This document shows positions 1 through 64,000 of a stretch of 64,000 bases of DNA, one piece after another; within the stretch, counting starts at the first letter, position 1, and each line of letters starts with the position of its first letter. The DNA lies in the NCBI RefSeq assembly GCF_000202835.1, contig NC_015186.1:3567501-3631500 (forward strand), given 5' to 3'. The stretch is from Acidiphilium multivorum AIU301. Lineage in GTDB: Bacteria > Pseudomonadota > Alphaproteobacteria > Acetobacterales > Acetobacteraceae. A program made the translations under genes and the position numbers. The notes under the pieces are model-generated. The model was not told where the DNA came from, made no database searches, and saw only the letters and a program-made list of their open reading frames with translations.

Positions 1-172
1 GCCAGAGATAGCCATTGAGAAAATGATAATTCAGCAAATCCCAGTTCAGATCAGCGCCAAGCCGAAGAGAGATGCCGCATAGCAGGGCGGCGTTAATGAA
101 AATGACGGCAGGCGCGAGAAAGAGATATCGGCTCTTCTGCGAATTTGGCGCCGTGCTTGCAGGGGCTTGCAT
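1..172 (-). CDS. Integral membrane protein, N-terminus only (runs off the left edge)
   Basis: A leftward reading frame starts at an ATG (172..170), 25 bases after the stop of the glycosyltransferase gene, with an AAGAGAG ribosome binding site just upstream. The 57 visible codons begin MQAPASTAPNSQKSRY and enter a hydrophobic segment, then read LNWDLLNYHFLNGYL. This D-x-x-N-Y-H motif after the first membrane helix is typical of polytopic membrane proteins of polysaccharide clusters that resemble lipid-linked glycosyltransferases (GT87/DUF2029-like). The family call rests on this motif and on context. The rest of the gene lies outside the window. Confidence 0.55.
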   Translation of the reverse strand, partial: MQAPASTAPNSQKSRYLFLAPAVIFINAALLCGISLRLGADLNWDLLNYHFLNGYLW

Positions 173-197
173 GTATCGTGCTCTCTTGTTTGACGGC

Positions 198-1154
198 TCA
201 GGCCCTGGGCGCGTCTGTCTGCAAATCGCCCGGCGGGGCATGATGGAGATAGGCAAGCAGCCTCGTCTCGCGGCGGCCTCGCGTCACGGTGTCCAGGATC
301 AGTCCGGTCGTCAGGCTCAGGGCGCCGGCAATCACGATGCCCGTCGCCAGAACGGCGGTCGGTAGCCGCGGAACCAGGCCCGTGTGCAGATAGGTGGCGA
401 TCAGCGGTGCAGCGAGTCGGAGCGCCAGCGCGAACGCGAACACGGCAAGCGCGCCGAAAAACGCCAGCGGCCTCTCGTGGCGCAGCAGCCTGACGATCAG
501 GCGCAGGATGCGCCAGCCATCGCTCCAGGTGCGGAGCTTGCTCACCGATCCGGGGGGCCGCGGCCGATACGCCCCTTCGACATGCGCGATCGGGAGAGCC
601 AGTTCCAGAGCGTGAACCGTCAATTCCGTCTCGATATCGAAGCCCGTGGACAGCACCGGAAACGACTTCACGAACCGCCGGGACAGCACCTTGTATCCCG
701 ACAGCATGTCTTCGACACGGTCGCCGAAGATCATCCGCACCGCCCCCGTGAGCAAAAGATTGCCGAAGCGGTGCCCGTCCCGGTAGGCGGCATCGTCCGT
801 CTGACGCCGTATGCAGTTCACCAGATCGAACGGGCCGGTCCGGGCGCGGTGGATCATCGCCGGTGCCAGCGCCGCATCATAGGTATCGTCGCCATCCGCC
901 ATCACATAGAGATCGGCCTCGATGTCGCGGAACATGCGGCGGACGACGTAACCTTTGCCCTGAAGCGGCTCGTGCCGCACCACCGCGCCGGCCTGTCGGG
1001 CGATCGTCGCCGTATCGTCGGTCGAGTTGTTGTCGAAAACGTAGATCGTGGCATCGGGCAAGGTGCTCTGAAAGGCATGTATCACGCTGGAAATGGCCAC
1101 TTCCTCGTTGAAACAGGGAATCAGAACGGCAACGCGTGGTTCGTCAGCCTTCAT
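198..1154 (-). CDS. GT2 family glycosyltransferase with C-terminal membrane helices
   Basis: The protein starts MKADEPRVAVLIPCFNEE, the classical N-terminal strand of family 2 (GT-A) glycosyltransferases. It continues with DNNSTDD and the metal-binding ADGDDTYD (DxD-type) motif, so it should transfer a sugar from a nucleotide donor, probably to a lipid or polyprenyl acceptor. Two hydrophobic segments near the C-terminus (around AFFGALAVFAFALALRL and AVLATGIVIAGALSL) anchor it in the inner membrane, as in DPM1/DPG synthase-like enzymes. Length is 318 aa from this start. An in-frame ATG at 1211 would add 19 residues but lacks a ribosome binding site. It lies in the leftward polysaccharide cluster, downstream of the disrupted GT4 gene. 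Confidence 0.85.
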   Translation of the reverse strand: MKADEPRVAVLIPCFNEEVAISSVIHAFQSTLPDATIYVFDNNSTDDTATIARQAGAVVRHEPLQGKGYVVRRMFRDIEADLYVMADGDDTYDAALAPAMIHRARTGPFDLVNCIRRQTDDAAYRDGHRFGNLLLTGAVRMIFGDRVEDMLSGYKVLSRRFVKSFPVLSTGFDIETELTVHALELALPIAHVEGAYRPRPPGSVSKLRTWSDGWRILRLIVRLLRHERPLAFFGALAVFAFALALRLAAPLIATYLHTGLVPRLPTAVLATGIVIAGALSLTTGLILDTVTRGRRETRLLAYLHHAPPGDLQTDAPRA

Positions 1155-1386
1155 CGAAACCTCGGTTCGGGGGTCCACATCGGCCGTATCATTCAGTGCG
1201 AAATCATGCAAATTGCACGAATGGTTCCAATATCATGATCTAATGGAATATTTTGAGCGGCTTTCGATTGAACGATGCCATCGGCCGCGCTGTCGTTCCG
1301 CCGTGGCCGAGGCGAATTCAGCCGAAATCAGGACAGCAACCGGGGCCGGCGGTTGACGCGCCTTCGGCGCGGTTGTCCGGCGGCCG
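1155..1386. other. Spacer between two leftward glycosyltransferase genes
   Basis: About 230 bases separate the stop of the large GT4 gene from the chosen GT2 start. The stretch just upstream of the GT2 gene (about 1195-1265) is clearly more A+T-rich than its surroundings and could hold a leftward promoter, but no convincing -35/-10 pair was recognised. No ORF with protein-like composition was found. Confidence 0.4.
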
Positions 1387-4300
1387 TCACTCTTCCGTGA
1401 TGACGCCGAGATGCCGGGCAATCCTGCGCGCGGCCTCCTGCCATGTGTGCCAGGTGATCGAGGTGGGGTCCGGAATGCGCTCTCTCTGCGCGTCCTCCAG
1501 CCAGCCCTGAACGGCCTCCGCCAGATCTGCGGCATCGAGGCCCGAGAAATAGGTGGCATGCTCGCCCGCCACTTCGCGGAACACCGGAATGTCGCGCGCC
1601 AGCACCGGCAGTCCGTGCTGCGCCGCTTCGATCAACGGCAGGCCAAACCCCTCACCCTCGCTGGCGGCGATCAGGCACGAACTCGCTTCATAGATCGCCT
1701 CGAGATATTCGTCGCTGATTCCATCGAGCCAGAAGAGCCTCTCGCCGCGCTCGGGGTGCTGGCGCAGCGTGCTCACGATGCGGGGGATCGGCCGCCGCTG
1801 AATATCGGGCACCGGCTTCCAGCCTTCCTGCCCCACAATCACCAGGTTGACATCGACCCCCTTCGCCCAGAGCAGTTCGAAGGCGGCGATCGTCTGGAGA
1901 TATCCCTTGCGCGGCTCGATCGTGCCCACCATCAGGAATGTCGGGCGGCCGCGAATCGTGGACAGGACCTGCTCGGCGCCATCCGGAAATCCGGTCGTCG
2001 GCGCCGAGCGTTGAATATCGGCGCCGAGATGAACCCACTCGATCCGCTGAACTCCGGCCTCCACCACCGCCGACACGCGCCATAGCTTCAACTCGTCCGC
2101 GACGGCTTTCGAGATGCAGATATTTCCGTCAAATCCGCTGACGTGCCGCAGCCATTGCTCGTGGCCCTCGCCGGTTCCGGCGGGGAAGGCATGCGGCATC
2201 AGCACCGGCAGCAGGTCATACACGGCAAACCAGACCTTCACGCCGCGGTTCCGCCATGCCTGCAGATGATCCTGCTGCGCGGCGGCCGCATCAGGCGCGA
2301 AATCAAGGCCGAAAAATACATCGCCGGACCACGCTTCGACGGTGCCCTCTTCTGCCGTGTCGTCTTCGATTCCAAAAAGGCGATTGGTGAATTGCCGCGC
2401 ATAGCGATAACCCGGCGCGTTGCGGGACGCGTAAACAGGCTCCACTTGCCAGCCGCGAGGCGGATTGGTGAGCCACTCCAGCAATATCGCACGAACCACG
2501 CGCTGAATGCCGGTTCGCAGATCGGCATGCACCAGAACCGATACATCGACCAACAACTGCCGCTGTCGAGGGTGTGCCGGGAAGTTTCTGGCCAGCGCGG
2601 TCGCGAGGCGAGAGCCCTCGCCGGACGGTATCGGCTGCGTCTTCAATGACCGGATCAAGCCGTAAAGGCCCCGATCGGCGCGTCCGTAAGCGTCCTCGAT
2701 GGCCCGTTCATAAAGTGCGGCGCAGATCGCGGGCGCGTGCCGCTCGCGAATGACGGATCTTGCCCGGTCTCCCAGATCGCGCCTGCGATCGGCGTCCTTG
2801 GCCAGCGTGTTCAGGGCGTCGAGCAGATCCGCCTGGTCGAACTCATCCTGGAGCATCCAGACGGCCGAGCGGTCGAGTTCCCCCATCGTCCCGTGGGCAT
2901 TCACGATGGTGGGAACGCCATGGTTCATGCAGTCGAGCACGGATCCCGAGGTCTCGCCGCGCGTATTCGCCCGCAACTGAACGGCGATATCGGCGGCGGC
3001 GAGGTAGGTCTGAAACCGCGCGCGATCCCCCCAGCCGGTGATCTGCACGGCCTCCCGCGCGCCGGCCTGCGCGATGCGATCGAGCAGCGCCCTGCCATAG
3101 GCTGCGCCGTGATTCTCCCCCACGAACACCAGTCTCGCGCCCGGCCTGGATGCGACAGGACTGTCGAGCCAGGCTTCGAGAAGGCGATGATTGAGCTTGG
3201 TCGGATCCAGAAATCCGAACGAGCAGACCAGAAGATCATCCTCCCCGAGACCGAGTTGCGTTCTGGCCTGCTCCCGGGATACATCGGCGGCGGGTGTGCG
3301 TACGTGCGGAATCACGCGCCAGTCGGCCGAACTCGATGGTCCATACCAATGGTCCGCCAAGGCTTTCGAGTGTTCGCTATGCACGATGATGCCGAGTGCG
3401 TCCTGCAGGATCTGTAGGTTCAACGGGTATTTTCCAAACGCCGCGCCGTCCCCGCCGGCGATCCAGTCGCCGGCGGCGGCAATGCCATGATCGCGCCGCA
3501 GCGCATCGAACAGCTTTCGTTGATCGTGACCGGCTCGATAGGCCTGAAGCGACGAGAGATAGAAATCATGCAAGACAACGACGCCCGGAAATTGCTCGAG
3601 CAGATCAACCATGTGCGCGTGCAATGGCGAGTTGCCGAACTGGTACACGATACGATCGAATTCGCCCGCATGATCGTGAAACCAGTCGACGGATCTCACC
3701 GGCATAGCCCCGCCGGCTATCTCGGTGCCGACGAGCGCCTGGCTGGAAATCAGATCGATGTCGTAATGCCGCGCAAGCGCCGGCAGCAGATCGGCGCTGT
3801 AGTCGCTGATGCCGCTGCGCTCCGGCGGAAGCGGGGACACGAAGGCAAGGCGGCGCTTGCGTTGCGGCAATGGATCGGGCGCAACGCCGGATCCGGCAGC
3901 CGGGCGCAGGCTTTCGAACGCCTGAAACGTCTTCCGGGCCACATTGTCCCAGGTGAACAGCCGGGACTGGACGGCGGCGTGCGCTTCGAGTTCACGGCGC
4001 CATTCATCATCCGTGGCCAGCCGATGGATCACCCGGCACATGTCATCGACGTCGAACGGATCGAAGAGCGCGTCGTCGCGCCCGATCACCTCGGGCAGGC
4101 TCGATGCCCGGCTGCCGATCGTCGCGCGCCCGCACAACATGGCCTCGACCGCCGGCAGACCGAAGCCTTCATGCCATGAAGGCATGATGAACCCCTGCGA
4201 CAGGTTGTAAAGCGTATTGAGATCGCTGTCTGACACCGCATCGAGAAGTACGAGACTTCCGGGCCGGAGGCCGCTGCGCGCGGCATGGGTCTCGAAGTCC

Positions 4301-4398
4301 TGCCGGTCGAAGATCGAAAAATGACCGATGAAGACCAGCTGGTGCGTGTCGCGCACCGATGCGGGAAGGCGGGCAAACGCCTCGATCAGGCGCTTGTG
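1387..4398 (-). pseudogene. Multi-domain GT4 glycosyltransferase, C-terminal 1003 codons, cut off by an IS110-type insertion
   Basis: This is the larger piece of a gene split by the insertion sequence at 4399-5732. It holds the C-terminal half of a first GT4 module (EGFGLPAVEAML nucleotide-sugar motif), a complete second GT4 module starting near LAFVSPLPPERSGISDYS, and a third starting near LLVDVSVLVHADLRTGIQR and ending with EGFGLPLIEAAQHG. Such tandem GT4 proteins extend polysaccharide chains by successive transfers. The open frame continues 51 bases into the insertion and offers an ATG at 4449, so a truncated 1020-aa product is possible. It would lack the N-terminal half of module 1. Removing the insertion restores one continuous 1243-codon frame with the fragment at 5735-6454. 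Confidence 0.85.
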
Positions 4399-5732
4399 TT
4401 GGGGTGGACGGCCCACCGGCATCGAATGTGCCAATATAAGGTCGAACAACGAACCTAATGAAAGGGCCGCCTAATGAAATTTAAGCGTATTTCGATGGAC
4501 ACGTCCAAGCATGTTTTTACGATCCATGGGGTCGATGAGCAGGAGCGCCCGGTACTGCGGCGTGAAATCAGGCGCGCTCAGGTTGAACCGTTCTTCGTCA
4601 AATTGGCTTCGACGGAGGTGGTTCTTGAAGCTTGTGCCGGCTCGCACCACTGGGGGCGGGTGTTGGGCGGTATGGGCCACCGGGTCAGGTTGATCCCACC
4701 GCAATATGTGAAGCCCTTCGTGAAGCGGAGTAAAAATGATCGCAACGACGCAGAAGCGATCAGTGAGGCAGCATCCCGCCCGACCATGCGCACGGTTCCG
4801 GTCAAATCGGTGGATGAGCAAGCGGCAGCGATCATCGTGAAGCATCGGGAACTCATGGTGAATCAACGAACCCAGGCGATCAACGCGTTGCGGGGGCACG
4901 CGGCGGAATTTGGCATCGTTGCCGCCAAGGGCGGTGCGAACGTCACAGCATTGCTTGCTCTCCTGTCTGCCGAGGAAGCGATTCCAGCAATTGCAAAGGC
5001 GATGTTTGAGCAAATGGGTCAGCATGTGACGGATCTCGATGCAAAGATCGACGCACTGGAGAGACAGCTGCTCGAACAGCACAAGGCCAACGCGGTCAGC
5101 AAGCTCCTCGCCGCGATTCCCGGCGTTGGGCCAATCACCGCGATCACCATGGCGCTCAACGTGAACCCTGCGAATTTTGAGACCGGGCGGCATTTTGCAG
5201 CGTGGCTCGGGCTGACTCCGCGAGAGCATTCTACCGGCGGCAAGCATCGTATGGGAAAGATAAGTAAGGCAGGCAATGAGAGGTTGCGGCAGTTGCTCGT
5301 GGTCGGGGCGATGGCGGTGATCCGCTTCGCTAAACCAGGCAGCAAATCAGCGACCGCTTGGCTGTTGCAATTGCTGGAGCGGAGGCCGCGCAAGGTCGCG
5401 GCGATCGCTCTGGCCAACAAGATGGCCCGGATCATCTGGGCCATGATGGCGCGTGGTGAAGCGTATCGGCATCAGCCGGTAGCCGCCTGATCTGCGCGCC
5501 GGTGCCGAGAGTTTAAGGGCAGACCAAGAGATGATGATCGGTCGAACCGACGAGCAACAAAATCCGATAGAATCACCGGTAAATAATATGCCGCACTTGT
5601 GTTTGGATGTTGCTCGCGGAACCCATCTGGGCCGGCGGCATGTGGCCGCGTACACAGGCCGAACGCATGATCGCTTTCGAACCGTCATCAAAGCTTGCAA
5701 TGCCTACTTGAACTCAATGGGCCGTCCACGCA
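4399..5732 (+). mobile_element. IS110/IS1111-type insertion sequence inside a glycosyltransferase gene
   Basis: The element is about 1.33 kb and carries one transposase gene. Subterminal 12-base perfect inverted repeats, GTGGACGGCCCA at 4404-4415 and TGGGCCGTCCAC at 5718-5729, lie a few bases inside each end, as in the IS1111 subgroup. Joining base 4398 to base 5735 restores the reading frame V-H-K-N-H-K-R-L of the host gene exactly. The dinucleotide TG is present on both sides (4397-4398 and 5733-5734), so any target duplication is at most 2 bases, typical for this family. The stretch 5491-5717 behind the transposase is non-coding. Confidence 0.85.
4474..5490 (+). CDS. IS110 family transposase (DEDD type)
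   Basis: The 338-aa protein has the IS110 layout. An N-terminal RuvC-like DEDD domain shows MDTSK (first Asp), LEACAG (Glu) and KNDRNDAEAI (last Asp pair). The C-terminal transposase_20 domain contains IPGVGPITA, WLGLTPREHSTGGK and RLRQLLVVGA with the conserved serine region. Length and motifs are complete, so it is probably active. Start ATG follows GAAAGGG. The gene faces opposite to the disrupted glycosyltransferase gene. Confidence 0.93.
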   Translation: MKFKRISMDTSKHVFTIHGVDEQERPVLRREIRRAQVEPFFVKLASTEVVLEACAGSHHWGRVLGGMGHRVRLIPPQYVKPFVKRSKNDRNDAEAISEAASRPTMRTVPVKSVDEQAAAIIVKHRELMVNQRTQAINALRGHAAEFGIVAAKGGANVTALLALLSAEEAIPAIAKAMFEQMGQHVTDLDAKIDALERQLLEQHKANAVSKLLAAIPGVGPITAITMALNVNPANFETGRHFAAWLGLTPREHSTGGKHRMGKISKAGNERLRQLLVVGAMAVIRFAKPGSKSATAWLLQLLERRPRKVAAIALANKMARIIWAMMARGEAYRHQPVAA

Positions 5733-5734
5733 TG

Positions 5735-6454
5735 ATTCTTGTGAACGGCCGGTGCGCTGACATACAGGAAAAAGGGATGATAAAGGCCCATGCTGGCCAG
5801 CACGGCATCGCGTTCGACCGGCCGAAGCTCGGTCTTGCGGAAGTGACCATCGCTGCCGGTTCCGACGGGGATGACCTGTGCCTCGTCCCGCCCAAGATGA
5901 TCAACCGCCTCCGATGCGGCCGATCGGGAAATCGCCAGTAGCAGCGACGCCTTTTTCAGATACCCGATTTTCTGTCTGTAGTATTCCGCATAGCGGGGAT
6001 CGGGGTCGAGGAAGCGGTCGGCGTTCAGCAGCGGAATGAGGTCGTAGAGCGTGACGCTGACCGGATAGCCCGCGCCGTGGCGTGCGATGCTGGTCACCGC
6101 GTCATCGATGTAACCTTCGAACAGGCTGGTGACATGCACGATGTCCGGGTTGAGCGACGCCAGGAAGGCCTCGCGGACCAGTTCGGCAAGATCCCGCAGT
6201 TCGGCATTCGAGGGATCAATGGCGGCGACCGGGCCGGGCGCATCCCAGACAACGATATTCCCGGCCGGCAGCAGGTTGTCGAAGGCGCGACGGATCGGCT
6301 GGATCGTTTCGGGAAACAGCGCGCTCAGGGCAATGATGATGTCATGGCCTGCATTGTTGCGCACGAGCGCTTGCGCGAGGCTGAGCGAATACCGGCCGAT
6401 CCCGCGAAGGCGACTGGCGCTCTGTGCGCCCTGCAGGTCCAGGACAATCCGCAT
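5735..6454 (-). pseudogene. Multi-domain GT4 glycosyltransferase, N-terminal 240 codons, cut by an IS110-type insertion
   Basis: This is the 5' part of the gene whose remainder lies at 1387-4398. It starts MRIVLDLQGAQSASRLRGIGRYSLSL, with the G-I-G-R-Y motif common in the N-terminal acceptor lobe of GT4 enzymes, and runs to FFLYVSAPAVHKN, where the second lobe begins. The frame then reads a few insertion-derived codons (HAWTAH) to a stop at 5714. As it stands it encodes only half a GT-B fold. The start ATG lies 30 bases after the stop of the FkbM-type gene, so the two genes were probably one transcript. Confidence 0.85.
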
Positions 6455-6484
6455 GATGCAAATCTTTCGTTCGCGTGAATGCCG

Positions 6485-7918
6485 TCAGGAATGAATCCAG
6501 AGATGAATCTTCTGCGCCCGCGCCGACATCTCGGCCGCTTCCGGAAAGGCCGCGGATCTTTGGGACGAGCGGAGGGCTGCGGAAAGTTTCCGCTGCACAC
6601 CCGGCATATGGCCGAGGACCCGGACGGCCAGTGCCCGCCGCCGCGGATCCTGCCGAACCCAGTGGGAGAGGGAATGCACGAGCCCCCGCGCGATGCGTCT
6701 CGGCCGGCTGCCCGGGGTCAACGTGACCCAGGCATAGCTTCCGTCCCTGACCCAGCGCAGCCTTGCCGCGGCCACCCGCGGGCCGTTCGTGACGCGCCAC
6801 GAACGGCTCGCATAAATCTGCCGGATCTCGCTTCGCGCCTCGATCAGCAACTGGTCCCTATGGTCGATCTGCCGCAACGCGTCGTTCAATTTCGCATGTA
6901 TCTGCGCGGCCGCCTGCTGGATTTCGGCCGATCGCGTTTCGGCCTGGCTGGCCCGCTCCAGCGTCTGGCGCAGATGCGTCTCGATCAGGTCGGCCCTCCT
7001 CCGCGCCTTTGCCAATTCATCCTCGCCCGCGTTGACCTGCTGCTGAAGCGAGGCGACTTGTTCATGCAGGGAGGTGATCTGCTGCTGAAGCGAGGTGATC
7101 CGCAGCCGAAGCGCCGCGCTGCCGCTTTCCTCCGCGTCGAGTCTGTCCTGCAGCGCCTTGCGTTCGGCAGCGGCCTCGCCAAGCACGTGATGGCATATCG
7201 TCGACGAGGCGCGCCCGCCCAGTGTGAAATTGTCGAACACGTTGGGGGGAACCTCGAAGTGAACCCGAAGTTCCGGGTGGCCGTGACTGAGGTAGAAGTT
7301 ATTGAGCCCGTCACGATAGACCAGGTCATATCCCAGCCCGGTCAGCCGATCTTCCCAGGCGGAGAAGGACGGGGTGGAGGTGTTCGGATACGTGCTTTCG
7401 ACGACGACGATCCACGGCCGCACGTCCGACGGCGCCCAGCTCTCGATGACCTCGCTTTCCATGCCCTCGACATCGATCTTGAGCCAGTGCACCTCCTCGC
7501 CCTCGAATGTGCCGAGCACCTGTGACAAGGGGATAGCCGGCACATCGATGCGGCGGACGTCGAAGCCTTGCTCCCGATGCGTCTCGGCGATCGAGGAGAC
7601 GCCGGTGCTCAGGCCGGTGCCGGGAATTTCGAACAGCGGTATCGTCCCGCCCGCCGTATTGACGGCAGCCTGCATGACGGTCTCGTCAGGGCGCGCCTTG
7701 CGAAGCTGCTCGGCATAGGCCGGATCCGGCTCGACATGAACGCCGCGCCAGCCACGCTCGTAGAAGGCGAGGCTCACCGAATCGACGATCGGATCCTGCG
7801 CGCCGATATCGATATAGCGGCCCGGCGACACATGTCTCAGAGCGCGCCAAAGTATGACATCCTCAAAATTCTGAGCATACGATACAAAAGCATCGCGATT
7901 TATTGCAGGAATATCCAT
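6485..7918 (-). CDS. FkbM family methyltransferase with C-terminal coiled coil
   Basis: The N-terminal half is an FkbM-type SAM-dependent O-methyltransferase: YAQNFEDVILWRAL, YIDIGAQDPIVDSVS (SAM motif I), WRGVHVEPDP and VHWLKIDVEGMESEVI. Such enzymes methylate sugars or polyketides. Residues about 245-375 form a heptad-rich coiled coil (repeats of SLQQQITSLHEQ), followed by a basic C-terminal tail, suggesting a scaffold or membrane-associated role in glycan modification. An open frame extends 18 codons further upstream, but those codons come from the IS1595-type element. In the rebuilt empty site an in-frame stop lies nine codons upstream, so ATG at 7918 is the native start. An AAGGAA ribosome binding site in front of it is now partly supplied by the insertion end. 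Confidence 0.85.
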   Translation of the reverse strand: MDIPAINRDAFVSYAQNFEDVILWRALRHVSPGRYIDIGAQDPIVDSVSLAFYERGWRGVHVEPDPAYAEQLRKARPDETVMQAAVNTAGGTIPLFEIPGTGLSTGVSSIAETHREQGFDVRRIDVPAIPLSQVLGTFEGEEVHWLKIDVEGMESEVIESWAPSDVRPWIVVVESTYPNTSTPSFSAWEDRLTGLGYDLVYRDGLNNFYLSHGHPELRVHFEVPPNVFDNFTLGGRASSTICHHVLGEAAAERKALQDRLDAEESGSAALRLRITSLQQQITSLHEQVASLQQQVNAGEDELAKARRRADLIETHLRQTLERASQAETRSAEIQQAAAQIHAKLNDALRQIDHRDQLLIEARSEIRQIYASRSWRVTNGPRVAAARLRWVRDGSYAWVTLTPGSRPRRIARGLVHSLSHWVRQDPRRRALAVRVLGHMPGVQRKLSAALRSSQRSAAFPEAAEMSARAQKIHLWIHS

Positions 7919-7923
7919 TGTTC

Positions 7924-9003
7924 CTTGCCTATCCGGTTGACTCCCATACCTACTAGATCTAGTGTTGGGCATGGATGTCCTGGCCCGTGAAGACCTGCCG
8001 TTCCCGCAGTCTCTGCCGGAATTCCAGCGTATTTTCCCGAACGACGCGGCCTGTGCCGCCTATCTCGAAAGCGCCCGCTGGAATGGAGGGTTCGCCTGCC
8101 CAAGGTGCGGCGTCGTTGGCGAGCCGTTCCGTTTCGAGGCGCGCCCGGGCGTTCTGCGCTGCCGGGCCTGTCGCAAAGACGTAAGCCTGATGGCTGGGAC
8201 CGTTATGGAACGCAGTCACACGCCGCTGTCGACTTGGTTCTGGGCGGCTTACTTGATCGCCAGCCAGACGCCCGGAATGTCGGCCGTCCAATTTCAGCGG
8301 CAACTCGGCCTGTCGCGCTACGAGACCGCCTTCGGCATCCTTCATAAGCTGCGCGCCGGGATGGTGCGCCCCGAGCGCGACAAGATTGGCGACACGCCGC
8401 AAGAACACGTCGAAGTGGATGAAACGTGGGTTGGAGGACGAACCCGAGGCGATGGACGGGGTGTCCATCACAAGGTTCTCGTCGCCTGTGCCGTGGAGGT
8501 GCGCCACCGGAAACCGGGAACCAAGCTCGACAATCGGAAAGACGGTCGCTACGCGGGACGCGTTCGTCTCGCTGTTGTCCCCGACCGTAGCGCCAATTCG
8601 CTCTGCGGATTCGTCGAAAACGCCGTTGCTCCCGGATCGCTGATCGTTACCGACGACTGGAGCGGCTATGCCGGTCTCGGAAGGCGCGGGTTCGACCACC
8701 ATGCAATCGCCGAATGCGGCGACCCGGAGGTGGCAGAAGAATTCCTGCCGATCGTCCACTTGGTCTTTACCAACCTGAAGACCTGGATCAACGGCATCCA
8801 TCACGGGGTCAGCGCCAAACATCTACAAGCCTACCTCAATGAATTCACGTTTCGGTTCAACCGGCGCCTCTATCCCTTCAACGCGTTCCGCTCGCTGCTC
8901 GGAATCGCGGGTAGGGCAGCCGCACCAACCTTTGACGAGCTTTATTCCGGGGAATGGACACACCCTACATTTAGTGGGTGTGGGTAACAACCGGATAGGC
9001 AAG
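7924..9003 (+). mobile_element. IS1595-family insertion sequence with 8-bp target duplication
   Basis: The 1080-base element is bounded by perfect 16-base terminal inverted repeats, CTTGCCTATCCGGTTG at 7924-7939 and its complement at 8988-9003, which continue imperfectly inward. The 8-base sequence CATTGTTC occurs directly outside both ends (7916-7923 and 9004-9011), a target-site duplication of the size known for IS1595 elements. The stop codon of the transposase lies at the inner edge of the right repeat. The left copy of the target duplication contains the start codon of the leftward FkbM-type gene. Confidence 0.95.
7971..8987 (+). CDS. IS1595 family transposase
   Basis: The 338-aa protein begins with a helical region, then a zinc ribbon (CPRCG...LRCRACRKD), then the ISXO2-like DDE-type catalytic domain. 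VDETWVGGR supplies the first Asp, IVTDDWSGY the second, and NLKTWINGIHHGVSAKHLQAYLNEFTFRFNRR the conserved C-terminal block. All family landmarks are present, so the gene looks intact. ATG at 7971 was chosen; GTG at 7962 is an alternative. No strong ribosome binding site is visible. Confidence 0.92.
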   Translation: MDVLAREDLPFPQSLPEFQRIFPNDAACAAYLESARWNGGFACPRCGVVGEPFRFEARPGVLRCRACRKDVSLMAGTVMERSHTPLSTWFWAAYLIASQTPGMSAVQFQRQLGLSRYETAFGILHKLRAGMVRPERDKIGDTPQEHVEVDETWVGGRTRGDGRGVHHKVLVACAVEVRHRKPGTKLDNRKDGRYAGRVRLAVVPDRSANSLCGFVENAVAPGSLIVTDDWSGYAGLGRRGFDHHAIAECGDPEVAEEFLPIVHLVFTNLKTWINGIHHGVSAKHLQAYLNEFTFRFNRRLYPFNAFRSLLGIAGRAAAPTFDELYSGEWTHPTFSGCG

Positions 9004-9011
9004 CATTGTTC

Positions 9012-9494
9012 GAACAGCTTTGGGCCTATTTCATTTCTGCAGGGCGAAAACTGCCGGCGATAGACTGTCCAGAGCACGTCCCGATCCTCCCGGATCGAAG
9101 GCCGTGCTCGATCATGTCGAAAAACACAGCATCCTCACCCGATCGGACGACTCCATCCGGTCGGATGATGCTCCCGTGAAAGCCTGAGGCCTCGCGTCCC
9201 GGTTGCCATGACCTCCTCAGTCTCTTCTCTGGAGGGCAGAGGTATAAAAGAATTAGACAATTTACAAGGAGTATAAAAAAGTTAATTATATGAATATGTT
9301 ACATAAAAATAATATGTGAAACTAATTTTTAGCGAGCGCCACCTCTGGTGGCAAACGCCGCGTGAATCTCGCTGCCGTGGTGCTGGCCCCTGCGCCCGAT
9401 GACGGGTCGGCATGATCGACGCGGGCGTTTCCGGGCACCCGCATCCGGCTGGTCGCCCGGCCATCCACCGGGTTGCGGATCCCGCCCCGGCGCG
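9012..9494. other. Non-coding region with two hairpins and an A+T-rich block; probable leader of the leftward polysaccharide cluster
   Basis: No credible gene lies between the IS1595-type element and the nuclease-helicase gene. Two stem-loops stand in tandem. The first is a nested hairpin at 9072-9109 (GAGCACG/CGTGCTC outside, CGATCC/GGATCG inside). The second is at 9129-9171 (GCATCC...GGATGATGC around CCGATCGGA/TCCGGTCGG). From about 9240 to 9330 the base composition drops to roughly three quarters A+T, far below the surroundings. Before the insertion this stretch directly preceded the FkbM-type gene, so it is the best candidate for that cluster's promoter and leader. Confidence 0.5.
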
Positions 9495-11474
9495 TCAGCC
9501 GGAAAGCAGCGGGGCAGGGGCCTCCGCCCGCGCATCCACCGCCAGCGGCGCCGCGCCCGCCGCCGTCAGAAACGCCGCGATCCGGTCGAACTCCGCCGGC
9601 GGCCGTGTCGCATCCCCCGCATCGCCGGGCGGAACAAAAATCACCGTTTCATAGCGCGCGCGGGAGAGCAGCACCCGATAGGTGTTCACCTGCCAGGACG
9701 CGGCCTCCTTATGGCGGATCTCCTCCCACCGCGTGCCGCGAAAGCGCCGCGCCAGCCAACCATCCCCGGCGCGCGGGCGGATCAGGTCGCCGCCCCAGCA
9801 CAGGCCGACATTGTCGATCTCCAGCCCCTGGCAGGCATATTGCGTCGCCGGCGCCTCCAGCGCGTCCGAGGCGCGCACGTCCGGCCAGGCATTGAGGAAC
9901 CAGCTCGCCACCGCCTGCCGGTCCATATGCGGAAAATCGGCCGACAGCCCCTCCGCCCGCAGCCGCTTCGCCCCGGCGCTGCACACGAGCCCGGCCCGCC
10001 GCGTCCCGCGCGAGGCCCCCCGCAGCGCCGCCCGCATCGCGTCGAGCGACCGTGTGATCCGGAACGGCACCCCGCCCGCGGCAGAAGCGATCCCCGCCGC
10101 CATCTCCGCCCGCCCGTCCAGCACCGCGTCGATCCACGCCGCGGCGGCGGCCGAGCGCACCTGCCGCACGCTCACATCGAGATGCAGCGCCGGATCGATC
10201 TCCATCCCCGCCGGCGCCGCATCCGCCAGCCGCCGCGCCGGATCGGGATGGCCGATCACCCCGTCCGGCCCGACGATCCGCCAGCCCGGCCGCCGCGCCA
10301 GCGCCTCGCCCCACGAGGCCAGCCCCGCCTCGCCGGTATTGATCTCCTGTCCGTTGCCCACCAGCGCCACGATCGCCGCCCCGCCCTCGTGCCGCGCCAT
10401 GATGTCGAGAAACAGCCCGGCCTCGCTGTCATCGAGCTGGAACTTGCGCTGCCCGAAGGCCGCGTCCCACGCCCGCTGCGCCTCGTCGAACACGATCACC
10501 CGCTCATGCGGCGCCGCCGCGCGCGGCACGTTGTCGCGCAGGAAGCCGAGCAGCGGCTGGATCGCGCTGTCCAGCCGGTGGTTCGCCGCCCGCAGCGACA
10601 CGCCGGGCCCCTTCGCATCCCGCGCCAGCGCCTCGCGCAGCACATGCACGAGCGGCAGGTTGCCGGTCAGGAACGCCGCAGGTGCGGCGCTGCGGAACAC
10701 CGTGTTCAGCCCGCACAGCGTCTTGCCCGCGCCCGGAATCCCGGTGACGAACACCACAACCCGCTCGCCCGCCGCCAGCGCCCGGTCCACCGCGCGGCCG
10801 ATCGCCTCGGTCGTCCGCGTCAGGTTGCTCACATCCGCCCGCGCCGCGGCGATCTCCTCCACCCCGTGCCGGCGATACAGCATCGTCGCCGCCTCGACGA
10901 TGGTCGGCACCGGCCGATACGCCCCCGCCTCCCAGGCCGCCGCGTCGATCGCCGCCGCCGGCGCCGGCAGCATCGCCTCGGTCGCCGCGATCAGCCCGCC
11001 GAGCGATGCGGCATTCGCCTCCATCACCGGCATGATCGGCTGCGCCAGCAGCGGCGGGGTCGCCGCGCGCGCCGGCGCGTCCGGGGCGACCAGCACCGGC
11101 ACGATCGGATGGCGCCGGCTCTCGGCGTGAAAATCGAACAGGTCGAGCGCGTAATCCTCCACCTGCAACCGGTCGGCATTGGCGAACCGCGCCGCCCCGA
11201 TCTTGAATTCGAGCACGAAAATCCCGCGCTCCCCCAGCACAACGGCATCGATCCGCCGCCCCAGCCGGATCAGCGGATATTCCAGCATCACCCGCCAGTC
11301 CCCGCACCCGGCCAGCGCCGCGGTCAGGATCGGCAGCTGCGCCCGCCAGGCGCGGATCTGCTCCTCATGGTTGAGCGCATGGGTCTCGACCAGCCGGCGG
11401 GCGAGGGCGCCGATCACCGCCTCCGGCGCCGCCGCGGCGAGCTGCCCCGCCGTGCCGGACCACCACGCCCTCAC
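9495..11474 (-). CDS. DUF2075-type DNA/RNA helicase with N-terminal PD-(D/E)xK nuclease-like domain
   Basis: The 659-aa protein combines two modules. Residues about 60-115 carry a nuclease-like core: EYPLIRLGRRIDAVVL with D76, then FVLEFK with E89 and K91. From about residue 235 a superfamily 1 helicase follows: Walker A GIPGAGKT (245-252), Walker B VIVFDEAQ (D330, E331), VALVGNGQEI, and a C-terminal motif RVLLSRARYETVIF typical of UvrD/DUF2075 proteins. It probably acts on nucleic acid with ATP hydrolysis. The physiological role is unknown; repair or defence are both possible. The GTG start at 11474 lies 7 bases after the hemF stop, so the two are probably cotranscribed. Confidence 0.8.
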   Translation of the reverse strand: MRAWWSGTAGQLAAAAPEAVIGALARRLVETHALNHEEQIRAWRAQLPILTAALAGCGDWRVMLEYPLIRLGRRIDAVVLGERGIFVLEFKIGAARFANADRLQVEDYALDLFDFHAESRRHPIVPVLVAPDAPARAATPPLLAQPIMPVMEANAASLGGLIAATEAMLPAPAAAIDAAAWEAGAYRPVPTIVEAATMLYRRHGVEEIAAARADVSNLTRTTEAIGRAVDRALAAGERVVVFVTGIPGAGKTLCGLNTVFRSAAPAAFLTGNLPLVHVLREALARDAKGPGVSLRAANHRLDSAIQPLLGFLRDNVPRAAAPHERVIVFDEAQRAWDAAFGQRKFQLDDSEAGLFLDIMARHEGGAAIVALVGNGQEINTGEAGLASWGEALARRPGWRIVGPDGVIGHPDPARRLADAAPAGMEIDPALHLDVSVRQVRSAAAAAWIDAVLDGRAEMAAGIASAAGGVPFRITRSLDAMRAALRGASRGTRRAGLVCSAGAKRLRAEGLSADFPHMDRQAVASWFLNAWPDVRASDALEAPATQYACQGLEIDNVGLCWGGDLIRPRAGDGWLARRFRGTRWEEIRHKEAASWQVNTYRVLLSRARYETVIFVPPGDAGDATRPPAEFDRIAAFLTAAGAAPLAVDARAEAPAPLLSG

Positions 11475-11481
11475 GCCGCCA

Positions 11482-12387
11482 TCACGGCCATTTGACCTCG
11501 GGCGGCATGCTCATCAGGATCGCCTCGGTATTGCCGCCGGTCTTCAGCCCGAACGTGGTCCCGCGGTCATAGAGCAGGTTGAACTCGACATACCGCCCCC
11601 GCCGCACCAGCTGCGCCTCGCGCTCCTCCGGCGTCCACGCCTCGTCCATCCGCCGCCGCACGATCGCGGGATAGGATTCAAGGAACGCGAGCCCGACATC
11701 GCGGGTAAAGGCGAAATGAAGCTCCGGCTCGGTCTCCAGATAATCGTAGAAAATCCCCCCGGCACCCCGCGTCTCGCCGCGATGCGGCAGGTAGAAATAC
11801 TCGTCGCACCACTTGCTGAAGCGCGGGTAGTAGTCGGGATCGTATCTGTCGCACGCCGCCCGGAACGCGTCGTGGAACAGCGCCGCGTCCTCCTTCGCCG
11901 CCGCCGTCCCCGGCTGCAACGGGGTGAGATCGCCGCCGCCGCCGAACCATCCCTTCGTCGTCACGATCATGCGCGTGTTCATGTGCGCCGCCGGCACCCG
12001 CGGCGAGTGCATGTGCGCCACCAGGCTGATCCCCGCCGCCCAGAAGCGCGGGTCCTCCGCCGCGCCGGGAATGTTCTTCGCGAAGTCCGGGCTGAACGCG
12101 CCGCCCACCACCGAGATGTTCACCCCCACCTTCTCGAACACCCGGCCGCGCATCAGGCTCATCTCGCCGCCGCCCTCCAGCCGGTTCTGCCCGTCCGGCG
12201 CGCGCGTCCAGGGCGTGCGGGCGAAGCGGCCCGGCGCGCGGTCCGCCAGCATTCCCCCATGCGCGTCCTCGATCGCCTCGAAGGCGGCGCAGATGCGGTC
12301 GCGCAGCGTGCGGAACCACTCGCTCGCCGCCGGTTTCAGCGCCTCGTGGGCGGGGGCGGGCGGATTCGGTGCGGAACGATCATTCAT
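11482..12387 (-). CDS. hemF: Oxygen-dependent coproporphyrinogen-III oxidase
   Basis: HemF carries out the O2-dependent oxidative decarboxylation of coproporphyrinogen III to protoporphyrinogen IX in haem synthesis. Family signatures are all present: [57 protein letters not shown], and [34 protein letters not shown] at the C-terminus. The start at 12387 (MNDRSAPN) gives 301 aa, the usual size. An upstream in-frame start at 12480 would add 31 residues of unlikely composition. The gene is transcribed leftward with the nuclease-helicase gene and diverges from the bc1-like operon. Confidence 0.95.
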
Positions 12388-12513
12388 GCCCGACTTATAC
12401 AGCATCGCCGCCCCCCTTCCAGCGCGCGCAACCCCTCCCGCCGGCCGGACGGGATTGAATTTTATGCGGTTTGCGGTCATCCAGAGGCAACAGGTTGGTC
12501 ACGGAGACAGCTC
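12388..12513. promoter_or_regulatory. Divergent intergenic region between hemF and the bc1-like operon
   Basis: This 126-base gap must hold promoters for hemF (leftward) and the cytochrome operon (rightward). It contains an A+T-richer stretch TTGAATTTTATGCGG near 12454 and a GGAGA element at 12503-12507 that can serve as ribosome binding site for the small membrane protein. No classical operator was recognised. Confidence 0.4.
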
Positions 12514-12717
12514 ATGGCAACGCAAGCGGATGCCGGCGCGCATGGCGGCGGACAGGGAGACGGCGGGCAGCTCGATTCCCTGCGGATCATTTTTGCCACG
12601 ATTTCGGTGATGGGGCTCGTCGTCCTGCTCTGGTGCTTCGCCGCCGCCCTCGCGCCCTCCCGCTCCGGGCCAGCCCCCGCGCCGCTCGCCCCGGCCATGA
12701 TGAACCAGTTGCGCTGA
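12514..12717 (+). CDS. Small single-helix membrane protein in the Rieske position of a bc1-like operon
   Basis: The 67-aa protein starts MATQADAGAHGGG, has one membrane helix (SLRIIFATISVMGLVVLLWCFAAAL) and ends in a Pro/Ala-rich tail. It stands where petA (Rieske iron-sulfur protein) normally stands, one base before the cytochrome b start. Its N-terminal layout (MAT-x-AD, short linker, one transmembrane helix) resembles the anchor of alphaproteobacterial Rieske proteins. The two Cys-x-His cluster-binding boxes and the whole extrinsic domain are absent. It may be a Rieske remnant or an unrelated small subunit. The frame is open upstream for a long way, but ATG at 12514 has the GGAGA site. Confidence 0.65.
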   Translation: MATQADAGAHGGGQGDGGQLDSLRIIFATISVMGLVVLLWCFAAALAPSRSGPAPAPLAPAMMNQLR

Positions 12718-12718
12718 C

Positions 12719-13906
12719 ATGAGCACCGACACGAAACCCGGCTGGTTCGAGGCCCGCCTGCCGCTCTGCGCCGTCTATCGCCGCCACTGGAGCGATGGTC
12801 TGGTCCCCGCCAGCCAGCCGCTCTCCTGGTCGGTCGGCCCGCTGGTCGGCGTCGCCCTCGCGGTGCTGACGCTCTCGGGCATCTGGCTCGGCCTCGCCTA
12901 CCAGCCGAGCCTGTCCGGCGCCGCGCTGTCGATCGCCGACTACACCCGCAACGTCCCCTATGGCTGGCTGATCCGCGACCTGCACCGCGTCGGCACCACC
13001 ATGCTGTTCGGCGTGCTGTTCGTCGAGCTGTTCCGCGGCGCCTTCTACGGCACCTACCGCAACGGCCGCGAACTCGCCTGGGTCATCGGGATCGTCCGCC
13101 TCTTCGCCTGCATGGCGGTCGGCTTCCTCGGCTTCGCGATGACCGGCAGCCCCGCCGCCCAGGGCGCGCTGCTGATCATGCAGGCGCATCTCGCGGCACT
13201 TCCGCTGGTCGGCCATCTGGTCGGCCCCGCCTTTCTCGGCGGCGCCGGGCTCAATGCCGCCACCGGCCCGCGCATCGCGATGGCGCATGAGGCGATCGGC
13301 TTCCTCGTCCTGCTGATCGCCGCCCTCACCGTGGTCGCCTCGCGCGCCGCCCCGCCCGCCAACCCCGACGGCATCGCCACCCCCGACCCGCGCGACCTGC
13401 TGCCCCGCTCCGCCCTGGCCGGCCAGTATTTCACCGCCTTCCTGATCTTCGCGCTGATCTTCGCCGCCATCCTCGCCTTCGCCCCCGGCCTCGGCACGCC
13501 GAAAACCCCGCTCCTGCCGGCGGCGCTGGCCATCCCGGTGCGGGTCACCCCGCCCTGGTACCTGCTGGTCTTCCACGGCTTCGCCCGCATGGGCGGCTCG
13601 CCCGGCGGCGGCCTGCTGCTCACCGTCGCGGCCTTCCTGCTGCTCGGCGCGCTGCCCTGGCTCGATCGCGGCACGGTGGCGAGCGGCCGCTACCGCCCGG
13701 TCTATGCCGGCTTCCTGATCCTGCTCGCGGTCGATCTCGTCCTCCTCGGCATCGCCGCCAGCGAGCCCGCGCGCGGCCTCTGGCCCGCGGTGACCGACAT
13801 CACCGCGATCTACGCCTTCGCCCATTTCCTCATCATCACGCCGCTGGTCACCATGCTGGAAACCCCGCACGAGGTGCCGGCGCGGCTTTCGCGGAGGACC
13901 GCCTGA
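12719..13906 (+). CDS. Degenerate cytochrome b of a bc1-type complex (bL ligands kept, bH ligands lost)
   Basis: The 395-aa polytopic protein aligns with cytochrome b throughout: YGWLIRDLHRVGTT, ELFRGAFYGTYRNGRE, RIAMAHEAIGF, TPPWYLLVF and ALPWLD match the canonical helices B, D, ef loop and helix F regions. Of the four haem-ligating histidines, H89 and H190 are present. The residues 14 positions further, where the second pair belongs, are E103 and T204. The quinol-site motif PEWY reads PPWY (278-281), and the PWGQ motif after helix C is replaced by TGSP. By homology the kept pair is the bL pair and the lost pair the bH pair. It overlaps cytochrome c1 by one base and is surely cotranscribed. 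Confidence 0.85.
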   Translation: MSTDTKPGWFEARLPLCAVYRRHWSDGLVPASQPLSWSVGPLVGVALAVLTLSGIWLGLAYQPSLSGAALSIADYTRNVPYGWLIRDLHRVGTTMLFGVLFVELFRGAFYGTYRNGRELAWVIGIVRLFACMAVGFLGFAMTGSPAAQGALLIMQAHLAALPLVGHLVGPAFLGGAGLNAATGPRIAMAHEAIGFLVLLIAALTVVASRAAPPANPDGIATPDPRDLLPRSALAGQYFTAFLIFALIFAAILAFAPGLGTPKTPLLPAALAIPVRVTPPWYLLVFHGFARMGGSPGGGLLLTVAAFLLLGALPWLDRGTVASGRYRPVYAGFLILLAVDLVLLGIAASEPARGLWPAVTDITAIYAFAHFLIITPLVTMLETPHEVPARLSRRTA

Positions 13907-14633
13907 TGCGGCGCCTGCTTGCCACCTGCCTCACCGCCGGGGCGCTTCTCGCCGCCGGCCCGGCCCTCGCCAGCGGCAACGGCTTCGGCTTCGACTCGCT
14001 GTTCGGCGGCTACAGCCAGGCCGCGCTGCAGACCGGCTTCGCCGTCTACCGCGCCGACTGCGCGAGCTGCCACGGGCTCAGCCTCGTGCACTACCGCGAT
14101 CTCGGCGGCATCGGCCTTTCCGAGAAGGACATCGCGGCGATCACCGCGCAGATCAGCCAGCCGGACGGCACCGACGCCCACGGCAAGCCGCATATGGTCA
14201 AGGCCACGCCGGACGACGCCATCACCTGGTCCTACCCCGATGCGAAGGCCGCGATCGCCGCCAATCACGGCGCCCTGCCGCCGGACCTCTCGCTGTTCGA
14301 GGCCGGCCATCCGCGCGGCGCCGCCTATGTCCAGTCGCTGCTGCTCGGCTACCGCAAGGCCCCGCCGAACCTGACCCTGCTGCCGAACCACTATTACAAC
14401 GTCGCCTTCCCCGGCGGGCAGATCGCGATGCCCCCGGCGCTGAAGCCCGGCTCCGTCACGCTGGCCGACGGCAAGCAGCCCGACGCGGCGCAGATGGCGC
14501 ACGACGTCGCCGAATTCCTCGCCTGGACCGCCGATCCCAAACTGGAGGACCGCAAGGTCAGCGGCCTCGGCGCCATCCTCTTCCTGCTCGTCCTCGGCGG
14601 GCTCGGCGCCGTCGTCTTCCGCCGGCGGCGCGC

Positions 14634-14637
<4 letters not shown>
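13906..14637 (+). CDS. petC: Cytochrome c1, membrane-anchored haem c subunit
   Basis: The 243-aa protein has an N-terminal signal peptide (cleavage likely after GPALA), the haem c motif CASCH near residue 52, HYRDLGGIGLSEKD, PPDLS, and FPGGQIAMPPAL with the Met expected as sixth haem ligand. A C-terminal transmembrane helix with a basic cytoplasmic end (FRRRRA) follows. All c1 landmarks appear intact, in contrast to the partner cytochrome b. It would sit in the periplasm anchored to the inner membrane and pass electrons to a soluble or membrane cytochrome c or oxidase. Confidence 0.9.
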
Positions 14638-15520
<883 letters not shown>

Positions 15521-15527
<7 letters not shown>

Positions 15528-15570
15528 CCGCCGCGGTTGGTCATGGCGGCTGACCGCCGCGGTTGGCCAT
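15521..15570. repeat. Tandem 24-base direct repeat at the mtnP stop codon
   Basis: The sequence CGGCTGACCGCCGCGGTTGG plus TCAT at 15521-15544 recurs at 15547-15570 with one change (CCAT). The period is 26 bases. The first copy contains the mtnP stop codon. It may be a local duplication or part of a transcript-end structure. Confidence 0.7.
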
Positions 15571-15695
15571 CCCCCAAAGGGCGAGGGCCGCGCGTTTTGC
15601 GCTTCGCCGCGTCCGGTCCTATGTGTCGGGCACGCCGCCGGCCGTCCGGGCCGCGCGGCGTCGCCCTTTGCCATCAGCGATGGAGGATCACCAGC

Positions 15696-16343
15696 ATGGC
15701 TCTTCAACTCGGCCAGATCGCGCCGGATTTCGAACAGGACAGCTCCGAGGGGCGCCTGAAGTTCCACGAGTATCTCGGCTCGTCCTGGGGCATCCTGTTC
15801 AGCCACCCGAAGGATTTCACCCCGGTCTGCACCACCGAGCTGGCCGAGGCCGCGCGCCTGATGCCGGAGTGGAAGAAGCGCAACGTCAAGCCCGTCGGCC
15901 TCTCGGTCGACACTGGCGAGAACCACAAGGGCTGGGCCGCCGATATCGAGGAAACCCAGGGCCAGACGCTCAATTTCCCGGTCATCGCCGACCATGACCG
16001 CAAGGTCTCCACCCTCTACGACATGATCCACCCCGCGGCCGACCCGACGGTGACGGTGCGCTCGGTCTTCATCATCGACCCGCAGAAGAAGATCCGCCTG
16101 ATCATGACCTACCCGCCGGCGACGGGCCGCAACTTCGCGGAAATCCTCCGCGTGATCGACGCCCTCCAGCTGACCGACGGCTACAAGGTCGCCACCCCGG
16201 TCAACTGGACCGACGGCAAGGACGTGATCATCGTCCCCTCGCTCTCCGACGAGGAGGCGAAGCAGCGCTTCCCCGAGGGTTTCCGCACGCTCAAGCCCTA
16301 TCTGCGGATGGTGAAGCAGCCGAAGCTCCCCTCGGCGAGCTGA
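15696..16343 (+). CDS. Peroxiredoxin, 1-Cys (Prx6) type
   Basis: The 215-aa protein is an AhpC/TSA-family peroxidase that reduces H2O2 and organic peroxides. The peroxidatic cysteine lies in the motif HPKDFTPVCTTEL (about residue 47). The long C-terminal domain with VNWTDGKDVIIVPSLSDEEAKQRFPEGF is characteristic of the Prx6/1-Cys group, and no resolving cysteine is visible. The start at 15696 follows a strong GGAGGA ribosome binding site (15682-15687). The frame is open further upstream, but that part has no motif. Confidence 0.93.
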   Translation: MALQLGQIAPDFEQDSSEGRLKFHEYLGSSWGILFSHPKDFTPVCTTELAEAARLMPEWKKRNVKPVGLSVDTGENHKGWAADIEETQGQTLNFPVIADHDRKVSTLYDMIHPAADPTVTVRSVFIIDPQKKIRLIMTYPPATGRNFAEILRVIDALQLTDGYKVATPVNWTDGKDVIIVPSLSDEEAKQRFPEGFRTLKPYLRMVKQPKLPSAS

Positions 16344-16353
16344 GCCGCGGCCG

Positions 16354-16393
16354 CTGTCATGAAAGCTTCATGCGACTGTCACAATGGTTGCAT
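16354..16393 (+). promoter_or_regulatory. Pho box (PhoB binding site) upstream of pstB-phoU-phoB
   Basis: Four 7-base direct repeats with an 11-base period are visible: CTGTCAT (16354), GCTTCAT (16365), CTGTCAC (16376) and GTTGCAT (16387). Two match the Pho box consensus CTGTCAT/C closely. The 4-base spacers and period agree with PhoB dimers binding in tandem. The site lies about 95 bases before the pstB start, so the operon should be induced on phosphate starvation and be autoregulated by the PhoB it encodes. Confidence 0.75.
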
Positions 16394-16486
16394 GATAGTC
16401 CGCTACTGCCATCCGGCGATGCCGCCGGCGCGTCCCGCGGTCCGCAAGGGCCGCGGGCGGCGTTTTGAGGAACAGGTCATTTGGTG

Positions 16487-17290
16487 ATGCCCGACGCAGC
16501 TGCCCGCATGAAGTCCGAAGTCGTGGAGCCGGCGATGGAACCCCGCGTCTCGATCCGCAATCTCGACTTCTATTACGGCGCGACCCAGGCCCTGAAATCG
16601 GTCTCGATCGACTTCCCCGACCGCCAGACCACGGCGATGATCGGCCCCTCCGGCTGCGGCAAGTCCACCCTGCTGCGCGTGCTCAACCGGATGTACGACC
16701 TCTATCCCGGCCAGCGCGCCGAGGGCGAGGTGATCCTCGACGGCGAGAACATCCTCGACCCGAGGACCGACATCAACCGCCTGCGCCGCCGCGTCGGCAT
16801 GGTGTTCCAGAAACCCACGCCCTTCCCGAAATCGATCTACGAGAACATCGCCTTCGGCGTCCGCCTGCACGAGCGCCTCTCGCGCAGCGCGATGGACGAG
16901 CGGGTGGAATCCGCCCTGCACAAGGCGGCGCTGTGGAACGAGGTGAAGGACAAGCTGCACGCCTCGGCCAACGCGCTCTCCGGCGGCCAGCAGCAGCGCC
17001 TGTGCATCGCCCGCAGCATCGCGGTCAGCCCGCAGGTCCTCCTGCTCGACGAGCCGACCTCCGCCCTCGACCCGATCTCGACGCTGCGCATCGAGGAGCT
17101 GATCGACGAGCTGAAGCGCGACTTCACCATCGTCATCGTCACCCACAACATGCAGCAGGCCGGCCGCTGCGCCGACCGCGTCGCCTTCTTCTATCTCGGC
17201 GAGCTCATCGAGGTCTCCGACGCGACGCAGATGTTCACCGCCCCGCGCGAGCGGCGCACCCAGGAATACATCACCGGCCGGTTCGGCTGA
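16487..17290 (+). CDS. pstB: Phosphate ABC transporter ATP-binding protein
   Basis: PstB drives high-affinity phosphate import with PstSCA. The protein shows Walker A GPSGCGKS, the Q-loop [18 protein letters not shown] (a PstB hallmark), signature LSGGQQQR, Walker [14 protein letters not shown] and switch His in [11 protein letters not shown] at 16487 was chosen, about 15 bases after a GAGGAA element; an upstream TTG at 16481 is also in frame. pstS, pstC and pstA are not next to it, which is unusual, so they must lie elsewhere in the genome. Confidence 0.95.
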
Positions 17291-17301
17291 GGAGCACGGC
17301 C

Positions 17302-18021
17302 ATGCCCGAAGACAGCAAGCACATCCTGAGCAGTTTCGAGGCCGATCTCGCCCGCCTGCGCGACATGATCGCGGCGATGGGCGGCCTGGTCGAGACCGAG
17401 CTCGCCGATGCCGTCACCGCCCTTCTCACCCATGACAGCGCGATCGCCGCCCGCGTCGTCGAGATGGACGCGAAGGTCGATGCCGACGAACGCGCGATCG
17501 AGCAGTTCGCCGTCCGCGTCCTCGCCCTGCGCCAGCCCGTCGCCGACGATCTCCGCCAGGTCGTCGCCGCGCTGAAGGTCACCACCGACATCGAGCGCAT
17601 CGGCGACTATGCGGCGAACGTCGCCAAGCGCACCCTGGTGCTCAACCAGGCCGGCTCCACCTGGCCGCTCGCCAGCCTCTCGCAGATGGCCCGCCTCGTG
17701 CAGGAAAGCCTCAAATCCACGATCGACGCGATCGGCGAGGCCGATCCGGTGAAGGCGATCTCGGTCTGGCGCGCCGACCAGATGATCGACGATCTCTACA
17801 CCACGATCTTCCGCGAGCTGATCACCTACATGATGGAAGATCCGCGCAACATCACCGCCTGCACGCATCTTCTCTTCATCGCCAAGAATCTCGAGCGCAT
17901 CGGCGACCACGCGACCAACATCGCCGAGCTGACCTACTACGCCGCCACCGGCCAGACCCTGCCCGATGCGCGGCCCAAGGGCGACCTTTCGGCCAGCCCC
18001 GGGGCGGGCGCCGCTTCCTGA
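17302..18021 (+). CDS. phoU: Phosphate signalling protein PhoU
   Basis: The 239-aa all-helical protein contains the two PhoU repeats with their metal-binding E/D-xxx-D motifs: TTDIERIGDYAANVAKR in repeat one and AKNLERIGDHATNIAE in repeat two. PhoU links PstB activity to the PhoR-PhoB pathway and represses the Pho regulon in high phosphate. It lies 11 bases after pstB with a GAGG ribosome binding site, inside the Pho-box-controlled operon. Confidence 0.95.
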   Translation: MPEDSKHILSSFEADLARLRDMIAAMGGLVETELADAVTALLTHDSAIAARVVEMDAKVDADERAIEQFAVRVLALRQPVADDLRQVVAALKVTTDIERIGDYAANVAKRTLVLNQAGSTWPLASLSQMARLVQESLKSTIDAIGEADPVKAISVWRADQMIDDLYTTIFRELITYMMEDPRNITACTHLLFIAKNLERIGDHATNIAELTYYAATGQTLPDARPKGDLSASPGAGAAS

Positions 18022-18035
18022 GGAGAGACAACGCG

Positions 18036-18746
18036 ATGAACGAGGCGGCGAAGCCGTTTGTGCTGGTGGTCGAGGACGAGGCCCCGCTGGTCACCCTGCT
18101 GCGCTACAATCTCGAGAAGTCCGGCTTCCGCGTCGACGAGGCCGGCGATGGCGGCGAGGCGCTCGGCCGCATCAACGAGGCGATGCCCGATCTCGTCCTG
18201 CTGGACTGGATGCTGCCCACCATGTCCGGCATCGAGGTCTGCCGCCAGCTCCGCCGCAAGCCCTCCACCCGCCATCTGCCGGTGATCATGCTCACCGCCC
18301 GCGCCGAGGACCAGGACACCGTCCGCGGCCTCGAAACCGGGGCCGACGACTACATCACCAAGCCCTTCTCGCCCGAGGCGCTGATCGCCCGCATCCGCGC
18401 CCTGCTGCGCCGCAGCGGCACCGCCCCGGCCAGGGCGCCGCTGGTCTTCCACGATCTCGAGCTCGACCCCACCACCCACCGCGTCACCCGCGGCGGCCGC
18501 GTCCTGCATCTCGGCCCCACCGAGTTCCGCCTGCTCGAATTCTTCATGCGCCACCCCCGCCGCGTCTTCTCGCGCGAGGACGTGCTGAACGCCGTCTGGG
18601 GGCGGGACATCCATGTCGAGCCCCGCACGGTGGACGTCCACATCCGCCGCCTGCGCAAGTCCATCAACGCCGAGACCGACATCGATCTGGTCCGCACCGT
18701 CCGCGCCGCCGGCTACGCGCTCGACCTCGACGCCGTCGAGGCCTGA
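18036..18746 (+). CDS. phoB: Phosphate regulon response regulator PhoB (OmpR family)
   Basis: The receiver domain (1-120) has the acidic pocket EDE, phosphoacceptor D57 in LVLLDWMLP, and the conserved Thr and Lys (MLTARAED, ITKPFSPEAL). The C-terminal winged helix (about 135-230) has LGPTEFRLLEFFMRHPRRVFSREDVLNAVWG and RTVDVHIRRLRKSI, closely PhoB-like. The matching histidine kinase PhoR is not adjacent. The gene follows phoU by 14 bases with a GGAG site. Confidence 0.92.
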   Translation: MNEAAKPFVLVVEDEAPLVTLLRYNLEKSGFRVDEAGDGGEALGRINEAMPDLVLLDWMLPTMSGIEVCRQLRRKPSTRHLPVIMLTARAEDQDTVRGLETGADDYITKPFSPEALIARIRALLRRSGTAPARAPLVFHDLELDPTTHRVTRGGRVLHLGPTEFRLLEFFMRHPRRVFSREDVLNAVWGRDIHVEPRTVDVHIRRLRKSINAETDIDLVRTVRAAGYALDLDAVEA

Positions 18747-18875
18747 CCGCCGCGGCGCCCCGCGCGCCCGCGCCGCCGCTCCCTGCGCCTTCGCGATAAA
18801 AAGCTTGCGGCGCGCCCTCCGCCTGCGCCAGACTGCGCGCGGAGACGCCGTCGCACAATAAACAAGGGAGCAACC

Positions 18876-19082
18876 ATGAAACCCATCCACTGGATCGCGG
18901 CATTGCCGTGCATCGTGATGCTGCTCGGCCCCGTGCTGCACAACGAGGTCGATCCCCTCATCCTCGGCATGCCCTTTCCCCTCGGCTGGATCACCGTCTG
19001 GATCCTGATCACCGCGGTGGTCATGGCCCTCGTCTACGCGCTCGATCCCGCCAACCGCGACGGCGCGGGGGCCGGCCGATGA
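18876..19082 (+). CDS. DUF3311 small membrane protein (symporter partner)
   Basis: The 68-aa protein has two membrane helices (WIAALPCIVMLLGPVL and GWITVWILITAVVMALVYAL) separated by the conserved HNEVDPLILGMPFPL loop. This is the DUF3311 pattern found directly upstream of sodium:solute symporters, where it is thought to be a small accessory subunit. Its stop overlaps the symporter start (ATGA), and an AAGGGAG ribosome binding site precedes it. Confidence 0.85.
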   Translation: MKPIHWIAALPCIVMLLGPVLHNEVDPLILGMPFPLGWITVWILITAVVMALVYALDPANRDGAGAGR

Positions 19083-20539
19083 GCATCGCCCTCGTTCTTC
19101 TCGCCCTGTCCGCCGTCTTCGCCCTCGTGCTCGGCGTCGTCGCCCGCACCGGCCACGAGATGGGCCTCGAGCAATGGACGGTCGGCAACCGCGGCTTCGG
19201 CGCCATCCTCGTCTTCCTGCTGCTCGCCGGCGAAATCTACACCACCTTCACCTTCCTCGGCGCCTCCGGCTTCGCCTACGGCCAGGGCGCGCCGGCCTAT
19301 TACATCCTCGCCTACGGCACCATCGCCTACGTCATCGGCTATTTCATGCTCCCGCCGGTCTGGCGCTACGCGAAGCAGCACCACCTCGTCTCCCAGCCCG
19401 ACTTCTTCGCCCACAAATACGACAGCCCCTCGCTCGGCGTCGTCGTCTCCCTGGTCGATATCGTCGCGCTGATCCCCTATCTCGTCCTCCAGCTCACCGG
19501 CCTCGGCATCATCGTCACCGCCGCCAGCTACGGCGCGATCCCGGACTGGATCTCGGTCCTCATCGGCGCCGTCGTCGTCACCGTCTATGTCATCATCTCT
19601 GGCGTGCGCGGCTCCGCCTGGACCGCCGTCGCCAAGGACCTGATGATCCTCGCCGTCGTCCTCTTCCTCGGCCTCTGGCTGCCGGCGCATCTCTATGGCG
19701 GCATCGGCCCGATGTTCACGCAAATCGCCAAGGCCAAGCCCGGCTTCCTCGTCTTCGCCGCGCACGGCACCTCGGTCTGGTGGTTCGTCTCCACCGTGCT
19801 GCTGACCGCGCTCGGCTTCTTCATGTGGCCGCATTCCTTCGCCAGCTGCTACACCGCGCGCGAGGAGAAGGTGTTCCGCAAGAACGCGATGGTGCTGCCG
19901 CTCTACCAGCTGATCCTGCTCTTCGTGTATTTCGTCGGCTTCGCGGCGGTGCTGAAGGTTCCCGGCCTCAAGGGCGCGGCGACCAACCTCGCCCTCTTCA
20001 AGATCGTCACCGCGACGCTGCCGCCCTGGGTGGTCGGCGTGGTCGGCGCCGCCGGCGTCCTCACCGCCCTCGTCCCCGGCTCGATGATCACGATGACGGC
20101 CGCCACCCTGCTCTCGCGCAACATCTACGGCGCCTTCAACCGCGACGCCTCGGACGACCAGGTCGTCTTCCTCGCCAAATGCCTGGTCCCGGTGGTGATG
20201 GCGGTGGCGGTCTATTTCACCCTGACCGGCAACTCCACCATCGTGACCCTGCTGCTGGTCGGCTACAGCTTCGTCACCCAGATGTTCCCCGCCCTGATCG
20301 CGAGCCTCTTCCCCCGCTCCGGCGTCACCCGGCAGGGGGCGATGGCCGGCATCGTCGTCGGTGTGGCGGTCGCCGCCTGGCTGACCTTCAGCCACGCCTC
20401 GGTCGGCAAGCTGCTGCCCTTCCTGCCCGGCCCGCTGAAGGACTTCAATGTCGGCATCATCGCGCTGATCGCCAACATCGTCGTCCTCTTCGCCGTCAGC
20501 GCGGTCACCCGCAGCGCCGCGACGGCGCCGGCGGAATAG
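19079..20539 (+). CDS. Sodium:solute symporter family transporter (MctP-like monocarboxylate uptake)
   Basis: The 486-aa protein has about 13 hydrophobic helices and SSS-family motifs: WTVGNRGFGAILVFLLLAGEIYTTFTFLG near the N-terminus, GVRGSAWTAVAKDLMI in the middle and PGSMITMTAATLLSRNIY in the Na+-site region. Pairing with a DUF3311 protein is typical of MctP-like carriers for lactate, pyruvate, acetate and similar acids. The exact substrate cannot be read from the sequence. The start codon overlaps the DUF3311 stop. Confidence 0.85.
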   Translation: MSIALVLLALSAVFALVLGVVARTGHEMGLEQWTVGNRGFGAILVFLLLAGEIYTTFTFLGASGFAYGQGAPAYYILAYGTIAYVIGYFMLPPVWRYAKQHHLVSQPDFFAHKYDSPSLGVVVSLVDIVALIPYLVLQLTGLGIIVTAASYGAIPDWISVLIGAVVVTVYVIISGVRGSAWTAVAKDLMILAVVLFLGLWLPAHLYGGIGPMFTQIAKAKPGFLVFAAHGTSVWWFVSTVLLTALGFFMWPHSFASCYTAREEKVFRKNAMVLPLYQLILLFVYFVGFAAVLKVPGLKGAATNLALFKIVTATLPPWVVGVVGAAGVLTALVPGSMITMTAATLLSRNIYGAFNRDASDDQVVFLAKCLVPVVMAVAVYFTLTGNSTIVTLLLVGYSFVTQMFPALIASLFPRSGVTRQGAMAGIVVGVAVAAWLTFSHASVGKLLPFLPGPLKDFNVGIIALIANIVVLFAVSAVTRSAATAPAE

Positions 20540-20560
20540 CGTCGCGTCCCTCGCGGCAAT

Positions 20561-20602
20561 GGTCCATGACGGGTCCTCCCCAGGATAATCCCGTCATGGA
20601 CC
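20561..20602 (+). promoter_or_regulatory. Perfect 13-bp inverted repeat covering the start codon of the DUF1275 gene
   Basis: GGTCCATGACGGG at 20561-20573 is the exact reverse complement of 20590-20602. The 16-base loop between them contains an AGGAT element that is the likely ribosome binding site. The start ATG (20596-20598) sits in the right arm. As RNA this hairpin would bury the start codon and expose the ribosome site in the loop; as DNA it is a long operator-like palindrome. There is no T-tract, so it does not look like a terminator. Confidence 0.7.
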
Positions 20603-21333
20603 ACGCCAACGCCACCTTCCTCACCGCGGCCGATCTCACCCTCGCCGCCCTCGCCTTCGCCTCGGGCAGCGCGGACATCTTCGCCTTCCTGAAATTCCAC
20701 GACGTCTTCACCTCGGCGATGACCGGCAACACCGCGCTGCTCGGCCTCGCGCTGGGGCAGGGGCACGTCCTCGCCGCCCAGCGCTCGCTCGCCGCGCTGC
20801 TCGGCTACTGCTCCGGCAGCGTCGCCGGCACCATCCTGAACGATGCCGCCGCCCGGTTCCGCCGCGCCCTCCGGCTGCGCCTGCTCATCGGCGCCGAAGC
20901 CGCCTTCCTCGCCGCGGTCCTCGTCCTCTGGGCGGTGGCGCGGCATCCCGTCTTCGGCCCGCACCTCTATGTCCTCATCGTCGCCGGCGCCTTCGCCATG
21001 GGCATGCAGAGCATCGCCGCCAAGGAAATCAACCTCCCCGGCATCAACACCGTCGTCGTCACCAACACCCTGACCCTGGTGATGAGCGCCGTCGGCGCCG
21101 CCCTGCGCCGCAGCCTCCGCCACCGCCGGCCGGACCTCTCGCCCTTCACGCCCATCACCCTCCGCCAGTCCGGCATGCTGGGCGTCTACCTCGCCGGCGC
21201 CGCCCTGTCCGGCTTCCTCGCCGAATCCCTGTCCCGGGCCATCGCCATCCCCGCCCTCGCCGCGGCGCTGCTCGCCTTCGCCACCGCCGGCCGCTTCCGC
21301 GACAGGCCCCGCGCCGTGCTGCCCGGCGCGTGA
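20596..21333 (+). CDS. DUF1275 family (YoaK-like) membrane protein
   Basis: The 245-aa polytopic protein has the DUF1275 signature: ASGSADIFAFLKFHDVFTSAMTGNTALLGLALGQG near the N-terminus, AFAMGMQSIAAKEINLPGINTVVVTNTLTLV in the middle and six or seven helices overall. The family has no established function; the YoaK name comes from its Bacillus member. The start lies within a perfect inverted repeat that could control translation. It lies 56 bases after the symporter stop. Confidence 0.85.
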   Translation: MDHANATFLTAADLTLAALAFASGSADIFAFLKFHDVFTSAMTGNTALLGLALGQGHVLAAQRSLAALLGYCSGSVAGTILNDAAARFRRALRLRLLIGAEAAFLAAVLVLWAVARHPVFGPHLYVLIVAGAFAMGMQSIAAKEINLPGINTVVVTNTLTLVMSAVGAALRRSLRHRRPDLSPFTPITLRQSGMLGVYLAGAALSGFLAESLSRAIAIPALAAALLAFATAGRFRDRPRAVLPGA

Positions 21334-21428
21334 GGGTGCCCGGCCGCGCGGCCGGTCCGCCGCGCCCTATCCCGCCCCGGCGCGAGGCGCCTTGCCCACC
21401 CCCGCCCGTTCGTGTTTCAAACGGGGCG

Positions 21429-22010
21429 ATGAGCACAACTGACGACATCGCCGCGCGCCTCGCCCGCATCGTCGCCGGGCTCGTCGACCTCGTCGCCGCG
21501 AAGGGCCTCGCGCGCGGCCTCGGCGGCCCGCTCATCATCCTGATCGCGATCCGCCTCAACCGCCTCGTCGCCCGCTTCGCCGCTTCCGCGCAGGCGGCGG
21601 CAAAGCCGCGCCGCGGCGCGAAACCGCGCCCGGCGCGCGCGCATGTCCCCTCGCCACTGCCCCGCCGCTTCGCCTGGCTGCTGCGCGTCCTGCCCGGCAC
21701 CGGCGCCGCCGCCTCGCAGCTGCGCCACCTGCTCGACGATCCGGACATGACCGCCTTGATCGAATCGCGCCCGGCCACCGGCCGCGCCCTGCGCCCGCTC
21801 TGCCATCTGCTCGGCATCCGCCCGCCACCCGCCCTGCGCCGCAAGGTTGCGCTCCGCGCCCCGTTGTCACCCCGGCCCCGCGCCCGGCCCCGCGCCCGGC
21901 CCGCGCCGCCGCCCGCGCCTTCGCCGCTCCTCCCGCGCCGCCGCCTCGCGCGGCCGCCCGGCAACCGCGCCTGTCCGCTCCACCCGGACCTCCGCCTCGA
22001 CACCGGCTGA
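21429..22010 (+). CDS. Hypothetical protein with Arg/Pro-rich C-terminal tail
   Basis: I do not recognise a family. The 193-aa protein has one hydrophobic segment (GGPLIILIAIRLNRLVARF), then a basic linker, a compact region LRVLPGTGAAASQLRHLLDDPDM, and a C-terminal tail of Arg, Pro and Ala (PRPRARPRARPAPPP). The tail is encoded by almost three copies of a 12-base repeat (CCCGGCCCCGCG, 21871-21905). The last copy is one base short, so the tail could stem from an old frameshift. Confidence 0.55.
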   Translation: MSTTDDIAARLARIVAGLVDLVAAKGLARGLGGPLIILIAIRLNRLVARFAASAQAAAKPRRGAKPRPARAHVPSPLPRRFAWLLRVLPGTGAAASQLRHLLDDPDMTALIESRPATGRALRPLCHLLGIRPPPALRRKVALRAPLSPRPRARPRARPAPPPAPSPLLPRRRLARPPGNRACPLHPDLRLDTG

Positions 22011-22416
22011 TCCGGCGCGGCGGCACGCCGCGTCGCGACCGGCGGATGATCCGGAAACGGGTTGGGAGAGGCTCTTCAGTCGCGATTCGGGCAGCCTTAC
22101 GTTTACGTCATCTAAAAAATGCGAATCATTTAACTAAACGATACAATACGACAAATTTAAGATTTTTTTCGTAAATTGATGCAAATCATGAAAAATTATT
22201 AATTGGATTCCATCATATTTTGTAGACATTTTGCATACGAATCGACATAACAAACTGTTTTTGTGGCATAATGTCAAGCGCGGTCGATATCTCCGTTTTG
22301 AGAACTTCGTTTGCCTATTAGATAAAATTGAGTTAATAAAGCGCAACTGGATAACATTGCTTCACATTAGGCGTTTCGATCCGCCTTTTAGATTTATCGC
22401 ATATTTGAGAGGTTGC
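22011..22416. promoter_or_regulatory. A+T-rich upstream region of the exopolysaccharide locus
   Basis: The 406 bases before the first exopolysaccharide gene hold no gene. From about 22090 to 22410 the composition is strongly A+T-rich, in sharp contrast to flanking coding DNA. GAGAGG at 22407-22412 is a ribosome binding site for the sugar transferase. A sigma-54 type promoter might be expected because the locus encodes the activator PrsR, but I found no match with correct -24/-12 spacing. The region probably carries the main promoter of the locus. Confidence 0.5.
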
Positions 22417-23148
22417 ATGATGATCGTCGATCCGAAGCATCGGTTTCCGCTGGTCCGCTTCATGCCTTATGGCGATCAGCTTGCAGAACTGCCGCATTTC
22501 GCCTCGCCGGTCACCCGCGCCCCTGCCGCGCCCGACCTGCAGGTCCGGCGGGAGGGGCGCCTGGCCCGCGCCTCCCGCCGGGTCTTCGACGTCACGATGA
22601 GCCTCGTCATGGCGGTCTTTCTCGCCCCCGTCATGCTTCTCGCCGCCCTCGCCATCGCCATCGACAGTCCCGGCCCGGTCTTCTACCGCCAGACCCGCGT
22701 CGGCCTGAACGGCCGGCCGTTCCGCATCACCAAGTTCCGCAGCATGCGCCGCGACGCCGAGGGAGCGGGCGTCGCCGTCTGGGCCGCGACCGAGGATCCG
22801 CGCATCACCGCGGTCGGCCGCATCCTGCGCAAATACCGGATCGACGAGCTGCCCCAGTTCTTCGACGTCCTGCGCGGCGACATGAGCATCATCGGCCCGC
22901 GCCCCGAGCGTCCCGAGTTCGTCGCGATCCTGCGCGAGTCGATCCCCGACTACGATTTGCGCCACGCGGTGAAGCCGGGCATTACCGGTCTCGCTCAAGT
23001 GCGCTATGCTTACGGCGCCTCGGTCGAGGATGCGCGGATCAAGCACATCTATGACACCGAGTACCTCAGGAAGAGGTCGTTCCTGCTCGATGGAAAAATT
23101 CTGATCGAAACCGTTTCGGTCGTATTGTTTGGCAAGGGCGCACGGTGA
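22417..23148 (+). CDS. Exopolysaccharide sugar transferase (polyprenyl-phosphate glycosyl-1-phosphate transferase)
   Basis: The 243-aa protein starts chain building by moving a sugar-1-phosphate to undecaprenyl phosphate. It has one membrane helix (MSLVMAVFLAPVMLLAALAIAIDSPGPVFYRQ) and the bacterial sugar-transferase core: RVGLNGRPFRITKFRSM, LRKYRIDELPQFFDVLRGDMSIIGPRPERPEF and KPGITGLAQVRYAYG. The short form without an N-terminal multi-helix domain is common in exosortase A loci. Start ATG at 22417 follows GAGAGG. The open frame reaches further upstream into A+T-rich non-coding sequence. Confidence 0.9.
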   Translation: MMIVDPKHRFPLVRFMPYGDQLAELPHFASPVTRAPAAPDLQVRREGRLARASRRVFDVTMSLVMAVFLAPVMLLAALAIAIDSPGPVFYRQTRVGLNGRPFRITKFRSMRRDAEGAGVAVWAATEDPRITAVGRILRKYRIDELPQFFDVLRGDMSIIGPRPERPEFVAILRESIPDYDLRHAVKPGITGLAQVRYAYGASVEDARIKHIYDTEYLRKRSFLLDGKILIETVSVVLFGKGAR

Positions 23149-23164
23149 CGGCCTGCGTGGGCAT

Positions 23165-25222
23165 GTGAACGAATCCGGACTCGGCGCCGCCGGCATCGCC
23201 GTCGGCCTGGCCTATCTCGCTCTCTCGGTCTTCGTGATTCTCGCCCGGCTGCCGCGGCAGGACCGGCTGAACCTGCCGCCGGTCGCCTGGCCGCTCTGGC
23301 GCCGCACCCGCCTGCCGATGACGCTCGCCGCCGTGGCGACCGGCGCCTTCGCCCTCGCCTCGAGCCTGCTTCCACCCGGCTCGGCCGTGGCTTCCGGCAC
23401 CTGGATGGCGGCGCTGCTCGGCTGGACCGGCGCGGTCGTCATCCTCGATGCGGTCTCCCGCGGCAAGAGGCTGCGCGAGCTGCCGGCCCTCCAGCGCGGC
23501 CTGCTGACCGCGCTCGTCGTCGTCTTCGCCGCGGTGACGCTGACGCGGGCGCTCGCACCGGCGCTGGGCGCGGCCATCGCCATCGAGGCCCAGGTCGTCT
23601 TCGCCATCGCCATGCTGGTGCTGCTGGAAAACGTCATGCGCAACGCCGAGCGCGAGATCCTGTGGCATGTCAGCCTGCCCGGCGTCGCCACCGGCGGCCT
23701 CGCGCTGGTCAGCCTGCTTCTGTACGCGGCGGTGATCCTGCAGCACCGCTTCAGCCCGCCGCTGATCGGCGCGAGACTCGCCCTGCTGGTCATGGTCCTG
23801 CCGCTCTTCGCCGCCGGCGCGATGCGCGCGATCCGCTGGCGGCCGCGTCGGCTGCACCTCTCGCGGGAGGCGGCGTTCTACTCCGCCAGCCTGATCCTCG
23901 GCGGCTCGTTCATGATCGTGCTCGGCATCGTCGCCGAACTCGTGCGCGATTACGGCACCAGCCTCGCCGGGGTCATCGAATGGGCCATCATGTTCGCCGG
24001 CCTGCTGGTGCTGGCGATCCTGGCGAGTTCCGGCTCGGCGCGCTCCCGCCTCATGGTCGCGCTCAGCCGCCATTTCGCGGCGGCGCCGTACGACTACCGC
24101 CAGGAATGGCTGCGCAGCATCGCGACGCTGTCCGCCGATGGCGGGGTCAGCGTCGCCCAGCGGGCGATCAAGGCGCTGGCCGACACGGCGGATTCCCCCA
24201 GCGGCATCCTGCTCACGCACGACCGGCAGGCCGCCAGGCTCCGCTACAGCGAGGGGTGGAACACCGCGCTCGAAATCCCGGCCATTCCGGCGGGGACCGA
24301 CCTGTTCCGCCAATGCTGCGAACGCACGGTCGTCGAACTCGACCCCGAGGGCGTGACCGCGCCGTTCTGGCTCGCCGTCGCCCTGCCCGATCCGCGCGCG
24401 AGCGGCCCGCTCGGCGTGGTGCTGCTCGGCCGGCCGCGCGTCGCGCAGCCGCTGCACCGCGAGATGGCGGCGCTGCTCACCGTGGTCGCCGGCGAGATCT
24501 CGCTGGTGATGGCGGAGCGGCAGGCCGCGGAAGCCCTGGCCGTCGCCCGCCGCTTCGAGGAAGCCGGCAAGCGCTTCGCCTTCGTCGCGCACGACATCAA
24601 GAACATCGCCAACCAGCTCGGGCTGCTGCTCGACAACTCCCAGCGCCACATGGCCGACCCGGAATTCCAGGCCGACCTGATCGGCACGGTCCGCGATTCG
24701 GTCGACAAGATCCGCGCGATGATCCGCCGCCTCGATCCGTCGGCCGCCGACCGGGCCGGCCGGCTCGACGTCGGCGCCCGCCTGCGGCATCTGCTCGCCC
24801 ATCGCGGCAGGGTGGTGCTCGACGAGGGAGACGGTCACTCGATCGTCGCCATCGACCCGATCACGTTCGACATGATCGTCAACCATTTGCTGGACAATGC
24901 CCTGGAGGCCGGCACGGCGGCGCAGACCGTCATCGTCGCCCTGTCGCACGAGCCCGGCCGGGTGACGATCCGGGTCATCGACCAGGGCCGCGGGATGAGC
25001 GCGCATTTCGTGCGCGAGCGCCTGTTCAGGCCCTTCGCCTCGACCAAGGCCGCCGGCTTCGGGATCGGCGCCTTCCAGACGCGCGAACTGATCCTGCAGG
25101 CCGGCGGATCGCTCGACGTGGAGAGCGAGGAAGCGGCCGGCACCACCATGACGATCCGCCTGCCGACGGTCCACGAACCGGCGGCGGAACGCCTCGAAAC
25201 GGCCGGCATCGATCATGAGTGA
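23165..25222 (+). CDS. prsK: PrsK-type sensor histidine kinase of the XrtA/PEP-CTERM system
   Basis: About nine N-terminal membrane helices are followed by a GAF-like region, then the kinase core: FVAHDIKNIANQLGLLLDNSQRHM with phosphoacceptor His about residue 476, N-box MIVNHLLDNALEAG, G-boxes VIDQGRGMSAHFV and GFGIGAFQTRELI. This matches PrsK, the kinase paired with the sigma-54 activator PrsR in exosortase A loci. The start is uncertain. GTG 23165 (17 bases after the sugar transferase stop) was chosen; TTG at 23129 would overlap that gene. It overlaps prsR by eight bases. Confidence 0.85.
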   Translation: MNESGLGAAGIAVGLAYLALSVFVILARLPRQDRLNLPPVAWPLWRRTRLPMTLAAVATGAFALASSLLPPGSAVASGTWMAALLGWTGAVVILDAVSRGKRLRELPALQRGLLTALVVVFAAVTLTRALAPALGAAIAIEAQVVFAIAMLVLLENVMRNAEREILWHVSLPGVATGGLALVSLLLYAAVILQHRFSPPLIGARLALLVMVLPLFAAGAMRAIRWRPRRLHLSREAAFYSASLILGGSFMIVLGIVAELVRDYGTSLAGVIEWAIMFAGLLVLAILASSGSARSRLMVALSRHFAAAPYDYRQEWLRSIATLSADGGVSVAQRAIKALADTADSPSGILLTHDRQAARLRYSEGWNTALEIPAIPAGTDLFRQCCERTVVELDPEGVTAPFWLAVALPDPRASGPLGVVLLGRPRVAQPLHREMAALLTVVAGEISLVMAERQAAEALAVARRFEEAGKRFAFVAHDIKNIANQLGLLLDNSQRHMADPEFQADLIGTVRDSVDKIRAMIRRLDPSAADRAGRLDVGARLRHLLAHRGRVVLDEGDGHSIVAIDPITFDMIVNHLLDNALEAGTAAQTVIVALSHEPGRVTIRVIDQGRGMSAHFVRERLFRPFASTKAAGFGIGAFQTRELILQAGGSLDVESEEAAGTTMTIRLPTVHEPAAERLETAGIDHE

Positions 25223-26633
25223 GCCCACCGTCCCCGAGCCGAGCCTGCTGATCGTCGAGGACGATCCGGGCCTGCGCCGGCAATATCGCTGGGCGTTCCC
25301 CGGCCGCACCGTCCTCGTCGCGGGCGACCGCGACCAGGCCATCGACCAGGCGCGCCGGGCGCGGCCCGAGGTGGCCATCATCGATCTCGGACTGCCGCCC
25401 GACCCCGACGGCATCAGCGAGGGGCTGGCCATCCTCGATGCGCTCTTCCGCGAGCTTCCGGCGATCAAGGTGATCGTGGCGACCGGCAACGGCCGCCGCG
25501 AGAACGCGCTGCTGGCGATCGGGCGCGGCGCCCACGACTTCTTCGAAAAGCCGGTCGATATCGAGATCCTGCGGATCATCGTCGACCGCGCCTTCCGGCT
25601 GGCCGCGCTGGAGCGGGAGAACCGCCGCCTCAGCAACATGGTGGGGCCGAGCCCGCTGCCGCGCGTCATCGCCGGCTCCGAGACCATGCTCAAGACCTGC
25701 CGGACGATCGAGAAGCTCGCGCCGGCGACCGCGCCGGTCCTGCTGCTGGGCGAAAGCGGCACCGGCAAGGAGATCCTCGCCCGGGCGCTGCACGATCTCG
25801 GCCCCCGCGCGGACGGCCCCTTCATCGCGATCAATTGCGGCGCGATCCCCGAGCCCCTGCTGGAGTCCGAGCTGTTCGGGCACGAGAAGGGCGCCTTCAC
25901 CGGCGCCATCAAGCAGACGCCGGGCCGGATCGAACTGGCCCAGGGCGGCACGCTCTTCCTCGATGAAATCGGCGACCTGCCGCTCGCCCTGCAGGTCAAG
26001 CTGCTGCGCTTCCTGCAGGAGGGCGTGATCGAGCGGGTGGGCGGGCGGCGCCCGATCCCGATCGACGCGCGGATCGTGTCCGCGACCCATCAGGATCTCG
26101 ACGGGCTGGTCGCCGCCGGCCGGTTCCGGCTCGATCTGCTGTTCCGCCTGAATATCGTCAGCGTCAGGATCCCGCCGCTGCGCGAGCGCGGCGGCGACGC
26201 GGTCCTGCTGGCGCGCTTCTTTCTCCGGCGCTTCGCCCAGGACCAGAACCGTCAGGGACTCGCCTTCTCCGAAGCGGCGATCGCCGCGCTGATGCGGCAT
26301 GGCTGGCCGGGCAACGTGCGCGAGCTGGAAAACCGGGTGCGCCGCGCCGTCATCATGGCCGAAGGCCAGCAGATCGAGGCGGCCGACCTCGACCTGGCGG
26401 ACGGCGCGCTCGCGCCGCTGCCGGACCTGCGCTCGGCGCGCCGCGAGGCGGAGCGTGAAGCCGTCCAGCTCGCGCTGGCCCGGGCCGACGGCTCGATGGT
26501 CGCCGCGGCGAAGCTGCTCGGCATCAGCCGTCCCACCCTGTACGCGCTGATCGACAGCCTGGGCCTGAGCGATGACGTCAGGGCGGACCGCGCCGCCGAC
26601 GCCGCCGACCCGTCCGGACCCGACGAGCCATGA
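25215..26633 (+). CDS. prsR: PrsR-type sigma-54-dependent response regulator
   Basis: The 472-aa protein is an NtrC-like activator. The receiver domain has D57 in AIIDLGLPP. The AAA+ domain has Walker A GESGTGKE (179-186), the sigma-54 contact loop GAFTGA (226-231) and RVGGRRPIPIDARIVSATHQDL. A Fis-type helix-turn-helix (AAKLLGISRPTLYALID) ends it. Together with PrsK it should control exopolysaccharide and PEP-CTERM protein genes through RpoN promoters. Confidence 0.92.
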   Translation: MSEPTVPEPSLLIVEDDPGLRRQYRWAFPGRTVLVAGDRDQAIDQARRARPEVAIIDLGLPPDPDGISEGLAILDALFRELPAIKVIVATGNGRRENALLAIGRGAHDFFEKPVDIEILRIIVDRAFRLAALERENRRLSNMVGPSPLPRVIAGSETMLKTCRTIEKLAPATAPVLLLGESGTGKEILARALHDLGPRADGPFIAINCGAIPEPLLESELFGHEKGAFTGAIKQTPGRIELAQGGTLFLDEIGDLPLALQVKLLRFLQEGVIERVGGRRPIPIDARIVSATHQDLDGLVAAGRFRLDLLFRLNIVSVRIPPLRERGGDAVLLARFFLRRFAQDQNRQGLAFSEAAIAALMRHGWPGNVRELENRVRRAVIMAEGQQIEAADLDLADGALAPLPDLRSARREAEREAVQLALARADGSMVAAAKLLGISRPTLYALIDSLGLSDDVRADRAADAADPSGPDEP

Positions 26634-26695
26634 CCGCGCCATCGACGGTCAGGCCTGAACGCAATGCCGCACATGAACGCGAGAAGGGGCGCGCG

Positions 26696-29515
26696 ATGAT
26701 GAAACCAGCGTCGATCATGCGATCCGTCCGGTCGGTGACACTGTCACTGGCCGTGGCGGGGATGGCGGGCTTCGCCCCCGCCGCCCATGCCGGGCAACCG
26801 CGCTCCTACCAGCGGGCGCAGGCGGCCGTGGCGCACGGCAAGCTGCTCGATGCGCGGCTCGACCTGCTGAACGCCGTCCGCCGGCATCCGCATGACGGCG
26901 CCGCGCACGCCCTGCTGGGCGAGGTCTCGCTCCAGCTCGGCGATGCCGTCTCGGCCGAGCGCGAGGCGCGCAAGGCCATCGCCGCCGGCTACCAGCCGAA
27001 CCGCAGCCTGGCCCTGCTGCTGCGCAGCTACGTGGCCCAGGGCAGGTCGATCGCCCTGCTGCACGATTTCCCGATCGGCTCGGCCACCGGGGTCCACGCC
27101 GCCGTCATCGCCGTGGGGCGGGCGCGCGCCAACCTGGTCCTCGCCCGCTTCGACCGCGCCGAGGCCGACCTCGCGCGCGCCGCCGGTTTCGCGCCCGATG
27201 CGCCGGGCCTGTACGAGACCCGGATCGACCTCGCCATCGCCCGGCACGACCTCGCCGCGGCGCGGCGCATGATCGCCGCGCGGCTCAAGGTGACGCCGGC
27301 CGCGCCGGCCCTGCTGCGCCGCGAGGCGCAACTGGACATCGGGGAGGGCCAGCCGGCGCGCGCCGCAACCATCCTGCAGCGCGCCAATGCCGCGGACCCG
27401 CTCAACACCCGCGGCAAACTGCTGCTCATCCAGGCTCACCTGGCCGCCGGCGCGCTGCCCGCGGCGCAGGCCGAGCTCAAGCGCGCGGCTTCCCTGCTGC
27501 CCCATTCGGCCGGGCTCGCGTATTTCCAGGCGACGATCGACGTCGACGAACATCACTGGCATCGCGCCAGCGCGCTGCTCGATCATCTCGGCGGCATCGC
27601 CACGCAGCTGCCCGGCATCCTGTATCTTCGCGCGAGGACGGATGCGGCGCTCGGCCAGCCGGCCGCCGCGCTGACCGCGGCCCAGAAGTTCGCGGCGCAG
27701 CAGCCCGGTGACAGCGCCGCGCAGCTGCTGGTGGCCACGCTGGCGGTGCGGAGCGGTCATTACGGCGTCGCCAGCCGCAGCCTCGACAAGCTGGCGGCGG
27801 CCGGGAAGCTGGATGCCCAGGCCCTCGACCTGCGCACGGCGATCGAGATCCACGACCACAAGTGGAATCAGGCCGAACAGGACGCGCTTCAGGCCCTCAA
27901 GGCGGATCCGAAGGATCTCGCGGCGGGGATCAATCTGGCCGAGCTCGCCCAGCAGCGCGGCGACTTCAAGGCGGCCGAGCAGCGATACCGCGCGGTGCTC
28001 GCCGGGGTTCCCGCATCGGCGAGCGCCGTGCTCACCTCGGTCGAGATCCGGCTGGGATCGGCCGCGCTGCTGGCGAACGACGCCCCGACGGTAACGCAGA
28101 TGGTCGCCGCGCTGGACAAGCAGGGCGCCACACCCGCCGCCGCGCAGCTGCAGGCGAAACTGGACTTCCGCCGCGGCGATCTCGACGCGGCGCGGGCCGA
28201 CCTGACCCGGCTGCTCGCCGCCCGCCCTGGCTCGGTGACGGCGCAGCTCGGCCTCGCGCGGGTCGACCTGCTGACGCAGCGGCCGGATGCGGCGCTGAAA
28301 CGCCTGACCGCCGTGGTGAAGGCGCATCCCGCGGACCCGCGCCCCGTGCTCGCGCTGGCCGCCCTGCAACGGACGATGAACCAGCCCGACGCCGCGCTGG
28401 CCACGCTCGATCGCGCGCATGACCGTGCCCCCGACAATGTCGCGTTCGTGGCGGCGATCCTGCAGCAGCGGCTCGCGGCGAAGCAGTTCACCGAGGCCGG
28501 CAACCTGGTCTCGACCCTCCCGGCCGCGATGCAGCGCCAGCCGCAGATCCTGCTCCTGCGCGCGAAGCTCGATGCCGCGCAGGGGCGCCTCGATCAGGCC
28601 GCCCTGAACCTGCAATCCCTGCTGGCCGCGACGCCGGACGACGTGACGTCGCGGCTGGCGCTCGCGCATATCGACATGGCGCGCAAGCAGCCGCAGGCGG
28701 CCGAAGCGGTGATCGAGGCCGGGCTCGCGCGCGATCCGCGCCAGCTCGCCCTCATGCAGGCCCGGGTCGGCCTGGCCCTGGCGCGGCACGGCGCCGGCGC
28801 GGCCGAGCAGGAGGCGAAGCGACTCGCCGCCGCGCCCGACCACATGCCCGAGGCCGGCGCGCTGGAAGGCGATCTCGCCCTGTCGCTGCATCATTGGGCG
28901 AAGGCGGCGGCCGCGTTCAAGGCCGCCTATGACGCCAATCCGTCGCCGGCGCTGGCGGCGGGCGCGATCCGCGCCGACATCCAGGGCGGCCATCGCGACG
29001 CGGCGCTGGCCCTGCTCAAGGCGGCGAGCGCCCGGTTCCCCGACAGCGTGGCGCTGAGCGACATGCGGGGATCGGTCGCGCTGTCCCGGGGCGACCTGAA
29101 AGCGGCCGCGGCGGAGTACGCACACTCCCTGCGCCTGGCGCCGCAGGACGCGGTGGCGCTCAACAATCTCGCCTGGATCGAGGCGAAATCCGGCAAGCCG
29201 GACGCCGAGGCTTTGGCCGAGCGCGCCTATGTCGGGGCGCCGACGCCGCAAACCGCCGACACACTCGGCTGGATCCTTCTCCACGGCACGCCCGGCAAGG
29301 CGCGGCGCGCGCGGGCGGCGGCGCTGCTCGATGCGGCGCACCGGGAAGACCCCGCCGACCCGTCGATCGCCTATCACGATGCCGCGGCGCTGGCCCGCAC
29401 CGGCGAGCGGGGCAAGGCGATCGCGATCCTCAAGCCGATCGTCACGCCGAAGGCCTCGTTCGCCGACCATGCCGCGGCGGCGGCGCTGCTGGCGAAACTG
29501 GAGCGGCAGGGCTGA
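26696..29515 (+). CDS. prsT: PrsT-type TPR protein of the XrtA/PEP-CTERM system
   Basis: A signal peptide (VTLSLAVAGMAGFAPAAHA) precedes about 900 residues of tetratricopeptide repeats, many with the pattern A-x2-AL-x-L-x6-P-x4. It is likely periplasmic and organises the polysaccharide export machinery, as proposed for PrsT/EpsD-like proteins. The 939-aa length and the position after PrsKR fit the family. ATG 26696 follows GAGAAGGGG; the frame also has an earlier ATG at 26630 that overlaps prsR and would put a non-signal segment in front. Confidence 0.85.
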   Translation: MMKPASIMRSVRSVTLSLAVAGMAGFAPAAHAGQPRSYQRAQAAVAHGKLLDARLDLLNAVRRHPHDGAAHALLGEVSLQLGDAVSAEREARKAIAAGYQPNRSLALLLRSYVAQGRSIALLHDFPIGSATGVHAAVIAVGRARANLVLARFDRAEADLARAAGFAPDAPGLYETRIDLAIARHDLAAARRMIAARLKVTPAAPALLRREAQLDIGEGQPARAATILQRANAADPLNTRGKLLLIQAHLAAGALPAAQAELKRAASLLPHSAGLAYFQATIDVDEHHWHRASALLDHLGGIATQLPGILYLRARTDAALGQPAAALTAAQKFAAQQPGDSAAQLLVATLAVRSGHYGVASRSLDKLAAAGKLDAQALDLRTAIEIHDHKWNQAEQDALQALKADPKDLAAGINLAELAQQRGDFKAAEQRYRAVLAGVPASASAVLTSVEIRLGSAALLANDAPTVTQMVAALDKQGATPAAAQLQAKLDFRRGDLDAARADLTRLLAARPGSVTAQLGLARVDLLTQRPDAALKRLTAVVKAHPADPRPVLALAALQRTMNQPDAALATLDRAHDRAPDNVAFVAAILQQRLAAKQFTEAGNLVSTLPAAMQRQPQILLLRAKLDAAQGRLDQAALNLQSLLAATPDDVTSRLALAHIDMARKQPQAAEAVIEAGLARDPRQLALMQARVGLALARHGAGAAEQEAKRLAAAPDHMPEAGALEGDLALSLHHWAKAAAAFKAAYDANPSPALAAGAIRADIQGGHRDAALALLKAASARFPDSVALSDMRGSVALSRGDLKAAAAEYAHSLRLAPQDAVALNNLAWIEAKSGKPDAEALAERAYVGAPTPQTADTLGWILLHGTPGKARRARAAALLDAAHREDPADPSIAYHDAAALARTGERGKAIAILKPIVTPKASFADHAAAAALLAKLERQG

Positions 29516-29524
29516 GATCCCGCG

Positions 29525-30835
29525 ATGCTGCATCTCCTGGCGCTGGCCGTTCCGTTCCTGATCCTGCTCGGCATGGCCATGGTGCGCCCCATGGTCGGGG
29601 TGATCGCGTTCGACTGGATCTCGCTGATGAACCCCCAGCAGGACCTCTTCGGCACCGGGGCGCATCTGCCCTGGGCGCTGGGTGCCGCGCTGGCGACCGT
29701 GATCGGCTGTCTCGTCGCGCATGAGCCGCGCCGATTTCCGATGACATCGACGCAGGTGCTGATCGTCGCCTTCGCCGGCCTGATCACCTTCAACACGCTC
29801 TTCGCCCTGGTGCCGGCCAGTGTGGAGAGCCATGACTACATCCAGCTGATCAAGTCGCTCGGCTTTGCCCTGCTCGCCGGCGCCCTCGTCACCAGCCGCC
29901 GGCGGCTGCACGCGGTGCTCTGGATCATGGTCATCTCGATCGGCTATTACGGCGTGCGCGGCGGTGGTTTCGCGTTGCTGACCGGCGGGAAAGATCACGT
30001 CTACGGCCCGGCCAACACGTTCATCGGCGACAACAATCAGCTCGCGGTGGCGCTGCTGATGACGATCCCGCTGATGAACTACCTGCGCCTGCACGCCGCC
30101 CATCGCGCGGTGCGGACGGGTCTGCTCGCGAGCATGGTGCTGACGCTGTTCGCCGTGGTCGCGACCTATTCGCGCGGCGGATTGATCGCCCTCGCCGCCA
30201 TGGTCGCGCGGCTGTGGTGGAACAGCAGAAACCGCCTGACCAGTTTCCTGCTGTTCGGAATCGTGATGGCCACCGCGATCAGCTTCATGCCCGCCGACTG
30301 GAAGGCGCGCATGTTCACCATCCTGCATTTCCATCATTCGAATTCGGCCAATGAGAGAATGACGGTCTGGCGCGATGCGTTCGGGATCGCGCTGCACAAT
30401 CCGCTAACCGGCGGCGGATTCCAGGCCACCGCCATGCCTGGCGTCATCCATCGCTATTTTCCGATGGCGCAGCAGCGGGCGACCCACAGCATCTGGTTCG
30501 AGGTCCTGGGCGACCAGGGATTCCCGGCGCTGTTCGTCTGGATCGCGCTGAACCTCAACGGCCTGTTCATGGCGCGGCGGGTGGCGCGGCGGGCGCGAGG
30601 CAATCCGGCCCTGGCCTGGCTGGTCGATTTCGGCCGCATGACGGAGGTTTCCATCATTGCCTTCATGGTCGGCGGATCGTTCCTTTCGCTCGGCTATTAC
30701 GACTACTTCTACATGCTGCTGATTCTCGTGTCCTCGGCCCTGGTGCTGCTGCGCGCGGAATTGCCCCGGGTCGCCGCCGAGGCGGCGCCTGCGGCCGCAC
30801 GGGGGTGGCGGGCGCGCGGGGCGGTCGCGCAATGA
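29525..30835 (+). CDS. O-antigen ligase/polymerase-like membrane protein of exosortase A loci
   Basis: The 436-aa protein has ten or more helices and the Wzy_C-type pattern: FIGDNNQLAVALLMTIPLMNYLRL, ATYSRGGLIALAAM, and a periplasmic loop with ANERMTVWRDAFGIALHNPLTGGGF and ATHSIWFEVLGDQGFPALFVWI. This is the putative O-glycosylation ligase/polymerase seen in exosortase A systems (TIGR03097-like). It would polymerise or ligate exported glycan on the periplasmic side. It follows prsT by nine bases. Confidence 0.88.
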   Translation: MLHLLALAVPFLILLGMAMVRPMVGVIAFDWISLMNPQQDLFGTGAHLPWALGAALATVIGCLVAHEPRRFPMTSTQVLIVAFAGLITFNTLFALVPASVESHDYIQLIKSLGFALLAGALVTSRRRLHAVLWIMVISIGYYGVRGGGFALLTGGKDHVYGPANTFIGDNNQLAVALLMTIPLMNYLRLHAAHRAVRTGLLASMVLTLFAVVATYSRGGLIALAAMVARLWWNSRNRLTSFLLFGIVMATAISFMPADWKARMFTILHFHHSNSANERMTVWRDAFGIALHNPLTGGGFQATAMPGVIHRYFPMAQQRATHSIWFEVLGDQGFPALFVWIALNLNGLFMARRVARRARGNPALAWLVDFGRMTEVSIIAFMVGGSFLSLGYYDYFYMLLILVSSALVLLRAELPRVAAEAAPAAARGWRARGAVAQ

Positions 30836-31044
30836 GCGCCGCGCTTTTTCTCCTCGCCATGATCGCCGTCCTCTGGCTCGGGGTCTGGATTTTCGACGAG
30901 CCCCGGACGGCGGATCCGTCCCGCAAGCCGCGCGCGACCCCGTTCGATTACGTCGAGGCGAAGCCGGCCGCACCGGCCGCGGTCACCCCGGCCGCGGGCG
31001 CGGGCTGGCGGCAGCGGCGGGCGCAGTCGAAGACGCGGCCGTGA
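30832..31044 (+). CDS. Small single-helix membrane protein
   Basis: The 70-aa protein has one N-terminal helix (ALFLLAMIAVLWLGVWIF) and a polar Ala/Pro-rich tail. It overlaps the ligase-like gene by four bases (ATGA) and the next glycosyltransferase gene by a base, which argues that it is translated. I recognise no family; it may be a locus-specific accessory protein. Confidence 0.6.
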   Translation: MSAALFLLAMIAVLWLGVWIFDEPRTADPSRKPRATPFDYVEAKPAAPAAVTPAAGAGWRQRRAQSKTRP

Positions 31045-32273
31045 TGCGCATCGCCACCGTGTCCACGCTTTATCCCAATGCGATGTTTCCCTCGCACGGG
31101 ATTTTCGTGGAGACGCGGTTGCGCCATCTCGTCGCCGATACCGGCTGCGCGGCGCGGGTGATCGCGCCGGTGCCCTATTTCCCGTTCCGTGCGCCGCTCT
31201 TCGGCCGGTTCGGGCAATGGGGCCGCGTGCCGCGCGAGGATGTTCGCCTCGGGCTCGATGTGCTGCATCCGCGCTACGGGGTGATTCCCGGCATCAGCGG
31301 TGCCGCGACGCCGTCGCTGCTCTACCGGGCGATGTGCCGGGGCATGGAGCGCCTGCATGCGGCCGGATTTCATCCGCAGCTGATCGATGCCCATTACCTG
31401 TATCCGGACGGTGTCGCCGCCGCGCGTCTGGCGCGGCGCCTGGGCCTGCCGCTGGTGATCACGGCGCGTGGTTCGGATGTCACCGCCTGGCCGGCGCACA
31501 GGGGGCCGGCCCGGCAGATCCGCGCCGCGATCCGGCAGGCGGATCACCTGATCGCGGTGAGTGCGGCACTGGCCGAGGGCCTGGTCTCGCTGGGCGCGGA
31601 CCCGCGATCGGTCACGGTGTTGCGCAACGGCGTCGACCTCGGGCGGTTCGTCGCGATCGACCCCGTGCTGGCTCGCGAGCGGATCGGCCAGCAACGGCGG
31701 TATCTGCTCTCGGTCGGGCATCTGATCCCGCGCAAGGGGCATGACCGGGTGATCCGCGCGCTGGCGATCCTGCATCGGCGCGGCCTCGGCTCGCACGACC
31801 TGCTGATCGCCGGCAGCGGCGCGGAGGAGCCGCGGTTGCGCAGGCTCGCGGCGTCGCTCGGGCTGGGCGGGCGGGTGCGGTTTGCGGGCAGCATCCCGCA
31901 GGAAGATCTGCACGCCTATTATTCCGGCGCGGATCTTCTCGTGCTGGCGTCGAGCCGGGAAGGCTGGGCCAACGTGCTGCTCGAGTCGATGGCGTGCGGC
32001 ACGCCGGCCGTCGCGTCGCCGGCGCCGGGAAATGCCGAGGTCGTGCGCGATCCGGCGGCGGGGCTCGTGGCCGCGGCGAACACGCCGGAGGCCCTGGCCG
32101 ACGCGATCCTGACGCTGCTCTCATCCCCGCCCGATCGCGCGGCGACGGCGGGTTTTGCCGCGGCGCACGACTGGCGGAGCATCAGCCTCGGCCAGGCCCG
32201 GATTTTCGAGACCGTTCTGGCACGGCGCGGCGCGGCGGCGGGCGCGCCGGTCGAACAGGCGGCCTGCGCATGA
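31044..32273 (+). CDS. GT4 family glycosyltransferase of the exopolysaccharide locus
   Basis: The 409-aa GT-B enzyme begins MRIATVSTLYPNAMFPSHGIFVETRL, has an N-terminal lobe with DAHYLYPDGVAAARLARRLGLPLVITARGSDV, then LSVGHLIPRKGHDRVIRAL and the nucleotide-sugar motif SREGWANVLLESMACGTPAVAS (E-x7-E). It should extend the lipid-linked repeat unit in the cytoplasm. A GTG at 31041 is an equally placed alternative start. The gene closes the first block of the locus. Confidence 0.9.
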   Translation: MRIATVSTLYPNAMFPSHGIFVETRLRHLVADTGCAARVIAPVPYFPFRAPLFGRFGQWGRVPREDVRLGLDVLHPRYGVIPGISGAATPSLLYRAMCRGMERLHAAGFHPQLIDAHYLYPDGVAAARLARRLGLPLVITARGSDVTAWPAHRGPARQIRAAIRQADHLIAVSAALAEGLVSLGADPRSVTVLRNGVDLGRFVAIDPVLARERIGQQRRYLLSVGHLIPRKGHDRVIRALAILHRRGLGSHDLLIAGSGAEEPRLRRLAASLGLGGRVRFAGSIPQEDLHAYYSGADLLVLASSREGWANVLLESMACGTPAVASPAPGNAEVVRDPAAGLVAAANTPEALADAILTLLSSPPDRAATAGFAAAHDWRSISLGQARIFETVLARRGAAAGAPVEQAACA

Positions 32274-32811
32274 GGGGCGCGATGACGATGCTCCGCTCAT
32301 CAACATGAGGGGCACCGCAGCCGATCCTTCATGGTCTTCGGCGGACGGTCTTCGTAACGCAAGGTTGTCTTAAATTAAACATACTCGCCGCTCTCGTGAT
32401 TTTTATACCGTAATAGGATTCCAGTCCAGAAATGTGCATAAATCTGTCGCTTTCCCACGATCGCCATGCTATGCCCTGAGGGATCGCTTAACTGATTGTC
32501 AGGCGCGTATTTCAGCGAGAGAGGTCATTTTGAAGAACGTATCGATCGACGTGTCTGGCGTCGGGGACGCCGATCGCGTTCCCCGTCGCTGACTGGCCCG
32601 CATGAGCATCGTCGTGTCTCCTGCCGCAAGCTGCCGTAAACCCGGTTGGGCGCTCGTCGCCGCGCCCCGCGGCGAAGGGTGGGTGCGCGGGCCTGGTCGG
32701 CCGCGGCGTGGTCGGACGATGCACGATCCCGGCCCGGAATTTTCATCACCGCCCCGATGACCGTTTCACGCGCCGCCCGGGATCTTTGACCGGCAAGGAG
32801 ATTGCAAGCCC
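32274..32811. promoter_or_regulatory. Non-coding spacer splitting the exopolysaccharide locus
   Basis: The 538 bases between the GT4 gene and the export lipoprotein hold no protein-like frame longer than about 20 codons. From about 32350 to 32460 the sequence is A+T-rich (TTAAATTAAACAT, ATTTTTATACCGTAAT) and may hold the promoter of the second block. A hairpin (CGGGGACGC/GCGTTCCCCG with one bulge) lies at 32562-32585, and a strong AAGGAG site precedes the next gene. Confidence 0.5.
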
Positions 32812-33453
32812 ATGAATTCAGATCGTTACCGGCGGATTTTTCGCCACAAGACAACCCTGCCGTTGCTGTTCATGGCCGCGCTAAGCCTGGGACTGGCCAG
32901 CTGCGCGGCGCCGCCGGCGCCGAAAGTGCCGACCGTCGCGGTTCCGAATCCGACCTACCGGATCGGGCCGGGGGACGTGTTGAGCGTGTTCGTCTATGGC
33001 TCGCCCGATCTCTCGGAGGCGGCGGTGCCGGTGCGGCCGGACGGACGATTCTCGATCCCGCTCGTCCAGAACATCCGCGCGGCCGGCAAGACGCCCCTGC
33101 AACTGCAGAACGACATCGCCAGGCGGCTGAAAAGCTACGTCAAGAATCCCAACGTCACCGTGATCGTCAAAAGCTTTCACGGCGCGCTCGGCAGCGACAT
33201 CAGGGTCATCGGCGCCGGCAAGCCGCGCGCGATCCCGTACGTCAACGGCATGACCATGCTCGACCTGATGACCGAGATCGGCGGCGTGCCCCGTTTCGGC
33301 CTGGCCAACGGCGCCTTCATCATCCGCCGCACCGGCGGGCATGACGTGAAGATCCCGGTCGCCCTCGGCGCGCTGCTGAACCAGGGCGACCTGAAGCAGA
33401 ATATCACCCTGCAGCCGGGTGACATCGTCGTCATCCCGCGCAGCCTGTTCTGA
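32812..33453 (+). CDS. XrtA-system polysaccharide export lipoprotein (OPX/Wza family)
   Basis: A lipoprotein signal peptide with lipobox LASC (Cys31) is followed by a Poly_export domain (YRIGPGDVLSVFVYGSPDLS...PVRPDGRFSIPLVQNIRAAG) and a SLBB-like domain (GAGKPRAIPYVNGMTMLDLMTEIGG) ending in LQPGDIVVIPRSLF. The 213-aa size fits the short OPX proteins of exosortase A loci. It forms or gates the outer-membrane export channel. A strong AAGGAG ribosome binding site precedes ATG 32812. Confidence 0.92.
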   Translation: MNSDRYRRIFRHKTTLPLLFMAALSLGLASCAAPPAPKVPTVAVPNPTYRIGPGDVLSVFVYGSPDLSEAAVPVRPDGRFSIPLVQNIRAAGKTPLQLQNDIARRLKSYVKNPNVTVIVKSFHGALGSDIRVIGAGKPRAIPYVNGMTMLDLMTEIGGVPRFGLANGAFIIRRTGGHDVKIPVALGALLNQGDLKQNITLQPGDIVVIPRSLF

Positions 33454-33460
33454 GCCGCCG

Positions 33461-34942
33461 ATGGAACAGCTCATCGAAACCGCACTGCGGCTGCTCGCCA
33501 CCGCCTGGCGCAAGCGCTGGTACGCGCTCGCCACCGCGTGGCTCGTCTGCGCGCTCGGGTGGACGGCGGTCATGCTGCTGCCGCCGAATTTCGAGGCCAG
33601 CGCGCAGCTCTACGTCGCGGCCGACCCGGTGCTGACGCCGCTGCTGCGCGGCATCGCCATCAACGGCAATTCCGAACAGGAATTCAACCTGCTCCGCCAG
33701 ACGCTGCTCAGCACCCCCAATCTCCAGCACCTGATCGACCGCGAAGGGCTGCACGCGCAGGGGCCGGGTGCGCGCGAGGCGCTGGTGCGCCGGCTGCGGG
33801 CGCGGGTGACCGTGGTGCCGCAGAGCCGCAACCTGTTCACCATCCGCTATGTCGGTCACGATCCGCGGCGCGCCTACAACATCATCGCCGGTCTGGTGAA
33901 CATCTATGTCGAGCGCGCGTCGGACCACAACCAGAGCGACATCGACAATGCCGGCAAGTTCCTGCAATCGCAGATCGACTATTTCCACAACCAGCTGAAA
34001 TCGCTCGAAGCGCGCCGCGCGGCGTTCCAGGCGAAATATCTCGAACTGCTGCCGGGCAGCGACGGCGTTTCCGCCGTGCGGGCATCGGGCGCGCGGGTCC
34101 GCAAGCTGGAGACCGAACTGCAGGACGCCAAGGCCGAGCAGGCGCTGCTGGCCAGCGAACTCGCCAAGACCAAGCCGCTGCTGTCGGAAACCCAGGCCGC
34201 CGGCGGCAACCCCGCGCTCGCCGCGGCCCTCGCCAACCTGGCCAGGCTGCGCCAGCAATACACCAACAGCTATCCCGGCGTGCAGGCGGCCGAACGGCAG
34301 GTCAAGGCGCTCGAACACGGGCCGGCCGGCGGCGGCAAGTCCAGCTACAGCGTGCCGGTCGCCAATCCGGTCTACAAGGCGCTGCATCTCGAAATCCTGC
34401 AGACGCAGACCAGGATCCTCGAGACGACCCGCGCGCTGGCGCGCGCCAAGGTGGAGCATGCGAAGCTGACCGCGCTCGCCCGTTCGGCGCCCGGCGTCGA
34501 GGCGAAGTTCATCAACCTCAACCGGAATTACGGTGTCCTGCAGAAGGAATATCAGGACCTGATCAGCCGGCGCGAGGCGATGCGCATCGGCGCCGCCGCC
34601 AATATCGATGCCAACCAGGTGCAGCTGCAGGTGATCAATCCGCCGGTTCTGCCCCGGCTTCCCATCGGGCCGAACCGGCGCCTGTTCCTCGTCGCCGTGC
34701 TGGTCCTCGGCATCGGCGCCGGGCTCGGCGTCGGCGTGCTGCTCGGCGAACTCGAGGGCCGCGTCCGCTCCGAGGCGGATCTGCGCGGCTTCGGCATCCC
34801 CGTGATCGGCCAGATTTCCGACATCTCGCCGCAATCCGGCGTGATCATGCCGGCGCTGCGCATCGGCATCGGCGGTTCGCTGCTCCTGGGCGTGTTCGGC
34901 GCGCTCTTCATTGCGACCTTCATCATCGGGGGGCTCGGATGA
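33461..34942 (+). CDS. XrtA-system polysaccharide chain-length determinant (Wzz/PCP family)
   Basis: The 493-aa protein has an N-terminal transmembrane helix (YALATAWLVCALGWTAVMLL) and a large periplasmic region. That region has the Wzz motif FEASAQLYVAADPVLTPLLRG and long coiled coil at about 170-240 and 315-370. A C-terminal helix pair starts at LFLVAVLVLGIGAGLGVGVLLGEL. It controls chain length and couples to the kinase-like ATPase encoded next. The start eight bases after the export gene was chosen because the region upstream overlaps that gene. Confidence 0.92.
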   Translation: MEQLIETALRLLATAWRKRWYALATAWLVCALGWTAVMLLPPNFEASAQLYVAADPVLTPLLRGIAINGNSEQEFNLLRQTLLSTPNLQHLIDREGLHAQGPGAREALVRRLRARVTVVPQSRNLFTIRYVGHDPRRAYNIIAGLVNIYVERASDHNQSDIDNAGKFLQSQIDYFHNQLKSLEARRAAFQAKYLELLPGSDGVSAVRASGARVRKLETELQDAKAEQALLASELAKTKPLLSETQAAGGNPALAAALANLARLRQQYTNSYPGVQAAERQVKALEHGPAGGGKSSYSVPVANPVYKALHLEILQTQTRILETTRALARAKVEHAKLTALARSAPGVEAKFINLNRNYGVLQKEYQDLISRREAMRIGAAANIDANQVQLQVINPPVLPRLPIGPNRRLFLVAVLVLGIGAGLGVGVLLGELEGRVRSEADLRGFGIPVIGQISDISPQSGVIMPALRIGIGGSLLLGVFGALFIATFIIGGLG

Positions 34943-35868
34943 GCCAGAACGAACGTCCGCCGAATTCCGTCCGCAGCCTGATCGAGCGCCTCGCCGCCGG
35001 GCTGGACGCCGAGGGGATGCCGGTGATCAACCCGAACGAGCCGCAGGCCGCATCGCAACCGGCCCGCCAGGCATCCGCCGCGGCCGAACCGCTCGCGCTG
35101 CGCGCCGCGCGATTCTCCTCGCCCCTCGCGCCGCGCCGCCAGCACCGCCCTGCCGTCGTGTCGCTGGCCCAGCTGGAGGAAAACGGCATGGTCGCCCTTC
35201 GTCGTCACCGTCATGTTGGCGAGGAGTTCCGGATCGTCCGCCACCATGTGCTGGAACACTTCCAGCAGGCGCAGGGGCAGCACGACCCGGTGCGCCGCAA
35301 CAACATCGTCCTCGTCACCAGCCCGCGCGACGGCGACGGCAAGAGTTTCGCCGCGCTGAATCTCGCCGGCCTGCTGGCGGAGGGCGGGGATCGCGACATC
35401 GTGCTCGTCGATGCCGATTTCGGCGGCGCCTCGCTGACCGCGCATTTCGGTCTTGCGGAATCGCCCGGCCTTCTCGAATTCGGCGACTCGCCAAGGCAAC
35501 TCGCCGGATCGATCCCGCTCGGCACCGCGATCGACCGGCTGGTGTTCATTCCCGTCGGCGGTTCGGCCGACGCCGAAGCCCGCACCGCTCTGGCCGCCCA
35601 GCGGCATGTCCGCAGCCTGGCCAGCGCGGTGGCCGACAGCTACGAGGACGCGATCGTCGTGGTCGACGCCCCGGCCTGCCTGACCAGGAGCGACGCCACC
35701 GAAATCTCCGCGATCGCCGGGCAGGCGATCCTGGTGGTGCAGGCCGGGCAGACGCGCCGCGCCGAAATCGAACAGTCGCTCGACCTGCTCGATTCCTGCC
35801 CGCAGCTCAGCCTGCTGCTGAACCGCGCGGCGAAGCGCCGGCGCGGCCTGTTCGCCAGAAGGGGCTGA
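34939..35868 (+). CDS. BY-kinase-like ATPase of the XrtA system
   Basis: The 309-aa cytoplasmic protein has the P-loop of bacterial tyrosine kinases: Walker A variant SPRDGDGKSFAALNLA, Walker A' IVLVDADFGG and Walker B AIVVVDAPA. It pairs with the chain-length protein whose stop codon it overlaps. Members of this group usually end in a tyrosine cluster. Here the C-terminus is NRAAKRRRGLFARRG and only one Tyr (in ADSYEDA) lies in the whole protein, so autophosphorylation at a C-terminal tail is impossible. Confidence 0.88.
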   Translation: MSQNERPPNSVRSLIERLAAGLDAEGMPVINPNEPQAASQPARQASAAAEPLALRAARFSSPLAPRRQHRPAVVSLAQLEENGMVALRRHRHVGEEFRIVRHHVLEHFQQAQGQHDPVRRNNIVLVTSPRDGDGKSFAALNLAGLLAEGGDRDIVLVDADFGGASLTAHFGLAESPGLLEFGDSPRQLAGSIPLGTAIDRLVFIPVGGSADAEARTALAAQRHVRSLASAVADSYEDAIVVVDAPACLTRSDATEISAIAGQAILVVQAGQTRRAEIEQSLDLLDSCPQLSLLLNRAAKRRRGLFARRG

Positions 35869-35872
35869 CGCG

Positions 35873-37594
35873 TTGTCGGCGCCATTGTTCCCGCGCGCCC
35901 GCACCCTGCGCATGGCCCTGCTGCTCGTGCCGGCGCTGGTCGCGCGGGAAGGGCGGGCGGTCGCCCAGGCCACGAGCGACGCGGCCGCGTCGTCGTCGTC
36001 ATCTTCAGCGTCGTCGTCGTCCGCCGGCGTGACGGACTCGTCGATGACCAGCGCGGCGCCGTTCGGCACCGCGGTGCGCCTCGGCGCGCTGCCGAGCCCC
36101 TTCGCCTCGTCCGGCGGGCTCGAAGGCCCGGCGCCGCTGCCGAGGGGGTTGGAATTCACCCCCTCGATCGGCCTGTCGGAGGAGGCGCTTGTCGGCGGAT
36201 TTCCGAAATCCTATGGCTTCGACAACGAATTCATCACCAGCCTGACGCCGGGCCTGCGTGTCGTCGGCACCGCGCCGATCGGGCGCGTGTCGCTCGACTA
36301 TCGGCCGCAGCTCGAACTCTACGCGCGCGAGAGCCGGGATTCCGGCATCAGCCAGTCGCTGAACGGCAGCTTCGAGACCCAGCTGATTCCCGGCCGGCTC
36401 GACCTCAGTGCCAGCGCCTTCCTGACCCAGCAGGCGACGGAAGGCGGCCTGGCGCCCGGTGGTTCCGCCGCCATCGCGCCGAACGCGCGCACCACCACGC
36501 AGAGCTACCTGGTCAGCCCGCATTACCGCTACAGGTTTCGCGGGCTGGGCCGGCTCGATCTGGTGTATCTGGCCCAGTATACGCGGCAGACCGGCAACAG
36601 CGCCGCGCTGTCCGGCAGCCAGCTTCCCTATTTCGTGCCGAACGACGTCTTTTCGCAGACGGGCAGCGCGCAGTTCACCACGGTGCCGATCTTCCCCGAT
36701 CTCGACGATGTCGTCCTCGTCACCGCCTCGCAGGACACCGGCACCGGCGTGCTGGACGGATCGAGCCAGATGCGGGCCGAGGACCGGGTCCGCTACGCCT
36801 TCCTGCCGCAGGAATTTCTCATCGTTTCCGGCGGCTACGAAAATCTCCGCTACCAGGGCTTTCCGCCGACCCATATCGCCGATGCCGTCTGGAGCATCGG
36901 CCTGCATCTGCATCCGCGCCGCGACGTCGATATCCGGCTCGCCTATCGCCACCGCGACGGGTTCGACGCGCCCTATCTGCGCGCCACCCTGCAACTGACG
37001 CCGCGCACCACACTATCGGCCAGTTATTCGGAAACGCTGGCCACCCAGGCCCAGGCCATCGCGGCCAACCTTGCCGGCAGCACGGTGAGCGCCGGCGGGC
37101 AGATCGTCGCCACCGGCACGCAGGTGCCGCTGCTGCTGACCAATAACAGCCTCAGCGTCCAGTCGGGCCTGTTCCGCACGCGGCAGTTCTCGATCGCGAC
37201 CATCACCCGCTGGTCGCGCGACCGTCTCTCGCTCAACCTCGTGCGCAGCGACGAAACCCTGGTCGCCAACGCGCCCGGCACGTCCGGCTTTTCGCAGCGC
37301 AGCCTGTCGGCGTCGGCCACGTTTTCGCATCAGCTCACGCGGAGCGCGACGGTCAGCGCCTATTTCGACTACAGCACGCTCGATACGCCGCAGGGCGGAG
37401 CACTGGCCGGGCTCGGCCAGAGCCCGGTCTATACCGGCGCCCTGACCGGCACTTATCAAACCGCCAACCGGCTCGAATTCGACCTGCAGCTCGCGGTCAC
37501 CAACACATCGCTCAACGGCTACGGCGTTTCGCCCGGCATCGCCGGCAACGGGGTGCAGGCGAGCATCACCTTCGGCGTGCAGAAGGTGTTCTGA
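35873..37594 (+). CDS. XrtA-system outer-membrane beta-barrel protein
   Basis: After a signal peptide (MALLLVPALVAREGRAVAQA) and a serine run of about 13 residues, the 573-aa protein is a repeated amphipathic beta pattern (SLDYRPQLELYAR, YLVSPHYRYRFRGLGRLDLVYLAQYTRQ and many more). It ends ASITFGVQKVF with the C-terminal Phe typical of outer-membrane barrels. This matches the TIGR03016-like protein of exosortase A loci, thought to form the outer-membrane part of polysaccharide secretion. TTG 35873 was chosen; ATG 35912 would start at the signal core. Confidence 0.88.
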   Translation: MSAPLFPRARTLRMALLLVPALVAREGRAVAQATSDAAASSSSSSASSSSAGVTDSSMTSAAPFGTAVRLGALPSPFASSGGLEGPAPLPRGLEFTPSIGLSEEALVGGFPKSYGFDNEFITSLTPGLRVVGTAPIGRVSLDYRPQLELYARESRDSGISQSLNGSFETQLIPGRLDLSASAFLTQQATEGGLAPGGSAAIAPNARTTTQSYLVSPHYRYRFRGLGRLDLVYLAQYTRQTGNSAALSGSQLPYFVPNDVFSQTGSAQFTTVPIFPDLDDVVLVTASQDTGTGVLDGSSQMRAEDRVRYAFLPQEFLIVSGGYENLRYQGFPPTHIADAVWSIGLHLHPRRDVDIRLAYRHRDGFDAPYLRATLQLTPRTTLSASYSETLATQAQAIAANLAGSTVSAGGQIVATGTQVPLLLTNNSLSVQSGLFRTRQFSIATITRWSRDRLSLNLVRSDETLVANAPGTSGFSQRSLSASATFSHQLTRSATVSAYFDYSTLDTPQGGALAGLGQSPVYTGALTGTYQTANRLEFDLQLAVTNTSLNGYGVSPGIAGNGVQASITFGVQKVF

Positions 37595-37596
37595 GC

Positions 37597-38523
37597 GTGG
37601 ATCTGCTTCGAAGCCATTTCAACCTGCGGGAAATGCCGTTCCGGCTGACGCCGGACGAGCGCTATTTCTTCGAGAGCGGCGAACATGGCCGGGCGATGGC
37701 GCATCTGCTGTTCGGCCTCTCCCAGGGGGATGGCTTCGTGGTGATCACCGGCGAGGTCGGCGCCGGCAAGACCACGCTGATGGAGCGCCTGCTCGCGCGC
37801 CTCAACCCGAGCGCCTACCGGCCCGCGGTGATCACGACGCCGGCGGTCAGCGGCTGGTCGCTGCTCCGCCTGATCGGGGCGGAATTCGGCATCACCCGCG
37901 TCGCCGACCAGGCCGAGTTCCTCGGGCAGATCTGCGAGCGCTGGCGCGGCGACCATGCCCGCGGGCGCCGCCCCGTCATCGTCATCGACGAGGCGCAGGC
38001 CCTGCCGGCGCAGACGCTGGAAATCCTGCGCCTGCTCTCCAACCTCGCGGACCGGTCTCGCCCGCTGATGCAGGTCATCCTTCTGGGCCAGCCGGAATTC
38101 CGCCGCACGCTCGCCAGCCCGCAGATGGAACAGCTGCGCCAGCGGGTCCTCGCCTCCTACCATCTGAACCCGCTGCCGGCCGCCGACGTTGCCGCCTATA
38201 TCCGGCACCGGCTCGCCGCGGCCGGCTGCGAGCGCGACGACCTGTTCGACGAGGGCGCGGTCGCCGCGATCCATGCCGCCACCAACGGCGTGCCGCGCCG
38301 CATCAACCGCCTCTGCGCCAGGCTGCTGTTCAACGCCGCACTGGAGGGCGAGCAGCATATCGGCGCGGCGGCGGCGAAGCGGATCGCCGACGAGCTCGAA
38401 CGCGACCTCACCGCCGGCAGCCCGCCCGAGCCGGCCCCGCGCGCGCGGTCACGCACCGGCCTGGTCGAGCCGGCCGGCTTCGATCCCGACGATGCGCCGG
38501 CCTCTCCGGAGTTCTTCCGATGA
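37597..38523 (+). CDS. XrtA-associated AAA ATPase (ExeA-like)
   Basis: The 308-aa protein starts with FNLREMPFRLTPDERYFF, the hallmark of ExeA/GspA-like ATPases, followed by Walker A GEVGAGKT (52-59), Walker B VIVIDEAQALP and the sensor GVPRRINRLC. It fits TIGR03015, a cytoplasmic ATPase conserved in exosortase A loci with unknown mechanical role. It uses a GTG start two bases after the outer-membrane protein stop and overlaps the deacetylase start by four bases. Confidence 0.9.
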   Translation: MDLLRSHFNLREMPFRLTPDERYFFESGEHGRAMAHLLFGLSQGDGFVVITGEVGAGKTTLMERLLARLNPSAYRPAVITTPAVSGWSLLRLIGAEFGITRVADQAEFLGQICERWRGDHARGRRPVIVIDEAQALPAQTLEILRLLSNLADRSRPLMQVILLGQPEFRRTLASPQMEQLRQRVLASYHLNPLPAADVAAYIRHRLAAAGCERDDLFDEGAVAAIHAATNGVPRRINRLCARLLFNAALEGEQHIGAAAAKRIADELERDLTAGSPPEPAPRARSRTGLVEPAGFDPDDAPASPEFFR

Positions 38524-39374
38524 GCCTGACCGGGGCCATGACCATCGATGTCGAGGATTATTTCCAGGTGCAGGCCTTCGCCGACGTGATCGACCGCGAG
38601 AGCTGGGAGCGCTGGCCGCGGCGCGTCGAGGCCAATACGGAATGGATGCTCGAGGCGCTGGCCGCGCGCGGCGTGCACGCGACCTTCTTCACCCTCGGCT
38701 GGGTGGCCGAGCGGCACAGGGGTCTGGTCCGCCGCATCGTCGCGGCCGGGCACGAGCTCGCCAGCCACGGCTACGGGCACCAGCTGGTCGACCGCATCGG
38801 GCCGGAGGCCTTCCGCGCCGACCTCGCCCGCGCCCGCGCCGCGCTGGAGGATGCCGGCGGCGTCGCGGTGATCGGCTATCGGGCGCCGACCTTCTCGATC
38901 GGGCCGCACGTGCCCTGGGCGTGGGAGATCCTCGAGGAGACCGGGCATCGCTACACCTCCAGCCTGTTCCCGGTGAAGCACGACCTCTACGGCACGCCGG
39001 ATGCCGCGCGCGTGCCGTTCCGGCCGGCGGGATCGTCGCTCTGGGAAATTCCGCTCACCACCGTTCACGGCTTCGGGCGGAACTGGCCCTGCGCCGGCGG
39101 CGGCTATTTCCGCCTGCTGCCCTATGCCGCCTATCGCGGCGCGGTGCGGCACCTGCACCGGCGGGAAGGGCGGCCGCAGATCTTCTACACCCATCCCTGG
39201 GAACTCGACCCCGGGCAGCCGCACATCCCCCATGCCCGGCTCAGCGCGCGGTTTCGCCACCGGGTCAATCTCGGCCGGATGAAGACGCGCTTCGCGGCCC
39301 TGCTGGAGGATTTCGCATGGGACCGGATGGACCGGGTCTATGCCGATCTTCTCGACCCGTCCCGCCCGTGCTGA
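38520..39374 (+). CDS. XrtA-system polysaccharide deacetylase (NodB-like)
   Basis: The 284-aa protein has the NodB fold motifs: TIDVEDYF (catalytic Asp with the second Asp/Glu), ATFFTLGWVAER, HELASHGYGHQ (metal-binding His pair) and YRAPTFSIG. The family (TIGR03006-like) is thought to remove N-acetyl groups from the exported glycan. No signal peptide is visible. It overlaps the ATPase gene by four bases and the FemAB gene follows one base after its stop. Confidence 0.9.
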   Translation: MSLTGAMTIDVEDYFQVQAFADVIDRESWERWPRRVEANTEWMLEALAARGVHATFFTLGWVAERHRGLVRRIVAAGHELASHGYGHQLVDRIGPEAFRADLARARAALEDAGGVAVIGYRAPTFSIGPHVPWAWEILEETGHRYTSSLFPVKHDLYGTPDAARVPFRPAGSSLWEIPLTTVHGFGRNWPCAGGGYFRLLPYAAYRGAVRHLHRREGRPQIFYTHPWELDPGQPHIPHARLSARFRHRVNLGRMKTRFAALLEDFAWDRMDRVYADLLDPSRPC

Positions 39375-39375
39375 C

Positions 39376-40416
39376 ATGACGCTCCGTTACCGCCCCGCCG
39401 AACCGCGCGACGCCGCCGCCTGGGATGCGTTCGTCGACACCCATCCCGACGCGACCTTCTTTCACCGCTTCGCCTGGGGCGGGATTCTCGCCACCGGCTT
39501 CGGGCATCGGCCGCATTTCCTGCTCGCCGAGCGCGACGGGCAGGTCTGCGGCGTGCTGCCGCTGATGGAGGTGAAGACGCTGTTGTTCGGCCATGCGCTG
39601 GTCTCGCTGCCCTTCGCCGTCTATGGCGGCCCGCTGGCGGCGGATGCCGAGACGCTGCAGGGCCTCGCCGAGGCGGCGCTGGCGCTGCAACGCCGGCTGG
39701 GCGCGCCGGTGTGCGAATTCCGCGCGCGCGGCGGGCTCGACCTCGACCCGCAGCGCTTCGTCACCCCCGAGCCGCTCTATTTCACCTTCCGCAAGACGCT
39801 GCCCGAGGGCGAGGACGACCTGCTGAAGGCGATCCCGCGCAAGCAGCGCGCCGTGGTGCGCAAGGCGATCGAGCGCGGGCTGACCAGCCGGATCGAGCAC
39901 ACGGTCGAGCCGTTCTTTTCGCTCTATGCCGAGAGCGTGCATCATCTCGGCACGCCGGTCTTCTCGCGCCGCTATGTCCGCGCCCTGCTGGAAGGTCTTG
40001 GCCGGGATGTCGAGATCCTGACCGTGCGGCACGAGGACCGGCCGGTCTGCGCCGTGCTGTCCTTCGTGTTCCGCGACGAGATCCTGCCCTATTACGCCGG
40101 CGGCGGGCCGGCGGCGCGGGGCGTCGGCGGCCACGACTTCATGTATTGGGCGCTGATGCGCCGCGCCCGGGAGCGGGGGCTGAGCGGGTTCGATTTCGGC
40201 CGCAGCAAGGCCGGCACCGGCGCCTTCGACTTCAAGAAGAACTGGGGCTTCGCGCCCGCGCCGCTGCCCTATTGCTTCGCGCTGGCGCCGGGTGCCGCGA
40301 TCCCGGAGAACAACCCGCTCAATCCGAAATACCGCGCCATGATCGCGCTCTGGAAGCGCCTGCCGCGGCCGGTGGTGAACCGGCTGGGCCCGGCGATCAT
40401 CCGCGGCCTCGGGTGA
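39376..40416 (+). CDS. FemAB/GNAT-type protein of the XrtA system
   Basis: The 346-aa protein has the FemAB acyltransferase layout: an N-terminal GNAT half (AWDAFVDTHPDATFFHRFAWGGILATGFGHRPHFLLAE) and a second half with KAIPRKQRAVVRKAIERGL, YYAGGGPAARGVGGHDFMYWALMRRARERGLSGFDFGRSK. This corresponds to TIGR03019, found only in exosortase A loci. It may transfer an amino acid or acyl group to the polysaccharide precursor. The substrate is unknown. Confidence 0.9.
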   Translation: MTLRYRPAEPRDAAAWDAFVDTHPDATFFHRFAWGGILATGFGHRPHFLLAERDGQVCGVLPLMEVKTLLFGHALVSLPFAVYGGPLAADAETLQGLAEAALALQRRLGAPVCEFRARGGLDLDPQRFVTPEPLYFTFRKTLPEGEDDLLKAIPRKQRAVVRKAIERGLTSRIEHTVEPFFSLYAESVHHLGTPVFSRRYVRALLEGLGRDVEILTVRHEDRPVCAVLSFVFRDEILPYYAGGGPAARGVGGHDFMYWALMRRARERGLSGFDFGRSKAGTGAFDFKKNWGFAPAPLPYCFALAPGAAIPENNPLNPKYRAMIALWKRLPRPVVNRLGPAIIRGLG

Positions 40417-40422
40417 GGGGCG

Positions 40423-41607
40423 ATGCATCTGCTGTTTCTCGCCCACCGGCTGCCCTATCCGCCGAACAAGGGCGACAAGATCCGCTCCTTCCGCTGGCTG
40501 GATCATCTCAGCCGGAAATACGACGTCCATCTCGGCTGCTTCGTCGACCGGCAGGAGGACATGGCGCATGTCGAGACGCTGCGGCCCGGCCTCGCCTCGG
40601 TCGCGGCGATCCCGCTCGATCCGCGGCTGGCGCGGCTGCGCGCGCTCGCCCGGCTGCGGCCCGGGATGCCGCTCAGCGTCGGCTATTTCCATGACCGGCG
40701 GCTGCGCGCCTGGGTGCGGCAGACGCGCCGGAACCACCCGATCGAGCGCGCATTGGTGTTCTCCAGCGCGATGGCGCCGTATCTCGACGATGCCGACGGG
40801 CTGCCGACGCTGTTCGACATGGTGGATCTCGATTCGGAGAAATTCGCCGCCTATGGCGCGGAGTCCGGCGGCCTTCGCGCGCTGGTCTGGCGGCGGGAGG
40901 CGCGCACGCTGCTGGCCCTCGAACGGGCCGCGACGGCGCGCTTCACCCGCACCTTCCTGGTTTCCGATGCCGAGCGCGACCGCTTCACCGCCCTGGCGCC
41001 GGAGACCGGGGCGCGGACCGAGGCGGTGCCGAACGGCGTCGATACCGGGTTTTTCGATCCGGGGCAGGACTGGCCCAACCCCTATCCACCCGACCGGCCG
41101 GCCATCGTGTTCACCGGCGCGATGGACTACCGGCCGAACATCGACGCCTGCCTGTGGTTCGCCCAGAGCGTGATGCCCGACCTGGCGCGGGACCGGCCCG
41201 GGCCGGTGTTCCACATCGTCGGCGCCGATCCCGCGCCGCAGATCCGCGCGCTGGCGGCGCATCCATCCATCAACGTGCATCCCGACGTGCCCGACATCCG
41301 CCCCTATCTCCGTCACGCCGCCCTGGCGGTCGCGCCGCTGCGCATCGCCCGCGGCATCCAGAACAAGGTGCTCGAAGCCATGGCCATGGCCCGCCCCGTG
41401 CTGACCACCACCGCCGCCCTGACCGGCATATCCGCGATCGCCGGGCGCGATGCGCTGGTCGCCGATGACGCGGAGGCGATGCTCTCCGGCGCGCGGGCGA
41501 TCCTGCGGGGCGAGTGGCCCGGGCTCGGTGCGGCCGGGCGGGCTTCGGTGACCGCAAATCACGGCTGGTCGACCGCGCTCGCAGCACTCGACCGGGTGCT
41601 CGCGTGA
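40423..41607 (+). CDS. XrtA-system GT4 glycosyltransferase (TIGR03087-like)
   Basis: The 394-aa protein begins LFLAHRLPYPPNKGDKIRSFRWLDHLS, the defining start of this exosortase-associated family. It continues with TLFDMVDLDSEKFAAYG, VPNGVDTGFFDP, FTGAMDYRPNIDACLWFA and IQNKVLEAMAMARPVLTT (E-x7-type donor site). It adds a sugar to the lipid-linked exopolysaccharide unit. It overlaps the exosortase gene by four bases. Confidence 0.92.
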   Translation: MHLLFLAHRLPYPPNKGDKIRSFRWLDHLSRKYDVHLGCFVDRQEDMAHVETLRPGLASVAAIPLDPRLARLRALARLRPGMPLSVGYFHDRRLRAWVRQTRRNHPIERALVFSSAMAPYLDDADGLPTLFDMVDLDSEKFAAYGAESGGLRALVWRREARTLLALERAATARFTRTFLVSDAERDRFTALAPETGARTEAVPNGVDTGFFDPGQDWPNPYPPDRPAIVFTGAMDYRPNIDACLWFAQSVMPDLARDRPGPVFHIVGADPAPQIRALAAHPSINVHPDVPDIRPYLRHAALAVAPLRIARGIQNKVLEAMAMARPVLTTTAALTGISAIAGRDALVADDAEAMLSGARAILRGEWPGLGAAGRASVTANHGWSTALAALDRVLA

Positions 41608-43061
41608 GCGCTTCATGGCGCCGGGCCGGGCTGGCGCTTGCCCTCGGCATCGTCGGGTTCGGCATCGTCTTCGCGCATGAGGCCGAGGCCGCCTATGGCG
41701 TCTGGTGGGCGTCGACGGCGTATAATCACTGCTTCCTGATCCTGCCGATCGCGCTGTATCTGCTGTGGGAACGCCGTGCCGGGTTCGCCGCGCTTGAGCC
41801 CGCGGCCGAGCCGCGCGCGGCGCTGCTGGCGGTGCCCTTCGTGGTGGCATGGTTCGTCGCCCAGCGCCTCGGCATCATGGAGGGCCGCCAGCTCGCCGCG
41901 ATGGGGATCCTGCAATGCCTGCTGCTCGGCGTGCTCGGCCGGTCGGTCTACTGGCATTTTCGCGCGCCGTTCTGGTACCTGGTCTTCCTCGTGCCGTTCG
42001 GCAGTTTCCTGGTCGCGCCGCTCCAGCGTTTCACCGCCGAATTCGCCGCCGCCGGCCTGAGCCTGCTGGGGATCGCCCATTATCTGCACGGCACCACGAT
42101 CGAGATCGCCGCCGGCGCGTTCCGCATCGCCCGGGCCTGCGCCGGGCTGCGCTTCCTGATCGCCGCCATCGCCTTCGCCGTGCTGTATGCGCTGGTGATC
42201 TTCCGCTCCACCGGGCGGCGGCTGGCGTTCATTGCCGTCTGTCTCGTCGTGCCGGTCATCGCGAACGGGTTCCGCGCGCTCGGCATCATCTGGCTCGGCT
42301 ATGCCGAAGGCAGTGCGAAGGCCGCCGCGACCGATCACGTGCTGTACGGCTACATCTTCTTCTCGATCGTGCTGTTCGTGATCATCCTGCTCGGCCTGCC
42401 GTTCCGCGAGGATCACGCGCTGCCGGCGGTGGTGCCGGGCGCGCCGGCGCCGGCGGCGCGGGGCACGAGTCTGGTTGCCGCCCTCGCCGTGCTGGCGGTC
42501 AGCCTCGCCGGGCCGGCCGTCGCCTTCGCGCTGGACCGGCAGGCGCGGCAGACCGTCGTCGTGCCGCCGGCCAGGCTGGCCGGATGGCGTGCGGTTCCGA
42601 CCCCTTCCGGCGGTTTGCCCGCCGGCGCCATCCGCAGCGACTTCGTCGACCCCGACGGGTTCAGGGCGACGATCGTCGCCTTTCCGCCGGGCACCGCGCC
42701 GGAGCCGATCTTCGACCTGCGCCGCCGGCTCGGCCTGTTCAACCTGCGCGAAGTGCATCTCGGGCTGATCCGGGCAACGGGTTCCGGCGCGCCGAACTGG
42801 CAGCTCGCGGTGAGCAAGAACGGGCATCGCATGGCCGCGAGCGATCTCGTGATCGACGGCCGGCTTACCCTCGGCTCGCTGGTCACCCGCCTCTACATGC
42901 TGGACGACCTGTTCGCGGCCCGGGATGCGCAACTCGTGGTCGTGGTGACGGCGCCGCGCGGCGGGCTGCCGACCGTTGCTGCCCTGCGCCATGTGCTGGC
43001 CAGCCCCGCGCTGACGCCCCCCGCCCTCGGCAAGATCGCCCGCGCCGCCGCGAACCGGTAG
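41604..43061 (+). CDS. xrtA: Exosortase A fused to an EpsI domain
   Basis: The first about 270 residues form a polytopic exosortase with all three catalytic residues: C179 (RACAGLRF), R224 (NGFRALGI) and H245 (ATDHVLYGYIFF). From about residue 290 a transmembrane segment leads into an EpsI-type periplasmic domain (VVPPARLAGWRAV ... SVTRLYMLDDLFAARDAQL-like). Exosortase A cleaves PEP-CTERM proteins, while EpsI is linked with exopolysaccharide. The GTG start overlaps the preceding glycosyltransferase gene by four bases. Length is 485 aa. Confidence 0.92.
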   Translation: MSASWRRAGLALALGIVGFGIVFAHEAEAAYGVWWASTAYNHCFLILPIALYLLWERRAGFAALEPAAEPRAALLAVPFVVAWFVAQRLGIMEGRQLAAMGILQCLLLGVLGRSVYWHFRAPFWYLVFLVPFGSFLVAPLQRFTAEFAAAGLSLLGIAHYLHGTTIEIAAGAFRIARACAGLRFLIAAIAFAVLYALVIFRSTGRRLAFIAVCLVVPVIANGFRALGIIWLGYAEGSAKAAATDHVLYGYIFFSIVLFVIILLGLPFREDHALPAVVPGAPAPAARGTSLVAALAVLAVSLAGPAVAFALDRQARQTVVVPPARLAGWRAVPTPSGGLPAGAIRSDFVDPDGFRATIVAFPPGTAPEPIFDLRRRLGLFNLREVHLGLIRATGSGAPNWQLAVSKNGHRMAASDLVIDGRLTLGSLVTRLYMLDDLFAARDAQLVVVVTAPRGGLPTVAALRHVLASPALTPPALGKIARAAANR

Positions 43062-43178
43062 GCCCGAGCGGCGCGGGCGCCGCATCGACCGGGGATGGTA
43101 TGTCGGCCGCCCCCTTGGAAGCGGAAGATTTCAGCCGATCTTGAAGGGATGGGCCGGAGCGTCTCGGGGAGTGAGGGG

Positions 43179-43553
43179 ATGCGCGTGAGGAATGGCTGGC
43201 GACTGGGTCTGATGGCGCTGTGGTCTCTCGGCCTCGCCGGATGCGCTGGGCCGCACCTTGCCAGGACGATGAGCGCCTATGTCGGCAAGCCGGAATCGGC
43301 GCTGGTGGCGGCGCTGGGCGTGCCGGCCAGCCGCACCGAAAGCGGCGGGATCACCTATGATCGCTACGAGCGGACGATCACCTACTCGGTCCCCGGCTGG
43401 GTCGGCGGGCCGCTCTTCGTGGACCAGAGACCGGCGATCGGCGGAATTCCCCCAGCCGTTCCGCCCCAGACCTATCACAATACCTGCACCGTGACCTTCG
43501 CCATCGTCGGCGGCGTGGTGCGTTCCTACACGGCGCACGGGTCCGTCTGCTGA
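43179..43553 (+). CDS. Small lipoprotein, unknown function
   Basis: The 124-aa protein has a lipoprotein signal with lipobox LAGC (Cys22) and a mature domain with TMSAYVGKPESALVAALGVPASRTESGG. This resembles the SmpA/BamE-like small lipoproteins that follow the pattern G-K-x-x-x-x-L-x-x-x-L-G-x-P. It lies 117 bases after the exosortase gene. GAGGGG serves as ribosome binding site for ATG 43179. Function is not established. Confidence 0.7.
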   Translation: MRVRNGWRLGLMALWSLGLAGCAGPHLARTMSAYVGKPESALVAALGVPASRTESGGITYDRYERTITYSVPGWVGGPLFVDQRPAIGGIPPAVPPQTYHNTCTVTFAIVGGVVRSYTAHGSVC

Positions 43554-43578
43554 TCCTGCTTCATTCATCAACAGGATC
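43552..43578 (+). terminator. Hairpin at the end of the exopolysaccharide locus
   Basis: GATCCTG (43552-43558) pairs perfectly with CAGGATC (43572-43578) across a 13-base loop. The hairpin begins inside the stop codon of the lipoprotein gene. There is no T-tract behind it, so a terminator role is plausible but not certain. Confidence 0.4.
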
Positions 43579-43698
43579 GGGCGCTGCATACGGTCTGGAC
43601 GAGGGCGCCGCTCAGGTGGCCGCGAGTGCGCCGGACACGATCGTCCTTGTCACGCCCCGGGCGAGCCGCTCGACGGCGCCGGCCGGGCGGGCCGCGCC

Positions 43699-44061
43699 AT
43701 GACGCTGCCGGATGCGCAGAACCGGCTTGCGGGCACCGTGTCTCCATGCCAAGTTTTCCGGCAAATGCCCGATAACGTCAGACCTTATGAAAAGGATCCG
43801 GGGCGCGGCGATGATCGGCTCTGGGCCGTTATCGCCACCATCGGCCGTGTTGTACGGATCGCCGACATTCATGCCAGCCACACCCGCGCCCAGGCTGACC
43901 AGATCTGGCGCGAGCAGCAGGTGCGGGCCTATCTCGGCTTTCTGCAACGCTGCGAGCTGCCAGTGCCGCGCTATACGATCCGCTCGATGAGCCGCGCGCA
44001 ATTGCCCCGCGGGTGGCGGCCGCTGCCGGCGCTCGGCTTTCTGAACGGGCGCATGTCCTGA
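43699..44061 (+). CDS. Hypothetical protein
   Basis: I do not recognise this protein. Up to 120 aa are open; an internal ATG at 43765 would give 98 aa (MPDNVRPYEKDPGRGDD). The middle reads IGRVVRIADIHASHTRAQADQIWREQQVRAYLGFLQRCELPVP, with a protein-like pattern of helices, but no ribosome binding site stands out. The reverse frame is also open, so this could be spurious. Confidence 0.35.
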   Translation: MTLPDAQNRLAGTVSPCQVFRQMPDNVRPYEKDPGRGDDRLWAVIATIGRVVRIADIHASHTRAQADQIWREQQVRAYLGFLQRCELPVPRYTIRSMSRAQLPRGWRPLPALGFLNGRMS

Positions 44062-44463
44062 ATGGGCGCGGTGCCGCTCCCTCGGGACCGCGCAAGCAAT
44101 GATCCGCCGTTCCGCTCCGGGCGAGACCTGGCCGCGAACCCGGCCCGGTGCGCGGGAGCGGTGCTCGTGGTGAGGATGCCAGGCGCGGTCACCGGGGCCG
44201 GGTTGGCCTGCCGTGCTCCGGTATCGTCAGCCGCGCGTCCGCCCCCGGCGTCGTGAACGGCGCGGCGCCTTGTCGTCCGCCGTGGCGCATGGGCGCTCCC
44301 GTGGCCGTTCATCTGCGCAACCGAAAGGGTGGATCAAAAGATTTCATTTGAACGATGGCGGGGACGGGCCAGATCCGGTGCGGACACGGCAGAGCGGAAC
44401 GGGCCGGGACGATCCGTTCGGACGTGCACGAATTCAATGCAAATGCAGGTCTGGAACATAATC
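44062..44463. other. Intergenic stretch without a recognisable gene
   Basis: Short frames here have biased Arg/Ala/Pro composition on both strands and no motifs, so none is called. The last 120 bases become less G+C-rich (AAAGATTTCATTTGAACGA, CGAATTCAATGCAAATGC) and probably carry the promoter of the cupin gene. Confidence 0.4.
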
Positions 44464-44895
44464 ATGGGCAACGACATTCATAATTTCTTCGATCTTGACG
44501 AAATCAAGGCGAGATTTCCCGACGCTGCGGATTCCGTGATTGTCGATGCCTATCTGTCGGACAGTGAATCGGCAAGTTCCCGTGTCTTTCGTTTGTATCG
44601 GCCATTGCCGAGGCATTTTCACATGAATTGCGACGAGCACCTCCTGCTCCTGGATGGCGAGGCCGATTTCAGCCTGGCCGACGAGCCGCCGCGCCGGCTT
44701 CGCGCGGGCCAGATGGTGATGTTCCTGCGTCACGTCGTGCATGCGATCCGGCCGGTCGAAGGCGCCGCCCCCGCGATATTCCTGACCGTCGACACGCCAC
44801 GCCGCGCGCCGGACGATGTGCATTTCGTGGACCCGGCAGATGAGGCGGGCGCGCGCTTCGTGACCCATCTCGCGGGCTACGGAAGCCGCCGGTGA
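44464..44895 (+). CDS. Small cupin-domain protein
   Basis: The 143-aa protein has a single cupin barrel. Motif 1 resembles HFHMNCDEHLLLLDGEADFSLADEPPRRL, with HxH and a downstream Glu as metal ligands. Motif 2 reads LRAGQMVMFLRHVVHAIRP with the final His. It may bind a metal and a small ligand or act as a sugar-modifying enzyme; the family is too broad to name a substrate. It stands alone between the exopolysaccharide locus and the IS1634-type element. Confidence 0.7.
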   Translation: MGNDIHNFFDLDEIKARFPDAADSVIVDAYLSDSESASSRVFRLYRPLPRHFHMNCDEHLLLLDGEADFSLADEPPRRLRAGQMVMFLRHVVHAIRPVEGAAPAIFLTVDTPRRAPDDVHFVDPADEAGARFVTHLAGYGSRR

Positions 44896-45020
44896 CGAAC
44901 GGGTTCCGGGGCCCTCGGCGCCGATGATCGGGAGGCGGCCGATCGCGTCGGACCCCAGTTAAACAGCGGGTTTTCCTAAGCAATTGAAAAGGCGTGTGAA
45001 ATCTGGCGTGCGCCGGAGCT

Positions 45021-46808
45021 GTGGCACTACAGGGCGGAATGCGCAGCCGGATCAGGTTACGGCTTGCTGGGGGGTCTGCAGACGGGGCGGCAGGGCGATG
45101 CGGGCGGCTTTGAAGGCTGTGGCCGCCGCAACGCCGGCTTCGGTGCGCAGCTGCCAGCGCTTGCCGTTCTGACTGATTTCGCCGTGCTGCAGTCTGTCGA
45201 GATCACGAAGGAGATCGGCCCATTCGACGCGCTTGCCGGCCCGGCGGAGTTTTTCGTCGAGCGCCTGGTGCAGGATCAGCGCGAGAAAAGAACAGAACAC
45301 ATGGCCGCGGATGGCGGCGTCGGAGGAATGGTAGATTGGCCGGGTGCGCATCGTCGCCTTCGCCACACGGAACAGCCGTTCGACATTCTGCAGGTCCCGG
45401 TAGCGGAGCACCGCCTGCAGCGGCGAGATCCTGGCATTGGAGCGCAGCACGAAGACGCCGTCGAAGCGGGCTTCCTCGGCGAGCTTGCCGGCGTCGATCT
45501 CGAACAGCTTGCTCTTGCGGCCGGGCTTTGCGTCACTGACCGGGCGCAGGAAGCGGCGATAGGCGGAGTTGCCGATCAGCGCCTTGTCGCCTCGCTTCAG
45601 CTGACGATCGAGGGCGGCGACCACCTGGCGCCTGGTCTCGGCCTCTTCGATGGCCACCGCCTCGTTGCGGCAGACGATATAGCGCTTGCCCGCGACCTTG
45701 ACCTCCTTGATGAAGAGCTGTGTCTCGTCGCCACTTGCGCGCTCGAGGCAGAGCGGGATGTAGGGGCGCTCATCGGCCAGCACCACCTCGCGGACGATGC
45801 GGTCGGTGCGTTCCCTTGCGCCGAGGACGTATTCCAGCCCGCGCTCCTCCAGCGCGGCGATCGTCGCGGCGCTGATCATGCCGCGATCGGCGACAACGCA
45901 GACCCGGGTGATGCCGAAGCGCGACCGCAGGCGGTCGATCACCGGCACCAGCACCGAGACATCGGCGGTGTTGCCCGGCCACATCTCGGTGCAGATAGGC
46001 CTTCCGTCCTGATCGATCACCACGCCCAGGATCATCTGCGCGAGCTGTGGGCGGTAATCCTTGGAGTGGCCCCACGCGCCCAGCGTCTCGCCGCCGGCAC
46101 CTTCGAAATACAGCGAGGTGGTGTCCATGAATACGACCGAGAGATCGGTGAACAGATCATGCCGCCGAGCGAAGAGCCGCTCTTCCACCAGATCCTTCAC
46201 CGTCCGTGGCGCAAAGGGCGTGGCATCCGCCTGCTCTGCCTCCGGCAACTCCTCGCCAAGCCAGGCCATGGCGCGGTAGAGGTGATGCAGGCCGAGCTCC
46301 TCGGTGCTGGGAATGTCGTAATCGTCGAGCCATTTGTCGCAGGCGCGATCCGAGCCCGAGACCATAATCCGGTGGAGCACGGTGGCGAACACCGCGCGCT
46401 CGACCGGGAACTCGAACTGCCGCCCGGCCAGCAGCTCCTCGAACACAGCAGCGATCCCGCTCTCCTGCCACAGTCGGCCGAACAGCAATGGCGCGCCGAA
46501 CCGGCGCATGCTCAGCGTGGTCGCCTCATTCTCCATGGCGGAGAGCAGCATCATCTGCTCGCAATGGCGGGCGCCGGAGGCCAGGAGCCTCGCGAGCTGG
46601 CCGCTTGCTTCGAGTTCGTCCATCCGGCCGATGGTCAGCCGCACAACCTGGCGGACCTTGCCATCGACCCGCTTGTTCTCGACGATCTGCAGGTAGCGAC
46701 GGCCACCTGATGGTTTGATGCGGAAGAACATGACCCCGACTCCGGACACCACGCTACGGAGCCGATGCAAGCAAGATCAACACACAATCGCGCGATACGT
46801 GGCACTAC
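45021..46808 (-). mobile_element. IS1634/IS1549-type insertion sequence (ends approximate)
   Basis: The transposase gene is flanked by two direct copies of GTGGCACTAC, at 45021-45030 and 46799-46808. These may be a 10-base target duplication or subterminal parts of the ends, since the sequence is itself nearly palindromic. No long inverted repeats were found by eye, so the borders are estimates. The non-coding flanks inside are short (about 20 and 70 bases). Confidence 0.7.
45052..46731 (-). CDS. IS1634 family transposase (IS4-like DDE)
   Basis: The 559-aa protein starts MFFRIKPSGGRRYLQIVENKRVDGKVRQ, the typical beginning of IS1634/IS1549 transposases. The catalytic domain has VVFMDTTSLYFEG (first Asp), CVVADRGMISAATIAAL (second Asp) and the Y-R-x-LQNVERLFRVAKATMRTRPIYH block with the catalytic Glu, followed by IRGHVFCSFLALIL. 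It appears complete. An upstream in-frame start at 46770 would add 13 residues without support. Confidence 0.92.
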   Translation of the reverse strand: MFFRIKPSGGRRYLQIVENKRVDGKVRQVVRLTIGRMDELEASGQLARLLASGARHCEQMMLLSAMENEATTLSMRRFGAPLLFGRLWQESGIAAVFEELLAGRQFEFPVERAVFATVLHRIMVSGSDRACDKWLDDYDIPSTEELGLHHLYRAMAWLGEELPEAEQADATPFAPRTVKDLVEERLFARRHDLFTDLSVVFMDTTSLYFEGAGGETLGAWGHSKDYRPQLAQMILGVVIDQDGRPICTEMWPGNTADVSVLVPVIDRLRSRFGITRVCVVADRGMISAATIAALEERGLEYVLGARERTDRIVREVVLADERPYIPLCLERASGDETQLFIKEVKVAGKRYIVCRNEAVAIEEAETRRQVVAALDRQLKRGDKALIGNSAYRRFLRPVSDAKPGRKSKLFEIDAGKLAEEARFDGVFVLRSNARISPLQAVLRYRDLQNVERLFRVAKATMRTRPIYHSSDAAIRGHVFCSFLALILHQALDEKLRRAGKRVEWADLLRDLDRLQHGEISQNGKRWQLRTEAGVAAATAFKAARIALPPRLQTPQQAVT

Positions 46809-47004
46809 GTTTTTAAAAGATCTTCAAACGGCTCCGAAAAAACCGTTATCTCCCAATCCTCTATCGTGCCGTTATCGTATCGTTCCGGGTTCCACTGTTG
46901 AAGTCGGGTCGGACCGCGCACGTTGAACATTTCGTGCTATTTCCGTGCAGGCGGATTCGGTTTTTGTCATATGATGCCTTGGGAAACGTTGAAAAGTCGA
47001 AAGC

Positions 47005-48888
47005 ATGACCATCGCCGACCATGTGCGTGAGATCGAATCCGTCTGGCAGGGCAATGCCAGCATGCGCGACCCCTATGTCATCCAGTCCTGGCGCCGCTGC
47101 CTCGATGACTACCGCCTTGATCCTGCGGTGAACGCCGAAGCCGTCATCCTCCCCGAGGGACGGCTGAAGGAGCACCGCCAGCAGGCCGAGGGACTGATCG
47201 CCATCGCCCGGTCCGGCCTCGAGCGGCTTTATGGCAATGTCGCGAACCAGGCCTATGTCCTGCTCCTCGCCGACCGGGCTGGCGTCACCGTCGAATATCT
47301 CGGCGATCCCCGCTACGATGACGATCTGCGCCGCGCAGGGCTCTATCTCGGCTCGGACTGGGCCGAATCGCATGCCGGCACCTGCGCCGTCGGTGCCTGC
47401 ATCGCCACCGGCGAGGCGTTGACGATCCATCAGACCGACCATTTCGACATGACCCACACGCCGCTCTCCTGCACGGCGGCGCCGATCTACGATACCGCGG
47501 GGCAGCTTTCCGCGGTGCTCGACATCTCGCTCCTCAAATCGCCCGTGGAAAAGACCAGCCAGAACCTGGCCCGGCACCTTGTCACCACCACCGTGCGGCG
47601 CATCGAACTCGCCAACCTGATGGAACGCACCCGGCGCCAGTGGGTGCTGCGTTTCGCCCTCTCTCCCGAGTTTCTCGACGTCGACCCCGAAGGCGGCATC
47701 GCGATCGATGATTCCGGCCGCATCGCCGGCCTCACCCACGGCGCGGCGCGCATGCTCGCCCGCGCCGCGGGGCGCGACTGGCGCCGCCCGGAGCAGTTGA
47801 TCGGCCAGCCGATCTCCCGCTTCCTCGATCTCTCGATCGACGATCTGCCCGCCCTGATGCGCGGCCGGCCAACCCATGAGCGCGTGCTCCGCGCCCGTGA
47901 CGGCAATATGCTCTTCGCCCATGCGATCGAGCCGCCGCCCCGTCCGCGCGCAGCACGGCAAACCCTGCCGCCCGCCCTCCGCCGCCTCGGCGGCGAGACG
48001 CCTGAGATCAAGGCGCTTCAGGACCGTGCCGCGCGCTTTGCCCGCACCGACCTGCCGGTGCTGATCCACGGCGAAACCGGCACCGGCAAGGAATATCTCG
48101 CCCGCGCAATTCACGAGGCGAGCGGCGCGAAAGGCCCCTTCGTCGCGGTCAACTGCGCTGCGATTCCGGAAACCCTGGCCGAATCAGAGCTGTTCGGCCA
48201 CGCTCCCGGCGCGTTCACCGGAGCGGCCCCGCGCGGCCGCCGCGGCCTGATCGAGGAGGCGGATGGCGGCACGCTGTTCCTCGACGAGATTGGCGACATG
48301 CCGCTCTCCCTGCAGACCCGCCTGCTGCGCGTCCTTGCCGAACGCACGGTCCAGCCCCTCGGCGCCGCCCGCCCGCGCAAGGTCGGCTTCCGGCTGATCT
48401 CGGCCTCGCATCGCGACCTTCGCGCATTGGTCGCCGCGGGGAGCTTCCGCGAGGATCTCTTCTATCGGCTGAACGTCGCCGCGCTCAGCCTCCCGCCGCT
48501 GCGCAGCCGCGGCGATTTCGACTGGCTGCTCGCCCGTCTGCTGGCGACGCGGCAGCGCGAGGGGCGGCCGGTCCGTCTCGCGCCGGATGCCGCCGCCATG
48601 CTTCGCGCCCACCGGTGGCCGGGCAATCTGCGCGAACTCGACAACGTCCTCGCGGTGGCGACCGCCTTGTGCGAGGAAGGCGAAATCCGCGTTGCGGATC
48701 TTCCCGGCGGTCTTGGCCCGGTCTCCGTTCGAACGGAGGACGATGCGGCCGCTTCGCTCCGCGCCGCGCTCGATGGCTGTGGCGGCAATGTTTCCGCTCT
48801 CGCCCGCCGCCTGGGCTGCGACCGTACCACCTTGCACCGCCGGATGCGCCGCCTCGGCATCTCCGGCCGCCTCCGCCCGCAGCGCTGA
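47005..48888 (+). CDS. Sigma-54-dependent transcriptional activator (AcoR type)
   Basis: The 627-aa protein has an N-terminal GAF-type sensor (about 65-200; [42 protein letters not shown]) as in AcoR/AcxR activators of acetoin, alcohol or ketone metabolism. It also has a PAS-like middle, an AAA+ domain with Walker A GETGTGKE (356-363) and GAFTGA (402-407), and a Fis helix-turn-helix ([22 protein letters not shown]). A sigma-54 promoter lies directly downstream, so it most likely switches on the dehydrogenase and monooxygenase genes that follow. The inducer is unknown. Confidence 0.93.
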
Positions 48889-48910
48889 GCGCCACGGAAC
48901 GCCACACAGG

Positions 48911-48929
48911 GGCGCCACACTGTGGCGCC
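48911..48929. promoter_or_regulatory. Perfect 19-base palindrome, probable activator binding site
   Basis: GGCGCCACA-C-TGTGGCGCC is a perfect 9-1-9 inverted repeat. It lies 41 bases upstream of the sigma-54 promoter and 22 bases after the activator gene's stop, the right place for an enhancer-binding-protein site. A related half-site (ACGCCACACAGG) stands just before it at about 48899-48910. Confidence 0.75.
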
Positions 48930-48969
48930 ATCCTGCCCGGCCGGCCGCGCATTTCCGCCGAATCCGGGC

Positions 48970-48985
48970 TGGCATGCCGTTTGCT
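48970..48985 (+). promoter_or_regulatory. Sigma-54 (-24/-12) promoter
   Basis: TGGCATGCCGTTTGCT matches the consensus TGGCACG-N4-TTGC(A/T) in all but one base, with exact spacing. It lies 57 bases before the dehydrogenase start, behind an AcoR-type activator gene and a 19-base palindrome. It should drive the downstream two-gene operon. Confidence 0.85.
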
Positions 48986-49026
48986 TTTCACTCGTTCGCA
49001 ACGCCAAGATTGCAAGGAGGAACGAC

Positions 49027-50103
49027 GTGAAAGCACTACGATTCCATGCCGCCCGCGATCTGCGGATCGAGGACGTCGCCGCACCTGACCGCAAGCCACC
49101 ACCCGGTCAGGTCCTCGTGCGCAACCGCTTCGTCGGCATCTGCGGCACCGACCTGCACGAATACGCCTACGGGCCGATCTTCATCCCCACCACACCGCAT
49201 CCCTTCACCGGCGCCCAGGGGCCGCAAATCCTCGGGCACGAATTCGGCGGTGTCGTCACCGCGATCGGCGAGGGCGTCTCCAGCGTGAAGCCGGGCGACC
49301 GCGTCTCCGTCCAGCCCCTGATCATGCCGCGCGCCGGCGACTATTATGCCGACCGTGGCCTGTTTCACCTCAGCCCGCAGCTGGCGCTGGCCGGCCTCAG
49401 CTGGGCCTGGGGCGGCATGGCCGAGGAAGCGATGCTGCACGAATACAACGTGCAGAGGATTCCCGACGCGCTGAGCGACGAGGAGGCCGCCCTGGTCGAG
49501 CCCGCCGCCGTCGCCGTCTATTCCTGCGACCGCGGCGGCGTCGGCGCGGGCAGCGCGGTGCTGGTGACGGGCGCCGGGCCGATCGGCCTGCTCACCCTGA
49601 TTGCCGCCCGCGCCGCCGGCGCGACGACGCTCTTCCTCTCCGACATCAACGACGCGCGGCTCGCCTTCGCCCGCAGCATCCTTCCCGACATCGTCGTTCT
49701 CAACCCGCAGCGCGACGATGTCGGCTCCCGCGTCCGTGCGGCGACCGAGGGCGGGGCGGGCTGCGACGTCGCCCTCGAATGCGTCGGGAACGAGCACGCG
49801 CTGAAAGCCTGCCTCGATGCGGTGCGCAAGCAGGGCGTGGTGGTCCAGACCGGGCTTCACCCGCACGACAATCCGCTCGACTGGTTCCAGGTCACGTTCA
49901 AGGATGTCGACCTGCGGGGCGCCTGGGCCTACCCGACCCATTACTGGCCGCGCGTGATCCGCATGATCGCGAGCGGCATCCTGCCCGCCTCGAAGATCGT
50001 CACCGCCCGCATCCGGCTCGACGATGCCGTTGCCGAAGGGTTCGAGGCGCTGCTCGATCCCTCCGGCAGGCACATCAAGATTCTCATCGATCTCGCCGCC
50101 TGA
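49027..50103 (+). CDS. Zinc-type alcohol dehydrogenase, 2,3-butanediol dehydrogenase-like
   Basis: The 358-aa MDR-family enzyme has the catalytic zinc ligands C39 (GICGTDLHEY), H71 and E72 (GHEFGGVV), the nucleotide-binding VTGAGPIGLLTLIAARAAGA and CVGNEHALKACLDAVRKQG. It probably oxidises a secondary alcohol or diol with NAD(P)+. The lobe that normally holds four structural-zinc cysteines (about 97-118) has none. GTG start at 49027 is fixed by a strong AAGGAGG site (49014-49020) and lies downstream of the sigma-54 promoter. Confidence 0.88.
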   Translation: MKALRFHAARDLRIEDVAAPDRKPPPGQVLVRNRFVGICGTDLHEYAYGPIFIPTTPHPFTGAQGPQILGHEFGGVVTAIGEGVSSVKPGDRVSVQPLIMPRAGDYYADRGLFHLSPQLALAGLSWAWGGMAEEAMLHEYNVQRIPDALSDEEAALVEPAAVAVYSCDRGGVGAGSAVLVTGAGPIGLLTLIAARAAGATTLFLSDINDARLAFARSILPDIVVLNPQRDDVGSRVRAATEGGAGCDVALECVGNEHALKACLDAVRKQGVVVQTGLHPHDNPLDWFQVTFKDVDLRGAWAYPTHYWPRVIRMIASGILPASKIVTARIRLDDAVAEGFEALLDPSGRHIKILIDLAA

Positions 50104-50136
50104 CGCGGCGTCACAACAGCAAGGGAAACGCAACCC

Positions 50137-51960
50137 ATGAACGACATGACGATCGACAAGCCCATCACCGTCTCCGCGCCGCAGAAGGCGGTCGAGGCGT
50201 GGCTCGACAGTTTCAACCGGGCATTGAACGCCGGTGACGCCGAAGCCGCCGCCCGGCTCTTTGCGCCGGTCAGCTTCTGGCGCGACCTGATCGCCTTCAC
50301 CTGGAACATCAGGACCGTCGAAACGCCCGACGGCGTGCGCGACATGCTGGCGGCGACCCTCGACAATGTCCGTCCGGTCAGCTTCGCGCTCGCCGAGCCG
50401 CCGACCGAGTCCAACGGCGTCATCGAGGCCTGGCTCGCCTTCGAGACGAAGATCGGCCGCGGGGAGGGGCTGCTCCGCCTGCAGGACGGCAAGGCCTGGA
50501 CGCTGCTCACCACCCTCGCCGAACTCAAGGGCCACGAGGAGCCCAAGGGCATCCGCCGGCCAATGGGCGCCGAGCACGGCGTCCGCCGCGGCCGGCAGAG
50601 CTGGCAGGAAAGGCGCGAGGAGGAAGCCCGCACGCTCGGCTACGAAACCCAGCCTTATGTCCTCGTCGTCGGCGGCGGGCAGGGGGGCATCGCGCTTGGC
50701 GCGCGGCTGCGCCAGCTCGGCGTGCCCGCCATCGTGATCGACAGGCACGACCGGCCGGGCGACCAGTGGCGCAAGCGCTACAAGTCGCTCTGCCTGCATG
50801 ATCCGGTCTGGTACGACCACCTGCCCTATATCGATTTCCCCGCCAACTGGCCGGTCTTCGCGCCCAAGGACAAGATCGGCGACTGGCTGGAAATGTACAC
50901 CAAGGTCATGGAGATCAATTACTGGACCAGAACCACTGCGAAGAGCGCCGCCTTCGATGAAGCGAGCGGCACCTGGCGTGTCGTCGTCGATCGCGATGGC
51001 GAGGAGATCGAGCTCCGTCCGACCCAACTCGTCCTCGCCACCGGCATGTCGGGCAAGCCGAATATCCCGCAGTTCAAGGGCATGGACCGCTTCCGCGGCG
51101 AGCAGCACCACAGCTCCCGGCACCCGGGGCCCGATGCCTATGCGGGCAAGAAGGTCGTGGTCATCGGCGCCAACAACTCGGCGCACGACATCTGCGCCGC
51201 CCTCTGGGAGCATGGTGCGGACGTCACCATGGTCCAGCGCTCCAGCACGCATATCGTCCGCTCGGATTCGCTGATGGAGATCGGCCTCGGCGAGCTCTAT
51301 TCCGAGAGGGCGGTCGCCAATGGCGTGACCACCCGCAAGGCGGACATGATCTTCGCATCGCTGCCCTACCGGATCATGCACGAGTTCCAGATCCCGGTTT
51401 ATGACGCGATCCGCGAAAAGGACGCCGATTTCTATGCCGCCCTCGAAAAGGCCGGCTTCATGCTCGATTTCGGCGCGGACGATTCAGGCCTGTTCATGAA
51501 ATATCTCCGCCGCGGCTCGGGCTATTATATCGATGTCGGCGCCTGTGACCTGGTCATCGACGGCAGCATCAAGCTCAAGAGCGGCGTCGGGGTCGACGAG
51601 ATCACCGAAACCGGCGTGAGGATGGCGGATGGCGAGGAACTCCCGGCCGATCTAATCGTCTACGCCACGGGCTATGGCTCGATGAACGGCTGGGCCGCCG
51701 ATCTGATCAGCCAGGAGGTCGCCGACAAGGTCGGCAAGGTCTGGGGCCTCGGTTCCGACACGCCGAAGGACCCCGGCCCCTGGGAAGGCGAGCAGCGCAA
51801 CATGTGGAAGCCGACGCAGCAGCAAAACCTCTGGTTCCACGGCGGCAATCTCCACCAGTCACGCCATTATTCGCTGTATCTCGCCCTCCAGCTGAAAGCG
51901 CGGCAGGTCGGCATTCCAACGCCCGTCTATGGCCTGCAGGAGGTGCATCACCTGTCCTGA
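50137..51960 (+). CDS. Flavin-dependent monooxygenase with N-terminal NTF2/SnoaL-like domain
   Basis: Residues 1-150 form an NTF2/SnoaL-like domain (VEAWLDSFNRALNAGDAEAAARLFAPVSFWRDLIAFTWNIRT). The rest is a class B flavoprotein monooxygenase: FAD site VVGGGQGGIALGARL (177-191), the FMO/Baeyer-Villiger-like motif FRGEQHHSSRH, an NADPH-type site VVVIGANNSAHDICAAL and LIVYATGYGS. It would oxygenate a ketone or a heteroatom with NADPH and O2. It follows the dehydrogenase by 33 bases, so a route alcohol to ketone to ester or hydroxylated product is plausible. Confidence 0.85.
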   Translation: MNDMTIDKPITVSAPQKAVEAWLDSFNRALNAGDAEAAARLFAPVSFWRDLIAFTWNIRTVETPDGVRDMLAATLDNVRPVSFALAEPPTESNGVIEAWLAFETKIGRGEGLLRLQDGKAWTLLTTLAELKGHEEPKGIRRPMGAEHGVRRGRQSWQERREEEARTLGYETQPYVLVVGGGQGGIALGARLRQLGVPAIVIDRHDRPGDQWRKRYKSLCLHDPVWYDHLPYIDFPANWPVFAPKDKIGDWLEMYTKVMEINYWTRTTAKSAAFDEASGTWRVVVDRDGEEIELRPTQLVLATGMSGKPNIPQFKGMDRFRGEQHHSSRHPGPDAYAGKKVVVIGANNSAHDICAALWEHGADVTMVQRSSTHIVRSDSLMEIGLGELYSERAVANGVTTRKADMIFASLPYRIMHEFQIPVYDAIREKDADFYAALEKAGFMLDFGADDSGLFMKYLRRGSGYYIDVGACDLVIDGSIKLKSGVGVDEITETGVRMADGEELPADLIVYATGYGSMNGWAADLISQEVADKVGKVWGLGSDTPKDPGPWEGEQRNMWKPTQQQNLWFHGGNLHQSRHYSLYLALQLKARQVGIPTPVYGLQEVHHLS

Positions 51961-51970
51961 GTGGGTCTGG

Positions 51971-51998
51971 GTGCCGCGGGTCGTCCCGCCTGCGGCAC
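51971..51998. terminator. Hairpin between convergent operons
   Basis: GTGCCGC (51971-51977) pairs with GCGGCAC (51992-51998), with an inner GGG/CCC pairing around TCGT. It lies ten bases after the monooxygenase stop and before the ends of the leftward Tad genes. No T-tract follows, but its place between convergent genes fits a transcription terminator. Confidence 0.45.
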
Positions 51999-52115
51999 TC
52001 ATTCCGGCCGTGACCGTGCCATGCCAGCGCGGTTGCCGGCGGTGGCGTTTCGGAAGCCGGGAACGGCCTGATGAGTTGCCGGATCTGCCCGCCGAAGGCG
52101 ATGACCCTGCGTCGT

Positions 52116-52700
52116 TTACGGCACCAAGCTGATCGTCGAGGAATTGCGGGGCAGCATGTAGACGGAGGACTGGAGATGGAACGGGCCGAGCTTGAGAAAA
52201 TCGAGCGTCGGCTCGAACGCGTAATCGACCTGTCCGAGGATGACGCTGGTATTCGGCACGTCGAGTGAGGTCGGGACGGTGACGACCTGACCCTGTTGCA
52301 GCGCAGTGGCGTTCGAGGCCTCGCTCCAGGCGACCCTGGCATCGCCATCATCGTCGATCGAGATGCAGCTGACGACGATCTGGGCTGGCGATGCGGGGTA
52401 GGGGGCGAGGATTTGCGACGCGGCGGAGAAGATGTCCGGAAGCTGCGTGCTCGCGCTGATGCTGGTGTATTGCGAGACGATGTTGGTGATGGTCGAACCC
52501 GTTTGCGAGACGAGCTGGTTGACGATCACCGCCTGTTCCAGCTCGGTCGTCGCGAAGAAGAACAGCAGGAGCACGGGCAGAACGAGGGCGAACTCGACCG
52601 CCGCCACACCCGCGCGGCGGCGTTGGGACGCGGCGGTGAGACGGCGCAGGATGCGTCGTGCCCATGTGCATGCGCCGCTCTTGCCGTCAGTAGGGTTCAT
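52116..52700 (-). CDS. TadE-like minor pseudopilin
   Basis: The 194-aa protein has a basic N-terminus and the TadE motif RRRAGVAAVEFALVLPVLLLFFFATTELEQAV, one membrane helix with a conserved Glu, then a Ser/Thr-rich extracytoplasmic domain. TadE proteins are minor pseudopilins of the Flp/Tad pilus machinery. The gene overlaps the preceding TadE-like gene by 14 bases. Confidence 0.85.
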   Translation of the reverse strand: MNPTDGKSGACTWARRILRRLTAASQRRRAGVAAVEFALVLPVLLLFFFATTELEQAVIVNQLVSQTGSTITNIVSQYTSISASTQLPDIFSAASQILAPYPASPAQIVVSCISIDDDGDARVAWSEASNATALQQGQVVTVPTSLDVPNTSVILGQVDYAFEPTLDFLKLGPFHLQSSVYMLPRNSSTISLVP

Positions 52701-53244
52701 TTCGGAAGACCGCTGTTGCCTGCAGCAGGCGATAGTTGCCGTTCATCGTCGCGAAGCTGAAATTCAGCAGGCTGGCCATGACCGGCAGCTGGTAGAAGAC
52801 CTGAACCATCACGATGTCGCCGGGGCCGCCAAGGCTGTAACTCAGCGATGACGTATTGAAGTTGCCGCTTGTCAGCGGATTGACCTGCGTGATGGCGTTG
52901 AAGGACGGGAAGGTCTGTACGTTGACGTTGAGATTGGCGCAGGTGATCAGGGGCACACCGTCGGTGCAGACGTCCTGAAGGAATTGCTGCGCGGTCATGC
53001 CGGATGACTGCGCCTGCCCGGTCATGATCAGGCGTGCCGTGTCGTTTGTCGCGTTCTGCAGCACTTCCTGGGTGAAGAAGATCAGCCCGGCCTCGATGAT
53101 GGCGAACAGCAAGGCGAAATAGGGGGCCGCGACGAGCGCGAATTCGACGGCGGCGACCGCCCGGCCATCGCCGAGCAGGGTTCTGAGCCGGGCCGGCAGC
53201 TTGAATCTTCCGGTCTTCGGGGCGCGTCTCGTCTTTCGGAGCAC
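52687..53244 (-). CDS. TadE/TadG-like minor pseudopilin
   Basis: The 185-aa protein contains DGRAVAAVEFALVAAPYFALLFAIIEAGLIFFTQEVLQNA, a second TadE-type N-terminal helix with the conserved Glu. A pair of cysteines (DVCTDGVPLITCANL) that could form a disulfide follows in the outer domain. It lies between the other two Tad genes in one leftward operon. Confidence 0.85.
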   Translation of the reverse strand: MLRKTRRAPKTGRFKLPARLRTLLGDGRAVAAVEFALVAAPYFALLFAIIEAGLIFFTQEVLQNATNDTARLIMTGQAQSSGMTAQQFLQDVCTDGVPLITCANLNVNVQTFPSFNAITQVNPLTSGNFNTSSLSYSLGGPGDIVMVQVFYQLPVMASLLNFSFATMNGNYRLLQATAVFRNEPY

Positions 53245-53256
53245 GATATCGCTCCG

Positions 53257-54552
53257 CTAACTCGACAGATAGGAGGATTGCACGGCCGTCTGGAACAGCG
53301 CGGACATCGCGGCAGAAATGTCGCCGCCGGATTTCACCTCGAAATAGAGGCCGGGCGAGGCGCATTGCTGAAGGGTTGGCGCGATGCTGTTCTGGAACGG
53401 CGCGATGTAGGTGTTGTACCAGCTGTTGGTCGGCAGCGGCAGGTATTCTGTGTAGAGGACCGCGATCCTGATCCCCCGGTTCTTGATGGCGGTGCAGAGG
53501 TCGGTGTTGAGGAGGGATTGCTGGCGGTTGCCGTTGACGTCCTCGTCCTCGACGCCGTCCGTCACGAAGAAGAGCACTTCCTGCGGCGTGTCGCCGGCGG
53601 CACCGGTGCCGTTTCCCGGGTTGGGCATGATCGCGTTGATGCCGTTCAGGGCGGTGTCGTAATTGGTGTCCTCGTCGTCATTGTAGTCGTTCTGGGTCAG
53701 CCAGTTGTTGGAGTAGACTTCCAGCAGCTGGATGTTGCCCGCCTCGGTCTGGGCCTGGGAAAGGTCGGAGGTGAGGTTGCCGATCGTGTTCAGCCCGATG
53801 TCGAACGTGTAGATCGCCATCCGGTAGGTGGTGCCCTTCTGGGTTTCGGTCGTCTGCGCCGTCGTCATCAGGTCCTGCGTGGCCTGGCGGAGCATGTCGA
53901 TCCGCAAGGTCACGCCGAGGCTGCGGGCGAGGGCGTAATTGTCCTCGCCGTAGGGATTGCCGAGTTTGTCGGCGGAGGGGTTCTCTTCATGGCAGCCGAA
54001 GGCGCAACCGCCCTGCGCCGTCGTGTTGGCGACCATCGTGTTGATGCCGCTCTGGGTGGCGGCGATCGCCATCGAGGGGGAGTCGTCGAGCAGGAGATAG
54101 AAGTCGATGTTCGGGGCGATCGTCGTCGTCGCCGTGGCCTGGCCGCCGATCTTGATGGAACCGAACCCCATCACATCCGGCAGCATGGCTTGCGACTGGG
54201 CCTGGTATTGCACCGTCGCGGTGCGCTTGTCGCCGCTGGTGGCGATCGACACGGTGACGTCGTTGGCGTTGTAGGTCACGCCGGTCATCGTGAGGGCCTG
54301 CGCGTTGAAGACGTTCTGGGCCGTCGTGATGGCGGAGGATTGGCCGGCGGCGACCATCGCGGGGGTGACGGCGGCGAGGGCCGCGGCGTCGGCATAGGAT
54401 TCCATCTGCGACTTGCGGTCGATCGCGAGGCCGTAATCGATCCCCATGCCGAGGATGAAGATCAGGGTCAGGGATACAAGCGCGGTGATGATCGCGATAT
54501 TGCCGCGCCGGTCGCCGCATAGTGCTTTGAATTTGATAAATAATACTAACAT
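53257..54552 (-). CDS. TadG-like pilus assembly protein with von Willebrand A domain
   Basis: The 431-aa protein begins with RRGNIAIITALVSLTLIFILGMGIDYGLAIDRKSQMESYADAAALAA, the TadG N-terminal anchor. A VWA domain follows: IDFYLLLDDSPSMAIAA carries the metal-site motif D-x-S-x-S, and VLFFVTDGVEDED the later part. It may act as a surface adhesin or tether of the Tad pilus. tadABC and cpaBC are not present nearby, so the rest of the machinery must lie elsewhere. Confidence 0.87.
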   Translation of the reverse strand: MLVLFIKFKALCGDRRGNIAIITALVSLTLIFILGMGIDYGLAIDRKSQMESYADAAALAAVTPAMVAAGQSSAITTAQNVFNAQALTMTGVTYNANDVTVSIATSGDKRTATVQYQAQSQAMLPDVMGFGSIKIGGQATATTTIAPNIDFYLLLDDSPSMAIAATQSGINTMVANTTAQGGCAFGCHEENPSADKLGNPYGEDNYALARSLGVTLRIDMLRQATQDLMTTAQTTETQKGTTYRMAIYTFDIGLNTIGNLTSDLSQAQTEAGNIQLLEVYSNNWLTQNDYNDDEDTNYDTALNGINAIMPNPGNGTGAAGDTPQEVLFFVTDGVEDEDVNGNRQQSLLNTDLCTAIKNRGIRIAVLYTEYLPLPTNSWYNTYIAPFQNSIAPTLQQCASPGLYFEVKSGGDISAAMSALFQTAVQSSYLSS

Positions 54553-54639
54553 GGCTTCCGCTGCCGCTGGTCGGCCCCGGCTGGTTCTAAGCCGAATGTC
54601 TGAAGAAACGCTTAACGCGCTCCGGGTCGGCCGCCGGCT

Positions 54640-54954
54640 TCAGGGCAGGTGGAAGACGCGGCGCAGCGGCGATGCGGTGGGAGAGGCGTCCGGGTTGGTC
54701 CGCATGATGTCGGCCATCGCCTGCCACCAGCGTCGCATCACCGCCTGTTCGGGCAGCGCGTCCATCGCATGGCCGGGGCGGCGGCGCAGCACGGCGAAGA
54801 GCGAGCCGTCCGACAGGTCGAGGAAGATGCTGTAATCGCTGATCCCGGCATCCTTCAGCGCGGCGACGAGTTCGGGCCAGATCTCGTCGTGGCGGCGCTC
54901 GTATTCCGCCGCCTGCGCGGGGTCGAGCTGCATGCGGAAGGCGATCTGTTCCAT
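54640..54954 (-). CDS. rhaM: L-rhamnose mutarotase
   Basis: The 104-aa protein is a complete RhaM/RhaU: IAFRMQLDPAQAAEYERRHDEIWPEL (with the active-site His), GISDYSIFLDLSDGSLFAVL, and MRRWWQAMADIMRTNPD. It interconverts alpha and beta anomers of L-rhamnose for the isomerase. It is the last gene of the leftward importer operon, 19 bases after the permease gene. Confidence 0.95.
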   Translation of the reverse strand: MEQIAFRMQLDPAQAAEYERRHDEIWPELVAALKDAGISDYSIFLDLSDGSLFAVLRRRPGHAMDALPEQAVMRRWWQAMADIMRTNPDASPTASPLRRVFHLP

Positions 54955-54973
54955 CGGGCGCTGCGTCTCGCGT

Positions 54974-55945
54974 TCAGGCGCGGGGGCGGCGGGCGCGCCA
55001 GGCGACGAATGGGGTTTCGATCAGGATGACCGCGATCAGGATCGTCCCGATCACGCCGGCCTGATAGATCGGGTTGAAGTCGTTGTAGCTCAGGCCGTAA
55101 TCGACGATGGCGATGACGACGGTCGCCATCGCCGTGCCGATCACCGATCCGGTGCCGCCGAAAATGCCGGTGCCGCCGAGCACGACGATGGCGATGCTGA
55201 TCAGGTTCGCCTGCGCGCCGGCGTCGGGCCGGGCGGTGCCGAGCCGGGCGGCGCTGACGACGCCGGCGATCGCCGCGACCAGCCCGGCGGCGACATAGGC
55301 CCAGCCGCGGACCCGCGCGACGCGCACGCCGGCGAGCGTCGCCGCGCGGTCGTTGGTGCCGGTGAGGTAGAGGGCGCGGCCGTAGCGTGTGCCGTGCTGG
55401 ACGAAGGCGAAGACGGCGAGCAGCGGCAGGTAGAGCGCCAGCAGCTGGAAGGGCAGGCCGGCCAGCGTGCCCTGGCCGATGGCGAGGAAGGCGGGCGGCG
55501 ATTTCGTCAGGTCGATATTCACCCCGCCGGTGACCACCAGCGCGAGCCCGTCATAGGCGAACAGCGTGGCGAGGGTCGCGATGATCGGCGGGATGCGGAA
55601 GCGGCTGACCGCCGCGGCGTTCACCCCGCCGAGCGCCAGGCCGGACGCCAGCGCGCCGCCGACCGCCACCGGCCAGGGCAGGCCGCCATGCAGCAGGCGG
55701 CCGAGAATCACCTGGGAGAGCGCCATCGTCGCGCCGACCGACAGATCGATCCCGGTATCGCCGCCGCAGATCACGAAGGTCTGGCCGAGGGCGATCATGC
55801 CGATCTCGACGCCGAACACCGCCATGCTCGAAAGATTGGCGCCGGAGAGGATCGCGGGGTGGCCGATGGCGAAGCCGAGAAGGGCGAGCACCGCCATGGC
55901 GAGCAGCAGGACGGGGCGGGTTCGTTCGAAGCCGGAAGCGTGCAT
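54974..55945 (-). CDS. rhaQ: Rhamnose ABC transporter permease
   Basis: The 323-aa protein has eight to ten helices and belongs to the RbsC/AraH permease family: GQTFVICGGDTGIDLSVGATMALSQV and ISIAIVVLGGTGIFGGTGSVIGTAMATVVIAIVDYGL are the conserved blocks. Its ATG overlaps the stop of the other permease by one base, so both form a heterodimeric channel. The name follows the order S-T-P-Q-U known in Rhizobium. Confidence 0.88.
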   Translation of the reverse strand: MHASGFERTRPVLLLAMAVLALLGFAIGHPAILSGANLSSMAVFGVEIGMIALGQTFVICGGDTGIDLSVGATMALSQVILGRLLHGGLPWPVAVGGALASGLALGGVNAAAVSRFRIPPIIATLATLFAYDGLALVVTGGVNIDLTKSPPAFLAIGQGTLAGLPFQLLALYLPLLAVFAFVQHGTRYGRALYLTGTNDRAATLAGVRVARVRGWAYVAAGLVAAIAGVVSAARLGTARPDAGAQANLISIAIVVLGGTGIFGGTGSVIGTAMATVVIAIVDYGLSYNDFNPIYQAGVIGTILIAVILIETPFVAWRARRPRA

Positions 55946-57003
55946 CAGCGTGTCTCCATCGCTTCGCGTTTCGCGCCGGCGCCGATCGAGGCCAGGATCA
56001 CCGCGCCGAGGGCGACGCCGCCCCAGAAGGGCTGGATGTGCAGCAGCACGATCGCGTCATCGACGACCTGCACGATGAGCGTGCCGAGCAGCGTGCCGAG
56101 CAGCGTGCCGCGGCCGCCGCTCAGCGCCGTGCCGCCGAGCACGACGGCGGCGATCACCTGCAGCACGAAGCCGCTGCCCGTCGATGTCTGCGCCATCGGG
56201 CTCTGGCCGAGGGTGAGCAGGGCCGCGAGGCCGGTGAGCAGGCCGAGCATCACATAGGCGGCGAGCTTGATCCGCTCGGGCTTGATTCCGGCGAGGCGTG
56301 CGGCCTCCTCGTTGTTGCCGAGCGCGTAGACGTGCCGGCCCCAGCGGAAATACCGCAGGAAGACCATGCCGGCGGCGAGCAGGACGAGGGCGATGACGGC
56401 GACCACCGGCAGGAAGGCCAGGTGGTCGACCACGAAGATCATCGTCAGCGCCGGCGGAATCTGGGTGATCCAGTTGCCGCCGAGCACGATGAAGACGAAC
56501 ATGCGGTAGATGCTCAGCGTGCCCAGCGTCGCGATCACCGGCGGGATGCGCCCGTTGATGATCAGCAGCGCGTTGATCAGGCCGAAGGCGGCGCCGGAGA
56601 GGAGAAAGACCGGGATCGTCGCGGCGATGCTCCAGCCGGCGGCGAAGCAGGTGCCGCCGATCGCGGTGCAGAGGCCGAGCATCGAGCCGGTCGAGACGTC
56701 GATCCCGCCGGTGAGGATCACCACGGTCATGCCGATCGCCGGGATCAGCGTGATCGCGCTGCCGACCAGGAGATTGTCGAGATTGACCCGGCTCCAGAAG
56801 GCGCCGTGCGAGCCGAATCCGGCCGCGAGCACGAGGATCGCGAGCGTGACCAGCAGCAGCCCCTCGCGGCCGCGCGGCAGGTAGTCGCGCGGCGGCCGCG
56901 GGGCGGGGCGGCCGGTGGTGGGGGCGGGGCCGAACGCCCCGATCGTCCGCGGCGTTCCCGCCGGGTTGTCGACTGACATGCGTTTTGCGTCCGTTTCCTG
57001 CAT
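55945..57003 (-). CDS. rhaP: Rhamnose ABC transporter permease
   Basis: The 352-aa protein is a second RbsC-type permease: IPAIGMTVVILTGGIDVSTGSMLGLCTAIGG and VIAAVVLGGTALSGGRGTLLGTLLGTLIVQVVDDAIVLL are the family blocks, with an N-terminal Pro/Arg-rich cytoplasmic extension. An in-frame ATG at 56979 (MSVDNPAG) is an equally likely start. It sits between the ATPase and the second permease in the importer operon. Confidence 0.88.
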   Translation of the reverse strand: MQETDAKRMSVDNPAGTPRTIGAFGPAPTTGRPAPRPPRDYLPRGREGLLLVTLAILVLAAGFGSHGAFWSRVNLDNLLVGSAITLIPAIGMTVVILTGGIDVSTGSMLGLCTAIGGTCFAAGWSIAATIPVFLLSGAAFGLINALLIINGRIPPVIATLGTLSIYRMFVFIVLGGNWITQIPPALTMIFVVDHLAFLPVVAVIALVLLAAGMVFLRYFRWGRHVYALGNNEEAARLAGIKPERIKLAAYVMLGLLTGLAALLTLGQSPMAQTSTGSGFVLQVIAAVVLGGTALSGGRGTLLGTLLGTLIVQVVDDAIVLLHIQPFWGGVALGAVILASIGAGAKREAMETR

Positions 57004-57022
57004 CTTGCGCCGGGCCGCCGGG

Positions 57023-58552
57023 TCAGGCCGCGCGCGCGGCGGCGCCGACGGCGGCGGCGAGGATCGTCTCGGCCTGCATCGCCTCGCCTTCGGCGACCTG
57101 CACGACCGAGCCCCGCCGCATCACGATCACCCGGTCGCTGACCGCCAGAACCTCCGGCAGGTCCGACGAGATCACGACGACGGCGAGGCCGCCGGCGGCG
57201 AGGCTGCGGATGAAGTCGTGAATCTCGGCCTTGGTGCCGATGTCGATGCCGCGGGTCGGCTCGTCGAGGATGAGCACCTTCAGGGACTGCCCTGCCCAGC
57301 GGGCGAACAGCGCCTTCTGCTGGTTGCCGCCCGAGAGCGTGCCGATCGCCACCGTCTCGTCCCGCGCCTTGATCCGGTAATGGGCGATCAGCCGCGCCGC
57401 CTCGCCGCGCAGGGCGGCGAAATCGAGCCTCATCGCGGCGCGGAGGAAACGGTCGAGCGTGCTGACGGTCAGGTTCGCCTCGAGGGGCTTGGTGGCGAAG
57501 ATGCCCTGCAGCTTGCGATCCTCCGGCAGGTAGCCGATGCCGAGGGCGATGGCCTGCGCCGGATCGCGCGGGCTGATCGGCCGGCCGTGCAGCAGGACCC
57601 GGCCGCTGTCGGCGGGGAGCGCGCCGAACGCGGCGAGGGCCACTTCGCTGCGGCCGGAGCCGACCAGCCCGTAGACGCCGGTGACCGTGCCCGGCGGGAT
57701 CGACCAGTCCACGCCGTCATAAAGTCCCGCCCTGGTCAGTTTCTCGATCCTGAGGGCGGGATCGGCATCGTTGGCGATCCGCCGGTCCTCGCGCGGCTTG
57801 CCGTAATCGCGATGCGCCTTGCCGGCCATCAGGTCGAGCAGGCGCTCCTCGTCGAGATCGTCCGCCGCCGCGCTGCCGGTGACGCGGCCATCGGTGAGCA
57901 CCGTCACGCGGTCGGAGATCCGGCGGATCTCGTCGAGGCGATGGGTGATGTAGACGATTGAGCGGCCGTCGGCGCGCAGCCGGCCGATGATGGTGAACAG
58001 CCGGTCGGTCTCCGCCTGGGACAGGATCGAGGTCGGTTCGTCGAAGATGATCACCTGCGCGTCCTGCACCAGCGCCTTGGCGATCAGCACGAGCTGCTGA
58101 TAGCCGAGGCTGAGTTCGCCCATCCGGCGGTGCAGCAGGGCGGGGTCGAGTTCCAGCCGGTCGAACCAGGGGAGCGCGGCCTCGGCCATCTCCTGCCGGC
58201 GCACGATGCCGGCGGCGGAGGCGATCTCGTTGCCGGTGAAGATGTTTTCCAGCACCGTCAGGTGCGGATAGATCATCGGCTCCTGGTAGACCGCGGCGAT
58301 CCCGGCCGCCTGCGCGTCGCGCGGGTGGGCGAAGCGGCGGGGCGCGCCGTCGATCCGGATCTCGCCCTCGTCGGGCATGATCGCGCCGGTGAGAACGCGG
58401 ATCAGGGTGGACTTGCCGGCGCCGTTCTCGCCGAGCAGGGCATGCACCTCGCCCCGCCCAATCGAGAGATCGACGCCGCCCAGCGCCGTCACACCGCCGA
58501 AGCGCTTGCGGATTCCCGAGACCTCGACCCGGGGTGAGGACGGCGTGGGCAT
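57023..58552 (-). CDS. rhaT: Rhamnose ABC transporter ATP-binding protein (double ATPase)
   Basis: The 509-aa protein has two fused ABC domains as in RbsA/AraG. The N-terminal one has Walker A GENGAGKST, signature LSLGYQQLV and Walker B VIIFDEPTS. The C-terminal one has the degenerate Walker A GLVGSGRSE, signature LSGGNQQKA and Walker B VLILDEPTRGID. It energises sugar uptake with the two permeases. It starts seven bases after the binding-protein stop. Confidence 0.92.
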   Translation of the reverse strand: MPTPSSPRVEVSGIRKRFGGVTALGGVDLSIGRGEVHALLGENGAGKSTLIRVLTGAIMPDEGEIRIDGAPRRFAHPRDAQAAGIAAVYQEPMIYPHLTVLENIFTGNEIASAAGIVRRQEMAEAALPWFDRLELDPALLHRRMGELSLGYQQLVLIAKALVQDAQVIIFDEPTSILSQAETDRLFTIIGRLRADGRSIVYITHRLDEIRRISDRVTVLTDGRVTGSAAADDLDEERLLDLMAGKAHRDYGKPREDRRIANDADPALRIEKLTRAGLYDGVDWSIPPGTVTGVYGLVGSGRSEVALAAFGALPADSGRVLLHGRPISPRDPAQAIALGIGYLPEDRKLQGIFATKPLEANLTVSTLDRFLRAAMRLDFAALRGEAARLIAHYRIKARDETVAIGTLSGGNQQKALFARWAGQSLKVLILDEPTRGIDIGTKAEIHDFIRSLAAGGLAVVVISSDLPEVLAVSDRVIVMRRGSVVQVAEGEAMQAETILAAAVGAAARAA

Positions 58553-58559
58553 CCCGGCC

Positions 58560-59570
58560 TCAGAAATTCATGCTCACATTGGCCTTGGTGATGACCATCG
58601 GATTGCCGAGCAGCAGCGTGTGGGTCTTCGGGAAATACTTCACCTTCTGCTTCAGGCCGGGCACCGTGTTTTCCGCCTTGAACGGCTTGTGCTCCAGCTC
58701 CTGGATCACGCCCCAGCCGGTGAGGTATCCGAGCGAAATCGGGTTCCACAGCACCACGCTCTTCACCGTGCCGTCGAGGATGAAGGGGCGGATGCTGTTC
58801 GGGTCGGTGATGCCGGTCACGGCGACCTTGCCGCTGAGGCCGGCGCGCAGCACCGCCTGGGCGGCGCCGGGCACCGCGGTCGAATTGATGCCGACCACGC
58901 CCTTCAGGTGCGGATAGGCCGACAGCAACTGGCCGGTGACCTGCGTCGCCTTGTTGATGTCCTCGCCGGCGTACTGGACCGAGACGAGCTTGATCTGCGG
59001 GTATTTCGCGGCGAGGCGCTGCTTCATCAGCGCGATCCATGCGTTCAGGTTGGTCGCGGTCGGCCCGCCGGAGACGAAGGCGACATCGCCCTTGCCGCCG
59101 ATCGTCTTGGCGAGCTGGTCGACCACCGTGTCGGCCAGCGCCTTGTTGCTGGTCTGCTGCACGCGCAGGGCGACATCCGGCCCCTCGACCTGGGAGTCGC
59201 TCGAATAGAACAGGATTCCCTTTGCCTTCGCCTGCTTCGCGAGCGCCTCGAGCGCGGTCGGGCTGTTGGCGGAAACGCCGACCGCGGTGACGTGCTTGTT
59301 GATCAGGCTCTGCACGATTTCCGACTGGCCGGAGACCGAGGCCGTGGTCGGCCCCTGGTAGATGATGTGCGCGCCGAACTTCTTCCCGGCCTGATCCAGC
59401 CCCTGCTTCATCGCCGTGAAATAGGTGATGCCGATCAGCTTGGGCACGAAGGCGATGGTCGGCTCGGCGGCGCGGGCCGGCGTCGCGCCGGCGGCGATGA
59501 TCATCGCGCCGGCGAGGCCGAGGCCGAGCCGGAAGGCGGTCTGGTGGCGGAGTCGGGCCGCGAGGGTCAT
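58560..59570 (-). CDS. rhaS: Rhamnose ABC transporter substrate-binding protein
   Basis: The 336-aa protein has a signal peptide (LGLGLAGAMIIAAGATPARA) and a periplasmic-binding type 1 domain: IAFVPKLIGITYFTAMKQGLDQA, TAVGVSANSPTALEALAKQAKAKGI, VGINSTAVPGAAQAVLRAGLSGK and GYLTGWGVIQELEHKPF. These match the rhamnose-binding RhaS group. ATG 59570 is backed by an AAAGGAAA ribosome binding site. The frame is open upstream to 59783 but without a start that suits the signal peptide. Confidence 0.92.
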   Translation of the reverse strand: MTLAARLRHQTAFRLGLGLAGAMIIAAGATPARAAEPTIAFVPKLIGITYFTAMKQGLDQAGKKFGAHIIYQGPTTASVSGQSEIVQSLINKHVTAVGVSANSPTALEALAKQAKAKGILFYSSDSQVEGPDVALRVQQTSNKALADTVVDQLAKTIGGKGDVAFVSGGPTATNLNAWIALMKQRLAAKYPQIKLVSVQYAGEDINKATQVTGQLLSAYPHLKGVVGINSTAVPGAAQAVLRAGLSGKVAVTGITDPNSIRPFILDGTVKSVVLWNPISLGYLTGWGVIQELEHKPFKAENTVPGLKQKVKYFPKTHTLLLGNPMVITKANVSMNF

Positions 59571-59821
59571 TGGCGTTTCCTTTCTGTTTCTTGGACCACG
59601 ACGTTCCCGGCCGGCGCCGGATTGACGGCCCGACCAGATGTCACATGTAGCAAACATCGGCGCACATAAATCTGTCAAGTCATTTCTGAGTTTCGTGCCG
59701 ATTTGGTGCGGTGCAATATTCGAGATCGAAAAATTCATGCTCAAGCCTTGATATTCTTGAACGGCGATGATCTTATAGTGCACATGATGATGTTAGATTG
59801 TCAGGGATTTCAAACAGCAGG
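59571..59821. promoter_or_regulatory. Divergent regulatory region of the rhamnose locus with candidate RhaR half-sites
   Basis: This A+T-richer gap separates the leftward importer operon from the rightward regulator-enzyme operon. It holds repeated TCAAG/CTTGA half-sites: TCAAG at 59675, the palindrome TCAAGCCTTGA at 59741-59751 and another CTTGA at 59756-59760. These are candidate operators for the DeoR-type repressor encoded next. Both operons would be derepressed together by rhamnose or a derivative. Confidence 0.5.
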
Positions 59822-60604
59822 ATGAGCGAAACGCAACGCCAGGACATTCCGGCTTCGGAGCGCCAGCAGGACATCCTGCGCCGTTCGCTCGGCGGCGGCG
59901 TGGTGCGTGTGCGCGATCTCGCAGCGGAGTTCGGGGTTCACGAAATGACGATCCGGCGCGATTTCGACGCGCTGGTCGACCAGGGGCTGATGGAGCGCGT
60001 GCGCGGCGGCGCGCGGCTGCGCGAGCGGATGGGCGAGGAGATCAGCCACCAGCTGCGGGCCGCCCGCAACACCGAGGCGAAGACGGCGATCGCCCGCGCG
60101 GCGCTGTCGCTCATCGCGCCGGGCGACACCGTCGCCTTCGATGCCTCGACCACGGCGCTCGCCCTCGTGCGCATGGTGCATGACCGGAACGTGTCGGCGA
60201 TCGTCTCCGGGCTCGACGCCGCCAATGCGCTGGCCGCGAGTGCTGTGCCCTTCGTGATGGTGGGCGGCGCGTTCCACGGGCCCGCCCGCTCGTTCACCGG
60301 GGTATTGTTCGAGGAATCGATGTCGCGCCTGCATCCGGACAAGGTGTTCTTTTCGGCGCGCGGCTTTCATGCCGCGCTGGGGCTGACCGACTCGCATCTG
60401 CCGGAAGTGGGGGCGAAGCGCGCCATGCTGCGTTCCGGCGCGATGACCGTGGCGCTGATGGATTCATCGAAATTCGGCCGCCGCGCGCTCGCGACCATCG
60501 CGGCGATGGACGAGATCGACGTGCTGGTGACCGACCGGCCGCCGGCGGATGCGGACATGGCGGCGCTCGAGGCAGCCGACATCAGGGTGATCGTCGCGGT
60601 GTGA
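59822..60604 (+). CDS. rhaR: DeoR-family regulator of rhamnose catabolism
   Basis: The 260-aa protein has the DeoR helix-turn-helix near the N-terminus ([38 protein letters not shown]) and the sugar-phosphate sensor domain ([67 protein letters not shown]). It should repress the divergent importer and its own operon until a rhamnose-derived phosphate binds. TTG 59798 is an alternative start. Its stop overlaps a GTG in frame with the isomerase. Confidence 0.88.
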
Positions 60605-60630
60605 ACGCGCCGGCGGCGCAGGGAGGACAC

Positions 60631-61815
60631 ATGGACCAGGAAGCAGTGATGGCGCGGCTCGATGCGCAGGCGATCGAGACGCCGAGCTGGGCGTTCGGCA
60701 ATACCGGCTCGCGGTTCAAGACGTTCCCGCTGCCGGGCGCGGCCCGCAGCGTGTGGGAAAAGATCGAGGATGCCGCCGAGGTGCACCGGCAGACCGGCAT
60801 CGCGCCGCGCGTCGCCCTGCACATTCCCTGGGACCGCGTGGACGATCCGGCGGCGCTCGGCCGCTTCGCGGCATCGCGCGGGATCGGCATCGGCGCGATC
60901 AATCCGAACCTGTTCCAGGACGACGACTACCGCCTCGGCTCGCTCACCCACCCGCAGGCGGCGGTACGGGCGAAGGCGGCGGCGCATCTCGAGGAATGCA
61001 TCGCGATCATGAAGGCGACGGGTTCGACCGATCTCAGCCTGTGGTTCGCTGATGGCACCAACTATGCCGGGCAGGACGATTTCCGCGCCCGCCGGCGGCG
61101 GCTGCGCGGCGGGCTCGAAGCCTGCGCGGCACTCTTGCCCAAGGGCGCGCGCATGCTGATCGAATACAAGTTCTTCGAGCCCGCCTTCTACTATACCGAT
61201 CTGGCCGACTGGGGCGCGGCGCTCGCCCATGCCAGGGCGATCGGGCCGCAGGCGGCGGTGCTGGTCGATCTCGGCCATCACGCGCAGGGCGTGAACATCG
61301 AATCGATCGTCGCCGTGCTGCTCGACGAGGGCAAGCTCGGCGGCTTCCACTTCAACGCCCGCCGCTATGCCGATGACGACCTGATCGTCGGCTCGGTCAA
61401 TCCGCTCGAACTGTTCCTGATCTATGCCGAGCTCGTCGCCGCCGAGGCGGATGCGGACACGGGCACCGCCGCCTGCGCCCGGACGGTTTCATACATGATC
61501 GATCAGAGCTTCAACATCGAGGAAAAGATCGAGGGCATGATCCTGAGCGTGCTGAACTGCCAGGAGGCCTATGCGAAGGCGCTGCTGATCGATCGCGCAG
61601 CACTGGCCGCTGCCCAGGAAGCGGGGGACGTGCTGGGCGCGCATCGCATCGTCATGGAGGCGTTCCGCACCGATGTGCGCCCGCTGCTCGCCGGCTGGCG
61701 GCGCCGGCGCAACCTCCCGGAGGATCCGGTGATGGCGCATCGCGACGGGTCGTATCTGCGCGAGATCCGCCGCGACCGCGGCACTGCCGCCGCCGCCAGC
61801 GGCTATGGGGACTGA
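60631..61815 (+). CDS. rhaI: L-rhamnose isomerase (Rhizobium/Pseudomonas type)
   Basis: The 394-aa TIM-barrel enzyme converts L-rhamnose to L-rhamnulose. Its sequence shows the metal-site blocks [46 protein letters not shown] and [16 protein letters not shown], with [18 protein letters not shown] near the start. The start at 60631 is fixed by a strong GGGAGGA ribosome binding site. The GTG at 60601 would add ten residues and overlap rhaR. It is followed by the aldolase/dehydrogenase gene after 11 bases. Confidence 0.9.
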
Positions 61816-61826
61816 GGAGAGAGCCG

Positions 61827-63929
61827 ATGAAGGACGTTCTGGGCCGCGTGCCCGATAAACGATGCGCAGGCTGGGCCGCCTCGTCGCCGCCCGCCGGCGA
61901 GGGGCTCGCCGCGCTGGCGCACCGCTCCCGCCTGCTCGGCGCCGACCGCCGCATCGTCAACATCTTCGGCGGCAATACCTCGGTGAAATCGGTCGAGACC
62001 GATCACCTTGGCCGGAAGACAAGGGTGCTCTGGGTGAAGGGATCGGGCAGCGATCTCGGCAGCATAAACGAGACCGATTTCGCCGCGCTGAAGCTCGACG
62101 AGATCGACCCGCTGTTCGCGCGCGAAGAGATGTCGGATGAGGAGATGACCGCCTATCTCGAACGCACCGTGTTCGAGCCCGGACGGCCGCGGCAGAGCAT
62201 CGAGACGCTGCTGCACGCCTTCGTGCCGGCGCCGCATGTCGATCACACCCATCCCGACGCGATCATCTCGATCGCCTGTTCGCCGCGCGGCGAGGAACTG
62301 ATGCGCGAGATCTTCGGCGCGCGCGCGGCCTGGGTGCCGTATGTGCGGCCGGGCTTCTCGCTCTCGCGCATGATCGGCGCGGCGGTGCGCGACAATCCGG
62401 GGCTCGACTGCGTGGTGATGGGCAAGCACGGGCTGGTCACCTGGGGCGAGACCTCGGCGGAATGCTACGCGAAGACGATCGCGGTGATCGAGGAGGCGGA
62501 GGCCTGGCTTGCGGCCCGCGCCACGGATGCGCCGTTCGGGGCGGCGCGGGTGGAGGCCGCGGCGGCGGCGCGCCGGCAAGACCTGTTCGCCGCCCTGCTG
62601 CCCGCGTTGCGCGGCGCGATGGCCGGCGTGCTGGGCGACGGGCGGAAGGTGGTGCTGCGCGTCGACGATGATGACGAGGTGCTGGAGTTCGTCGGCGCCG
62701 CCGCATGCCGCGACCTTGCGATGCGCGGCGCCGCTTGTCCCGATCATCTGGTCCACACCAAGCGGGTGCCGCTGGTGCTGGACTGGACGCCGGAGCGGGA
62801 CACGGCGGCGCTGCTGGCCGCGGCGAAGGCCGGAATCGCCCAATTCGCCGACGCCTACAAGGCGTATTTCGCGGCGCATGCGGCGGTGGGCGACCGCATG
62901 GCGGCGCCGTATCCGCGCATCGTGCTGGTTCCGGGCCTCGGCATGGTGACCTCGGGCGCCGATATCGGAGCTGCCGAGGTCTCGCGCCAGCTCTATCGCC
63001 GGGCGATCGCGGTGATGCGGCATGCCGGCAGCGTCGGCGGTTTCGAGACGCTGAGCGATGCGGAAAGCTACGCCATCGAATACTGGCCGCTCGAGCTCTA
63101 CAAACTTTCGCGCAAGCCGCCGCCGAAGCCGCTGGACGGGCATGTCGCCTTGGTGACCGGTGCTGCGAGCGGCATCGGCCGCGCGGTGGCGGCGCGGCTC
63201 GCGCGCGACGGCGCGCATGTCGTCATCGCCGACCGCAATGGCGAGGGGGCCGCGCAGGTCGCCGGCGCCATCGTGGCGGCGCGCGGCGCGGGGCGGGCGA
63301 TGGCGGCGAGCGTGGACGTGACCGACGAGGCCGCCGTCGGCACGGCGTTCGAGGAGACGGTGCTGGCCTATGGCGGCGTCGATGTCGTGGTGAACAACGC
63401 GGGGATCAGCCGCAGCGCGCCGATCGAGGAGACCAGCCTCGCGGACTGGCAGGTGCAGTTCGACATTCTCGCGACCGGTTACTTCCTCGTCGCCCGCGCG
63501 GCCTTCCGCATCCTGCGCGCGCAGGCGGGCGGCGGGTCGCTGGTGTTCGTCGCCAGCAAGAACGCGGTCGCGGCCGGGCGCAATGCCGGTGCCTATTCGG
63601 CGGCGAAGGCGGCGGAACTGCACCTGGCCCGCTGCCTCGCCGAGGAGGGCGGCGGCGCCGGGATCCGGGTGAACACGGTGTTGCCGGACGCGGTGCTGGC
63701 CGGATCCTCGATCTGGAATTCCGCCTGGCGGGCGGATCGCGCCGCGACCTATGGCATCAGCGATGACGAGCTGGAAGCGCATTACCGCGCGCGCACCACG
63801 CTGAAGGTGAACATTCTGCCGGAGGATGTGGCCGAGGCCGTGTTCTTCTTCGCCTCCGGCCTTTCGGCGAAGACGACCGGCGGCGTGCTGACCGTCGATG
63901 GCGGCGTGCCGGCGGCCTATGTCCGCTGA
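61827..63929 (+). CDS. rhaD: Bifunctional rhamnulose-1-phosphate aldolase / short-chain (lactaldehyde) dehydrogenase
   Basis: The 700-aa protein joins two enzymes. Residues 1 to about 420 are a class II aldolase domain (RIVNIFGGNTSVK, VLWVKGSGSDLG, HVDHTHPDAIISIACS with zinc-binding His residues, VVMGKHGLVTWGET). From about 435 a short-chain dehydrogenase follows: ALVTGAASGIGRAVAARLA, VVNNAGISRSAPIEE and the catalytic AYSAAKAAELHLA. It splits rhamnulose-1-phosphate to DHAP and L-lactaldehyde and then oxidises the aldehyde. It overlaps the kinase gene by 11 bases. Confidence 0.93.
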   Translation: MKDVLGRVPDKRCAGWAASSPPAGEGLAALAHRSRLLGADRRIVNIFGGNTSVKSVETDHLGRKTRVLWVKGSGSDLGSINETDFAALKLDEIDPLFAREEMSDEEMTAYLERTVFEPGRPRQSIETLLHAFVPAPHVDHTHPDAIISIACSPRGEELMREIFGARAAWVPYVRPGFSLSRMIGAAVRDNPGLDCVVMGKHGLVTWGETSAECYAKTIAVIEEAEAWLAARATDAPFGAARVEAAAAARRQDLFAALLPALRGAMAGVLGDGRKVVLRVDDDDEVLEFVGAAACRDLAMRGAACPDHLVHTKRVPLVLDWTPERDTAALLAAAKAGIAQFADAYKAYFAAHAAVGDRMAAPYPRIVLVPGLGMVTSGADIGAAEVSRQLYRRAIAVMRHAGSVGGFETLSDAESYAIEYWPLELYKLSRKPPPKPLDGHVALVTGAASGIGRAVAARLARDGAHVVIADRNGEGAAQVAGAIVAARGAGRAMAASVDVTDEAAVGTAFEETVLAYGGVDVVVNNAGISRSAPIEETSLADWQVQFDILATGYFLVARAAFRILRAQAGGGSLVFVASKNAVAAGRNAGAYSAAKAAELHLARCLAEEGGGAGIRVNTVLPDAVLAGSSIWNSAWRADRAATYGISDDELEAHYRARTTLKVNILPEDVAEAVFFFASGLSAKTTGGVLTVDGGVPAAYVR

Positions 63930-64000
63930 GGCGCCGCGCCACGTCGCGATCGATCTCGGCGCTTCCGGCGGGCGCGTCGCCTGCGGCGCGGTCACGGAGG
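63919..64000 (+). CDS. rhaK: Rhamnulokinase, N-terminus only (runs off the right edge)
   Basis: The 27 visible codons read MSAEAPRHVAIDLGASGGRV and further. The pattern AIDLGASGGRV is the phosphate-1 motif of FGGY-family rhamnulokinases, which convert L-rhamnulose to its 1-phosphate. Its position directly behind the aldolase/dehydrogenase completes the rhamnose pathway. The rest lies outside the window. Confidence 0.85.
   Translation, partial: MSAEAPRHVAIDLGASGGRVACGAVTE

What the first reader, a model, noticed from the sequence alone, without database searches (positions are those of the whole stretch)
12719..13906. bc1-type cytochrome b that has lost exactly the bH haem site
The sequence aligns with cytochrome b over its whole length, yet the histidines 14 residues after H89 and H190 are replaced by E103 and T204. 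In mitochondrial and bacterial cytochrome b, the first His of each pair (H83/H182 in bovine numbering) binds haem bL and the second (H97/H196) binds haem bH. So one complete haem site is kept and the other removed, not random decay. PEWY is changed to PPWY and the PWGQ motif to TGSP, so neither quinone site looks normal. The frame is intact, overlaps an intact c1 gene and shows no stop. A bL-only quinol or redox complex that cannot run a Q-cycle would be new to me.
Basis: partly seen in the sequence, partly recalled or inferred. Interest (0 to 1): 0.85.

Follow-up and report, generated by a model that had tools for sequence, protein, structure and literature searches.

The report
Respiratory cytochrome b missing one haem
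An acid-loving bacterium keeps a trimmed-down version of a central respiratory enzyme that has lost one of its two haem sites and its iron-sulphur head while natural selection still guards the other haem site; the loss itself has already been reported for this genus, but what the leftover complex does is still unknown.

Summary
The only cytochrome b found in this genome (Acidiphilium, probably A. multivorum) keeps both haem-bL histidines (H89, H190) and lacks both haem-bH histidines (E103, T204); PEWY is PPWY, PWGQ is TGSP. This is already in print: Degli Esposti et al. 2023 (PMC10715153) report that Acidiphilium lacks the bH histidines and the Rieske gene, and call the complex deranged.

Best reading: a selected, bL-stabilised bc1 remnant that cannot run a Q-cycle, kept mainly as a membrane assembly (about 0.5). 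A Q-cycle-free redox role remains open.

The parts
12719..13906 (+). petB: bc1-type cytochrome b, 395 codons, both bH histidines lost
   Evidence: AlphaFold model pLDDT 86.6, TM-score about 0.9 to Rhodobacter bc1 cytochromes b
12983..12985 (+). H89 codon, first haem-bL ligand, kept (11 of 11 in the genus)
13286..13288 (+). H190 codon, second haem-bL ligand, kept (11 of 11)
13025..13027 (+). E103 codon in place of first haem-bH ligand (E, T, A, G or Q across the genus)
13328..13330 (+). T204 codon in place of second haem-bH ligand (T or G across the genus)
13097..13099 (+). R127 codon: arginine on the cytoplasmic half of helix C, invariant in the genus; mostly I or L in four-His relatives (53 of 57 rows)
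13187..13189 (+). H157 codon: new invariant histidine in helix cd1; L or A in 57 of 57 four-His rows
13550..13561 (+). PPWY in place of the PEWY motif of the Qo site
13142..13153 (+). TGSP in place of PWGQ
12517..12717 (+). Rieske (petA) remnant: 66 codons with the N-terminal membrane anchor only; the iron-sulphur head is missing; stop one base before petB ATG
   Evidence: tblastn of the stub to the Rieske N-terminus of relative G010, E 5e-5, 44 residues; no Pfam or NCBIfam match
13906..14637 (+). petC: cytochrome c1 with CxxCH, Met-ligand segment (GGQIAMPP) and C-terminal membrane anchor
14059..14073 (+). CASCH haem-c attachment motif of petC
11482..12480 (-). hemF (oxygen-dependent coproporphyrinogen oxidase), syntenic flank
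14634..15527 (+). phosphorylase-superfamily gene (called mtnP here, from recall), syntenic flank; start overlaps petC stop

Best explanation
The locus encodes the membrane part of a former cytochrome bc1 complex: cytochrome b with haem bL only, cytochrome c1, and the Rieske protein cut down to its membrane anchor. It cannot run a Q-cycle (no bH ligands, altered Qo and PWGQ motifs, no 2Fe-2S head). The subunits are kept by purifying selection as a membrane assembly; bL is kept because cytochrome b needs it to fold and assemble, and c1 stays as a membrane-anchored c-type cytochrome. Shown: ligand pattern, selection on petB and petC, stub, synteny. Inferred: that the protein is made, carries bL, and acts mainly through its structure or through c1.
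For: All 11 cytochromes b of the genus keep H89/H190 and the two bL-side glycines (54, 138), while positions 103, 204, 40 and 124 on the bH side vary. On a tree built without the four ligand columns, the four bL-side positions need 0 changes of residue and the four bH-side positions 11, 6, 2 and 8 (as kept/lost only: 2, 2, 2 and 4). P-side halves of helices A-D are more alike than N-side halves: 0.69 v 0.49 in the genus, 0.56 v 0.46 in g93, 0.71 v 0.61 in four-His rows. dN/dS by direct alignment in 7 genus pairs: petB 0.13-0.49, petC 0.10-0.48; 1350 neutral simulations of petB gave no value under 0.57. The Rieske anchor is kept where the head is gone in 6 of 11 genomes. The model keeps the bc1 cytochrome b fold. 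In yeast, bL is the first haem inserted into cytochrome b (PMC9502982, passages).
Against: No partner is identified. G006 has lost the operon cleanly and still has Complex I and haem-copper oxidase genes, so neither strictly requires it. dN/dS in the window's own pair (0.49) is several times that of its neighbours hemF (0.14) and mtnP (0.08), and the stub's highest value (0.66, 63 codons) is not below the neutral range. The bL side is not untouched: the Arg that meets the bL propionate (role recalled; position 86) is lost in 3 of 11 and in 3 of 6 of g93, and the P-side half of helix C is less alike (0.57) than in four-His rows (0.85). New invariant residues (R127, H157, D87) suggest more than a passive scaffold. 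No expression data were seen.
Confidence: 0.5

Rival explanations
1. A redox-active, Q-cycle-free complex: bL and haem c1 still carry electrons (linear quinol or periplasmic donor to cytochrome c, or bL-bL across the dimer), with the vacated bH side remodelled around R127.
For: Both bL ligands and CxxCH are kept in 11 of 11. R127, H157 and D87 are new invariant residues. G010 keeps all Rieske cluster ligands and the c1 Met together with a bH-less cytochrome b. The window's genome has reaction-centre and haem-copper oxidase genes and no other cytochrome b or c1 was found.
Against: In this genome the Rieske head is gone and PEWY has lost its Glu, so the usual path from quinol to c1 is missing. 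The c1 Met segment is deleted in 3 of 10 complete genes. R127 and H157 are not shared by g93. The bL to c1 distance in solved bc1 is too long for direct transfer (recalled).
Confidence: 0.22
2. Slow decay: the operon is non-functional and on its way out; intact frames are leftover.
For: G006 has lost it cleanly between hemF and mtnP. petB dN/dS exceeds that of hemF in 6 of 6 pairs (one only just, 0.110 v 0.102) and of mtnP in 5 of 5. Cofactor sites differ in how far they are lost across the genus. A single neutral pair can lack stops by chance (0 to 30 of 150 runs per setting).
Against: No in-frame stop in any of 11 petB genes down to 37% identity to the window's. petB dN/dS below all 1350 neutral simulations. 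No change at the four bL-side positions against 27 at the four bH-side ones.
Confidence: 0.2
3. Frames are kept only because petC is coupled to the downstream mtnP (ATGA overlap), so that stops would be polar.
For: petC stop and mtnP start overlap in the window; the two genes also lie very close in G010, G003 and G011.
Against: Would not explain amino-acid constraint or side-specific conservation; mtnP persists without petBC in G006.
Confidence: 0.05
4. A normal bc1 with substitute bH ligands or a second Rieske elsewhere.
For: Six Rieske domains exist in the genome.
Against: No invariant His, Met, Cys or Lys on the N-side halves of helices A-D in the 11 cytochromes b. Of the six Rieske proteins, two look like arsenite oxidase small subunits (by eye) and one like nitrite reductase small subunit NirD; the other three (frames of 430, 423 and 130 residues) were judged from frame length only.
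Confidence: 0.02

Closest known systems
Deranged bc1 complex of acidophilic Acetobacteraceae (Degli Esposti et al. 2023, PMC10715153)
   Same: Same genus and same loss: both bH histidines gone and the Rieske gene reported missing; a second acidophile genus (Acidocella in the paper) also affected.
Canonical alphaproteobacterial cytochrome bc1 (Rhodobacter, Paracoccus)
   Same: Fold of cytochrome b (TM about 0.9, 25-27% identity), bL ligands, c1, gene order.
   Different: No bH ligands, no PEWY Glu, no Rieske head in this genome.
Chloroplast cytochrome b6f mutant lacking a bH ligand (Malnoe et al. 2011, known here only through its citation in PMC10715153)
   Same: A bc-type complex without a normal bH haem.
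   Different: A mutant of one ligand; here the loss is natural and goes with other losses.
Partly haem-loaded cytochrome b, an assembly intermediate in yeast (PMC9502982, passages)
   Same: Cytochrome b carrying only haem bL.
   Different: Transient in yeast; here it would be the final state (inference).

Membership tests
Functional cytochrome bc1 complex (Complex III) | Eight-helix cytochrome b fold | tested here: met
   Model pLDDT 86.6; TM about 0.9 to 5kkz and others
Functional cytochrome bc1 complex (Complex III) | Four histidines for haems bL and bH | tested here: not met
   H89, E103, H190, T204
Functional cytochrome bc1 complex (Complex III) | Qo motif PEWY | tested here: not met
   PPWY in the window; Pro in place of Glu in 11 of 11
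Functional cytochrome bc1 complex (Complex III) | Rieske subunit with 2Fe-2S ligands | tested here: not met
   66-codon anchor stub only; no other bc1-like Rieske recognised (three of six judged from frame length only)
Functional cytochrome bc1 complex (Complex III) | Cytochrome c1 with CxxCH and Met ligand | tested here: met
   Present in the window's petC
Functional cytochrome bc1 complex (Complex III) | Q-cycle activity | not testable with these tools
   Needs biochemistry
Deranged bc1 complex of acidophilic Acetobacteraceae (PMC10715153) | Both bH histidines lost | tested here: met
   11 of 11 in the genus
Deranged bc1 complex of acidophilic Acetobacteraceae (PMC10715153) | ISP lost or altered whenever bH is lost | tested here: inconclusive
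   Met in this genome (stub). As a rule it fails in relative G010, whose Rieske keeps all cluster ligands (CPHRGC, CPCHGA) though nearby residues differ
Deranged bc1 complex of acidophilic Acetobacteraceae (PMC10715153) | c1 intact | tested here: met
   Met in the window; across the genus the Met segment is present in 7 of 10 complete genes, the window's included, and deleted in 3
Deranged bc1 complex of acidophilic Acetobacteraceae (PMC10715153) | Kept to stabilise Complex I (the authors' suggestion) | tested here: inconclusive
   NuoH-type hits in 13 of 13 genomes, including G006 which lost petBC: not strictly required; a supporting role is not excluded

The most novel reading that the evidence does not exclude
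A bc1-derived complex that has abandoned the Q-cycle for a new job: the genus evolved a one-b-haem complex, rebuilt around R127 and H157, in which bL serves a linear electron path (still with Rieske in G010, without it in most others), perhaps suited to acidophiles with a reversed membrane potential (recalled), and feeding c-type cytochromes for an oxidase or the reaction centre.
Probability: 0.2. Interest if true: 0.8.

Novelty: already known. Interest (0 to 1): 0.5.

Why it matters
Cytochrome bc1 is usually treated as all-or-nothing. A lineage that takes it apart piece by piece, with the bL ligands never changed and the bH site free to drift, gives a natural test of which parts are needed for assembly and which for catalysis. 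It also poses a physiological question: 11 of 13 genomes of the genus have only a bH-less cytochrome b and the other two none found, yet reaction-centre genes are found in 8 of 13 and haem-copper oxidase genes in 13 of 13 (not sorted into cytochrome c and quinol types). G010, with bH lost and Rieske kept, is the place to test a Q-cycle-free enzyme.

Tried and rejected
One search typed ligands without turning minus-strand loci round; discarded and redone. In one search the row L023 was read in a wrong frame; it is left out of every count (18 of the 19 outgroup rows are used). The neutral simulation took its substitution spectrum from few four-fold sites and gave unrealistic dN/dS near 3; it was replaced (9 settings x 150 runs, at 0.2 substitutions per site). 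One search also gives petB dN/dS of 0.11-0.55 in 6 pairs aligned through the window protein; the direct alignments (0.13-0.49 in 7 pairs) are preferred. One RNA fold around the stub's start showed nothing (z 0.66). An NrfD-type gene in the genome was thought of as a replacement (alternative complex III); its surroundings were only listed as frames and not identified. A gap between petC and mtnP in G010, which I first took as evidence against coupling, did not hold on recount and is withdrawn. Searches for print on natural bH loss or the PPWY motif: 0 papers each; nothing relevant among the 6 listed.

Three of the 57 four-His rows repeat genomes.

Full report
What is there. Window 12719-13906 (+) is an intact 395-codon petB. 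Residues 89/103/190/204 are H/E/H/T where the 18 usable outgroup rows have H/H/H/H; PEWY is PPWY and PWGQ is TGSP. That the first histidine of each pair binds bL and the second bH is established knowledge (recalled; bovine H83/H182 and H97/H196). Directly upstream, one base before petB, is a 66-codon frame (12517-12717) that aligns with the N-terminal membrane anchor of Rieske proteins and then stops. tblastn of this stub hits the Rieske N-terminus of relative G010 at E 5e-5 over 44 residues; it gave no hit at E <= 1e-3 in the stretches of G003 and G011, whose stubs were recognised by place and by alignment of the anchor. Downstream petC overlaps petB by one base and has CxxCH, the Met-ligand segment and the C-terminal anchor.

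Whose genome. The window lies in a 4.21-Mb genome of 9 contigs, 99.93% complete. A piece of one contig matches an Acidiphilium cryptum JF-5 plasmid at 98.4% over 316 of its 1501 bases. The contig size recalls A. multivorum AIU301 (recall, not tested). The cytochrome b search of this genome gave one match at E <= 10 and the c1 search one match. Six Rieske domains were found: two look like arsenite oxidase small subunits (by eye), one like NirD, and three were judged only from their frame lengths of 430, 423 and 130.

The genus. It has 13 genomes. 11 of 13 have a cytochrome b; all 11 keep H89 and H190 and lack both bH histidines (position 103: E x3, T, A, G, Q x5; position 204: T x7, G x4). None of the 11 has a stop inside. 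The bL-side glycines 54 and 138 are kept in 11 of 11; on the bH side, glycine 40 is Glu in 5 of 11 and glycine 124 is kept only in the window's own protein (side assignment from recalled bc1 topology). Residues invariant in the 11 and in under 20% of the 57 four-His rows include D87, R127, H157 and G194 (G194 is Gly in 11 of 57). The invariant histidines are 89, 157 and 190 only. Against a spotless bL site: position 86 (the propionate Arg, recalled) is V, V and F in 3 of 11.

A second genus. In one search, 262 of 299 family genomes had a match. Of the 53 loci typed, six genomes of genus g93 (perhaps Acidocella, by the paper's description; not tested) show bL histidines in 6 of 6 and bH pairs V/H, H/L, Y/L, Q/A, G/W and W/W; their bL-side glycines are kept in 6 of 6, glycine 124 in 3 of 6. 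The quick tree of 63 rows, built without the four ligand columns, puts g1 and g93 together (SH-aLRT 99), although long branches meet there and the tool warns that such joins may be false. On it the four bL-side positions need 0 changes of residue and the four bH-side positions 11, 6, 2 and 8; counted as kept or lost, 2, 2, 2 and 4. Most of the 27 are thus further drift after loss, not separate losses. Two genomes of another genus (g78: G165, G250) have N in place of the first bH histidine, with PQWY.

Selection. Direct-alignment dN/dS in 7 genus pairs (one of them G000-G010, three among G002/G005/G008): petB 0.13-0.49, petC 0.10-0.48 (two of these on 68 codons), stub/ISP 0.09-0.66. Three four-His petB pairs give 0.20-0.27, two four-His petC pairs 0.20 and 0.46. 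Neighbours in the same genomes: hemF 0.08-0.22 (6 pairs), mtnP 0.045-0.093 (5 pairs). The window's own pair is the loosest for petB (0.49), but neutral simulations of petB under nine settings never gave less than 0.57 in 1350 runs. So selection still acts on petB, more weakly than on the neighbours. The stub's highest value (0.66) is not below that range, so selection on the stub is less certain.

What has been lost. Rieske: all four cluster ligands kept in 1 of 11 (G010: CPHRGC, CPCHGA, with the Ser and Tyr that tune the potential changed to Ala and Phe; their role recalled), head without ligands in 4 of 11 (G001, G002, G005, G008), anchor stub only in 6 of 11 (G000, G003, G004, G007, G009, G011). 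G009 (stub) and G001 (head) are sisters, so the head was lost at least twice; G010's exact place among its five nearest relatives has low support (29). If its Rieske is inherited, bH was lost before the Rieske cluster in that lineage. c1: CxxCH in 11 of 11; Met segment present in 7 of 10 complete genes and deleted in 3 (G001, G009, G011); the G005 gene is cut by the contig end. G006 (99% complete) has no cytochrome b and no c1 hit; hemF and mtnP lie side by side, so the operon is cleanly gone. G012 also has no hit, but at 83% completeness it also lacks hemF, so this may be a gap.

Physiological setting. NuoH-type hits are found in 13 of 13 genomes and haem-copper oxidases in 13 of 13 (cytochrome c and quinol types not told apart); bd oxidase in 12 of 13; reaction-centre genes in 8 of 13, the window's genome included. 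G006 keeps several NuoH-type and three haem-copper oxidase hits without petBC, so neither strictly needs the remnant.

Structure. The model (pLDDT 86.6, 29-sequence alignment, monomer without haem) has the helices of cytochrome b and matches Rhodobacter and mitochondrial cytochromes b at TM 0.8-0.9. Helix 145-159, taken as cd1, holds H157. By topology, R127 lies on the cytoplasmic half of helix C near the old bH site (inference; no coordinates were available).

What is already known. Degli Esposti et al. 2023 (abstract, passages and sections 16 and 17 read) state that Acidiphilium lacks the ISP gene and both bH histidines, that Acidocella is similar, that c1 is intact in acidophilic taxa, that bH-ligand mutations are always associated with ISP mutations, and that the complex may be kept to stabilise Complex I. 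The core observation is therefore not new. In searches (Acidiphilium; motif or bH loss) I saw no report of the anchor stub, of dN/dS, of the bL-side conservation, of a bH-less cytochrome b with a ligand-complete Rieske, or of the clean loss in a Complex I-bearing relative. Of the papers listed I opened passages or sections of only four (PMC10715153, PMC8790237, PMC4013037, PMC9502982); the rest were seen as listings, and most subscription papers and the 2023 paper's supplements were not available.

How it most likely works. Without bH ligands, the PEWY Glu and the Rieske head it cannot run a Q-cycle (from the sequence, given established bc1 chemistry). The side-specific conservation says that bL matters. 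The simplest reason is assembly: in yeast bL is the first haem inserted and its insertion lets the next assembly factor bind (PMC9502982 passages). With the membrane anchors of all three subunits kept while soluble parts decay, a membrane assembly carrying c1 is the most likely product (0.5). The new invariant residues and the G010 case leave room for a linear redox function (about 0.2), and weak constraint plus loss in G006 leave room for decay (0.2).

Noticed in passing
L140 and L144 (genomes G165, G250, genus g78): Another cytochrome b in the family has Asn in place of the first bH histidine (H N H H) and PQWY, with c1 CxxCH downstream; a separate case of partial bH loss.
   Followed up: partly
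L003 / L102 (genome G010): bH-less cytochrome b beside a Rieske protein with all cluster ligands and a c1 with its Met segment: an intermediate that goes against the published rule.
   Followed up: yes
L036 and L037 (G000 contigs C6 and C7): Two very similar Rieske proteins that look like arsenite oxidase small subunits (by eye, recall), one on the 3.7-Mb contig and one on a 65-kb contig.
   Followed up: partly
window 9495-11474 (-): A 659-aa frame with a P-loop-like GIPGAGKT motif and no NCBIfam match at E <= 0.01.
   Followed up: no
window 7962-8987 (+): A gene that looks like an IS1595-type transposase with a zinc-binding N-terminus (by eye, recall).
   Followed up: no
G000:C6:424898-425791 (L169, L171): An NrfD-type gene; such genes are found in 5 of 13 genus genomes. 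Partners not identified, so a link to the missing bc1 function is untested.
   Followed up: partly
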